A program made the translations under genes and the position numbers. From the NCBI GenBank assembly GCA_025201705.1, contig MU616567.1, positions 62,001 to 126,000 of the forward strand: DNA of 64,000 bases, written 5' to 3'. The notes under the pieces were generated by a model. The model saw only the letters and a program-made list of their open reading frames with translations, made no database searches and was not told the origin of the DNA. This stretch comes from Dissophora ornata. Its lineage: Eukaryota > Mortierellomycota > Mortierellomycetes > Mortierellales > Mortierellaceae. Positions 1 to 64,000 of the stretch are shown here, piece by piece; position 1 is the first letter of the stretch, and every line of letters starts with the position of its first letter.

Positions 1-1086
1 GTGGCATACATGTCACAGGATATGAATGTTGGGCGTAGAATCACCTCGAATCCAGGATCCATTACAACCAGCCCTGCCACGAAAAGACTTTCCTCTAGCT
101 ACCACAACCACATGCATCATCAAGCACATCATCCAACAGCTTATAGGCCAGTGTCCTCTTTGAGGATGTCTCTTGCCAGGTCGGAGTCCGACAGCCCGGA
201 GGCATTGCACCTGTTGCCTGAGGACGATAACCACAACAATGCCGAGATGCCCGATATATCCACAAATGAATCTACTCGACTCTGTAAAAACGAGGGCCAT
301 GCGAGACAACAAAATAGCGATATCGACACAACCTCCGCGAACATAGCCCAGGAGATGGCTTCGCACAAGGAGTTTGAAGAGGACGTAGGCTTTGTCTCTG
401 ACTCTGTTCTAGACTCAACTTCAGAGACTATGGCACATAACAGAGATCCACTTCAGCACTTTGGATCTCTTGGAGACTGGGAAAAGCAGCACGGAGTTGG
501 AGAGGCAATTTCCAATGAAGATGTTGGTGAGGTGGAAGAGCACAATGTGGATTTTGAAACCCGTCTTCCTGAGACTACCAACCGCGATGCTGATACTGAT
601 ATCAGGGATACAGCCAAGGCTTCAAAATTGAGGAGGAGAAGCTCTCACAGCGTTTTGCGGACTCAGGAATACCCTTCCGCTGTCCAATACAAGAGCCATA
701 GTGCTAGCGTTAATGCCACTCTTGGTTTGGCGGCTGGCCTGGGCCTTGAAACGAACTCTGAGCATCCATCGTCGTCGCGGGGCGTAATCCCTCGACCAGA
801 GTCACCGCTTCTTGTACCCGCGGAAAGGAGAAGCCGTGGTGAGAGTGAAGATGATGATGACGGTGTAGATGCAGACGACGATTCTGCGATTGCGCCCTAT
901 GGACAAGGACTTTCGGAAAGGCGGAAAAAGAACAGAAAGTCGTCGTTGCCAGATGACCAATCTGTGCCCCGAAGACGTGTGAGCTTTGGACGGACAGAAA
1001 GCATGGAGACAGAGGCCGTGGAGGACCATGGGCTGGATGGCGATGATGAAGGTTCTCCACAAATATCGCGCAAGTCTGGTTCCTGA
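1..1086 (+). CDS. C-terminal part of an unrecognised low-complexity protein (5' partial)
   Basis: An open frame runs from the first base to a TGA at 1084-1086, so this is the 3' end of a gene that begins outside the window; the GTG at position 1 is not a credible start. The 361 visible residues hold no domain I recognise. They are rich in Ser, Glu, Asp and Arg, with a His-rich patch near residues 35-45 and a strongly acidic run near residue 285 that is followed at once by a basic stretch (RRKKNRK) and further Ser/Arg motifs of the RRxS type. This looks like a disordered, phosphorylatable tail of a larger protein. About 215 bp separate it from the convergent P450 gene. I cannot assign a function. 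Confidence 0.6.
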   Translation: MAYMSQDMNVGRRITSNPGSITTSPATKRLSSSYHNHMHHQAHHPTAYRPVSSLRMSLARSESDSPEALHLLPEDDNHNNAEMPDISTNESTRLCKNEGHARQQNSDIDTTSANIAQEMASHKEFEEDVGFVSDSVLDSTSETMAHNRDPLQHFGSLGDWEKQHGVGEAISNEDVGEVEEHNVDFETRLPETTNRDADTDIRDTAKASKLRRRSSHSVLRTQEYPSAVQYKSHSASVNATLGLAAGLGLETNSEHPSSSRGVIPRPESPLLVPAERRSRGESEDDDDGVDADDDSAIAPYGQGLSERRKKNRKSSLPDDQSVPRRRVSFGRTESMETEAVEDHGLDGDDEGSPQISRKSGS

Positions 1087-1301
1087 GTAAAACAAACAGG
1101 ACCACCGCTCCTCTCCCGGGGTTCAACAATAGTGGCATAATGGCGAAGGTGTTTAGACAGATAGAGCGGCGAAATCCCAAAGTGAACAATATCACGCTGA
1201 TGTTACGCAAAAACTTTTTATTGCTGCTCATATTACACAATGCTACGCTTGGGTGGTATCTCTTTCTGGTTCAGTCGCCAAAGCTATCGACTCTTTTTTT
1301 T

Positions 1302-3376
1302 TTATTCCTCTTTGACATCCCGGCGCCTTGAGATCCTGACAGGGAGACCCTCCAACATGGGCATGGTCACAGAAACTCCATAGGGAGGCAGCTTGGAGGG
1401 CTCCACAAGCGTGATCTCAAGCTTGGAAAGGATCATGCTGATAACAGTCAGCGCCTCGATCGTGGCAAACTGCTGTCCAATGCTAATGTCGATACATTAA
1501 GAAAGTGATGGAAGGCTTAATACCTTATGCATCCGTATCGTCTTCTGCGTCTTTCATTTTCGAGAGATATATCTACTTACCACACTCTGGGTCCCACGTG
1601 GAACGAGCTGAACTTTCCTTGCGAAGGTTTCTCGACGTTGATCCAACGCGAGGGCTTGTACTCCTTAGCATCAGGTCCCCAGATGAGCTCACTCCGGCCC
1701 ATGACGTAGGAGCTCCAAGTGAACCACTCGCCCTTGTAAATCTTGGTGCCGTCGGGCAACACATCGTCTTGGACGCATTGCTTCATGTTTCGTGGTACAG
1801 ACGGGTACAAACGAAGACCTAACAATCATGGTGGCACGGACGTATTAGGAGTGTGGCATATGGAAACGCATGTGAAAATACTGCAAGCCACGCTGGACAA
1901 CTTACTCTCGTACAAACTATGCGGCGCAAGGAAGATATAGAACGATGCTGTGTGAATAAACTAATCAAAAAACAATCACAGCATGGGCAGCCCCTTTTTA
2001 GGATGACACTTCTTACCAGGCCTCGGCGTATTTGAGCTGTTTGTAGGTCTCATAGGTGGGCGAGCTGCCTTGCAGAACATCATCGACCTCGCTGACAAGG
2101 TCTTTCTTGAATTGGGGATCGGCGCCGTCGCGTCCCAAGAGATAGAACATCCATGACAAGGCTTGTGCAGTCGTGTCGCGTCCAGCAATCTGGCAAAAGA
2201 AAGCAGGAAAAAAAAAACCCCCCCCGTGTTAGCAAAAAGTCACGTTTGCCAATATCAAAACTCCATACCTCACTTTTATTGTTCCAGACAGGCGACGAAC
2301 TTACCGTGAAGTTGAGGATGATGGACGAGATGTAATCATCCGTCAAGGGCTGTCCATCCTCATCCTTGGCCTCCATGAACAACTGCAAAAGATCCTTCTT
2401 CTCAGCGTGGTAGCCTTCACGTCGACGCTTCTCGATGATTTCAATTGCATGCTTGCCAATAAGATTCTTGTCGAACTGGGCCTTCTTGTCGACGCCTGTC
2501 AGGTACTCGCGAATTTTCCAGGTCGGGTCCATCAGACGGTCCGAGCAGGTCGCGGTCAGGTCATCGAAAGAAACGGCAAAGTCAACTTTCTCGTCAATGC
2601 TCTCCAGGCATCCGAAGCTCTTTCCAAATGAAATCCTAAATCAAAAAAGGTTTGGTTGTGTTTGATTGTGAGGAGCCTTTTTTTTTTTTTTTTGTTGTGG
2701 GTGTGGGTGTGGGGGAGGGATAATCGACGGCCATGCAGAATATAAATGTATCTGGCTGTACTTACGTTCCGAAACTGTCGAGTGTGAACTTGAGCAACAG
2801 TTCATGCAAATCCACCACCGTACCCTCATCTGCTGCCTTTGTCAAGTGGTCGACCACGCGTTGACCCTCAATCACAAAGACATCACTAGTATACTCTCGG
2901 AAAGCCTTGACGTTGAAGATATGACTGGCCAGCTTGCGCTGAAACTTCCAGTCATGACCATCCGCCGCAAAGATACCATCGCCAAACAGATCCCCCATGG
3001 CACCCTTGAAAATGGGTCCCTTCTCGTAGCTCCAAAAGTTGGTCTTGAGCACATGCTCCACGTTCTCGGGCGTGTCACCTTGGACCATTCGACCGATTAT
3101 GGGCAATGAGATTGACCAAACTGGTCCGAGTTTTGTGTTTTGCTCCAGGAAAAAGTCGTAGAGCTTTGTGCCTGGGATGGAGAGAATAAGGGGCATGTGG
3201 CCTAGGAGGGGGACAGCGCCCTTGGGCTGCTTCAGGTCGGGGCGGCGACGGGTTCCGATGGCGTGGGCGCGGTACTGGTAGAGGATGACAGCACCCAGAG
3301 CAGCAAGGAGCTTCAGGTTGTTGGAGCGAGTTGCATGCTCGAGCACTTGGTCAAAGAATTGGGACACCGCAGTCAT
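1302..3376 (-). CDS. Cytochrome P450 monooxygenase, fatty-acid omega-hydroxylase-like
   Basis: Six exons (3376-2766, 2635-2305, 2189-2017, 1916-1906, 1818-1581, 1482-1302) join to exactly 515 codons, giving a 514-residue P450. Seen: an N-terminal hydrophobic anchor, the proline-rich PKGAVPLLG segment, the I-helix oxygen-activation motif AGRDTT (residues 316-321), the K-helix ExxR as E375-S-L-R378, the meander KPSRW, and the heme-binding loop FHVGPRVCIGQ with ligand Cys455. AGRDTT plus a GPRxCxGQQFA loop is typical of the CYP52/86/94/704 group of alkane and fatty-acid terminal hydroxylases, so an ER-bound fatty-acid hydroxylase is the likely role; the exact substrate is inference. Two oddities: exon 4 is only 11 nt and carries the Glu of ExxR, and the heme Cys codon is split TG|C by the last intron. 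Intron 2 contains a 17-T/A run near 2680. Confidence 0.93.
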
Positions 3377-5150
3377 TTTTGGTTCTACGATTCGTGTGAT
3401 GGTTGCAGGGAGGAAGGAAGGGCAGATGTGAAAAGGGCAAAGAGAGAGGTGAAGCTTGGGCATAAGTTGCTCATGATTTATATACCTGCTGAAGGAACAA
3501 GGGAGCAGAGAGCAAAATATGGGTGGAACTATAACGCAGCAAGGAATATTAGGCGTTTGGCTATGCAAGCACGCACCATTAATCGCTCATACGCCCGAGG
3601 AAGTTCATTTTTGTTGTTCGGATTTCACACCTGGGCAAAATAGAGTATCCGTCGTGCATTTTCTTTCTGTTTTTCCTGACCCATATGTCCATGCCCAATC
3701 GATCGATTGCTGTACCAATTGGAATAGGATGCGAACTCTGAATATTAATAACAAGTGTACTGTACATGGACATGAGGACGGTCAAGCACCTTTTCGATTT
3801 CCGGTGGCCACAAGGTTTATTTGTGTGTCGTGCAGCTGATCGAAGCAACCGACGAGCAACCAAACAAGCAATGCATGGCATGGAACAGATATTGATGAGC
3901 GTGAAACAGAGACCGACGAGCGTGGAGCAGCGACTAACGGACATGGGATGGCGATCGGTGAGCATGGAGAAGCAGCGAGTACAGTAGTGGACAACAGACA
4001 GCGAGAGAACATGCAAGGCACGGTAAGTACGTTGGACCAAGCTGCACCAAAAATAAATGAAATTTCATACCGGTCACTAATGTATTTCGAGCGCATCCAA
4101 GGGCTGTCGGACCACATCATAAATGAATGTACCCAGCAGCATCAACGCTGTGAAGGCACACAGGCAGCGCCGTTGAAGAATGCGTGGCGGATTAGCAGAA
4201 GCACGAAGAGGAGAGGACCTTGCCGTCTCTTCCAGGGTCACTGCTGTAGTTGCCGAAAACCTGATTACCCTCTGCAGAAGAGTCCGAGTTTTTGGTGCAA
4301 CAAACAATGTTGGGCTCAAGAGTGAAAAAGGTGAGCCATGGTGCAAAAATTCAATTGCAGTAGGACGGGAAGAAACGATGCACGAAAATGGAAAAAAAAA
4401 AACAATCAACAATAACCTGCGGGTGTTGTCTGGACCGGGGTCTGGCTCTTTATACTGGGTCATATTCTTGCCGACACGGGCTGGCACGCTGAGGAATCAT
4501 ATATGTCCGCACGATACACAATGCACATAGACTGGACCACGATATCGTCTTGTGTCAACTTGTCTGACTAACCATGCTTAGTCTACAGCTACCCGTTATA
4601 TGTATCGAACTCCTCTTTTGTTCTTCGCATGTTGCCAACAGGTCAGCAGAAATCGCTCTTCCAACAACGATGGGCTCTGATGCATTTAGAATATCATTGA
4701 GAACGAGCTTGGTGCAACAGTCGGTTTTGCTCAAAAGCCAGCTGCTGTGCTTGTGGCTGGAACGGAGAAAATGCAGGATTAGAGTATTTTTTGGAAACAC
4801 GGGATAAAGATGAGAAAGCGAAGGAATAAGCATTGTTATCATGTTATCTTGGCCTGATGCATATCACTCGAAGAAAGGATCTTCGTTCTGAATTCGAACG
4901 AAGCATTTGTTGGCTTGCTTTAGAGACCAAGGTTGGTGGCGCTCCAAAGCTACGCGCCCTTCCTCCAATCAGATGCGACAGCTAGCTGTCGCAGATAGCG
5001 ATGAGCGCGACAATGATCTTTTTCCGCCCCCTTTTTTTTGAATCCTCTCAGTTCTCTCACTCCCTAATTCTCTGACATCTACTCTTCCATTCTCACGAGC
5101 TACTTGTTTTCATTCGCCAGCACCACTTCAACTCGAAAGACTTCACATCC
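3377..5150. other. Intergenic region between divergent P450 and GT15 genes
   Basis: About 1.8 kb separate two divergently transcribed genes. Several open frames of 70-136 codons exist on both strands, but none shows a domain, a plausible splice partner or a clear start context. The right end is C/T-rich and holds a CCAATC box at 4965-4970 and a T-run at 5032-5039 just before the GT15 start, which fits a promoter and leader. I see no RNA gene or repeat here. Confidence 0.6.
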
Positions 5151-6904
5151 ATGATCCAAGCGCCTAGCCGATATGCTAAAATCATCCGTGTCATCGTACC
5201 CTTCGCTGCATTCAGCGGACTTGGTTACCTGTTCCTGATCACCTTTGCGCCACTTCACTTCCAAGCAGCAATGCCAGGCTCTCGGATCGAAGGCACACAG
5301 GGCATCGAGGGTTTTCTAGTCGAACACCCTGAGCTGTCGTGGCAAAAGTCCCCATCCGAGGAGTTGGTCCCCGAGCTTGTTCTTAGAGATGCCTTGGAAA
5401 AGGACCATGTCTACACTGGCGAAGTGGGAGAAAACCACCGCTACATTGGACGGCCGCCATCGAATGGATTGAGTGAGGGTGTACAGTTGGAGCGGCAAGA
5501 GGAGCAAAGGGAATTGCAGCAACAAAGACACCCTTATCAACAACAACACCACCACCACATAGAGGCGCTCGATCAATCACTCGATGCATCGGAGCATCAG
5601 TTTATCCAGGATTACAATGGCAACACGGTCGACTCTGACGATACAAGTGACACGGATATATGGCCTTTTGAGTCCGTAGAGGACCTATTGTGGATTAATG
5701 GCGAGTCAGGTGTAGGACAGCAGGTACATGAAGTTGAAAAGGCAAACGGCGCACTGGTCATCCTCACCTGCGACGATGACCTTCAACTAGCTCGGGAGAC
5801 TATCCGCCAAATTGAGGATCGCTTCAACCGTGGTCGAAACTACCCCTGGGTGGTCCTCTCCCCTTTTCCTCTTTCAGCACGGTCTCAAAATCTGATCAGG
5901 CACCTGTCCATGGGTAACATGACGTTTGGGGCAATCCCACGTGAGCAATGGAGACTCCCAAAGTGGATTGACGCAGCTAAAGTTCGGAACAGGGACTACG
6001 CCAAAATGAAGCTTGGGATGAACAAGACATCCTTGGTCGAGAGGCACAAGTGGCGCTACATGAGTGGTTTCCTAGCTCAGCATGAACTGCTGGATCCGTA
6101 TGAGTTTTTCTGGAGAGTCGACTCCGGTGTTGATATCTTTTGTGACGTTGAGGAGGATCCTATGTTAACGATGAAAAAGTCGGGACAAAAGTTCGGTGAG
6201 GATTATTTTTTCACAAAATAGTTGGAGTGTGTTAATCGTGAAACTTTAGCTTAATTTTTTTTACCGCTTGTTTCTTTAGCTTGGTCATTGTCTTCGTCTG
6301 TTAACGAAGCAGGTGTTTCTGAGGCGTGGTCTGTGATCCAGCGCATCAAAGGCGCTCTTTCACATTTTATCCCTGAAGTAAATGACGAGGACTTCCTGAC
6401 CAGGGAATCCGGAGACATATTGTAAGGACAATGGCCTGGATTGAAGTCAACTGCTCCCCCCTCCCCTCGCTCTAGCTGAATCAAGGACTTATCACTACAC
6501 TGTTTGGTAGCGCCGCGTGCGCTTACGGCGTCCAGAACTCGGTTGCTCGTGTTGACTTTTTCCGCTCTCCAGAGTACGAGGCCTACTTTGAATTTGTCGA
6601 TCAAGAAGGACCAATCTACTATGAGAAATGGGACGACGCAACGGTGATCACGATAGGACTGGCGCTGCTCACGCCTCGTACGGATGTATTGTTCCTGGAG
6701 GAACTTGGCTGGAGCCAAGGAGTGATTGCATACTGTCCCAAGAGCTGTCCCTGTGACCCGGCCTACAATAACCAAGCTCTCCATTTGAGCTGTACGCCGT
6801 TTTGGATGGGACTAGCAAAAAGTCCCGAGATGAAAAGACGGCTGGAATGCAACCCAGACGGGAAATGCAAGTTGTACATCTCCAAATCCATGGCGGCTCT
6901 TTGA
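5151..6904 (+). CDS. KRE2/MNT1-type alpha-1,2-mannosyltransferase homologue (GT15) with altered catalytic motifs
   Basis: Three exons (5151-6195, 6280-6421, 6511-6904) join to 527 codons. The start is the first ATG after a C/T-rich leader and is followed by a type II signal anchor (residues about 10-32), as expected for a Golgi glycosyltransferase. A low-complexity Gln/His stem (residues about 110-145) leads to the GT15 fold: the opening GALVILTCDDDL, then RDYAKMKLGMN, HKWRYMSGF, FFWRVDSGVDIFCDV, VDFFRSPEY and the C-terminal Cys cluster ending SCTPFW. The family normally transfers mannose from GDP-mannose to glycoproteins. Compared with my recollection of yeast Kre2, the EPx metal/nucleotide motif is D324-S-G, the nucleophile-position Glu is Ser406, and the HH pair after IGY is S464-Q465. 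The fold is kept but catalysis is doubtful, so a divergent paralogue or pseudoenzyme is likely. Confidence 0.88.
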
Positions 6905-7535
6905 CAGTTTTGAGAAGTACTTGGTTACTTGAATATAAATATGTCCTTGCTTTGACCCCCCTCTAAATTCCTAACACCATCCGGCGTCAATGCAGACTTG
7001 GAAAAGGCTATTCCGTCTGACTAAGCCTGCCTGGTGTAACACTGGGCAATCAGCGAAGATCAACGACAATAGCCGACGAAGCCGGAGAGTCTGCAATTTT
7101 TTATTTGTACCTTGCTCAACTGCTCTGTTATTCGCATATAAACTAAAGCCTATTCTGGTACCGTAAGTTAGACTAAGGGTTAGTCGCCCATGTGCGGAGG
7201 AAAAGTGCTGTACAAAAACACAACGCTCTGTCATAGCGCTTATCCGGTTATTTGGATCGAGGCGCAACATCGAGTTTGATGCCATTACCGAGGTCGTTTA
7301 TGTGCTGCATGAAGACCAAACAGACCTCTCGTGGCGCTGTGGGATAGATGCCCTGTATTATTGTTCTTCCTCAGAAGAGCATCGCTTCTGATCAGATGCT
7401 TTACATCCATAGACACGATGTTATATTTTAATCGCTTGCACGCTATGAAGCCTTTCTATCGCGATAGTAGTCATGATTAAAACGAACCGCATGAAAAGGC
7501 CGTGTTTACAGGGCTTTATTAGAAGTACTACCAGC
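6905..7535. other. Intergenic, convergent 3' ends of GT15 and PUS10
   Basis: About 630 bp between two convergent stop codons. There is an A/T-rich stretch right after the GT15 stop (near 6930-6950) that could hold its polyadenylation signal. No coding potential, RNA gene or repeat is evident. Confidence 0.55.
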
Positions 7536-9676
7536 TCACTTCAGACAAGAAGGCGGAGGGAACTCCAAGTCAACCTCCAAAACATCCAGCTCCATAATGT
7601 CAGCTTCACATCCGACTATCGACGCAAGACTGGGCAGGTTCCGACCAAGATCGCCGTGGACGAACTCCTTAATATAGGTTCCGGCTTCTGTATGCAAGTG
7701 TACAACCAAGAAGTGGCCCTCCAGTGGAAATGCCTTAAGCGAGTGGATTTGCTTCTTACGAATCATTTGCGCGCGTCTAGAATATTTCACATAAGAATGA
7801 ACATGCTTAGATATGTTCAAGTTCACGAAATACACAGCGATACAATGAAACGCGCACTTGTGTTACCTTTGAAGAACACGGATAGGAGTCTGCTGTTCGA
7901 CGTAAAACGACTTTTTTGTGTACTCGTTCACTGCATCAATCATGGTTTGGTCCACAGGTTTGGACGTCCAACACAAAGCACTGTAACTCTTGGTCTTGGT
8001 TTCTTCGCCATCCTTGATAACTTTGGTGTCCTCAGGTTGGATGGCAGCGAGGCTGCGGACCTGGACCTTCTCCGGCATGATACGATTTATTTGTGCCTCA
8101 AGTTGCATAATGGTCTCTATCGGGAGGCGTGGTATCCTGGGGTTGATCAATTCCATGTAGAACGGTCGTCCATTGCCCAGCATGCGGACATTGGCATCCT
8201 CACGTCCCGCTGTAACAAACTTGTAATCTATGGCCACAAAACGTACTTGATGAGAAGAGTCTGCATGTGTTTGTTCAATTAATATCATGGCCACTTGCGT
8301 GTCTTCATACCGTCAGCTCGGTGCGCAGCTTTCAATGTATCGCAGATAATTCCGGAGACCGAAAGTTCTGCCAGGACAGTTGTGCCCACCGACCAAGGCG
8401 TTTGGCTGACATCGCGGCTGTACTTGAGATAACGACCACCCATATACACAGACTCTCTCATGATCTCAATGGACTCGAGTTTCGGTTTCGTTGCTACGGC
8501 GGTCGGTGGCACACTTCCAACACTGGATAGCAATTACGTTAATCAGTCAGAATGAACTCTATATCGTTACATTCTGGATTGCTGCCAACGCCTTGCTCAA
8601 GTATAACTTACGCAGCAAACCGTCCATCGCTGACGCTTGTAAGAGCCTTCACGACATGGTGTCTGCCGTCTCCGACAATGATGGTTTTCCTCTGTACCAT
8701 ATCATGCGATCCCTCGCAGCTTCTGTTAGATACAGCGCGCCAAAGCATTACATGAATCCTCTAATGACATGACAAGAGAACATCATCCTTACGTTTTCTC
8801 TTTTAGACTTGATGATTAAGCCCGACTCTTTCATCGTCGAAAGAAAAACATGATCGTCTTTGGTCTCCTCATGGTTTATCGACACTTGCATCTTGAGTTC
8901 GCTCTATATGGCGGGGGAAAAGGCGTGGGTTAGAGTTCCAACCCAAATATCGATTTGATCCATGTCGAAGAAACATGTGTTTTCGTTTACCGAAAAGTCC
9001 AGTGTCAGCCCGGTTTCCCTCTCCACAGGCCAGCTGATCAGCAGCTTGAATACTTCCTTGATATCGACCTGACTGATTGGGTAGGCCGAGAGGTGCTGGT
9101 GCCAGTAAATGCTGATCGAGTGGTTTCTGATCAGGGTGCTCGTTGGGAGAGTGACATTCATGTTGAAAGTCGTTGTGATGTAGGCCTCCTGGTTTATGCG
9201 TGCTACGATTTCGTCCACAAAGTCTTCAGCATACTGTACAGTCCCTACGCACGCAATGCACACAGGCTCTGGATCGGTCTGCGAGAGCACTGTTGTTGAT
9301 GCTGGTGGCGTTTCTGCAAGGTAGCGCGACAGGATCTCCTTGATGTCCTTGGAGGAGAGCTCATATATCTCATAGTCACGAACGCCTAAGAATCGGAGCA
9401 TGCATCGGCCGCAGCACGTTACACTGAAAAGGACGTTGATACATGTTGGGTGCTGCAAGAGGGCCTTTAATCCATCCTGAAGAGCCTTGTCTAGCCTTAC
9501 TTTCAGCCCTGCAAGTAGGAAGAGGAGGGTTTTTCAGTAAGCGAGCCGGGAGAATAGGATTGGGGACGCTTCATTGAGTTTGAATCTTCACCTTCCAAGC
9601 GAGTGCTATCGGTATCTCGTCTCAGTCTCTTGGCTTCCTTCTCAAGCTCATCTGATTCGTGCTTCATGCTTGACAT
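7536..9676 (-). CDS. PUS10: tRNA pseudouridine synthase Pus10
   Basis: Pus10 makes pseudouridine in the T-loop of tRNA (position 54/55 in archaea and animals). My exon model (9676-9592, 9508-8943, 8903-8793, 8760-8612, 8522-8311, 8260-7867, 7776-7536) gives 585 residues, against 529 in human. Seen in order: the N-terminal zinc motif CCGRCMLRFLG and its second CxxC (CIAC), GGRYLKYSRDVSQTPW, the catalytic motif AGREDANVRMLGNGRPF whose GRED Asp is the expected nucleophile, TKSYSALCWT, TPIRVLQRR, and the C-terminal HTEAGTYIKEFVHGDLGR. Most junctions are strong GT-AG sites. Two are unusually short: a 39-nt intron (8904-8942) that removes an in-frame TAG, and a 32-nt intron (8761-8792) whose boundaries I consider uncertain. 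The gene is divergent from the tricalbin gene. Confidence 0.93.
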
Positions 9677-11351
9677 TGTCATCCAACGGCTTCAAGGGAT
9701 GTGATGTCTGTGTGCTGTGGGCGAGACGATGTCAGACAGGGACAACAATAATTTTGCTCAGCCACCTGTCCTGTCCTGTCCTGTCTTATTTCCCTCCCCC
9801 CCTTTTTTTTCTTTTAGATTTCCAGCCCTCGACGTTCATTTCATGCGTGTAGCTGTGGGCATGGGCCAGGATATGGCATCGACTCCAACCAGCGTGATAA
9901 GAAATATATGAAAGGATATGGTGTATTTGTATTCTTTTTTTCGGCAACACTTGAACACAGAAGTGTCGAGCAAGGCGATAAGCGCGGGAAGATTGTTTGT
10001 CCACAGTTGCGTGGGACCAAAAGACAGAAGTTTGGGTCCTTTGGAGCAGTACGCCTTAAGGAGAGACAAGACAGGTCCAGGTGCATGAAAATGCACGCTA
10101 CGAATTGAGTTTGCGCGCAACTGCGTTTGGAGTGTCCACAACAGCTCAGTGCTGCTGCTGATGGGACGGAAGGTGCAGCAGCACATACGATGTTGGTATG
10201 CGATATTCATGCACAGGTCCATAAAATAAACCGTTGAGCTTGTCTTGGTCTGGTCTGTCCAGAGACGACGGGTGTTCTTTTGGTGTTGTTGTCCATTCAT
10301 TCGACACCAAGTATCGAGTATGGCCCGGCTGAGCTCAGCCATCGTTCTCCCTTTCCTTCTCGCTTATACTTTTGCTGCAGCCGCACCTGCTTGGCGCGGA
10401 TCTGACACGCCAATCAACAGCCGGCACACTCCGTTCGGCTGTCGTTCTCCGTCAGCTGGACGGCCCTCGACACTCGCGTCTTTTTATTTCCACCCCTCCC
10501 TCTCTCCCGCCCCGCCCTTTCCCTCCCCTCCCTCTCTTCTGCTCTCTTCTGCTCTCTTCCTTCTGTCTTACGCGCTCCCCCTTATTCCCCCTTTTCATCC
10601 TCTCCCGCGAGTAACCGTCAGCAAGAGTCCGAGCCTGCCCTCATCCGTTCGACAATCCTTGTTCACCGCACACAGGTACGGATACAGAATATATAATCAA
10701 CCGCTTGCCAATGAAACGCGTTCCATCTCACAGAGTGGTGAAGGGGAGGAAGGGCGATGCGCAGAAACACATCAGATACGACCGAGCTCCCCCTCTGGCG
10801 ATAGTGCAAAGAATGAAAACGGTGTTGAGCTAGAGCGGGAGGAACCAAAACGAAGGGACGGGTCTGTGTCCGTGAGAGCGTGTTCATATTTCGTACACCA
10901 AAGAAAAAAAAAAGTCCCAACAGTATGGAAACATCGCGGGCAGAAGAATAATGCTGTCCCATGGTGTTGTGGTGCCAGATCTGAATGGAGAAACTAAGAG
11001 AGCGAATACCCTTGTTGGGCGAGAGACAGAGAGAACAGAGTGTCCCTTTTCAGGTCTTCGAAATAGAATTGGCTGTTCATTCATTCTCTCTCATTCTTTT
11101 CCCTTCTCTTCCACAAATACTCTTCCCCTTCTACGCCCGCCCTCCTCGTCGCCTCTTTGTCTACTTCTTACAACTGAGCATTCGTTCTTTTCCCCCTTGA
11201 CCAGGGTGCGCGTTCTATTTGCACATTGCCATTGTCACCGTGAAGTCTTGGCCTGATATGGATATGAATACTCATCGTCGCCACACTTTCTCTTTCAAAT
11301 CTTGCTCGCTGCTTGGTATTGGTACTGGTTCCTTAGTTTCACCGTCTGCGA
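9677..11351. other. Long divergent intergenic region, pyrimidine-rich leader of the tricalbin gene
   Basis: About 1.7 kb between the PUS10 start and the tricalbin start. It carries a CTGTC tandem near 9767-9787 and extended C/T-rich blocks at about 10480-10610 and 11060-11200, the kind of leader seen before other genes in this window. A long open frame through 10245-10997 is mostly a by-product of the C/T bias and has no recognisable domain. I see no RNA gene. Confidence 0.6.
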
Positions 11352-14300
11352 ATGGATCCCGCCCAGCTGCCAGCTGGCCAGAACGGCCTTCCGAGGCCCC
11401 AGACAATCAATGACCTAGACATTGCCCCTCCAAAGGCCGATGACGAATACTCTTCACCCCAGATCCCGGGAGAGGCTCTCCTGAACGAGGTTGTGGGCAA
11501 GGCCATTGGTGGCATTGTTATCCCCTCTGATATTCTCCCTGCGGACATGCCGGTTGCAGCAACCCTTGATGCTAAGAAGGCTGAGCAGACCAACGGAAAA
11601 AAACCAACCCCATCAGTGCCCCAGCAAGAACAAGCGCCTCCATCGTCCGTGAAGGATGCGAAATCTCCAGTACCCACCAAGGAAAACGGAACTCTTGAAA
11701 AGGACGTTGCAACAGCCAAGGCTAATATTGTTAAAGACATCAAGAGCCATATTCCAGGAGCTTTTCCGGTCGTTGCACGCATTGGCTGGCTTGATGCATA
11801 CAAGCGCATCGATGGTCCTAACAACGAGTTCCGCGACAAGTCAATCTGGATGGAAGAGTTTGCGAGCAGCGCCCTATTTGGCGCCTTCTGGCATAACGCC
11901 GCGGCCCTCTTTGTGATCCCGGTTGCTTGCTATGTTGTCTTTAAGCTTGGAGGTGGTTTTGTGTCCTTGATCTTGATCATTGCCTTTGGAGGTAAGGAAA
12001 CCTTGTCAGTCTGGATCAGTAGATACGTGAGAGGAAAAATATTGAAAGTATTCAGTACATGTCGACGGAACAGAGATGAAGCGGTGAAAGGCGGGGATAG
12101 AGTGTGTAGTGGCTAAAGCAGCCCACATGGGGAAGTTTTGGACGTAATGGGTACTAAAACGAACACCGCTCTTTTTTTTTTTTTCTTTTTTTTTTCTCGT
12201 AAAACAGCAACATACTACAAAAACTCAATCCGACGCTTCCGTCGCAACGCCAGAGACGATATTACTCGCGAGTTGATTAAGAATGCGGTAAGGAATCAAT
12301 TGGCTCAGCGTCCCGGCTCCCTGTGAAGCTTATTGCCTCTTCCGTGACCTTTTTTTGGCAAGCTGATCTAATCGCTCTCTGACTATAAAATAATGGTTCA
12401 TTCAATTCTGTAGATCGAAAATGATGTTGAGACAACCGAGTGGATCAACAACTTCTTGTCCAAGTTCTGGCTTATCTACGAGCCTATCCTCAGTGAATCG
12501 GTGGTGCAGATTGTCGACGGCATCTTGGTCGATCAGACCCCTGCGTTCCTGGACTCGATCCGTCTGACAACCTTCACTCTGGGAACCAAAGCTCCTCGGG
12601 TTGAGAGCATCAAGGCTTTTCCCAAGACGGACCCCGATGTTGTGGTAGGTTGAGAGAGCTGAGTTATTTTTATTCCTGTATTCTGGGGTTGTGATTGCTC
12701 TCCTGATAAAATATGAGACTAGTTTATTCATCCACGCTAACCACGGCTACTCACTCGTATGCTAACAATACTCTATACCCCACGGTCTCTAGCTGATGGA
12801 CTGGCGCTTGTCATTCACACCCACAGATATCGAGGACATGACTCCCAGACAGCTGCGCACCCAGATTAACCCCAAGATTTGCCTGACGATCCGAGTTGGA
12901 AAGGGTATTATCGGTGCTGGCATGCCCATCCTTGTCGAAGACATGTCTTTCAAGGGCCACATGCGCTTCAAACTGAAGCTCATGTCCAACTTCCCGCATA
13001 TCAAGACTGTCGACTTTTGCTTCCTTGAGCCACCAGAGATCGACTATGTCCTCAAGCCGGTCGGTGGAGACACCTTTGGAATGGATATTGCTCATGTAAG
13101 GCTCTCTTCTCCCCCCCCCTTTTTTTTTTTTTTTTTGCGGAACAAGTCATTACATCGAAATAGGCCAAGTTCAGCAAATGGCAAATGGTCAACTCGTTTT
13201 AATGCTCAGTCACGTCGCCACACCAAAAATAGATCCCAGGACTTCAGTCCTTCATCCGCGATCAGACCCATGCCATCCTTGGTCCTATGATGTATGCCCC
13301 CAACGTCTACACTCTCGATATGGAGCAGATGATGACGGGCGGCGCATCTTTGACGGCTGCTGCCGGTGTTGTACAGTTTACGATCTATAATGCCAAGGAT
13401 CTCAAGAACACAGAGCTGGTAGGAAACTCGGATCCTTACGTCAAGATCCGTCTCGGCAACCGTCCCGAACTGGCCACCACTGCCGTGAAGGAGGATACGT
13501 AAGTTTGGCTTCGCTCTCCACGATGATATCGTGTCTGATTAGCAAGATGTGCAGTGTTATGCAATCGTCATTGACCATCCTTGTCACTTTGTTTTAGATT
13601 GAACCCTGTCTGGAATGAGACCAACATCATCTTGGTCAACAACTTGAACGAGGTCGTCTGCATGGAGATCTTTGACAAAGACAACGTTCGCAAGGATCGT
13701 CCTTTGGGCCAGGCCAACTTTGATCTCAAGACTCTTGAGGAGGAGCCTATCCAGGACGATGTTTGGTGCAAAGTTCTTCGAAATGGCAAAGAGCGTGGAG
13801 CTGTCCGAATCCGTGCCGCCTATTTCCCCGTGCAGGCACCCCAGCCTTCGGCGGATGGTACCGAGATGATACCAGTGGAATCCAACCATGGTATCCTGGC
13901 AATCAACCTTGCACAAGCAAAGGATATTACTCGCACCGGAAAGACAAAGTCGCTCTGCAAGGTCTCTCTCAACGGACGCGTTGTCCATACCACCAAGAAC
14001 ATGAGTGGAGCCAACCCTGCTTGGGGTTCAGATCTCGATGTCTTTGTCACCGACCTCGAGGCGGCGCAGATCTTAGTCGAGGTTATTTCCGACAGTCGCG
14101 TTATTGGCTCATACAAGGTATCTGCCAAGAAGCTGATCCAGGATACGACTGATAAAGTTGACTGGGCGAGCCTTCAGGGCGGTGAAGGTACTGGAAAGTT
14201 GAAGATCACAGGCGTTTGGAAGCCCGTTTTGATGGGCGACGATATGAGCCCGAGCGTCCACAAGCCGGCGTTTGGAGTGATTCGCGTTCAGATGATGGCG

Positions 14301-16810
14301 GGACGAGATATCAAGAATGTCGAGATTGGAGGCAGCTCAGACCCTTATGTTGTTATCACTGGAGATAAGAGCGTTCGTGGACGTACCAAGGTCATCGACA
14401 GCAACCTGAACCCTGTCTGGGACGAGATCTTCTATGTCGCAACCTCGTCCATGAAGCAAACGTTTGAGTTTGAGTGCTTCGATTTCCAAAAGGTGACCAA
14501 AGATAGGACGCTGGGAAGAACGGAGTTTAGCGTGAGTGAGATTGTTGAGGAGCTTCCAGACAAGGCAGGATATGCTGCTCGCCCAGCTATTGAGAGATGG
14601 GCTCCTTTGAAGCAAAAGGATGGTGGCACCAAGGGAGAACTCCACTACAAACTCTCCTTCCATCCCTCCCTCAAGCTCGCTCAAGAGGCAACTAAGGCGG
14701 AGAAGGCTAATGTGGGTGTCCCCGCGGTTGTCCCCGTGGCTCTTCCCGGCACTGCCCCAGTGGAGACAGTCGACACAACTAAACCATCTCCTCAAAACCT
14801 GGAGAATCCCGTCTCGGCTGCTGTGGAGACTACCGCAGCCACCCTGCCACCGGGAACCATCTATGCACACGAGGCTTTGGATTATGACTCTGGCATTCTA
14901 GTCGCACACCTTATTGGCGCCGACCTGGAGCGGTCCAACACGTATTGCGAGTTCTATGTTGACAGCGACCACTACCAGTTCAAATCTGAGCCCCAGAAAT
15001 CTCGCAACCCCAAATGGAATGAAGTTGCAGACATCTTCATCAAGGAGCTCGAGTATGCTAAGTTGGTCATTCTAGTAAAGGAAAAGTCGTCACTGGAAAA
15101 GGACCTTCTTATTGGCACTGTTACCCAGAATATCCGCACTCTTCTGGAGACGACCCCAGCCGCAGGCGGACGCTTCCCCATTCTTGATAAGACTGACCAT
15201 CGTGGTTCCATACAATTGAAGTTCGAGTACCTCCCTGTGCCCATCGAGCTCATGCCTAAGGAGCGTCTCGACAGTATGTATCATCGACAGTTACTCTTCG
15301 CGAAACGATGTTCTCACATGACTTTGCGATTCATTTATGACTGACCTATTTTTCGACACTCGTATTCAATAGACATGGGCAACTTGACTGTGAACCTGAT
15401 GCGCGCAAAGAATCTTATTGCAGCTGACCGTGGAGGTTTCAGCGATCCGTATATTGTTTTTAAGGTCAACGGCAAGGAAGTCCACAAGTCAGAGGTCATC
15501 AAGAAGACCCTGAACCCGGAGTACAACGAGAACTTTGTCGTCCCCATTGTATGTTTCATTTGACACCGCTGTCTTAATCATTGGGTCGTCTTTATGCCAT
15601 ATCCCTCACCAGCTTTCCTTTATTTGCCCTTTAGACTTCACGTGTTGATGACCAGGTCACATTCGAGGTGTTTGACTGGAATCAGCTCTCAACAGCAAAG
15701 TCTCTTGGTGTCGGCTCGTTGGATCTTCGCAACATCCAACTCGTGCTGCCAAACGATTTCTCTGTGCCTTTGAAGAACAAGTCGAACCAAGGCGAGGTCC
15801 AGTTGCGCGTCAAGTTTATGCCCGAGTTCTTGTCAAGCTCCAAAAAGTCGTCCTTGGCATCAACCTTTATTGGTGGAGGAGCTAACATCGTCTCCTCTGG
15901 CGGAAATTTAATCGGCCAAGCAGGTTTGGCAGGCGTAGGTGCTGTTTCTGGCGGAGTAGGTGTAGTTGCCAGCGGCATGGGTGCAGTTGGACAGGGGGCG
16001 TTGGACGTGACTGGTGCGGTTGGAAAGGGGGCGCTGGACATGACTGGTGCGGTTGGAAAGGGAGCGTTGAAGGGTGTTGGCTCGGTTGGCAAGGGCGTAG
16101 GTGCGGTTGGCAAGGGCGTCTTTGGAGGCATCTCTGCTGGAGCTTCTGCCCTGGGTTTGAATAACCGCAAGGAGAGGTCGGACACCAGGTCATCCTTGGA
16201 AGCTCCAGTACCTATCCTTCCATCAACAATGATGCCCCAGTCTCCAGAGCAGAAACAGGCCGGTGTGCAGTCATCCAGCTCTACTGCGTCGCTGAACGTG
16301 GGGCCTTCTCCTGTTCCCCGCACGAGCATCGGTTCAGTCCGCTCACATACGTCGATGGTCTTTGATGGTGACGATATTGTCGGAGAGCCCGGCAACCTGA
16401 CCATCCATGTGATTGGGGCTGATGGATTGCAGGGCGTTGACAAGAGCGGCACGAGCGACCCGTATGTAAAGGTGTCAATGGGCGCTAAGACTCTTTTGAA
16501 GACCAAGGTGAGGAAGGAAAACCTATCACCAGTCTGGGATGAGTCCACGGTGGTGCCTGGCATCACTGGTCACCCTGTGACGCTCAATTTCTTGGTGCGG
16601 GACCACAACACGATTGGCAGTGACAAGGACCTGGGCGAGTTTGATCTGCGTCTGTGGAGCCACATCCGGCCCAGCGAGGGCGTATACAAAGACGATTTCT
16701 GGGCTACGCTGAGCGGGTCGGGCGGACGGTTGCACCTTGCGATAGAGTTCGAGCCCCAAGAAGGCAGCGACGGGGGTAAGCAGAAGCGCGGACTTTTCAG
16801 CAGGAAATAA
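11352..16810 (+). CDS. Tricalbin-like ER-plasma membrane tether with SMP domain and six C2 domains
   Basis: Eight exons (11352-11991, 12208-12287, 12414-12644, 12793-13095, 13233-13498, 13598-15273, 15373-15548, 15635-16810) join to 1516 codons. Seen: a disordered N-terminus, a hydrophobic hairpin (about residues 180-215) that would insert in the ER, an SMP lipid-transfer domain (about 216-440), and six C2 domains starting near residues 463, 605, 733, 938, 1067 and 1376. The SDPYV signatures with Asp-rich loops in C2A, C2C, C2E and C2F suggest calcium-dependent phospholipid binding; C2B and C2D look degenerate. Yeast tricalbins tether cortical ER to plasma membrane and move lipids. Yeast tricalbins have fewer C2 domains as I recall. 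Between C2E and C2F lies a Gly/Ala/Val-rich linker with four 11-residue repeats (residues 1240-1283). Introns hold long T-runs. Confidence 0.95.
15980..16111 (+). repeat. Four 33-bp coding repeats (11-residue GAVGKGALxxx units) in the tricalbin linker
   Basis: Read in frame, the units are GAVGQGALDVT, GAVGKGALDMT, GAVGKGALKGV and GSVGKGVGAVG, followed by more Gly/Lys/Val-rich sequence. The DNA is repeated with only a few differences between units 1-3, so this is a recent tandem expansion. An 11-residue period with one Lys and small or hydrophobic residues resembles the amphipathic 11-mer helices of synuclein- and perilipin-type lipid binders. Confidence 0.85.
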
Positions 16811-17059
16811 GCGTCTGTCTGGCTGACGTGTAGTTTATCATTGACATAGTTGAGGTGGCATTTGCATGGCACATCTGTCTCTTTGTTGTTTTCTTTTACT
16901 GTTTGTCTTGAATATCATGAATAAATAATAATTTCCAATAATGCAGAAAAGAGCATACATTTTTTTTTTTTTTTTTGTTAAAAGATCGTTGCTTGTCTAT
17001 GGCTATGGTCCATTCTACATAGTCCCAGCTCCATCCAGGATACCTTGGGTAACACATCA

Positions 17060-19821
17060 TTATTCAGAGTCCTCGTCGTCCTCCTCCTCCTCTGACTCTT
17101 CTTCTGAATCAGACTGCTCCAAAAACTTGATCATGGGGGCAGCCTTTACACAGATACCCAGGAACAAGTAACAAAAGGGACGCGTTAGCAACGTAGCCAT
17201 AGCATAGTTCTTGCATGCTGTCTGTTCACTGCCATAGTGCATCAACTTACCACTTCACGCAGTTTCTTCTCAGTCTCGGTGCCCTGCTGACTCTTCTCGG
17301 AGTGATACCAACTCAATATCGAATCTTCCTCAGTAATGTCTTCGTCGTAAAAGTACCGCAAAGCAGGTGCAAAGATCTTTTGCGCCTGCGTGGTGTCCCC
17401 ACACACACTTGCACAAGCCCTCTGTAGGATGAACAGACCGTCGACCTGATCCGCCTCGTCGTGAATCATCCTGCCAATAAGAGGCCCCCATCGGACCAAG
17501 ATCTCCTTTACAGTCTTGCCCGAGCCCGCCTTTGCAGAAAGATCAATGTTCTTCAACACGCCTGGAATAATTCTCTTTCGCATCTCGTGAAAGTTTGAGT
17601 TTGAGGCCATGCGCAATGTGTTCAACTCTAGCGCTGCAATGTCAACGGCATGACCCTCCTTGAATGCACGCTCTAACGTCTGAGCAATCTCACGGTCCAA
17701 CTCCTCTGCAGGATTGACCTCTTCCTCCTCCGGATCCGAAGCCTCGCTCGCGAAATCGGAAGCAGAGTCATCCTGTGCCTGGTCCTCCAGTTTGAGAACC
17801 GACATGTCAAATGCTAGCCGATTAACCTGCTTGTTCCTTGGATCTGCCTCCTCGTCTTCGTCATCCGATCCCTCGGCCTCCTTGAAAGAGCGACCTCGGC
17901 CCGTGGGGCCGACTAGGACAGGATCTGAAATCAACTCTGCGTCCGAATCGTCATCCGCATCCTCAGCTAGGGCGGTCAGGCGGGAATATGCTGGTACTGT
18001 GGTGTTGGCTCCAATGGTTACATTAAACGAAATTAGGCATCCCTTGCTGATGGTGACGCCCTGCTCCAAAACTGCATTGTTGGCAATGATACTGTACTGG
18101 ACCACGCAGTTGTCAAAGATTGTGACATTATCCCAAATATAAGCGTTATCAATCTTGACATTGGCACCTGCGTACGGATGCGAGGAAATCGCGCACATGG
18201 TGAGATAAACAATGACGAATAGCCATGGTAATAATAACAGACCACTGAAAAAGATGATTCAACGCATTTGCCTTACCAATAACACAGTTCTTGCCGATGA
18301 CACAATTTGAGAGAACAGAGTTCTCGGCGATCTGCGTGTTGGCTCCAATGACAACCTTCTCCTCTACAACACACGTCCTAGACAAAACCACGCTCCTTTC
18401 CTTGTAGACCAGCCCGCGACGGAATTCGTAGCAATCCCCTGGTTGTAAGTTGCTGTCTGGGACCATAGGAAATGTCCACCTCGAGATGATATCCTTACTA
18501 ACGGCGTCATACATCTGAGTACTCCGGACTCTGGCTGCGTAGACATCACTGACCTCGTGGAAATGAATTGTCTTTCCAAGAAGATCAGAGGTCAAGATAC
18601 CATGGACGAAATCTGCGCGAATGTCCTGGTAATCAAAGTTCTCTGTGAACAAAGCTGGCACCTCCACGGAGCAGATGTCAATTTGACAGTCAATCAAGTC
18701 GTTACGGATCTGCACCTCGGGGTGCTTATCAAAGATCTCCATGTTCATGGTCATCCTTCTGTCCTGGCGAGTGCTCTTGAATGCCTTGACAGGTTGGTAG
18801 TGTAAGCATTCCTTTGATTGCTGGTCCAATACAAAGAGCGATCCGTCTCCGACAGCGCTATTCAAATTTAAAGAACACAGACACAAAGCCTTCGGCTGTT
18901 AATACAGCTTCATCTCTCCAAGAGTGATGGCCTCTGCCTCCAAATCAAAACAAGGAACAAGAAAGAGCGCTACGGGGCGATGGCACAGTCTTTTTTTTTG
19001 CGATTGTCGATATCATTGGGTACGAAATGTCACAGTGACTCATCTGCTACACTGCATTAGAAATAGGGAAAAAAGGACAAACAAAAAAAGGCAAAAACAC
19101 GTACCGACTCCTGTGTTGTGGGCTGGCCTTTTTGAGGACCATGGTCATGATGGCACTCTTATCAGCTTGTCGCCTGGCGCGATGCTCTTCCAGGACTTTA
19201 TCCAACTTCATGTTCGAGACAACATCTCCAGTGACTAGGATAAAATCCGTGTCGATCAGCTGTTTAGCGTCCAGCTCCCTCATGGCATCTCCAACAGATA
19301 TACACTCCTGAGAGACGATCGTGTTGATCTTCATGTTGGATGACTTTCCATATTGCCTATTCCGCAGGGTAGCAGAGTATCCAGAGGTGTCAGCGCGTAT
19401 TCGCGTCGATCAATACTAACAAAGGTGTTCGATACAAAGGAGAGAATACGACAGTGAAAATAGATCTTACTTGACGAATGCCTTGACTTTGTCAGAATGC
19501 GAGCAGCAAAAGACAAAGATTTCCTGGACACCTGCAACGGCCAAGAATTCGAATGTGTACGAGATTAATGGGACATTGCACAGGGGCAACAGGCACTAGA
19601 GTAGCATTGGGCAAAGGCAAGAAGCAGGGCGTGAGTTTTTGTTGTTGTTGTTTTTGTTGCTTGTGTTCTTTGTCATTTTCCTGCCTCCAGTGTACATGCA
19701 GCGACAACTTTACGCGGGCAGTCTCGAGGGTGATGGGCTGGAAACGCTCGTCAAAGCTGTCGGCGAGAATGACGGCCTGGAGGACCTGCTCCGTGGATTC
19801 GACTTTGTCCTTTGGCGGCAT
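17060..19821 (-). CDS. GCD6: Translation initiation factor eIF2B, epsilon (catalytic) subunit
   Basis: Six exons (19821-19714, 19595-19471, 19356-19105, 18857-18277, 18167-17251, 17143-17060) join to 689 codons (688 residues; yeast Gcd6 and human EIF2B5 are about 710-720). eIF2B exchanges GDP for GTP on eIF2; the epsilon subunit holds the catalytic centre. Seen: the nucleotidyltransferase-like N-domain with [12 protein letters not shown] and [12 protein letters not shown], a middle domain ending in left-handed-beta-helix hexapeptides ([21 protein letters not shown] and following), an acidic linker, and a C-terminal W2/HEAT domain with ILSWYHSE and a final acidic tail. The catalytic W2 region is intact. 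The gene is tail-to-tail with the tricalbin gene 250 bp away and its start faces the 3' end of the SLC1 gene. Confidence 0.95.
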
Positions 19822-20127
19822 TCTGCTATGTAGTGGACAATGGAGGATTTGTGTTCACCCTTTTTCGTTGTTTCTTTGTAGCCTGGCTGAGAAATACCAC
19901 GTGATCAATCTGGTTGCTCAGCCACAGAAACAGGAAAGCGTCCTTCAATAATTCGCAATAAGCCGTCGGGCGCAACAACGTGGCCGTAACCTTGATCGAC
20001 AAGTTCTTTCTTTCTTTGTTTTTATTTATTAGTTATAGTTATAATACAGTGAGGCAATGGTATGAGTGACGAGGGGTACACATGATTAGATGACAAAATA
20101 ATGCGTGGTGCCTTGACCGGAGTAAAT
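19822..20127. other. Short intergenic region upstream of the eIF2B epsilon gene
   Basis: About 300 bp that must contain the promoter of the minus-strand eIF2B epsilon gene and the terminator of the minus-strand SLC1 gene. An ATTA/TTTATT-rich stretch at 20010-20050 is a plausible 3' end for the SLC1 transcript. Nothing else is evident. Confidence 0.5.
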
Positions 20128-21815
20128 TTATACAATATGGTCGCCAGTGCTCTGGTGGCGATGCTGGGTAGAGGAACCAGAGTAGGCCTCCACTGCAGAA
20201 GAGGTCGAACGGACAGACCGGATCGACTCCTTCTCGGCACCGGAGCTGTGGAGCTGGTGGTGGTGATTTGTGCTGTAGTCCGCAGATTCGACCTCGTCCA
20301 TCGCAAGGGTCTCAGGAGTCTCGCCAGCCTGGCGCGCGTGCCACGCATCATTACGGAACTCGCCTTCCCATCGGGAGACAACAGCGCAGGCAGTCATATT
20401 TCCAAGAACGTTGATGGAAGTGCGGGCCATATCCATAAAGGCATCAACACCCATGATCAAGGCCAAAGGGGCGAGAGGGATGTTTGCATTCGACAAAGTC
20501 GAGGTCAGGACGATGAACGAGGCACGAGGGACAGCAGCCACACCCTTCGAACTCAGCATGAGTGTGATCATGATGACGATCTGCTCACCCACAGACTTGG
20601 AAACACCGGCGACTTGGGCGCAGAACATGGCGGCAAGGGCCAGGTAGAGAGTAGAGCCATCCAAGTTGAAGGAGTAGCCAGTTGGGATCACAAACGCGAC
20701 AATCTCAGGAGGGCACCCAAATGCGACCATGTTCTCCATAGCCTTTGGCAAAGCTGATTCAGACGAAGCAGTGGCAAAGGCCATGAGGAAAGGTTGACCG
20801 ACGGCTCTGGTAAAGTCCTTGAGAGGGAGACGGCACAGCAGGACGACTGGCAAGAAGACCAGGATCACAAAGACGATCAGGGTGCCATAGAGCGTTCCGA
20901 CGAGCTTGCCTGCAGCGGCCAAAGCACCAAGACCGTACTTTCCGACGGTAGCGGCGATGGCGCATCCGATACCGATGGGGGCATAGTTCATGATGAGCTC
21001 GACAACCTTAAACATGATGGCTGAGAGTGAAGCATTAAAGTCAAGCATGATCTTCTTGGATTTTGCGTCGGCCCTCATGATGGCGACAGAAAACATGACG
21101 GCGCAGAAGACAATGGCGAGGACAGCAGAGTGATCGGCCATGGCGCCAAAGAAGGACTGGGGGACAATGGACTCCATCTCGGTGACCCAGGTGATTGTGT
21201 TGTTTACCGTGGCGGGAGCGACGAGACCATCCATGCTGAATCCTTTTCCGGGCTTGACGATGTTGACAGAGAGGAGACCAATGATGAGCGCAAACGTGGT
21301 GGCGACCTCAAAGTAGATGATCGACTTGAGGGCCAGGCGGCCGACTCTGATGAGATCGTCTCCGTGTCCGGCAATACCGACAACCAGGGTAGAAAAAATT
21401 AAGGGACCCTGTACAGTTCAGGGATACATTTTAAGGTTAATATGACGATGGCCATGTATGGTACTGTGCTTAGCGCTAGTTTTAGGTCACCAGTCAACAA
21501 TCGGCGGGGATTAGGGCAGACATAGGCACATACCACCACGGTCTGGATCATGCGGATGAAGACGCGACCCATCGGTTCGAGTTGGACAGCGAAATCCGGC
21601 GCAACCTTGCCGACGACTATGCCAAGAATCATACCGATGATGATCCAAACGGTCAGGTTCGTGTACTTGCGCAGGAGTCGGAACACTAACAAAAAGGGTG
21701 CCAGGATTGAGAGGGCGATTTTGGCAGCAGCACCGTGCTGTTTCTTGGTAGGCTCGTCCGCATAGATAACTGGATCCTCGTTGCTGGCTTCCTTGGTCTG
21801 GAATGGGCTCTTCAT
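20128..21815 (-). CDS. SLC1 (DAACS) family dicarboxylate/amino-acid:cation symporter
   Basis: Two exons (21815-21534, 21408-20128) join to 521 codons. The protein has the eight-helix, two-hairpin layout of the glutamate transporter family: TM1 IIIGMILGIVVGK, scaffold helices, the HP1 serine-rich loop (TASSESALPKAM), TM7 with GYSFNLDGSTLY (the NMDGT position), the HP2 region SSKGVAAVPRASF, and TM8 DAFMDMARTSINVLGN. In TM8 the substrate residues corresponding to GltPh D394, R397, T398 and N401 are present (D420, R423, T424, N427), which favours acidic amino acids or dicarboxylates. The residue at the D405 sodium site is N431. The C-terminus after about residue 440 is a hydrophilic Ser/His-rich tail. 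It is a plasma-membrane or organellar symporter; the driving ion is discussed in the findings. Confidence 0.93.
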
Positions 21816-24463
21816 GGTAGAGTGAGAGAGAACGCGAGCAAAGAGAGATGTGCTAGTCTATATGGCTGTATGGTCGTGGGGGTGTTAGTGAGAGCTAGCT
21901 GTTGCTGCGTTCTGTTTTTTAGGATTAGGAGTGGCACGGAGTAGAATGTGAGAGTGAATGACGGATCAAAGGAAGGAAAAGAGAGGAGAAAGAAAATTGG
22001 GATTAGTCGGGTTTTCCGCATTATTTTCCCTGGTAAAGAAAATCGTCAAAACACACACACGCCAGGGATTGAAGGACATGGGGGATGGAGGACAGGGAGA
22101 GCCAACTGCAACAAACAGAACAGAGGAGGATTGCAGAGAGGCGAGAGACAGAGCAAGACTTCATAGATGCATGTCGTTATTACCAAAGGAGAGGCCAGTC
22201 GTGGGAAAGCGGTGACTGAAGTAGAGAGGAAGGATGAGAGAGTTGAGGTGTAGAATGGAACGGCTGAGGGTATTTATACAAATAAGAGTTGGGGAGAGGC
22301 GGAGAGGCGGGGAGAATATCGGGTTTGTGCTGCCCTGAATGGAATACTGAGGGGTGTACTGCTCGTGTGCACTTGTAGACTGCGAGGATCGAAGTGGTGC
22401 GGATGGCGGTCGAAAGATGGCGGTCGAAAGGTGGCGGTAGTTACTAGTGGTTCTGTTCGAGGGCATTGAAGATTTTTACACGGAACTCTGCTTCTTCGTA
22501 TTGGGTTTCGCCCTTTTTTGACTTTGAGTTTCGCCCTTGTTCTCCATCTCTTGCTCCTCCTGTGCGTTTTGTTCTTGCTCTTGTCCTTGTTCTCCCTTTC
22601 TTTTGGCCCTTGCAGCCCGCACCCAGCAAGACCAGTCTAGCCATCCGCAATCCCTGGTGTGAATCCAGGGGTGGCGTGTTGTGTGCGTGCCATTATTATG
22701 CTGTGTCTGTTGCGCATTGTGCCGTTATTTTGTGACCCAAAACCCCCTCCTCACTTTTTGGCCGTTTTTTGCCTCCACCATAACTCGCGCCAGCCCTCTT
22801 ATCAAATAGGAACATGTTCATGTACACGCACATGTGTATATATTAATACTAATAGTCTATGTGTATGTGATTTCTCGGTTTTTGTACCTTTTCGTCTCGC
22901 ATTTCCCAGGGAACAAACTGGGCTACTTGTGTATTCCGGGTTGTTGATACACAACGCACAAACACTACCACTCACGACGCTAGCCCACAAATCGAGTCAA
23001 ACAAAGCCCTCGGCGAGGGAGAATAACGGGAGGTCGCTGCAGTAGCATCCTAACCTGGTCACATCCATCCCGCAGACTTCTCTCTGTTTGCCTGTCTGTT
23101 TGCTCTCCTCTTCTACTTTGATCTCGTGGGTCCGCATGGACCGGGGATTGTACACGCTCATCGCCACATCGCGCTATCGAAGCATGCTAGTAAACAAGCA
23201 AACATACAGGTGTTTGGAGTAAGTCGACCGCATGTGTCTTGCTCCTCCCACGGCGCATTGTTATCGCCCAGTCCTACCAACTGCTCGGTTTGTACGTGGA
23301 ATCTAGCGGTGATCATTGTTTTTGTCTCTGCGTTTGTCTGGCATAAGGTTTGCCGTCTTCAATTTTTTCATCATCGTTGCTGGGTCTTCCACAAAATCAG
23401 CCCAAGCAAGCAAGCAAGGCATCGATATTTTCGCCGTTATGCCTGCATAAATAGAGTCTGCACTGTAGACTACCCTCATGGTTTTCAGGCAGCATTTCTT
23501 GTATTAACCAGAGAACCGGAGCTGGACTACGTACAGTATCTGAAAGTACATGGCTACATCGGACCTTGTAAAAAAAAAGAAAAATCTGTAATCGGGGTGG
23601 TGCACTACCGAGCTTTGTGGCTCACTATTGGGCCCCAGATGAAGCAGCGAACCATGTCCCTGGAAAAAAAATACTCTGCCTGTGCTGTGAGTGGCTGACA
23701 CGGCATCGATGCCATCAAATGGCTGCAGCACATCTCGGCCCGCTGTCCTGTTTCGGGACATGCGAGCCGCCCTTAATTTACTCCACAGAAGTCTCGCCCA
23801 CATCGCCACTCTTTGTCCTCACGGAGAGGTTGTCATTGATGATGGCTTGTTGCAACATATTCGTGCAAGGTGCCGACCACTGTCATCGGCGTGTCAGGCA
23901 CTGGCCAGTCATTGCTTGGACAAGTGGCATTGTACAAGTGTCATGCAGATGTCAATAAGGCATATGTCGACAATCACGGCAACAGCGTGTCTATGTCTGT
24001 GTCTGCGCCTGCGTCCCCGCATTGGAATTCCGTGCCTCAGGTCAGGGCGCGGTCTCCCCAGAGCTGTTCCAGCATCCGGCAACAGAATGACAGTACTCTT
24101 CTGTGCCGCGTTGTCTAAACGTGGGTAGCTCATACACTGGTTGCACAGAAATAACCTTATTTGATGCGCGTTCATTCGTGCAATCGTCCCTTTACACCGT
24201 AGTCCTGTAACAGTCTACTTGAGCTCGTTGGCACCATGGTGTCATATATAAACAAACATCTGCAAAACTAGACACGCTTTTTTTCGTGGGTTGTGCGATG
24301 TTGGAGTGGCAGTCGTTTTCCCTTTAGATTAGTGGTGATTCTTTGGGAAACAAGGAAGCAAGAAGACTCGTGGCTCATATTTGTACAAGTCTGCAGGCGC
24401 AACTCACACCCTCACTATTCTTTGCTTGCTGACACTCTTCTTTTTTCCTCACCACAGTTTCAT
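21816..24463. other. Gene-poor region upstream of the SLC1 gene
   Basis: About 2.6 kb with no gene I can support. The first 600 bp next to the SLC1 start are purine-rich on the plus strand (pyrimidine-rich on the coding strand), as in other promoters here. Beyond 22.7 kb the sequence has scattered stop codons in all frames and several short frames of no recognisable content. It runs into the decayed element at 24.46 kb. Confidence 0.55.
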
Positions 24464-26355
24464 TATGGCGCGCAGGGGGCGTTTGCATACCTACAAGACC
24501 ACGGCATTGAGGGAGAGCAGGTCAACCCGGCCCAAGAAGACGCTCAATTCTATGACGTCCTGTCCACTTATTTTTCTTATATCGTTGCGGCGATGGCGTC
24601 GCTTCTATTCCGCGTTTTTCGTGGGCAAAGCGATTCGTCTCTGACCGGTACAGCGGCACAAGCGCGCGCCTCGCTTGCCGCATCTCTAACAACATTGCTG
24701 CACAACAAGCTTTCGCGGTCCTTCAAAATGGAGTATGTCATCCTCCATTCCGACAGCGGACCTTCAACCCAAAAGGCAGTGGCTCATCTCAAGGGCTGCA
24801 GTTTTCGAGGCGAACAAGACACAGGCAATAGATGCGGCTTCCCTGGCTTGGCTCCGTCTGACCCTTCCTGGCGGGCCAGAACCCGCTATTCAGCTTGCAC
24901 CGCTTCCCAGATAAAAAGGATTGTTCGATCTTACAAGTCAGCCATCCAGATGGTCAACAAAGTCATTGCATCAAGAGACAAGAGGCACGTTTGGTGGGCG
25001 GTCTCGCTGCACTCGGCTGAACAACGTGTTTTTGCACACACGAGGCAGATGTGTATATTTCTAAACAGCTAGCACCCGTCACTGTCGCCACATCTGGCTC
25101 GCACTTCTTGTTTCATGGCATTGCTACTCTCCTTCGCCATGATCCACTGAACAGGACCATCTTCCGCCGTTGCCGCCCCGCAGAGATATGGAAGCATATT
25201 GGCCTGAGTCAAACTATGGTCACTATATTCGCAACTGTGACCAAGAATGCCGCAACACGCTAGAGTTGTTTTCTCGCCTACTCAGATACAATGAAGAACG
25301 GTGCAGAGGAACTGGTGCAAATGTCATCGGCTCTGTCCTTTAGGCATGACTAAGTATCTATTTTTTGAATTTTGAATCCCAATCTGCCTCCAGAACGATG
25401 GATGCGCTTCTTGGCAGAATCGTCCTTCACCGACCCTTTCTGTACGATCACGGAGTTGACGCTGGTGGAGACTCTACAGCCTTAACGAGAGGCGTCTTGT
25501 GCAGCTGATCATTAACCGCCTTGGCCGCAGCATAACCGACGCCTTTGAATACGTGGCAGTACACCTGAGAGAATTGATCTATGATCTTTTCTTCGATGAC
25601 AAGCTCGCCTACTCCCGATACACAGCTGTCCTGGATCAGGACCCTCGCCATCTAACGCTGCAGAAGCGGTGGCTATTGTACTACAAATAAAGCGACAGAC
25701 AGAAGTTCACTCAGCTCGGTGAAGCATTGATGAATGGTCGAGATGACCGAGGTCGACAGAAGTCAGAGAACAAGAAGGAGCTTTGGAATTTCTTGGACGG
25801 TATCATGCCCAAGGCTGAGGAGTATAGGGACTTCCGGGACAGTCAACAGACCAAGATCATTTACGTTTTAACTGGCACCCTTGTCACCAATGAAAACGAG
25901 CTTCAGGTATTGGCGCACTCGCTGACAGTGCCAAGCCGCCATCATTCCACGTACCTAATATTACGAGGCGCAAGCTGGTGGACGGTAAGATGATGTTGGC
26001 CACGGAAGGTCTGATTCAGCAAGAATTTCCAGACCAGAGCTCGTTTACCGTCGTTAGCATAGACCCCAGTATCTATAACATCGTGACAGCCACCGTCATC
26101 AGCTCTGACGATGAGAATGTGATGCAAAACATGAGCATACCTCGGTCAGGGGACGCCTTCAGCACGAAGGTGTATCAGGCACAGACATGGGCCCTACTCT
26201 CCGCGTCCGTCGGAGCCCATGTTGTGTCTGTGGTTTGGGCACAACAGGCGCTGCGTGCATTCTACAGCAGTGGCTTGTTCAATGTCAAGGCCATGCCTCT
26301 CAAACAGGCGAGGACGCTGACTCTGGACAAAGGCATTAGCCATATACGAATATAG
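24464..26355 (+). pseudogene. Decayed XPG/FEN-like nuclease gene continuing into a TnpB/Fanzor-like RuvC-I segment
   Basis: Three plus-strand frames carry successive pieces of one protein. Near 24465 the text GAQGAFAYLQDHGI matches the start of XPG-family N domains (MGIxGLxxxLxxxxI), but one G seems lost after ATG, so it is out of frame with the start. DVLSTYFSYI (near 24560) and HSDSGPSTQKAVAHL (near 24750) fit the VDxxxxxYxFL and DGxxPxxK motifs. The frame then shifts; ANKTQAIDAASLA, QIKRIVRSYKSAIQMVNKV and, from 25048, VYISKQLAPVTVATSGSHFLFHG fit the I domain, in which the acidic SDSD-type pair reads SGSH. Further frames (25495-25690, 25727-25900) lead to 25970-26355, where VVSIDPSIYNIVTATVIS resembles the GIDPG RuvC-I motif of TnpB/Fanzor proteins. 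Multiple frameshifts, stops and lost acidic residues mark it as dead. XPG membership is fairly firm; the RuvC assignment is tentative. Confidence 0.6.
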
Positions 26356-26770
26356 TGTATGTAGTACTAGTACTGTATTGGCACATTGAGTGCTCGGCAT
26401 CAGCGGTCGGTGTAATGCGATGGGCGTGAGTGTGTCGACATTGAGTTCTCCACTAGCAGACGCGCCGGGGTGGGGTTGCAGTGGACATGAACCAAGCGAC
26501 GCTCCTGAAGCGGAGGGTTAAGTACAACCAGGTTCAGTCGCAGATGGCGTTGGGCTGACGAGACAGAAATAGCCAGGTGGGCTTGCAGGTTGAGGTTGAG
26601 CTTGTAATTACCTTTTCCACTGTCAATGATCGTGTACTCTATCTAGTGTCTACGCGTTCGCCTCGGTCTATTTCAGTAGACAGAGAGCGCACTCAATGGA
26701 CGATATTATCTTTTCCATTGACTCCTATGAAATCGATACCAACTCTGTACAATTTTAGATGGCGCATTTC

Positions 26771-26771
<1 letters not shown>

Positions 26772-26808
<37 letters not shown>
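26772..26808 (+). repeat. Run of 37 A
   Basis: An uninterrupted 37-A homopolymer lies inside the decayed region. It could be an insertion tail of a retroposed sequence or a local expansion; no target-site duplication is obvious to the eye. Confidence 0.9.
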
Positions 26809-26809
<1 letters not shown>

Positions 26810-27092
26810 ATTTTGACGACCCCTTCGTCCTATGGAGCTCACCGACCATTCGAGTCATTGCTACATACAACAATTCCCGACGCGGATGGTGCTTCGGGGG
26901 ATAATGAAAAGAACGTCTTTTCACACATGCGCGCAAACCAGACGCAAATCCATTGAAAGCTGGTCGACTTCGCCTTTGGACGACTTTGTCCTTCACTACC
27001 GGTTCGACATAGGGTTCATCGGAGCTTGAAAAGAGGACGACGATGCATTTGCACGGGAATCACACAGGGGTCTTCAAAATGTTACGTCCAAA

Positions 27093-27114
27093 AACAACAA
27101 CAACAACAACAACA
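27093..27114 (+). repeat. (AAC)n trinucleotide repeat
   Basis: About seven AAC/CAA units in the decayed region; a similar (AAC)n stretch recurs near 27807-27821. In frame these would encode Gln, Thr or Asn runs, consistent with a former low-complexity coding segment. Confidence 0.8.
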
Positions 27115-28100
27115 GGACGCAGCTTTCATTTTCGTATGCGACAGGCGAGTAGACGAGAGAAGGCACCCGTCGTCAGGGCGTCAGCTCGAGCGAGAAATCC
27201 AACTAGCACGGCAAACCAACTGACATAAGACAATTGGCGCTGCAGCTCCTCCGGCTCCTCCAGCTCCTTAGACACGACTATCCGCTCCGCTTTCCCCATC
27301 TGTTTCCAGTAACGAAACAATGGCGGACGATTGCACAAGACGGCTGCCACTGCATCACACTATGAAAACTATGAAGCAATACACGTTCAAGCCATACATT
27401 TCAAACCCGGCGAGCAAGATGCCTGATGCGAAAAAGCCTGCAAACCACCCACAATCCCAACTCACTCTGATGGATCTCGGAAAGCGAAGCTGGTCAAGGC
27501 TTTGGCAAGAAGCCACCAAAGGGCAACCCTAGACCTGATCGATTACTACTAACATGTATGGGGTCAAAGAACTTGTGCCCACGTCTTAAGATCAGCAAGC
27601 GGCGGGACGAGCCCGGCAGATCATCCAGCATATAATTATGTATGCAGTTACTGTGGGCGCAAGGACATCAAACCAGAGCCCAGAACGTAGTTTCCCCACA
27701 TGGCCTACAAGAACATGCTACATCGAACATCAGTGAGCTTGAGGCTGTTTGTCCATCTGTGTTTGTCAATCGCCTTGTGAGCTGCAGATCTGCGAGTACA
27801 GCTAACAATAACAACAACAACGCAGTGTTGGTGTCGAAGATGAGAAGGATGAAGACGAAGTGACGAAGAGACATGGCGACAACGGCAAGGTTTATCGTGC
27901 TCTTCTCTCCGCACTCTATATCAATAAGTCGCCATCACCGGACAATCACAGGAGTCTTGGAGCAATATCAAGCTGGGATTCCGCCACCAGAAACTCGCCA
28001 TACAATCCATCTAGCATTCTCTTCCAGGATGTTGGTTGCTCACTGACATCTATCATGTTCTAGGCCAAGTATAGTCGAGATAAGAGCAGCCCGGACGGGT

Positions 28101-29322
28101 TACATGCCCTTACCGGATCCTTTCTCACGAATGGAGTACAGCTCATGTAAGGCGCCGTAAACCTGAAAATCCTAACAAAGAATTGGGGTATTTATTCTGA
28201 GCCGGAATGGTACCTTATAGATCCATTCCTTAGATGCTCATTAACTCAATTAACTCATTAATCTTATGAAGTGGCGTAGATATCATTCCCTTTAGGGCTG
28301 GACGTTATACTGGCATCTTACAAATTGCGCAATGCCAGGGAGTTGCACACGCCAACCTCCAAACGCATGACGAAAGGACCTGAAAGATATCGTCGGCCAC
28401 TGAAAGACACCAGGCACGCATGGACTTGACACAATATTGGACGAACTTTTGGAAGTGTGAGGGACGGGGACACATATGTCGAGATCTGGTCGTAGACCTT
28501 GGCGAAACATGCACTGTGCGGGGGCATTTGCCTTCGATCCGCAAATTTCCAACGTATTCAACAACCAAGTCGTGGCCAGGAAAGCCCTTTACCGGTCAAC
28601 GTTAAAGTTTCGAGAAAGAGAACATGAGACGTGTGTGCTGTTCTCGGTGTCAAATTTATGACGATGGCAGCAAATGTCTGTTCCCACCACAGAATCCAAA
28701 TTTAATTCAACCCAGTCTTTTATTAGTGCATTATTGATGACGAACGTGGGTCGAACTCTATCTGAGTGGGATGGTGTTTGTGTGAAAGGTAATAGTTGTG
28801 AGCCACGGGGCAAGTACTCTCTCTGGCAGTACGTGGGGACTAGGTCGTATAGAAAGGGACAAAGGACGAGAGGACGAGGAATGAACAGTGAGGGAGACAC
28901 GACGAGAAAAGTAGAGAGAGGAAAGGCAGGAGGGAGAGACGCTCGGATCGGCAAGGTCATGCATGCCGGGCATGCGGCCTACACTCAGGAACAAAGACAG
29001 GAACACCACGGCCGGGTGGTTTCACCAAAAAAAGATTTCGAGTATGGAGATGGCGTAAACAATTAACTGAGCACACTGACCTGGAGCATTGCTCGGGTAT
29101 TGACATCTATTATTCAGCTGTTCATCATTGCCTCATTCACCTGTTCCTTGCCTCATTCGGCTGTTCCTTGCATCATTCAGCTACTCAATCATTCATCCAT
29201 CCAGCCAGCCATCCATCCATCCATCCACCTCATTCCCCACAGCAACCGCTACAGCAACAAACAGCAACAATAACAACAACACAATCCCTCTACCATTCGC
29301 TCCACAACACTCTCAAGCGGAT
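28101..29322. other. Non-coding region and leader of the receptor histidine kinase gene
   Basis: About 1.2 kb without a supported gene. Short frames on both strands between 28.3 and 28.6 kb show no known domain. A CCAT tandem (about 29198-29226) and C/T- and CAA-rich sequence precede the start of the receptor kinase, typical of leaders in this window. Confidence 0.5.
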
Positions 29323-32300
29323 ATGAGGGGACTATGCTTCGCAGCGGCATCCTCCTCCTCCCCTCCCTCCCCACATGTCTCTCGCTTGCTCATGCTGCCC
29401 CCGCCTCGCCCTCCCCTCGGCCAGCATCTTCCTTCCCCGGATCCTTGCCATGATCTCCACCTGCATCCCACCCAACCCATTCATCCTCAATACCAGCCTG
29501 CATCCTCCCCACCTCCCTCTTTTCGACCGTTGCAACGCATTCGAGCATGCCCCGCTTCATGGCACTCGCTGTTTCTCTTGATCTCCCTCCTCTGCCTCGG
29601 GCCTTTCTCAGTCCTCCCCACTCACGCCCAGCTGGTCCCCGCTTCTACGACAGCCCTCGACACCGCCACGGCAGCCAATCCCACCACGGCAGCCCTCAAT
29701 CCCACCTCCACGCAGGTCGTTATTCCCTCGCCCTCCTCACAGCCATACCCGTCCAATCCTCTCCCTTCCTCCCATCAGGGCATTACTACCCTCACCGACT
29801 ACCACTTTGACTCGCCCAAGTGCAACGACTCTGGGCACCCGTATCGGGTCTCCCTCATCACCCATGGTAACATTGTCGCTCTCTTTGCGTGTTCAGCAAT
29901 TTAATACATTCCGATTTCCAAACACATATCCCAAGCATGTATTAACCTGCTCTTCCTTCCACCCTTCCACTCCCTCACCTTCTTTCCAACAGCAACAACC
30001 CTCACTGGGGACGATACAAAGCTTGATGCCAAAGCCTTTATCCCAATGACATTGACCGACGTACTTTCAGGGGTCGACTATGACGCAGAGCGAATGAGCG
30101 CCGCCATCTACGACGCCGTCAATTACCCTGTCGACGCCCTCATCGTCTCTATCCCCGACTACGACGTCCTCAAGGCGCCTATCCTCGCTGCTAGAGATAA
30201 AGGCATCCCTGTCATCGCCGTCTACACTGGCTTGCAGGCTGCTAAAGACATGGGCATTCTTGCAGTCATGTCGGATGAGGTATAATACACACATGCAATG
30301 GATATCGTGAATTGGTGACGGTATAGGTGATATAATCGACCAACATCTTAAAACTGCGTTGTTCAATTTAGTACGCATCAGGAAAGCTTCTCGGACAGCA
30401 ACTACTTCAGGATGGTAACTACACTCGCATTTGTATTCCCTGCTTCTCCTTCTCCATCTCTCCATCTCTCTCTCTCTCTCTCTCTTTCTCTTTCTACCCC
30501 TTTCATGTGCTCGCCAGTCTAGAACCCAGAGCACCCAGCTGACAATGTTCCGTATCATCTCCCATGCTCCTAGGCGTCAAGGACTTTGTTTGCATCAACG
30601 GGGCGATTAGGATACCCACGCTACTCGATCGCTGCAATGGAGTCCTGACCGCCTTCATTAACGCCGACACAGGTGTTTCCAACAACCTGACAGATCATGT
30701 GATTTACGTGGAAAAGTCGCGCAACAGCACCCTCCCAACAAATGCTCAAGCTATCGCAGAGAACATCCGTAAACAGAGTGCCGTAACTGGGATCGTCTAT
30801 CTAACCGCGCCGACGTTTTCAGATATGAGCCCTCAGCTCTCGACCCTCCTCAATAACACGCGCCCGTTCAAGATCGCAGCGTTCGATTTCAACAAGGATA
30901 TGAGTCGCTCCTTTGACCAGGGACAGCTTCATTACGCAATCTCCAGCTTGCTATATCTCCAAACACTTATCCCAATCCTACTGCTCTATATCCAGGCAAG
31001 TGGCATTTCGGTCTCTGCCAATGGACTATATAACGCTCACAGGCTTTTGATCTTCGCTGACCCTGTCTCTTGTCGTTCCCCTTCTCTTCCATAGCTCAAT
31101 ATAGGTGAAAAGATCAGCCAGGATCAAATTTTGACGGGACCGAAGCTCGTGACGCCCTCCAATGCAGATGATATGCTAGCGCAGGAAAACTGGAGTGTAA
31201 CCAGTTACAAAGAGTCCTCAAACAAGTTTAGCGTGATCACAGGCAGGCAAGTCTACATCTCATGTATATACTTTCACTTCTCTCAGGCTTTTATGTTCCT
31301 CTATGCTGACCTCGGGCGGCTCTTCTTTTCCCTTTCTATCGTATATAACTATGCTATAGCTCGCCCATCAACGAGCACTGGGATTTATTGTCGACAGGAG
31401 CACGGGATGCAGCAAAGTTTCTTAACTGGACTATGACAGAATACCGATTCGACAGCCCAATCCGACAGGACACCGTTGAGTACAGCATCGATTTGGCACT
31501 CAATGACACGGGTACCCAGGGACTGGTCGTGAGCAATGCGGTCGACGTCTACATTAACTATGCGCTGAACAAGACTCTAAATCAGGTTGCATCCCGAACG
31601 GCAGCCACAAACAAAACACTTCTGAAACTCTGTGACAACTCAAATCATGATTTACAGACCATGACCGCCAACTGTGAGTCCTTACCGCCCTGGAATCACA
31701 CCCTGAAGCAAGTGCTACCTCTACCCGTCGTTGGTATTGGTTCAACGTACAACTGGGCTTATCATCAGAGTCTGTCCTGGGTCGGAGAGAATGGATACAA
31801 AGCTGGCCAGGATTATGCGGACGTGATCCTGTCTTTTGGGAAAAAGAGCCCAATCTGTGTGGTTCAGAATGACGAACCAGCGCAACAAATGCTAATGTGT
31901 CATGGGCTCTATGACAGAATGGAGTCTTTCTTAGGCTCTGGGTCTCTCCCAGCCTTTGATGTTTACTGTGTGCGATTGACGCCTGGTGACCTCTCAGGAG
32001 CATCCAGGAAATTCGTTGAGGTCGGCCCATATAGCTATGATAGTGTCCACACGACTTCGACCATGCTTTTCGAAAACGTAAAGTACCTTGTCTCCAAAGG
32101 CGATATTGCGGAAAGCGTACAACTCACCACCACCGGACGGTCATCCACGGCCCTCACAGACTATATATCGGGCAAGGTCAAGAAGATATGGTCACAGCAA
32201 TCGTACTTGAGCGGATTCATGGCTGTCTTTGAGCTGGCCTTTTCATCCACGTTGCAGGACAAACCTTGGGATTTTATTGCAACAGGGCCTTCCCCAGTGG

Positions 32301-35300
32301 ATTATGTCTGCAACAAGGGTCAGATGATCTCCGTGGACCGTGACCGACAGTCGCTGTTCTGTCAACTCCCCACAGGATTGCACATCGCTCAGCCGTATTG
32401 CCAGCCATGTGGGATGCAAACTTTCAGTGACCAGTACAATAGTGTCAACTGCACCTCTTGCGCCGATGGCACATTCACAAATCAAACAGGGTCTCAAATA
32501 TGCCTGAGCTGTGATGATTTCGGAAAGTCGGATCCGGCTTGCCAGGATTACTTTTTGAACAAGCAGGGCAAGACCAATGTCGACCTCGCCATATTTTTGC
32601 CTCTCGGTCTTGTCGGCTTCGCGGTCATTGCAGCCTCGTCGCTCGTTTATTTCCTGCGCAATCGTAAGCGTCGGTTCCGCTTGCGGGACGATTCATGGAT
32701 GCTGGACTACAAAAGAATCATGGGTGTGTACCACGACTCGGATAGTGGGCTGGGGACACAGGACTCTGAATCCATGGCTGAGCGTGGCGCGCATGCCAAG
32801 CACGAAAACGATAGTCCCAAGGACCTTGTCCGGCCCACAGGAATGTTTCAGAGAAGCCATTCCACATTTCTTGGCGGTACATCTGGCATTCAGCCTATGG
32901 ACAGCTCAGGGAGAGCTATTGGCGTGTATCGCAACCTTCCTGTGTTTGTTCGTCGTATAGGAGGCAGAAAAGTCAATCTGACGCGTAAGATGCGCATCGA
33001 AATCATGGACGTCATGGAGCTGCGACATCCCAAACTGGTGGAACTCGTTGGCGTATGCCTCCAACCCCCCGACATCTGTATTGTCACAGAGCACTGTTCC
33101 AAGGGCACGCTGACGGACGTTTTGGCACATCCGGATTTGAATTTCAACTGGCTATTCAAGCTCTCCTTTATGAGTGATATTTCACGAGGTATGGAATTTT
33201 TGCACCAGTCCAAGATCCAGTTCCATGGCGATTTGCGGTCAGCCAACTGCCTCATTACGAGCCGCTGGGAGGTCAAAGTCGGTGGATATGGGCTCGCTCA
33301 GCTCTACGAGTCTCAACAACCCAGTTATGGAGCAACGTCTCACGGATCCGCGGATACAAGCTATGGAACGCAGCGGAACTCGATGCGAGCAAGCATTGAG
33401 AGCCATTACGGGAACGGCTCTTCGAGTTCGCTACCTCTTCAAAACAATCTAGGAGACGAGCATTTGGAGATGGGGGATATACCATATCACGTCGCAAGTA
33501 CAGCCAAGGATATTCAGGATGGCTGTTGGGTGGCGCCTGAGAACATGGTCCGCAGTGGTTCCGTTTTCCACAAGTCGGCAAGTAAAGCGGGCGATGTCTA
33601 CAGCGCGGGTATCGTTTTTAACGAGATTATGACGCGGAAGACGCCTTATTCAAGGCAGTTGACGGCACTCGATCCTGAACTAGGTCCATCGCTGCTGCTA
33701 GACATGGTTAAACATGATAACCTCCGACCCGACTTTTTGCTGGATGACGCTTCAGACGAGAGTATCGGTGCAGTCAATCACTTGATTCGCAACTGTCTCC
33801 AACCTGATCCATACCTACGTCCGTCATTTGCTTCTATTCTCCATCGTTTACGACTTATCAGTCCGGACGGAGACATGATTGGAGGCATGGCAGCATTGCT
33901 TGAAAAATACGCCAATGACATGGAGGAGCTGGTGCGAACCAGGACCATGCATCTTCAAACACGGACCGCTGAACTAGAGGGGGAGCGACTGCGAACGCAG
34001 ACGCTTCTGGAAGATCTCGGTAAAGCCAAGAACCATGCCGAGGAAGCAGCGAGAGCAAAGTCTAACTTTTTGGCCAACATGTCCCATGAGATCAGGCAAG
34101 TGTTTGTTCACTGTGCCCCACTGCGAAAAGCCTTGTCTTCTATAACCTATTTTATCTAACACGTAACCCCTTCTTGGCTTTGAACTTGACGCTATATCAC
34201 ACTATCGTAGAACACCCATGAACGCAGTCATCGGCATGTCACGTATTCTACTGGAGTCCGATCTCTCTCCAGATCTAATGGATTGTGCTGAGACGATCGA
34301 ATCAAGCGGAAATCAGCTCATGGCTGTCATCGACGACATCCTTGACTTTAGCAAGATTGAATCTGGCAAATTGAAGCTCGCTCCCGAGCCCTTGGATCTT
34401 CCCTGGCTCCTAGAGTCTGTCTGCAACCTAGTTTCTATGCAGGCTGCGACCAAGGGTCTGGGCCTCACGTTTGTCCTCCATCCTGATACGCCTACGCAGG
34501 TACTGGGAGATTTGGTTAGGATCCGCCAGATCCTCTTGAATCTGCTAAGCAACGCCATCAAATTCACGGACAAGGGCAACATTGTTGTCAAGCTTGAGCC
34601 AAAGCCAAGGGTCTTTCAAGGCGTTGGTGCCAGGGTTTATGAAAACGACGAACCCGAGGATGAGGGTATACATGAATCATCCCAGCTGATGCTTCATGCC
34701 GACCACGGATCGTCCGAGTCCATTCTCGGTCAGGTCCACTCCCGTGGCCCTTCAAGGACAGGAAACAGGCACCGGCAGTCGCTGAAAATTACTGGGCGTA
34801 TCCCATCCCAAGATCATGTCAAAGATTACAGGCATTCACACGAGAACCAGGTTGACTTACTCTGGTCTGTAGTTGACCAGGGTTGTGGTATTCCAGCTGA
34901 GCGCATGGATCGCCTGTTCAAAAGCTTTTCGCAAGCCGACGACTCTGTTACTAGGAATTTTGGAGGGACAGGACTCGGACTTGCGATTTCTAAAAAACTT
35001 GTCGAGCTAATGGATGGTGAAATGGTAAATTGAATTTGGTGCAATGTTTGCAATCTCTAGTGTGCATATTCACGCGATGATATGAAAATTAACTCTCTCT
35101 TCTTTTCATTCCTCCTAATTTCTCAAGTGGGCAGAGTCCGAGGAAGGAGTAGGATCGACATTTTACTTTACAACGTTCTTAGAGTCTCCCAAGGCGAGCC
35201 CTACAGTGGCACAGCAGCTCAACATAGCCTTCTTCAGTGACAAGACACTGCTGATCCTAGACGACAGGCGTATAAGCAGGACATCATGGCAATATCAATC

Positions 35301-37527
35301 CTCGACATGGGGATTCCAGAAGACACTGGTGCTGAGTGTCCAAAAAGGCCTGGATTACCTAAAGCAGAATCCCAATCAAGTCGATGTGATTATGATTGAC
35401 ATCGACAAACCCCAGGCAAAGGTCAATCCCGGTCTGGCAGTCCTTCAACAAGTCCGGAGCATGCTCAACGAGGATTCTGACGGCGAAGAAGGAAAGCGGC
35501 GACAGGAGAAACCCGTGCCTTGCGTCCTAGTCTCTTATCATCGCCGCAGCCATCCTTTGCAGCAGACCAGCGCCTCGTCGGTCCCAGCTAAGAGCGGCCC
35601 ACCTAGCTCCGTTTCGACTGCTATGGTTCACGTAGAGGGTCTGCCTGCCACAATCATCAGCGCCACCAGTAGCCATGAGAGTCTCTCGGATAGCTTTAAG
35701 AGCTACGGTCCTTCCAAGGAGCCCTCATCTACGCAGGACGAGTCCTTGATACCCCGTTCTTACCCCAGTACAACATGTACACCGAACATTCTGAACAGTG
35801 GCATGTTGGCGGCCAAGCCTTGGAGCTCTCTCAAAGAACGGCCGACGAGTCATCCCAACAGAGCCACGTCCCCGTCCTCCCTCGCGGTACCTGGCCAGGC
35901 CCAGGGTGTTGATGCCGATCCTACTGTAGGCCACTTGGTCAAGCCTGTCAAGCAGGCTAAACTTTTTAGCATGTTGCATGGTTTGCTGACTGGGTCGTGG
36001 CCTCCGGCCCCATTGGCAGTGCCTGACCTGGATCATCAAGAACATGAACGCAAACGTCAGCTTGAGTCGCTACAGTGTCTATTGGTCGATGATAATCCTG
36101 TGAACCAAAAGGTCATTTCGAAAATGTTGGGTAGGATCGGTATCACGCCAGAGCTCGCCAACAATGGCCAAGAGGCCGTGGACAAGTGTCGGGCCCGAGC
36201 TGAGGCTGTGGCCCGAGCGCGCACCTCTGCAGAGAACGGTGTCGTGGTGGACCCAACCGCGGCTGTTGCAAGGCAGTATGACATTATTTTTATCGACGTC
36301 TGGATGCCTGTCAAGGATGGCTTAGAAGCTACTAGCGAGATTCGAGCAACGATCGAGGGCGTGACTGGAGGAGACCCTTTTATTGTTGCGATGACGGCGT
36401 GTGTGATGCCTGGCGATCGCGAAAAGTGCATTGACAGTGGGATGAACGCATACCTGTCCAAGCCGATCAAGAAAGAGGAGCTGTGTACGACTCTGGAACG
36501 ATGGCTGGACGATCGATCGAACGCAGAGATAGAGCGTAAGCAGAGTCACGAGCGAAAGGTGATTCAAAGGAAGAAGCGGGAGATGCTGCGGAGACGAAGT
36601 ATGGCGGTACTGGTTCCTGCAAAGGCCGCCGGCTCACAGGATATAGCTCCGGCAGTGCCCATGGCAGCGCCGGGTCACGAGAGTTGGCAGCAAGAGCAAT
36701 ACAACCCGACAGATGACGATGACGAGGAAGATGAAGACGACGAAGAAGACGAGCCACTAGAGGGTGAGGAGACGGTAGATGAGGACGAAGGCTTGGACGA
36801 GGACATGTCTCATAGCGGTCTGGTAGGCATGGATGACCTGCGGTTGGTGAATATGAAGCTTGAAAGCGCCAAACAAAGGAAAGGGTCGTATTCGCGTCAT
36901 CCGCGTCAACGAACTAGACATCGTGGCGAGCTGGTTCTGAGCGATAGTGAAGGCGTCCTAGGCTGTCGCGGTGGAGGCGGAGGAGGACTGAAGATGGTCA
37001 GTGTTGCTGCTGAGGCTGGTCTCGCAGCACGACGGCTGTCACAGAAGCACAAGCAAGATCGGCGGGAGCGGAGCCAGGCCCAGAAAAAACTGAGAGAGGA
37101 GAAATTCCGGGAGGGGGGTCGTAGCCGTCTGGGCTCGTTCTCTGTAGATCCGGCGGTGGGGGGTCCCCCTCTGGTAGAAGGTACCATCGAGCTGTCGACC
37201 GATGTTGACGATGATGATGAAGATGATGACGATGACGATGAAGACGAGGAAAGTGGTTCGGGTAGCGAGATGGACAGCACCGGCAGGGGGTCGTACCCTA
37301 GGGGAGCAACGCTGGATAGGGCTTCATCTAATGCCACGGCCGAGACTGTGAAGACGGCCGGGACGATGGATACTATGCAGACCACGACGGGCTCGTTCCA
37401 CACGGCGCACACACACACCGGAGCGTCGAGTAACGACAGCCACGGCGGCAGCGTGTGGGTGCCCTCTGACACTTCGAGCATGGGCACGGTCAGAGGGATG
37501 GATCGACAGTGGAGTCGCGACAGCTAA
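29323..37527 (+). CDS. Receptor-type hybrid histidine kinase with guanylyl-cyclase-receptor-like kinase-homology domain
   Basis: Eight exons (29323-29866, 29993-30279, 30372-30414, 30574-30995, 31095-31246, 31360-34095, 34211-35024, 35128-37527) join to 2466 codons. Order of domains: a Pro-rich N-terminus and hydrophobic signal (SLFLLISLLCLG) ending near THAQ; two type-1 periplasmic-binding-like domains (about 174-470 and 480-820); a Cys-rich GCC2/EGF-like segment (829-878); TM 890-917; a kinase-homology domain (about 1003-1311) with ELRHPKLVELVGVCL, FHGDLRSANCL and WVAPENM; a coiled coil (1329-1385); HisKA with SHEIRTPMN (His1392); HATPase N-box LSNAIKF and GGTGLGLAIS; REC1 (Asp1757, with a long insert before Lys1938); REC2 with DDN, Asp2056, MTA and SKP; an acidic Ser-rich tail. 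It should sense a small extracellular ligand and drive a phosphorelay to an Hpt protein. Three introns (30996, 31247, 34096) use GC donors. The start is uncertain: an in-frame ATG lies upstream at 29128. Confidence 0.92.
30465..30485 (+). repeat. (TC)n dinucleotide repeat in an intron of the receptor kinase
   Basis: About ten TC units in the intron 30415-30573. It lengthens the polypyrimidine tract and has no coding role. Confidence 0.85.
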
Positions 37528-38253
37528 AAGTCGTGTCGATTCCAAGGCGATGTTGTCTTGATTATTTGTGAATTGTTTAATATTTTGGTTTTTGTTTGTT
37601 TGTCTTCGTTTTTGTTCTTCTTTGATCCCGGGGACGGTGGATGAGTGCGATGCGCTGTTGATGGCATTCCACATTCCACGTTGTATTTCTAGCTGTACTA
37701 TTCCATCTATCACGGCTAAAACGCCAATAAAATATAATGACACTGCTGTGCACAGCAACGTGCGTGCATGGCCGCCCTGAAAAAAAAAGCGATGTTGTAC
37801 AACTGCTTTTTGTGTTGCTACGGCCTATTCGCGTGCTGCAAATCAGGTTCAAATAGGGCGCATTGGCATTGTTCAGTGAGGCTGTGTTGCCGTTCAGAGC
37901 GCTCTGCGCGAAATTGGAAAACGCGCTGTCGCATTTCAGGTCACGTGCTTCATATGTCAATGACGTCGCTTTAACATCTCGCAGCGGGATGCATCCTCTT
38001 CATCAAACCCTTCATTCTCCATCCTCCTCATCGTCCTCTGCTCCCCTCGTAAGTTCGTCGCTGACTACTCGGCCTCTGCTACTGCTTCTGCTCCCATATG
38101 CCGCCACCGGCTGTTGGGCATCATCCCTAGAATTGTTGTTTTCCAAAGCGTTACTTGCTCATTCCCGTTCGTGCGCGCTGTCGGGTCTTGGCCGTCTCTC
38201 AATCAGATGCCTAACCCTTCGCTTCTCTTGACAAAAAAGACATTTCCTCCAAC
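37528..38253. other. Intergenic region: terminator of the receptor kinase, promoter of clathrin light chain
   Basis: About 725 bp. The first 250 bp are T-rich with AATAAA-like text (CAATAAAATATAATG near 37730), suitable for a 3' end. The last 250 bp are C/T-rich and form the clathrin light-chain leader. No gene or RNA seen. Confidence 0.55.
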
Positions 38254-39420
38254 ATGGACGACTTTTCCTTCGATGCCCCATCCTCTAAAAAGAACGACTT
38301 TGGCTCTGATGACCCCACGGCGGATTTCCTTGCCCGCGAGGCGGCCATCTTGGGAGGCGATGCCGACTTCCTTGCTGGTCTGTCATCTGGATCGGCTGTG
38401 ACCTCGCCTACCAACAACCTCGGTGGCGACTTCGAATCGAACTTCCCAAGCTTTACAGAGCACGAGGCATCACTCACTAGCCCCTCTATCAGTGGCACGG
38501 CGCGTGATGTCTCTGCACCTTCAGTCACAGTAGCCGCAGACGACGACGACTTTGGCGCCTTCCATAGCGACTACCCTGCAATCGAAACTACAGAGTCGGC
38601 GCCTGTTAGCCAGGTAAGGAGCGTTCGATTGGCAGCTTTGGTTTGGGCCTGATATGGACCTACACGTGGCAGTCTTTTTTACTCTGTAGACGCGTCGTTA
38701 TATCTTGGCAGCAGTTTTCATGAACTGTTCCTGTACTCACCTACCGCCCAATCAACTATTAATAGACGTTTGCTGCTAGTATCCCGATTCAGGCCACAGG
38801 AGTCAGCCCTGGATTTGGAAGCCCAAGTCCTTCCATTAACCGTGCACCCCAATTCAAGCCCGCCGAAGTTCCTGAAGTTGTCAAGTATGGCTTTCTGCTT
38901 TGGCAAGGCATTATTCTGATAAGCCGTCGCTTTATGGGGGGTGTTTTAACTCTTTTTCTTTATCTCTATCACAGGGAATGGCGCGAAAAGCAAGCAACCA
39001 TCATCGCAGAGAAGGATGACAAATCGGAGACCAAGCGCCAGGAGACTATTGGAGCTGCTCATGAGGCAATCGACCGTTTCTACGAGGATTACAATCAAAA
39101 GAAGGCCAAGTCCATCGCGGAGAACAGGTAATATACAATGGCTGAAGCTCGCAAGACTCTTATGTCCTAGCAAGGGCTTTGTGGATACCCTTTGACCGGT
39201 GTGTGTTCTTTGCTTTGCTTCCAATAGGGACAAGGAAGCCGAATTTTTGACTAGGAGAGATGACGTGTCTTCAGGAACACAGTGGGAGCGCATCAACCGC
39301 CACTTGGATAGCAGCCCCGCTGCTGTCTCAGCAGCACTGAAGGCCGGTCGTCGCGACACGAGCAGGATGAGAGAGCTGCTGCGCGATCTCGAGAAAGATC
39401 CAAATGCCCCTGGAAAATAA
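38254..39420 (+). CDS. CLC1: Clathrin light chain
   Basis: Four exons (38254-38613, 38766-38884, 38975-39127, 39228-39420) join to 275 codons (274 residues, the usual size). Clathrin light chain binds the heavy-chain proximal leg and regulates coat assembly in endocytosis and trans-Golgi traffic. Seen: an acidic, Phe-containing N-terminus (MDDFSFDAP, then DDDFGAF), the conserved central coiled-coil helix EWREKQATIIAEKD through AIDRFYEDYNQKKAKSIAENR that binds the heavy chain, and the C-terminal block TQWERINRHLD...RDTSRMRELLRDLEKDPNAPG. All junctions are standard GT-AG. The gene converges with the SLC35 gene across 316 bp. Confidence 0.95.
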
Positions 39421-39736
39421 GCGCGATCCACAATATCGCAGTACAATGGCAGAGTCCCTACGATGGCGTTTGGAATGGAGCAGCACAGACAGGACTGGGT
39501 CCAATACCGAAGAAAATGAAATCGCGGCTTCCTATTTCGCTGCTGGCAGATTCAAGTGAAGAAAGAAGAATAAAAAAATACAATAATATATTCCATGGTC
39601 TATGCTTTTATTATTAGAAATGAATATGTTGAGTAGAAATGCCTGGGGAGAGTTTTGAGAATTAAAGAGACAGGTATATGCACTTGCGCGGCACTGATAA
39701 AAGTAGGTGGAAGCCATTGAAGTGACTGAACGCATT
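39421..39736. other. Intergenic, convergent 3' ends
   Basis: 316 bp between the clathrin light-chain and SLC35 stop codons. An AATAAAAAAATAC stretch near 39568-39590 on the plus strand is a plausible polyadenylation region. Nothing else is seen. Confidence 0.5.
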
Positions 39737-41092
39737 TTAAGCGCGTCCGACCTTATTGTGCTCCGCATTATCGCCGTCGATATCATGCTGGGTCATGGGG
39801 ATGTACGTTGGTTTGGTTTTGGCTCTCATCTCCTTGTCCTTGGCATACGTGTAAAGCGCACCGCCCCCGAGAATCAGCACAATGCCCATGAGACGTCCAC
39901 TGGTGATAATGTCTCCAAAGGCGAAGTATCCGAGAAGCGTTTGCAATCTAATGCGAGCGAAGGCGATGGACAACAATGAATTAGTACCAACGAGCAAACA
40001 GCCCTACATAAAATAGATGAATAAATGCCTTACACTCCGCGGACAGCTCCAGAGATCATGTGGGTGGTGGGGGAGGTTTTCGAGATCTGCATGAAACCCG
40101 CTAGGTTGACAAGGAATCCGAAGATACCAGTGATAAAGGCTGCAAAGAAGAAGCTGCGGAGGGAAGCAAATCCATCCTCGTCGAAACGTTCCATCACCAG
40201 TGAGGACTCGCCACTCAAGAAGATGATCGGTGTCATGGCCATGAGGGAAAGCACGTTATTGTAATACACAAGGTCAATTGAAGAGTTGTTGACCGCCGCC
40301 AAGGACTTTTTGATAACAATTGCATGGAGCGAGGTTGTGACGGATGAAACTATGCCAAAGAACACTCCCAATTGCGAAACGTCTACTTCCGAGGTGACCC
40401 CTGTGTAAAATCCGCAAAAGACAACAATGCAGGAGCCAAGGACGAGTTTAGAGGAAGGCTGGCCGAGCAGGACGTAGGCAAAGATGACTGTAAACGGTAA
40501 AACCAGTCCGCGCGCAATCTATTTAGAGGCAAGCAAGAGCAAGGCAAGGTGAACATGCCGAAGCCATGGTATGGTATTCCTGTGCATTTGGATTTATCTC
40601 CAGGCTCGTACCTGATAGAAAGAAGTGTCGACGTAGACAAGACACAGAGTGTTAACACCGAGGCCAAGCACGTTGATCGCAATCAGAGGGATCAAAGCCT
40701 TTGCGACATCCTTCTGAATCACTGGCATCTTGAGCATTCCCACAGAGTCCGTGACCCTGAGCAAAAGCACCGCGATCAGCATCTGGCACCACAGCAACAG
40801 CCATGGCACTTCCAGTGTTTTCAATGCCCACTAGAGAATATCGAATGCGATCAAAAAGAGAAAAGATATTGTCAGCATGAATTGGCCGCTCCTCTCCTCG
40901 CGACCGGGTTCTGGATTAGGGCTCGAGCCGTGCTGATGCCATCGCAGACACCATCTCGACATGCGGCTGCCTTGCAATGTCCAAATGTACCTTATTGCAG
41001 CTGACCATCAGCAACGCTGAGATCATATAAAAGCCTACTGTCAGCATGACAGCCTGGCGTTCGCTGAGGCCGAGGTTGCTTGGGGTCGCCAT
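39737..41092 (-). CDS. Nucleotide-sugar transporter, GDP-fucose transporter-like (SLC35C family)
   Basis: Four exons (41092-40991, 40830-40612, 40518-40034, 39947-39737) join to 339 codons (338 residues). The hydrophobic profile fits the ten-helix drug/metabolite-transporter fold of Golgi nucleotide-sugar carriers. Signature text in the second half, VFFGIVSSVTTSLHAI.IKKSL, SSIDLVYYNNVLSL and KTSPTTHMISGAVRGVLQT, lines up with the SLC35C1/GONST GDP-fucose transporter family (human equivalents SPLTHNVSG and YNN). It would bring GDP-fucose, or possibly another GDP-sugar, into the Golgi lumen in exchange for GMP. The C-terminal tail is short and hydrophilic with Lys and His residues. Substrate is inferred from family resemblance only. 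Confidence 0.88.
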
Positions 41093-43973
41093 TGGGTTGG
41101 AAAAGAGATGCTTGTGTTGATGGTGGTGGTGCCTTGAAGTTTATGGCACCGACCCTTGGGCGGTGCACGTGACATGATAGGTGATAAACCCCGTATTGCG
41201 AGAAAAGGGGATTTGCAGTGTCTTTGTGCGCGCAAGAATGGGGTCGAATACCAACTGGCTGGACAAAACACACAGGTTGTGCGATGACGAAGTCGAGGGG
41301 CCAATCTGGACTTTTTGATCTGCGTTTTATCACGCAGAACTATCCAGTGGTTTACACCCTTCGGTCAAATAATGCGCACAGGGAGCACAATCAAGGGTGG
41401 GTTGGAACTGAGGAGCGATCCATTTTTAGCACTGACCACAGCTGCATTTCTGCATGGATGAAAATCAGTCTTGTCGCATGTTGAATGACAACACTGTGCA
41501 TCAGATCGGTCCCGCCAATGACGGAGTGATACAACACTTGTACAAGCGAGCGGTGCATCAGGTGGCGGAGTCCTCCGGTCGGAGAAATGCCTTGCTATCA
41601 AATGCGCGGATCCCCGTGCACCAAGACATCGCTGTGTATCGTACATCGTTCCATGACCTCTTGGTCCTGACAGGTTTGCGTGTGGTTCTGTTGCATAATG
41701 GTGTCGAGATATTACGCGCTTGTCTGTCCTTCACTCTTGGCATCTAATGAATATATATTTGAGCATGTCACGAAAAACGAGCACATCAGCAAGCCATTGC
41801 CTGCCCACCGGGCACACATGTGATGGGTAATGCCTGTCGCTGTGTCGCTTGATGTCCAGAAACCATTGATGGCCGGGTGCTTGGCGTGTTGTCCATTCTT
41901 AATTGTAATCTGGTCTCGTTCGCCTTGTTTTGCTCCATCTATCCCACAGATATGAGCGTCAATCCATGTCTTTATATTTTCATTTTGGTCATGATCATGA
42001 GGTCCACGGTCTCTGTTACCCTGACCGGAGTGCCAGCTGTCGATAAGTGTACATGGAACATGGCTTTAAGCTTGATCTTTGTTACGTCTCTCGTTTGGAG
42101 ACGAAGATTCTTTTGTTATAGCGCATACAGACGTACATTGTTTTTTGGTGGAATCAGATGCATGACTGCATTAACTGGACAGGGTAGACAAATGAGAGAG
42201 ACTGCCGACTGAAAGGCATCCTCCGTCATCAAACTTTGAGGTTCTAGAAATGAACGCGGGGGAGAAGCAGTGCTGTCAATGCATCATGTGGTCTGTGCAG
42301 CTCTCTGAGGTTCTCTATCTCCCCACGGTGTTGCGAATTGTTGTCCGAACCATTGGCCCAGAACCGTCGTATCGTCATTTTGCCGTAGCATCAATCCCAT
42401 CGAGCGGCAGACAACATATTCACGCGACTTATTTTATTTCAAACCGCGCCGCACCGAACACAGAACATGCCTTTCAGGAGACGGTTCTCGTCCACTCGGA
42501 CAATTGACTATAAGGTTTATTGGCGGGATAGTTCGATCCTTTCAGCTTGTACATGCCCTTCGTCGTACGGCGTTTCGCGTAAGACACGCCCATGCATGTC
42601 CCCAGTGGTTGCACAGGTTTGTATGCGACGACTCAAGTCTTGAACAGATGGGATAGATATTATGGAGGGCATCCGGGGCTCTTGTCCATGCCCATGACCT
42701 TGCATAGTTTGCGGATGTTCCCCCCTCTTCTTTAAGTTTACTGCCCTTGCAGTACGGTTCTTCCATCCCGCATAACTCAATCATTCTGCGACACAAGAAG
42801 GAGTTAGCTTTCAACGACTCTTTTTCAAAGGACCGGGATCGCACATCCTCTCTCCCAAGGCAACTGACGACCAGGCACCAATTCTCCTTTTTTTCAGTAC
42901 GTCCACTTCTCGATCGTCGTCTTGATTGCGTTGGATGACGAAGCATCAGACAGCGACTTCCAATTCGTCCTGTTCATTGAGTCCTGCAAACCGGCTAGTT
43001 TTCTATTTGATTTGAAGAAAATTAGTGAGAGGCGAAAAGGCTATATCCGATCATCGATAGAGTCGTTGAGAAATGCGGTTGCTCCGATTACTACCTCTTT
43101 GGACACATGCGTCCTCTGGGTGTCTTCCTTTTCCCTTGAGTGAGTTTGGATAGCGTCCCTCCGTACTCTATTCAGTGTATTCCAAATCTAGATGTGGGTT
43201 CTATTGAGCATGCCTCGGATTCTATTCAAACCAAGTCATTCGGCCATAGGATGGATGGAGATAGCCAAGGCAAGATTATGTGCTGTGAAGGAGCGCGGAG
43301 GGATTGTGGCCGGGGGTGCTTAGGAGTCCAGGTCTACTTTTTTATTTTATTCAATGTAGCGCGCATAAGCGTGCGCATTTGTTGTGTGATAATTATGCGA
43401 ACCACAAACACACTGAGAGAGGCATGCATACACACACACGTATCGCATTTACACACCTAGTCAGTGGACGTCGTCGCCCAGATGTCGGTCGTGTATCTAT
43501 AAAACCTCGGGATTCCTGCACATCTCTAGCCACTTTTTCATCCGCCTTGTCGTACTCCATATCGAAAACAACCCTGCGCTTATCATCATCCCTCATCAGC
43601 AACATCCTTAAAGTCTGCCGCCCACAATCTACGCCATCATCTACTCTTGATCCCTCATCTCGACTCCTCCACGCTCAGTCTGTGCACAACACCCCCGCAT
43701 CTCCCTCCTTTCGCTTGCTGTCAGCCCCTCTTCTCCCAACCTATCCCCGTTCCTCCCTCTCTTCCTCCTGCCACTTAATCCGTTGCCCACACCCTAGTCC
43801 TCGCCATTAATCGCCGTTCCGTCTCGTTACTCTACCCGCGTTTGCTTGCTTTGCTTGGTCGGCACACCTTCACTTCTCTTCTGACCCATTCGTAAGCTTC
43901 GTTCAAGCTCACACCCGCTTAATCTATTGTACACCCCTTTTCCCTGATACCCACTTCCGCCACACCACATCAG
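41093..43973. other. Gene-poor intergenic region and C/T-rich leader of the zinc-finger gene
   Basis: About 2.9 kb between divergent genes. Short frames up to 134 codons appear on both strands, with no domain and no consistent splice partners. From about 43470 the sequence becomes strongly C/T-rich and leads into the zinc-finger gene's predicted untranslated exon. No tRNA, repeat array or mobile element is recognised. Confidence 0.55.
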
Positions 43974-44107
43974 GTATGTTTATTTGCATCATCTGCACCT
44001 CCTGTCGTGTCTCCTTTTTTGTGTTATTTTGGCATATCATGATTCTACCTCTGTATCACTAAACTGTGCTCCTGTATCTTTCTTCCCATCTCTCTCTTCT
44101 GTCGCAG
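43974..44107 (+). other. Predicted intron in the 5' untranslated region of the zinc-finger gene
   Basis: A strong donor (CAG|GTATGT) at 43974 and an acceptor (TGTCGCAG) ending at 44107 flank a T-rich stretch 13 nt before the start codon at 44121. The placement suggests a 5' UTR intron. Confidence 0.5.
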
Positions 44108-44120
44108 CGCTATTGATACC

Positions 44121-47100
44121 ATGCTCCCTTCATCACCTTCCAACAACACATCGTCGTCTTATACTGCTCAATATCACCAGCAATACGAGAGCGACGTTGA
44201 TAAGGACCCCTCGGCGCTGACATTCGCTTCGACACCTACGTCTCCCGGGCGCTTGACCTCAGGCACCCTGACAGCAATTCATCCATACTCCTCCCAAATG
44301 CACAGCCAACCTATTGGTCAATATCAGAACAACACTAGCAGTAATAGTAACAGTAGCGCAGGATATCTGAGCCCAATGAGTGCCCAGCACTCTACAGTAC
44401 CCCAGATTCGCTCACCACTCGCCATGAGTTTTAGTGGTCAAGGCAACACCAGCGGGGCGGCTTTCAACACAAGGTCTAGCTATAATAGCCGTACCCGCAG
44501 TCGCAGGGATTCCTTGCAGCAGAACTCTGTCGCATTTTCTCCCACTCTGAGCCATAGTAGCCCCAGCGGCTCGAGCCAAATGAGTTTGCATCCCGGGTCT
44601 AATAATCTTTACTCACATCAGTCCCGGCTCGGTTACCTCTGGCCTGGCGCAGGACCAACGGGTGCAGCTGCGGGTAACAATCGCAATCGGTGCCTGAGCA
44701 CAAGTAGCGTCGATAGCAATGCTAGCTCTGTTGGTTTGAGCCATCTCACGCCGGCTTTGGCTGCTATGAGCGTTCAGCACCACCAACAAGGTTCTCCCGC
44801 TAGCTCGCCATACCAGTCATACAGCAGCTCCCCCCAGCAGAGTGGCCTCCAGCACCATTACCAGCAACAACAACAACAACAACAACAAGCATCGTCAGAC
44901 TCTTCGTACCCTTACCACAGTCCATTCTCAAGTCCCCTGCCACCGCCCCAAGTCACTGCATACGACCCACTATCGATGACAGCTGCCAACATTGCCAGTA
45001 ATATCTATGGTTCAACACCGCCGGTGCATTCTTCGACAGACATCATGTACCACTCGTCATCAAGCTATGGTGCGGCCTCATCAGCTCCAAATTGTAACAG
45101 CTCCCCGCGGTATGGTTACAGCTCTGTGCTTCCCTTGGCTCCCTCACTATATTCTGAGCAGGATGACGCAAAGTTGTCCCAGTCGCACTTCGAGTCCTCC
45201 TCACCATCGTCTGGCCCAGAAGCTTCTGGGACCCATCCTTTCGACTACTCAGACCAGTATCAGCAACCACAGGCGCAGTATTACGGTCAACAGGCGCAAC
45301 AAGGCCTGGGTATCTTAGTTTCCGGTGGCATGACTCGAAATATGTCGTCCTCTCCCGACAACAACGATGGCGACGACGGTCATCAGCAGCAGCAGGAGCA
45401 GCAACAGTCGAGCATGAAACGCAGCACTTCGGCGACTGGGGTTCTCCAGACGGCAGATGATATCCACGCGGTCATTGGCAAGGACGGCAAGACTTTGGTG
45501 TACATTTGCCCCAAATGCGATCCAAGCAAAGGTAAAGGCTACGACATGAAGATACATCAATCAGTGTTCAGGCGCACACACGGACACACACGAACACACA
45601 CGGTGTAAACAAACGATGCACGGACCAGATTGCGACGTGTATTTCCATCGCAAGGGGCTGTGCCACCATCACCCATCTTGCACTGTAAGGCTAACACGGG
45701 CCGTTCTTCTATTCACCTTCCACCTTCAAGTTGTAGAGTTTACCACAAAATCGAACCTTAAGCGCCATCTCGAGAACAAGAACATCCACAAGTACGTTCA
45801 ACAACAGACTGCACTCTACGGAACACTGATCATTGTCACATATATATCCAAGGAAGACCCTTTTAACCAATCTGCCTCTTTTCCTTTGCAGTACTCCTTA
45901 CGAGCGTCGGCGCGACCAGAAGCGATGGCAAGGCCACGAGAAGAAGCAGGTCAGCCGCGATGAGACGACTTTGCGCATGCGCAAGTGGAGAAACTGCAAT
46001 CCTGAAAAGAGTGAGTATTGTTATTGAAGTTCATCATGGTGGATGCTACACATTTTTTTTTTGCGTATTTATATTCTTGCTAACCATGATGAAATTATTA
46101 TTTGGAAATCCTAGATCGGTTCAATGATATGCGGTGCCGTGTTTACAGGAACGCCAGAAAGATCTACGGAGACAGTTATACTGAGGCCAAAGAGGAGTAT
46201 ATCCGGTCCGAGATCGAGCGTCGCAAGCAGAATATGATCATTCGCAACAGCCGTCGCGCCGAATGGGCCAACCAAGCTGTCACCAGTGGTAGCTCTGTTG
46301 GGGAGTCATCCCCCTCTCCATCTGCATCTCCAATCTCTGCCGCCAATCCAGGAGGACTCAGCTTCCAAATGCCGGAAACGGCCTTCATGTTTACCAACCC
46401 GTACAATGTGACCTCTTCCTTAGTTTCCGGCCAGCAAATTCCAGCGTATAGTTCTGCGGATGACGACGCATCGCCAACTCAAGACTATTCAAAGTCAGAA
46501 AAGCAAAAACCAGACGAGTCCAAGTTCCTCCAAGACCTGAAGGAGAATAGACTACCACCTCGTCGCCGCTCGCGCTCGGCCATGCATACTCCGGCAGGAA
46601 ACTCGGCGGGCGCTTCCGAGAATACTTATTCAGCCTCTACTCCAATCGTTTCCACAAGCTCAGCTATCTTCGGAAGCCGCGGCGAGAGTCCTTTTGGGTG
46701 CTTGACCTCCTTTGAGAACAGCCTCGCCTCGGATGCATTCGACTATAGTGCATCGAGTCTACAGCAGCAGACAATCCGCCGCCGTAAGCAGCGCTGTGCA
46801 ACGGAAAATGCAGATATTCTTCGTCACGGCAATTCCTTTGGCTACATGGACTCGAATCAGCAACTGCAGATTCTCGAGCAAAAGTACAATTCTGGGTCGA
46901 TCGCACAGGGCCAAGAGAGCCTCGAATCCGTCGTCGAAGCGATGGAAATCAATCAGGCGATGAGGTTAGTGACGAATGTTGGGTCGGCGACGGTTGCGCC
47001 TACAGCCCATGCTGGGGGACTTTATGGAGATCGTGACGCTTCCGCTTGGCTGACACCGTCGGCGGCGTACCACAACCTTGCTGGGTCAACTCAACCGGAG

Positions 47101-47658
47101 GATGGATCCAGAGGCTTTCCTTTCCCAGTGATCCGTGACCGGAAAGAGCTCGCCCGCGCAGCTGGCATTCGGCTAGATATCCCTAATCAGCACCATTTAG
47201 GTCCCCAGCACTGGATCAGCGGTATCAGCGGTACCGGCTCTGCTGCACTAGCTGATGACATGGTAGGAGGCTCGGCCACTTCTCTAGAGTCCTCAGCCAT
47301 CAGCCATCACGAGTATTCGCCTTTGGCAGACTCGCCTCTGTCTGCCGGAGCCATCCACGAGAAGGGTGAGGGCCGCAGTAATGGGGATGAGGATGGAAAC
47401 GCTCCAAATAGCAGCCTCAGACGATATAATAGTCATACAGACGGCGCGACTGGGATGGCCAAATTGAAAGGGTCGAATTTTGAAGTCTTTGGCATGCACT
47501 CAATGGCAATGCCACTCTACTGTCAAACCCTCGGCTCATCCGAGAGCGGCTTCTTTGCGACGGATGCGACCCCAATGACCGAGACCAACTACCTTGTCAA
47601 AGACCAGGGCGTTGCGAGGCGCCACAGTACAGCGATGGCCAACCTCTCATCTCTGTAG
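44121..47658 (+). CDS. Ser/Gln-rich protein with a split atypical C2H2 zinc finger, probable transcription factor
   Basis: Four exons (44121-45531, 45737-45791, 45892-46010, 46115-47658) join to 1043 codons. The first 460 residues are low complexity: Ser, Gln, Tyr and Pro runs including a polyglutamine near residues 248-258, like fungal activation domains. Residues about 462-500 form the only ordered motif: YICPKCDPSK joined to EFTTKSNLKRHLENKNIHN, a Cx2C-x14-Hx6H finger assembled from exons 1 and 2. It is followed by a very basic helix rich in Arg/Lys (YERRRDQKRWQGHEKK, then RMRKWRNC and RNARKIYG...RSEIERRKQNMIIRNSRR). The C-terminal 450 residues are again disordered. A single finger plus basic extension suggests DNA or RNA binding; no known family is recognised. 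Confidence 0.82.
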
Positions 47659-48127
47659 CTTTTCATTATTATTTTTATTTTCATTGTCGCTGGGCAAATA
47701 CGCTCACGGTTTTGTCTGTACATTATTATTTTGTTCTTTTAATCCACGTAATCGGCCATAACAATAATCTAATAAACAACTATCGGTGTCAATGCTCATT
47801 TTTTTCCCCCCTCGCGTTATCGAAAAGGTGTGCCTTGCTGCGCCTTTACAGACACCTCGGGAGAGAGCCTTTGGTTTTAACGCATGAAGGAATGATTGGT
47901 CTGTGCACACAGACAGAGCACACATATTTACAAGCAAAGGTGATCTCCACCAGACGCGTGCCTTGTCATGTTATTTCGTATCGTGTCCAGTCAGCGAAAG
48001 GTGAATATATGTATTTGTTTCTGTGTGTGTCTATCTACCATTCGTTGATCTTAGATTACAATGCAATGCTGGATGATGAAAAAGAAAACGGCTACGCTAC
48101 CATGATAGAGTAAAGAAAAAAACAGGT
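47659..48127. other. Intergenic, convergent 3' ends of zinc-finger and PA2G4 genes
   Basis: 469 bp of A/T-rich sequence after the zinc-finger stop, with AATAAAC near 47772-47778 as a plausible polyadenylation signal. No coding potential is seen. Confidence 0.5.
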
Positions 48128-49986
48128 TTACATGTCAACGTCCATTCCTGCAGCAGGCGCGACAACCTCTGATGTCTCAATGCCTGCCAATGCCTTGCCA
48201 CTCTTGACAACTTTCACTGCCTCCGTGGCCAACAGTTTTGCGGTGTTCGAGTCCTCAGGGATGGTGTAGGCCGAATGGACATAGGGCATAGGGAGCGATG
48301 GCGTGATGCGCGTCGTGCCGTTCGCAGAGATCAATACCGTCATCTTGAACTGAGCAACCTTGTCAGTTGAGCGGGTGTAGTACACTGGGTAGGGCATCAG
48401 GAGGTTGTGTGATGCGAGTTCTGTAACGCCAAGACGATGGCGCTTATCCTGCAGTGCACTATTTGTCGCATTCAAATCGAACGTTTTGAATCACGTCAGT
48501 TACAATGCGATAGAGGCAATCACAGAAAAAACTCTCAAATTCATCCTGATAACCCTTGCTTACCGAATTGTGAATGGGAAGACGCCGAACTGTGTGCTGA
48601 TTTCGTTAAAAGCCGCACGCGAAGACTTCAGCTTCAAGTTGTAGTTTTGATGCACGTTCCTGGCGAAGACGGTAGGCTTGTTCAAGCCTTCTCTGCAGCT
48701 TCCATCTCCAGAGCTGATCAAGATGTTGAGGGTGTAAGCCTCGTTCGCAATGAACACAAAGTCCTGCACAGGGCGGTTCTCTTCATCGGGCACGTTCAAG
48801 ATCATCTTTTCGGTTGCAACTACATAGCGCTTAATCTCGTTGGAAGCAGTTCCTGTCACTGGAGTGCAGTTGAAAAGCGCAGCAGCCTCTGCGATAGCCT
48901 CCTGAACCTGGACATTGTTGTTGCCAATCTTCATCAACCGCAGTGCTGCCTCAGCCGCGAAGTAGGCAGCACAGACCACATCTGCCGCACGTCCCTCCAC
49001 TGGCGCCGCCGGGTTGGCGTTAACTACGACTGTGTGACCGTTCGTGGCAATGTAGCCATCAATGTGAGTACCCAACTCGCTAGTAATCGGATATGGAAGA
49101 GAAAAAAGGAAAGAGATAATAGGAGAAAAAGAAGGAAAGTAAGTACCTCTGAGAGTCACCGTGCTACAAAGACAGCACTGCCTACTCTTATAAACTCCAG
49201 TCCCAGTTTGAGGATGAAAGTTATGGCTTTAGGCTTTAACGTCTTCACTGTTTGTTGAACACAGACACATACATTTTGACAACATCTCCATTGCGGAGGA
49301 TAGTATCGTCGTTAGCCTCCCCTGTCGGGGAGTAATATTCGACGCAATCATTGACAGAAATCATCGTGGGGAAGGCGATTCCTTTTTCGACGTTATTCTT
49401 GTTGTAGACCTTAGACGTCTACTTTGCGGAAGGAAAGCTTGTCGTTAGATAGTTTCGTATTGATTGCACTTGATTCAGCCAACTTGGCCCGGCGCTAGAG
49501 ATTGTTTCCATATAAGCTCAGGGACCAACGTTTACGTACATAGGAGAGGATAACCTCATCGCCAAAGGTACAGAGCTCGCTCACACGAACTCCATCAGTG
49601 ACACGGGCCACGACCTTAGTCAAGGCATCTATCGTAATTCCAAAGATATTGTAGTTTGGTGTTTAGCTGCATGCTCCACTTTGATCCCAACCGTAGCGAG
49701 CGCTATAATCCAGAGAAGTGGCGATCCACAGAGACAAGCGTACCTTGAGCGATATCTGCAGCAAGGCGGTACTTTGCAATGACGGTAGGGTCAGACAGAT
49801 TGTTGTCAATATCTGACTTTTGGGCATAGAGTTCCTATGATAAGAGTAAAACGGCGTTAGTGTATCGTGTGGTCTTGTGGTGGCCATCTGTTGTCGTTTT
49901 CATATATAATTATTGCTGATATCAGCATCATTAGTGTCGAGTGAGCTGTGTCTTTGCTTTCTTCTTACAATCTGGTCCTGATCCAT
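48128..49986 (-). CDS. PA2G4: Proliferation-associated protein 2G4 (EBP1) homologue, methionine-aminopeptidase-like
   Basis: Six exons (49986-49969, 49834-49744, 49628-49540, 49418-49273, 49079-48564, 48458-48128) join to 397 codons (396 residues, human 394). The first exon codes only six residues, MDQDQI. The pita-bread fold is clear: DPTVIAKYRLAADIAQ, YNKNNVEKGIAFPTMISVNDCVEYYSP, DGYIATNGHTVVV, ADVVCAAYFAAEAALRL, FNCTPVTGTASNEIKRYVV, SRAAFNEISTQFGVFPFTIRAL and LASHNLLMPYPV. Ebp1 proteins have lost the metal ligands of methionine aminopeptidase; they sit at the ribosomal tunnel exit and affect ribosome biogenesis and translation. Here GTHIDGYIATNGHT lacks the usual metal-binding Asp spacing, in line with a non-enzyme. 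The C-terminus is short and lacks the long Lys-rich tail of the human protein. Confidence 0.94.
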
Positions 49987-50037
49987 GGCGATGATAGTGG
50001 TCTGAGCGGGTGAGTAGTTGGAGTTCAAGAAGGTCAG

Positions 50038-50090
<53 letters not shown>
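50038..50090. repeat. Run of 53 A (poly-T on the PA2G4 coding strand) upstream of PA2G4
   Basis: An uninterrupted homopolymer 52-104 bp upstream of the PA2G4 start codon. On the coding strand it is poly(dT), a sequence known to exclude nucleosomes in fungal promoters. Its exact length may be affected by sequencing or assembly. Confidence 0.9.
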
Positions 50091-50092
<2 letters not shown>

Positions 50093-51096
50093 TGTGTGTT
50101 TACCTGTGACTCGCCTGCAGACATGTCACGTGTGTTCTCTCCACACATCTCTGGCACCAGTTACACTTTGTCTGCTCGGGCTTGGCAGCATCTGCCATTG
50201 ACAACCAAACCTCCCCGCAAAAAGCACATCACAAGGCAGTTTCTGCTTCATAGCCAAGCAACCTCCCTTCCTCCTCAATTCTCACCTCTCCTCGCATAGC
50301 GAGCCCGAGTCCAGATGTACTGCATCCGCGCATTCCTACCCTTACTGTTGATGCCCTTTCCAAGCACAGCACCCTACTTTGTGATATTATACTACATCTC
50401 GCTTTATCGGCACCACCGCCCATGGTAAGAGGGAGCAAAGGGAATTATTCAGGGGTCAGAGCTGTTTGGTTGTAAATCCCGAGAGAGCAAATGGACTCAC
50501 CAATGTCTATTACTGTCTCTTCAAGCGTTTATTGCGTTTTCACTGTCATCCTACTGTTCTCTACTACATGCTACTGGGGCGCAGACCGGTGCTGGCTCGA
50601 CCTGAATCGTTTCAACATTTTCGACCCGATAAGACACATTGATGGCTCACCAACATCAACATTTGGCCTACAGCTGCCTACATTCATGTCAACCATCGAC
50701 GACTATCTCGAAAGCTTTTTACGCCTTCTTGGGGGCGGCGAGCCGCTGGCGCGCGTGATGCGCGCTAGCTCTGATTTCTCGGCCGCCACCAAAACAACGG
50801 GCTCAGCATCTGCAGCTCTCGCTTCTCGCATGTCGCTGTCTCCCACCTTGGACTCGGTGGCCGATGCTGTCGCTGCTGTTCTTTGGTCCGCGGCAGGGGT
50901 GGGCGAGGCAGGCACAGCTTCTGCAGTACCATAGAGAGCAGGATCAGCATACAAGCCATAAATATAGCAAACAACATTTGGCGCTGGCAATGAATTGGTA
51001 TCTCGTTTTCTTTTCTGTTATTCATTTCGAATGTCTATCAATTCCTTTATATTTAACGGATCCATCTTGGTCGCCTCAGCCGGTTGGCAGAATTTT
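50091..51096. other. Region between PA2G4 and UBP12-like genes with competing small ORFs
   Basis: About 1 kb. Two overlapping candidates cannot be told apart: a plus-strand frame at 50491-50934 (147 codons, one hydrophobic N-terminal segment, Ala/Ser-rich end) and minus-strand frames within 50703-51025 (one opening with QMLFAIFMACMLILLSMVLQ, a membrane-segment-like stretch; the other Ala/Glu-rich and ending in RRRKK). The complementary GC-rich codons make both look protein-like. A small single-pass membrane protein is possible, but neither is supported enough to call. Confidence 0.35.
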
Positions 51097-56195
<5,099 letters not shown>

Positions 56196-56577
56196 GCTGC
56201 TTTTGGAGAATGATGTAGAGGGAAAGGAAAGAAATCAATGGCGAGGGATGATGAATCAAACAGCAAATAATCTGACAAGGAAGACGCGTAATAGTTGTTT
56301 TAGACTTTTTCCTGGTGCGGGCAGAAGCTGTGTATTACGACGATGGTCAAGAAGCACAATGAGAGCTAATGCAGAATAGTGCTTCTATCCTTCCAATGAG
56401 GATCGTTTTGATCCGGATCAGTGGAGGATCATCATCCGCAGCGCATCATCCTCTTGCGTTCTTGTCCTCTGGCGCCCCATTTCAAAAATTCGCATTCTCA
56501 TATCTTGTGTCATTTACGGCTGTGCCTGTGGATGCTTTAGAATGCAGGTCTACGAATACTATGTGCTTCTGAGTGGC
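56196..56577. other. Intergenic upstream of the UBP12-like gene
   Basis: About 380 bp between the start of the UBP12-like gene and the stop of the RING E3 gene, both on the minus strand. It must hold the former's promoter and the latter's terminator; I see no distinct motif. Confidence 0.5.
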
Positions 56578-58291
56578 CTATTCAAATAGCGCCTCCATCC
56601 TGGCGCTCCGCTGCTTCTTACTGCGACTCTTTCCGGAACTCACAAAGTTGTCATCGCTGCTCTCATCGCTCTGGCTTGCTTCCTCCGCACTGCTCCCGGG
56701 GGCAACGCGCTTTGTAAGCTTGCCTTTGGCAGTTGACGTGAGGATCCCAGGCTTGCTCTCGTCATCGCTTTCGTTGCTGCTATCACTATCTTCTTCGTCC
56801 GATATCATAATTGCTCGTCTTGCCTGCCGACGTTTCCCATTCAAGCGCTTCGCTTCCTCCTCCTGGCTATCTTCCTGAGAACTCTCCGACTCATCTTCAC
56901 TATCGCCCTCGATAGAGTGTGCGCTCTCCGATTCTCCTGCAGTCTCACTTGCGGAGGAGACTTCCCGGCCAGTATCGCCAACGCCATGTTCTTGGCACGA
57001 AGCGCTGTCGGATTCAATATCATCAAAGATGTCGGCGAGAGTCCGTTGTCTTCTGATAAGTCCTCCGCTTCTCGCCGTTTGGTATCGCCTTTGGAGATTA
57101 TTCTCTCCATCGCTGTCAGACGACTTGTCTGACAGAGCAAGGTCGTTTTCGTCAGGATCCACCTCATTACCATACTCCTCTTCGGTATCATCGTCATTAA
57201 TAAAGGAGTCATGAGAGTCGTACGCATCAGGTTCTGAATCAAGATCGGTATTATCCTGGCTTTCATCCGAGTCCTCGAGATCGCTGAAAAGCGTGCTGCA
57301 GTTCACGCAAGAACCGTTTCTGACCTCCCACCCGCAAGACGCACATCGTCTATTACCGAAGCGTGCCACATCAGTGCCATTTTCTAAGCGTTATCCATTA
57401 CTAGAATGATTATCATCACTTGCACGTCTTACCTCACTCCATCGTCGCTATCCACGATAACACCACCTAAACCTTCAAGTCCAAGGGACTTGAACAGACC
57501 CTTCCACGGGTCACCACTACTCTGGATCTTCTTCAGGCTTTTTTCGTCTGCTTGCACCTTCTCCATTGCGATCCCTTGCTCTGGTTCTGGTAGTGCTGCG
57601 ATGGAGGCATGAACTTGTTCGCGGATGTTGAACGATAGCGTCGGTCTTCGCAAGAGTTTCGTCCGACAAGTTGGACAAGACTTGTGAATCTCCAGCCATG
57701 AATGCAAGCACGTATAGCAGAAAGTGTGACCACACTCGACCGTAAATGGCGATGAAAAATAGTCAACGCAAATGCTGCATTGTAAGCCTTGTTTTGAGAT
57801 TGGGAGCACGCTAGAAGCGCCTACGTGGACCGTGGTGTCTACAAGTGCAGGCTTTGTTGTCCTAGAAGAAGCTGACAGCTGGATCTTTACGTCTTCATCG
57901 TCGTCTCCTCCTGTTTGATGTATCGAGATGGATTGAGATTGCATCATAGCACTGGCCTGAAACTTGGCAATGATAGCATCCTTGAACTCGATTTCCTTTT
58001 TCAAACGCGCCACTTGGTTCCGCAGCTGCTCCACCTCTGACTGAGCCTCTTTTGCTACGAGGAGTTCCAGCGCCATCTCATCCAACGAGGAAGCATGAGT
58101 CGAGGGAGCTTGACTCGAGGAAGATGAGACCGACTGAACGGACGTTGGTGCTATGGGCATGTCGTGGCCGCTGCTTTCTGATGCTCGCTATCACATTGGT
58201 TAAAAGATTAAGAAATTGGGAGAATGCAACAAGCGATAGCTAGGCAGTGGGCACGCGGACATACCTGTTTTCCTTTCTTTCGCTTTGCCAT
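56578..58291 (-). CDS. RING-type E3 ubiquitin ligase, Psh1-like
   Basis: Three exons (58291-58265, 58187-57433, 57349-56578) join to 518 codons. The first exon codes only MAKRKKGKQ. Seen: a coiled coil (about residues 45-80), a canonical C3HC4 RING (CSICVDYFSSPFTVECGHTFCYTCLHSW...CPTC), a short helix-rich spacer ending IVDSDDGVR, then a four-cysteine zinc ribbon CASCGWEVRNGSCVNC, and a long Asp/Glu/Ser-rich tail with a basic end. The order RING, SDDG-x-x-C-x2-C-x-W ribbon, acidic tail is the arrangement I recall for yeast Psh1, the ligase that marks mislocalised centromeric histone Cse4/CENP-A. The extra coiled coil before the RING is not in Psh1 as I remember it. Target is inferred from architecture only. 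The ribbon lies at the exon 2-3 junction. Confidence 0.85.
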
Positions 58292-58496
58292 GGCAGCGCT
58301 GAGAGGTGTGCAGTAGATTAAAAGAATTGAAAGAGAGAGAAGAAAAAAAAATTTGATCAAATGTTTTTATGTGCAGCGGCTGACGCACGTGCATGCAAAT
58401 TTTGGTGGCAAAGCAAGTTCATGATGCTGTCCCTTGATATTTCGCTCCATGTCTTTATTACAATGAGGACTTTGCGTCATCGCTGTCAGATACTAG

Positions 58497-59422
58497 TTAG
58501 TTTAGCAAGTGGATGGTTTTCTCGTAATTGTGCTCAGAGCCATCGTCACCAGCCCTATCATTGCTCTCGCCATCTAGTTCAGAGAGATCTTCGCAGATAT
58601 AGCTCGACTCAACAGAGATATCGCTTCTGTACTGTTGTTCTCGATATTCGTCCTTGTCTTCAGAGTCGGAAGTGGATTGCGATCCATCCTCATCCGGAAG
58701 GCTGCCGCTCACCTCTGCTTTATGAGTCGAGATCGGAATCACTGTGTCGTTGTTTCTGTCTGCCCCAAGCGGCGAGTCCAAAGGCACGATGTCGATGTCG
58801 TGCGGGGATGCTGGATGGGAGTTGATCCGTGGTGACAGGCTGTTCAGAGTGGTCCTGCCCAGCTGGTGGTGTCCCTCCTGTTTGACTTTTGATTGTGTCT
58901 CATTTGCGCCATCCGAGAGCAACTCTTGCGGCAGTATCTCTACAGAAATCGGGATGTCGTGCTTGATGAAAGATGGAATACGAATTGGGGTCAAAGTGTA
59001 TAGCAAGACATGGAGGACTACACAGGCGAGGGAGCGTGCTTACCTCGAGCAATGTGAGCAAGCCTCCCTTGTGGAGGACTAGAGGTTTATTCTTTGGAAG
59101 CTCCTTTCCGTTAAACAGGGAGCGGTTGGTGCCGAGTCTGGTGATGGTAACGGTTGATGCGGTAGCGGTGAGCTGCACTAGAAGATGCGAACAGGCTGTG
59201 TAAGACTGCGTAGAGTGCACATGCTAAAAGAGAGAGAGGGAGAGAGAGCAGAGAAGGCGACATACCTTGGTTGCGGCTGACGTGGGGCGAGGTGATGCCA
59301 GCAAAGGTGGAGCGGCCGATGGTGAGGGATGAGTCGGCGTGCAGGTTAAGGGTCTGGCCGGTGCTCGTGAGACAGAGGGTGGCGATGATGCGGGGGGTCA
59401 TTGAGTCATTGTGCTGTGGCAT
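58497..59422 (-). CDS. Small FHA-domain protein of the PNKP/APLF/aprataxin type
   Basis: Three exons (59422-59266, 59177-59044, 58961-58497) join to 252 codons. The N-terminal 100 residues form an FHA domain of the short DNA-repair subtype: LTIGRSTFAGITSPHVSRNQ, then VQLTATASTVTITRLGTNRS and LVLHKGGLLTLLE. The phosphothreonine-binding Arg (GRS) and Ser/Arg (VSRNQ) are present. PNKP, APLF and aprataxin use such a domain to bind CK2-phosphorylated XRCC1/XRCC4. Here no kinase, phosphatase or zinc finger follows; residues 100-251 are acidic and Ser-rich, ending with the gene. It may be a small repair adaptor. The acceptor at 58962 and the choice between ATG at 59422 and 59401 are uncertain. Confidence 0.78.
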
Positions 59423-59827
59423 TGATCGGCATGTGCTGATGGTGCGGTGGGCGAGGAGAAACGCGTTTGTGTGTTCAGTACCGACACCGGGAAAATGCCA
59501 TCCCGAGCGATAGAGTTCCTTCGCTGTAGTACTGTTGTTGTACTGTTGTACAGGTTTGTACAGGTGTTGCGGGACAGGGAAGAAATAAAAATAATAAAAA
59601 TAATAAAAATAAATGATTGCGATCCAGCAATGCACCGCTGTTTGCTGTTGCACAGTCGTCAGACAACGGTCCATGTGTCTGTGCAACGCTTCTTTCTTCT
59701 TCTCTTCTCTCTTCTCTCTTCACTTCACTTCACTTCACTTCTCTCTTCACTTCACTCTTCACTTCACTCTTCACTTCTCTCTTCACTTCTCTTCTCTTCT
59801 CTGCTCCTCTCCCACGCTCCTCTCACA
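59423..59827. other. Divergent promoter region between FHA and CRAL-TRIO genes
   Basis: 405 bp shared by two divergent genes. It contains an AATAAAA tandem (59583-59613) and, from 59719, a pentanucleotide array that forms the CRAL-TRIO leader. Confidence 0.6.
59719..59805 (+). repeat. TTCAC/TTCTC pentanucleotide array in the CRAL-TRIO leader
   Basis: Imperfect tandem units of TTCAC, mixed with TTCTC and CTCTT, run for about 85 bp and stop about 20 bp before the start codon. On the transcript this would be an unstructured pyrimidine-rich 5' UTR. Confidence 0.8.
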
Positions 59828-61240
59828 ATGGCTGTCCCTGACATCTCGGCCCCTACAAAGAACCAGCCCAGGTTCACACCCTCGCCCGAATGTCGTTCTC
59901 CTGCCCCTGCCCCTCCCCTTACTGACTCCCAGACTGCCACCCTCGACGCCCTCCGCACCCACATCCATGACTCTGTCGCAAAGACCGACGCCCACCGCCG
60001 ATGGGCCGACGACCCCTGTCTCGTCCGCTACCTCAAATCCAAAAAGTGGAACCTTCAGGACTCCAAGCAAGCCCTCCAGGACACCATCCTGTGGCGCGAC
60101 CAGTACAAACCCGACACCCCCGACAAGGACAGCATCTGGATCGAGGTAATCACTACCCTCACATTGCTCATTTCTCAATGTCATTCCCCCTTTTTGCCCG
60201 CTGCTGCTGTTCCCTTACGCCACCCAGGCCTGTGCTCCGGGAGCGATCAGAGCAGCCAGCTCAGCCTCAGGAACAAACCAGCGCTGCTCAGACTGGCGGA
60301 AATATGTGGATTTGTTCACAAACGAGACATCCAGGGGTCACGATCTTCCCTCCGCTCATCCCTGCACATCACACCCATTGACACTGACCTGCTGCCCTGA
60401 TCATGGATAACTTATAGACCACGCCCGGAAAGCTCTACGTCTCTGGCTTTGATAAGGAGTCGCGCCCATTGCTCTACATGAGGCCGCGACTCGAAAACAC
60501 CGCTGCATCTATTGCACAGATTCGCCATGTTGTATTTCATCTCGAGGTTGCCATTGCAATCATGCCTGAGGGCGTCCAGAGCCTTTGCATCGTCATTGAC
60601 TTTGCTGGCGCTTCCATGACAAAGAACCCAGGTGTAGCCATTTCCCGGGAGATCATCCACATCCTCAGCAATCACTATCCTGAGCGTCTTGGCAAGGGCT
60701 ACATCATTCACGGTAACTCGCAAGCGGCAATGCGTCAATGTGGAGACTGGCTCACTGGAGTTTGGTGAGGCCGCTGATGATTAGAGCTGACTGACCCCTT
60801 TCTGCTTTGTATTCCCAAACATGTGCCTGTGCTTCTGTTCTGTAGCCCCTTGGTTCTTCTTCCCGTTCTACAAGCTGATCTCGCCTTTTATTGATCCCGT
60901 CACAAAGGACAAGATCAACTTTGTGGACATGAAGAAGCAAAAGCCCAGATCTATTGCATCCACCCCATCCTCTGCCTCTGTGTCCGAAGTTGATCTCTCA
61001 TCCTCGGCGGTTGCAACATCAGGCTCCAAGAAGGCACCTCTCTTGCCCACCGCAGGCTCGGGGTCTGATAATGTAAATCTCTTGGATGTAATTCCCGACG
61101 ACATGCTTGATCAAGCCTTTGGAGGGTTGTCGGATTATATTTATGACCAGGAGATCTATTGGAATGAAGCAGAGAAGGTTTTGGCAAAGTCGAGATATGT
61201 ACTTGAGCATGGATCATCGCCGGGCGCAGTGGCCGCATAA
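59828..61240 (+). CDS. Sec14-like CRAL-TRIO lipid-transfer protein
   Basis: Three exons (59828-60145, 60418-60712, 60846-61240) join to 336 codons (335 residues). Seen: a Pro-rich N-terminus, a CRAL-TRIO-N helix bundle (RRWADDPCLVRYLKSKKWNLQDSKQALQDTILWRDQYKPD), then the lipid-binding lobe: GKLYVSGFDKESRPLLYMRP, EGVQSLCIVIDFAGASM, IHILSNHYPERLGKGYIIH and APWFFFPFYKLISPFIDPVTKDKINF. These are the signatures of Sec14-superfamily phosphatidylinositol/lipid exchange proteins, which couple lipid metabolism to membrane traffic. After residue about 240 there is a Ser-rich linker and a short conserved C-terminal helix. Which yeast Sfh/Pdr16/Csr1 member it matches best I cannot say. Confidence 0.92.
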
Positions 61241-61425
61241 CTGTTCGTATTTTCAAGGCGCCCTATACTCCCCACTCCACACAGGGCCACGTCCGTCTTC
61301 CCTGATAGCATCTTCATAGAACCAACCATTAAGACTCTTGTAGATTTTATTGAATTATTGAATATTATTATTATTATTATGTTAAAAGTAAGCAAAAGTA
61401 CCGCTGGCGCAAGAAGTGATTGAAC

Positions 61426-63260
61426 CTATGCTGGCACGGCGATCTGGCGCTTGGCGCTATGGTGAATTTGCTTTGGTGCCGCAGTTTGCTCCGCCTCATC
61501 CTCGCTGCGGTCGTCAACCACACCTCCCTTACTGGCAAACATCTTGTAGACGATCCTGAAGATGGACCACAGCCAAAAGAACATGAGTGACTGCAAGGTG
61601 AGCAAAAGTCCGACGACAGCATAGTGATTGAGCTTGGTGTAGTACTCGCCACCGTAAACCGTCCAAGCGTAAATGATGTGTCCATAGAGAAAGTGGCGGG
61701 TGTAGATCCAGATAAACATGAAGCAGGCGAAGATGGGGTCGCAGATGCTGTCTGGCATCTCAATATACTTGAGACACTTGCCCAGCGAAAGAGCAATGTC
61801 TGCCAGATCCATGGACACAAAAACGGCGGTGCCAAATGTTGTCACGTTCAGTGTCAGGGAGAAAGTGATAAGCATGACGGTGACCAGATGATGGCTATAG
61901 GAAGATGACCGGAGCAGGAGAGTGTGGCCTCAGTTAGAAAGAGTAAGGGATAGAGATCCAAAGAGACTAAGTATGCACACACAAATTGGTGGGACTCAAT
62001 TAGATGCACAACGAACCTGATCATGGCCAAGAAGTCTTTGCGGGGAGCTTCAATACAGAGCACAAACATCTGCTGGATCCAGAAGGAGAATTGCAGCCAG
62101 TAGTAGTACTTGGTAATGACGGGCAGGGCTGTCAAGGGATAGCTATCAAAGAACTGATCTGTGTGGAACCACACGAGCCAGTTCTTCCAGGTTGGCGTCA
62201 GCTGCAGGCAGTACTATGGTGAGGGAAGACAAGCGGCAGAGGTGGTTAGTCGTTTGGCAACTGGCTCGACTGCTTTCTCGGTCAAATGGAACTGCAACAG
62301 AAGACTCCTCGCTGTAAGATGGCGATGCTGAACCGACAAGAAGGACATGCGTCGATTTGATATTGGCGTTGGTACGAATGCGGCGGCCGTGAATGGCAGA
62401 TGCGCTACAGGCTCCAGTCCCTGAACTTGCCCTGACGGCCTACCTAGTTTCTGCCTGCCACATTCCAGCGTGATGACTGCGCTGCTCTTATCGCAGGCAC
62501 TTTGTGGCTGGGCTACTCTCAATATTTCGTTGCTGCTGCTGTTGTTGATGTCGCAGTTGTTGTAGTTGTAGTCATGTTTTGAATGACACAGACTGTCAAA
62601 TGAGGACTGACTTACCATGCCGAGAGTCCAGCTACAGGAATAGTAAATGCAGATCCAGCCCTGCTCTGCAAACCTGAGGATGGATCTTTCCTTGGTAGCG
62701 CCCATTCGTCGGGCTATAGGCATCAAGACGTAGGTCATAACCGAGGCTCTCAGAAAGGTGAAGGTTACGACCCAGAAGAGCAGGAAGTAGAGATCCTCCC
62801 ATGACTTTTCAAACGTATCTGATTCAGGGTCGTATTCTTGGAAGAACAGGAACTTTTTGGCGAAGGAATTGGGGAAGAGTGCGTATGTCACCAGCACTGT
62901 CAGGATGGCGACCAGCGGAGCGTCTGATTGTTGTGGGTTGTGTGCAATGGCAGCAAGGTCGTCGATGTAATCGTCAATACATCACGAAGCAAAACAGAGA
63001 AAAGACGGTCGACTGTCAGAAGACATCAATCGTACGATACCACACATCAGCGAGGAGAGAGGAGAGAGCAACTAGTAGCATTACGGATAGAGGGTCTTAC
63101 CGATTTGATGCCTGTCCATCGTGCCCAGGAGGCCCGCCCTGCGGTGGTGCTGCGTGTGCCTGGCGGTGGCGGCGGTAGTGTTGGTGCTCAGGATGTGCTT
63201 TTCGGTTGATGAGAGCGCATGAGAGCCATGAGGCATGTGCCTTGAAGAGGAAGTGGCCAT
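61426..63260 (-). CDS. LAG1: Ceramide synthase (sphingosine N-acyltransferase) Lag1/Lac1
   Basis: Four exons (63260-63101, 62923-62616, 62213-62017, 61894-61426) join to 378 codons (377 residues). It joins acyl-CoA and a sphingoid base to make (dihydro)ceramide in the ER. The TLC domain is complete: FSFWIQQMFVLCIEAPRKDF, then the Lag1 motif with its active-site di-histidine, SHHLVTVMLITFSLTLN, followed by SMDLADIALSLGKCLKY and RHFLYGHIIYAW. The di-His codons lie directly after the last splice junction. The His/Ser-rich N-terminus precedes the first membrane segment. There is a Lys/His-containing cytosolic tail. An earlier ATG is not in frame, so 63260 is chosen. The gene converges with the CRAL-TRIO gene over 185 bp. 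Confidence 0.95.
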
Positions 63261-64000
63261 GAGGACAGGATCCGAGGACACAGGGAGATGAGGTGAAGAT
63301 GGGGGAAGTAGGAAAGCAGGAAAACAAGGGGAATGGGGAAGGAAGGAAGAAGGGAAAAGAAAGGAAACAAGTTTTCTCTCTCCATGCCCTGAGTTTGTTA
63401 CAAATAAACTACTGCAAAATGTTTACCCCGGTCTTGTCCACATCCGCCCATCCGAAGCCACTCCCACCCACCAATCAACGAATGCGTTTGTCTGTCTGTG
63501 CACGGTACATCGCCGAGCTGCGTCATGATGACGCCAATCCGTTAGTATGCAAGCAAGGAATTCGACTCTGTTATCAAAGTCAAAAAGGCTAGTATGCCAA
63601 GTCCACCACCTCCGATTTCTCTTCTTCCTCCACAATGGGATGGATTATGGATTACGCGACGCTGCGAGCCCATATATTTCTTTCCTTGGACCCGTCGTAT
63701 GTCGGCTTCCACGTCTGTTTTGCTTTGAACACGATCCAGCAAGGATGGGGATGCCAGCGGTAATACGGCAGCTTTCAAAGCACATTCTCCAGGTCCTTCC
63801 TTTTGGCAGCGTCTGCAGAGCTCTTGCTTCGACTCGTCGCCGTCTTTTTCTAGACCTTGAAGCAATTTAATTGGCGGGATTTAGTTTTCTGTCAAGACAG
63901 TGTAGGTAAGCAGCACTCATCTTCCTCTCGTTTATACCCTTTAAGGAACTTCCGGAATTGGAGGAAAGTTGCTGAAGAATGTCCAGGATATACTGTTTGA
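63261..64000. other. Right end of window, no supported gene
   Basis: About 740 bp upstream of LAG1. A purine-rich plus-strand block (63290-63370) is the pyrimidine-rich LAG1 leader. Around 63540-63870 both strands carry 107-codon open frames. The minus-strand frame contains a CxxC (ELCRRCQKEG) and looks somewhat protein-like, so it may be an exon of a gene that starts beyond the window, but no domain or splice partner confirms it. Confidence 0.45.

Follow-up and report, generated by a model that had tools for sequence, protein, structure and literature searches.

The soil-fungus gene at 29323..37527 on the forward strand of the window (the whole analysed stretch, 64,000 nucleotides) combines a ligand-binding-type ectodomain, a transmembrane (TM) helix and a kinase-homology domain (KHD) of the receptor guanylyl cyclase (RGC) type with a histidine kinase. 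We read its product, with a probability of about 0.78, as a single-pass membrane receptor hybrid histidine kinase, in which the binder ectodomain acts through a pseudokinase transmitter and a signaling helix (S-helix) on a phosphorelay. The preliminary description had seen here an RGC body plan with the cyclase replaced by a phosphorelay histidine kinase. The RGC-type KHD, its one-gene fusion to the histidine kinase and the recurrence of this fusion in early-diverging fungi were borne out, whereas the coiled coil is weaker evidence than claimed.

Gene structure and domain order

Removal of seven introns, three of them with GC-AG ends, leaves one open frame of 2465 amino acids, from the ATG at 29323 to a stop codon ending at 37527; the start and the stop are as first described. 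Junctions 2 to 7 are backed by homologues, while the N-terminus and the first splice junction are uncertain. The features, in the order in which they are encoded, are as follows.

29323..37527, + strand: whole gene; exons 29323-29866, 29993-30279, 30372-30414, 30574-30995, 31095-31246, 31360-34095, 34211-35024 and 35128-37527
29566..29622, + strand: hydrophobic stretch, residues 82-100, perhaps a signal peptide or anchor (start codon uncertain)
29800..31208, + strand: first periplasmic-binding-protein domain, of the CUT2 sugar-binder type and split by introns, about residues 160-470
31236..32311, + strand: second periplasmic-binding-protein domain, about residues 480-800
32369..32551, + strand: Cys-rich stalk, about residues 820-880
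32591..32647, + strand: single TM helix, residues 894-912 (hydropathy 2.31)
32918..33871, + strand: RGC-type KHD, about residues 1003-1320, predicted pseudokinase, with a low-confidence insert at about 1139-1188
33875..34090, + strand: S-helix merging into the HisKA helix, residues 1322-1393, predicted by AlphaFold as one continuous helix
34055..34367, + strand: HisKA, residues 1382-1447, with His1392 (34085-34087) as phospho-acceptor; the intron 34096-34210 splits its coding sequence
34494..35199, + strand: HATPase_c with N and G boxes, about residues 1490-1690, interrupted by the intron 35025-35127
35227..36024, + strand: first receiver, diverged, about residues 1700-1965, with Asp1757 where the acceptor is likely to lie
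36067..36504, + strand: canonical receiver, about residues 1980-2125, with Asp2056 (36295-36297) as phospho-acceptor
36505..37524, + strand: C-terminal tail, low-complexity and partly acidic by sequence

The Pfam matches are Peripla_BP_4, PK_Tyr_Ser-Thr/Pkinase (split by the insert), HisKA, HATPase_c and one Response_reg. The motifs quoted earlier are all present in the protein: RKVNLTRK from residue 1019, LRHPKLVELVGVCLQPPDIC, DISRGMEFLHQS, and YANDMEELVRTRT from residue 1333, the last with its GC-A counterpart YANNLEELVEERT in the aligned position.

The splice model was derived from the sequence alone, and it might have fused adjacent receptor and histidine-kinase genes. However, exon 6 (31360-34095) is unbroken and carries the second binder domain, the TM helix, the KHD, the S-helix and His1392. 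Since this exon alone covers the span from the ectodomain to the phospho-histidine, these are not two genes. The fusion is also present in the best 107 homologues, and we reject the artefact as having a negligible chance.

Ectodomain and membrane helix

The ectodomain, previously called ligand-binding-like, is indeed of the binder type, and can now be specified as two tandem domains of the bacterial sugar-binder periplasmic-binding-protein type followed by the Cys-rich stalk. The first matches Peripla_BP_4 (4.5e-15, residues 208-434), and its family profile matches 4ru1 with 144 bits. The second matches the rhizopine-binder model NF052284 (E 5.6e-9, residues 603-798), far below the curated cut-off of that model. 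ANF_receptor was not found by Pfam in the 2465-residue model up to E 0.1, the call there being Peripla_BP_4. The stalk has an Ephrin_rec_like match below its cut-off, and the final 150 residues of the ectodomain contain nine cysteines. A TM-like stretch occurs at the matching place in all six homologues scanned.

Kinship of the kinase-homology domain

The KHD is of the RGC type by phmmer, phylogeny and fold. In phmmer, GC-A scores 4.7e-42 (147 bits) and GC-C 9.1e-27 (97 bits), the best other match being at 3.3e-18 (69 bits); next after the RGCs are EGFR (69 bits, a chain with two kinase copies) and CTR1 (67 bits). The family profile gives 232 bits for GC-A, 149 for GC-C and 99 for CTR1. With the AlphaFold model (pLDDT 83.9, built without the ectodomain), Foldseek ranks 1 to 5 are all GC-A, at moderate TM-scores of 0.56–0.58 by query length. 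At eleven positions the GC-A residue is shared by 70% or more of the 26 family KHDs and by no more than 20% of the 12 other kinases; nine of the eleven are also shared by GC-C, and nine by the window protein.

The phylogeny of this domain had been named beforehand as a result that could overturn the reading. In it, GC-A and GC-C fall together with the 26 family KHDs (support 100/99), against the 12 other kinases. These two RGCs, taken from solved structures, are the only ones in the comparison; the join between them is weak (89/57), and the tree tool issued a long-branch warning. The 26 KHDs come from the 119 family members: 29 were picked, P0061, P0101 and P0102 were dropped by a regular expression, and P0136, P0137, P0139 and P0140 are absent for the same reason. 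Of the kinase loci L014–L022 of the same genome, six are in the tree, with L019, L021 and L022 left out. Protein searches aimed at animal RGCs did not reach them; one yielded 65 proteins and another two fragments. The 65 comprised family members and metagenome fragments, a single histidine kinase from the Mucorales, and four kinases that came from plants or oomycetes or were unnamed.

Alternatively, a histidine kinase could have been fused to a fungal kinase of the ordinary TKL type, and the RGC likeness would then be generic. CTR1 is the top match that is neither an RGC nor a tyrosine kinase, and its raw identity to the KHD of the window protein, 33.1% over 181 columns, equals that of GC-A, 33.1% over 242 columns. 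Because of this tie, raw identity was dropped as proof of RGC kinship. However, the tree position, the eleven shared positions and the Foldseek ranking all speak against a TKL origin, and the AU test rejects a union of the family KHDs both with five TKL-type kinases of the same genome (p 0.0007) and with CTR1 (p 0.0012). Hence, for the kinases tested, an ordinary TKL kinase is rejected, and we consider this explanation very improbable. The claim that the domain is RGC-like, rather than one of the ordinary Ser/Thr kinases of fungi, thus holds by phmmer, profile, tree, AU test and Foldseek.

Catalytic residues

In the window protein R1014 replaces the VAIK lysine, HGD occupies 1105–1107 and GYG at 1125–1127 replaces DFG. 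With the VAIK lysine and the DFG aspartate lost, the domain is, judging by its residues, a pseudokinase. Residues were counted by named organism in 108 members (55 of group A, 35 of group B and 18 of the Mucorales; P0090, P0098, P0100 and P0105 are Mortierella proteins). An active domain, phosphorylating its own receptor or partners alongside the histidine kinase, might be suspected from the HRD-place aspartate, which 47 of the 55 group A members retain, and from the VAIK lysine, present in 32 of 35 members of group B and in 17 of 18 of the Mucorales. Nevertheless, every group lacks at least one essential residue: the VAIK lysine and DFG aspartate are absent from all 55 group A members, the HRD and DFG aspartates from all 35 of group B, and the HRD aspartate from all 18 Mucorales members, 15 of which have a DFG-type aspartate. 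Given the HRD-place aspartate in group A and the lysine and DFG-type aspartate in the Mucorales, some members may bind nucleotide, but they would hardly be catalytic; an active kinase is therefore deemed quite unlikely.

S-helix and fixed spacing

The S-helix directly follows the KHD, as in RGCs. Among the 118 of 119 members in which it was matched, its distance to the phospho-histidine is 54 residues in 116; one exception, P0029, has two additional 7-residue units, that is, two heptads. The likeness of the coil to cyclase receptors was upheld in part. Only its 'YAN' portion looks RGC-like; the LExxVxxRT motif is also carried by bacterial histidine kinases (ten S-helix matches, with three near-copies out of phase). 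For this reason the motif was dropped as proof of RGC origin. PMC1592074 describes the S-helix in both RGCs and histidine kinases.

Histidine kinase and receivers

The output part has the features of a fungal hybrid histidine kinase, namely HisKA with a phospho-histidine, HATPase_c and a receiver with a phospho-aspartate. His1392 is invariant (55/55 in group A, 35/35 in group B, 18/18 in the Mucorales). The N-box asparagine is found in 106 of 108 members (two gaps) and the G-box glycine in 107 (one gap), and the position of Asp2056 is aspartate in 99, the remaining nine being gaps. Of the HisKA-HATPase-REC-REC order noted earlier, HisKA, HATPase and the second receiver are thus clear, but the first receiver is diverged: no Pfam match to it was found, and its best match to solved receivers is weak (E 0.015). 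Its acceptor place holds Asp in 52/55 group A and 18/18 Mucorales members, and Glu in 27/35 of group B.

Distribution

The homologue search scored 8000 candidates and listed the best 120 of 3863 matches. The 107 ranked above the first bacterial match belong to the Mortierellomycota and Mucorales, so that the domain order does recur in other early-diverging fungi, as had been suggested; read by eye, each has kinase, HisKA and HATPase domains. Among the matches listed, identity to the query reaches 70%, with 98% of its region covered. As the layout is common to about a hundred relatives in two early-branching fungal groups, it looks like a conserved receptor class. All three groups, A, B and C, carry the fusion; the sister pair among them differs between the KHD tree and the histidine-kinase tree (27 members and 21 domains from 13 bacterial proteins, leaving aside histidine kinases of the same genome).

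The same genome has one paralogue, on C108, with domains matching exon by exon, as well as two Hpt-domain and 15 receiver places. No receptor cyclase was found in it; its two PF00211 places lie beside leucine-rich repeats and are adenylate-cyclase-like. No class III cyclase domain (PF00211) was found by Pfam in the 2465-residue model. Annotation pipelines label some family members 'RGC' or 'guanylate cyclase'.

Proposed mechanism

The ligand of the tandem ectodomain is probably a small molecule; since the ectodomain is of the sugar-binding-protein type, a sugar or a polyol is the likeliest kind. The TM helix would relay the change upon binding to the RGC-type pseudokinase, a putative dimer that would work as an allosteric transmitter rather than an enzyme, and the rigid S-helix with its fixed heptad register would carry it to the HisKA dimer. 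There the S-helix input may determine how autophosphorylation at His1392 is balanced against phosphatase activity. Phosphate would move on to Asp2056 and from there to an Hpt protein and to response regulators.

Comparison with known systems

Animal RGCs (GC-A/NPR-A, GC-C) share with the fungal family a KHD of one clade and fold. GC-A and the Mucorales members have identical pseudokinase residues, and GC-A has an S-helix straight after the KHD, with 'YAN..EELV..RT'. GC-A also resembles the fungal receptor in its single TM helix and periplasmic-binding-protein-like ectodomain. Unlike animal RGCs, the fungal receptor has no cyclase, its output being HisKA-HATPase-REC; its ectodomain is tandem, of the Peripla_BP_4 type and with a Cys-rich stalk, and the protein is about twice as long. 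The bacterial CUT2 sugar-binding proteins (4ru1) that match the first ectodomain by profile are transport components, not receptor ectodomains.

Sixteen groups of fungal hybrid histidine kinases have been published. Group X has a protein-kinase-like domain N-terminal to the hybrid histidine kinase, in which it resembles the present family; by its general description, on which this comparison is based, it is soluble and has GAF before HisKA. Fungal hybrid histidine kinases such as Sln1 have the same S-helix-HisKA-HATPase-REC output with a presumed Hpt phosphorelay, and PMC1592074 places the S-helix of Sln1 upstream of the kinase; the receptor described here adds a pseudokinase between the TM helix and the S-helix, and a sugar-binder ectodomain. 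Hybrid kinases of Mortierella elongata and Umbelopsis were surveyed in PMC5285503. No description of the ectodomain-TM-RGC-type KHD-histidine kinase layout was found in the open-licence papers searched.

Which output came first

That the cyclase was replaced describes composition and not history, as the shared ancestry of the KHD gives no order of outputs. The direction could be reversed: the sensor-TM-KHD-S-helix cassette may first have stood with a histidine kinase that animals exchanged for a cyclase, or both may descend from an older third form. The fusion in groups A, B and C favours this, as does the statement in PMC1592074 that S-helices occur most often upstream of histidine kinases. 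On the other hand, none of our results polarises the change, and no cyclase-bearing fungal relative was seen; this absence weighs little, because the protein searches never reached animal RGCs. We regard a reversed direction or an older third form as a tentative possibility. At about even odds, we propose an undescribed receptor class of the Mortierellomycota and Mucorales with an RGC-group pseudokinase as obligatory transmitter to a phosphorelay. The ligand-binder-TM-KHD-S-helix cassette would then be an old opisthokont module whose output is a cyclase in animals and, in fungi, a histidine kinase, and the S-helix would be the joint at which the exchange became possible.

In the relevant passages of PMC2838846, the RGC kinase group 'has no representatives' in 30 Dikarya proteomes, and the corresponding passages of PMC2078597 report its absence from yeasts and a microsporidian; as given there, these surveys did not cover the Mortierellomycota and Mucorales, Rhizopus being 'data not shown'. 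RGC-type kinase domains in these two lineages would extend the RGC group into fungi, and their family with a histidine-kinase output is a third arrangement. With it, the part played by the cyclase-receptor pseudokinase could be examined in combination with another output, and it points to a rule for natural chimeras, namely that the heptad register is preserved.

Gene model and domain architecture

The gene encodes a single 2465-residue protein once seven introns are spliced out. Three of the seven predicted introns, at 30996, 31247 and 34096, start with GC, each having the donor GCAAGT and GC-AG ends. Comparison with 20 of the 107 homologues (P0001-P0020) shows continuity at junctions 2 to 7, with means of 8.3 to 16.0 identical per 16 residues, individual rows falling as low as 0/16 at junctions 4 and 5; the agreement is weaker at junction 1 (mean 5.5/16), and the N-terminal 80 residues ahead of the hydrophobic stretch are doubtful. 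Residues 484 to 1394, that is, the second ligand-binder domain, the stalk, the transmembrane (TM) helix, the kinase-homology domain (KHD), the signaling helix (S-helix) and His1392, all lie within exon 6.

29323-37527, + strand: receptor gene
36505-37524, + strand: long, low-complexity, partly acidic C-terminal tail, 3' of the last receiver
38215-38652, + strand: clathrin light chain gene, immediately downstream

Further neighbours encode a dicarboxylate symporter, a C2/tricalbin-like protein, a mannosyltransferase and a ubiquitin hydrolase; the locus is ordinary-looking.

Pfam identifies Peripla_BP_4, a kinase split in two pieces, HisKA, HATPase_c and one receiver. The first receiver is detected weakly, by comparison with solved receivers. 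Over the first ectodomain, the family profile scores 144 bits against 4ru1, a CUT2-type monosaccharide binder from bacteria. For the second ectodomain, a rhizopine-binder model gives 5.6e-9 and 35.5 bits, far below that model's cut-off of 420.

Kinship of the KHD

The two available receptor guanylyl cyclases (RGCs), GC-A and GC-C, are the best phmmer matches of the KHD with its coil (4.7e-42 and 9.1e-27), ahead of EGFR (3.3e-18, a chain with two kinase copies) and CTR1 (1.3e-17). A 35-sequence profile yields 232 bits for GC-A, 149 for GC-C, 99 for CTR1 and 88 for ABL and RAF. The tree of 40 kinase domains bears out the kinship with RGCs suggested in the preliminary description: 26 family rows, GC-A and GC-C are set apart from 12 other kinases, six of them from the same genome, with support 100/99. 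The root was not inferred, the comparators are few and chosen by similarity, and the tool gave a long-branch warning. GC-A and GC-C group together at 89/57; with GC-C and two other long rows removed, GC-A still groups with the family (100/99, ZAK-rooted). Topologies that join the family to five TKL-type kinases from the own genome (p 0.0007) or to CTR1 (p 0.0012) were rejected. The top five PDB matches of the AlphaFold model of KHD and coil (pLDDT 83.9) are all GC-A chains (7.8e-18 to 2.7e-14), human FES having an E-value equal to that of the fifth.

Distribution and ancestry of the fusion

Among the best 120 of 3863 matches, the first 107 rows are family members, comprising 54 close relatives (P0001-P0054; group A, with the studied protein), a second Mortierella group (group B) and Mucorales; in this table, read by eye, the kinase, HisKA and HATPase domains occur in 107/107 and Peripla_BP_4 in 95/107. 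Lobosporangium (Mortierellomycota) and Phascolomyces (Mucorales) were looked up, while the other lineages are those we take the members to have. The pairing of kinase and HisKA, initially noticed in this one gene, recurs in early-diverging fungi, in 107 listed members from the Mortierella groups and Mucorales. A histidine-kinase tree (27 members, 21 bacterial domains) recovers the same three groups as the KHD tree, each at 99 or 100, but joins group B with Mucorales (91/81), whereas the KHD tree joins A with B (91/89). We infer that the fusion predates the split into three groups.

The own genome spans 31.4 Mb in 968 contigs, and all counts in it are at least these. Strong KHD matches there are confined to the studied gene and one paralogue on contig C108, as are all Peripla_BP_4 matches; the remaining kinase matches score below 40 bits. 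The paralogue (L039) belongs to group B, and its exons encode the same domains. Its stalk has a below-cut-off match to NCD3G, the nine-cysteine domain of family 3 GPCRs. The two cyclase places (L040, L041), on separate contigs and both beside leucine-rich repeats, are adenylate-cyclase-like.

Catalytic residues and S-helix spacing

Its catalytic motifs mark the KHD as a pseudokinase. They were scored in 108 members grouped by named organism (55 in group A, 35 in group B, 18 Mucorales). In group A, all 55 members have Arg for the VAIK Lys and either Gly or Ser for the DFG Asp, and the HRD Asp is kept in 47/55. Group B keeps Lys (32/35) and lacks the HRD and DFG Asp (35/35 each). Mucorales keep Lys (17/18) and a DFG-type Asp (15/18) and lack the HRD Asp (18/18), the pattern of GC-A (Lys kept, HGN, DYG). 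Judged by these motifs, group A has departed farthest from nucleotide binding. His1392 is invariant (108/108); Asp2056 is Asp in 99/108, with a gap in the other 9.

In 116 of 118 members, SHEIRTP lies 54 residues beyond the LExLVxxRT-like motif, and residues 1322 to 1393 form one helix in the AlphaFold model. P0092 has a spacing of 71 and carries an insert, perhaps an intron read as coding sequence. Among 13 bacterial proteins examined, 10 matches were found. Seven of them have a spacing of 33 or 40, which is in the same phase modulo 7, and the three others, near-copies, have 55. In PMC1592074, with reference to Sln1 and receptor-cyclase mutants, the S-helix is proposed to act as a switch that keeps output from being constitutive. 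In P0029 the spacing is 68, two extra seven-residue units (QARTADL) following the motif and adding 14 residues in register ahead of SHEIRTP; this natural family member lends itself to testing the heptad rule.

Classification

In the source names, P0018 and P0126 appear as "RGC/RGC protein kinase" and P0092, P0122 and P0126 as "guanylate cyclase", hence annotation pipelines caught the likeness and misnamed the output. A survey of M. elongata and Umbelopsis mentions "unprecedented HHKs" with TM helices (PMC5285503); a term search of its available text gave neither "protein kinase" nor "periplasmic", and its figures could still depict such a protein. No published description of the layout was found in the literature searched. 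We class the family by both modules: its output makes it a hybrid histidine kinase, its transmitter is RGC-type, and it does not count as a receptor guanylyl cyclase.
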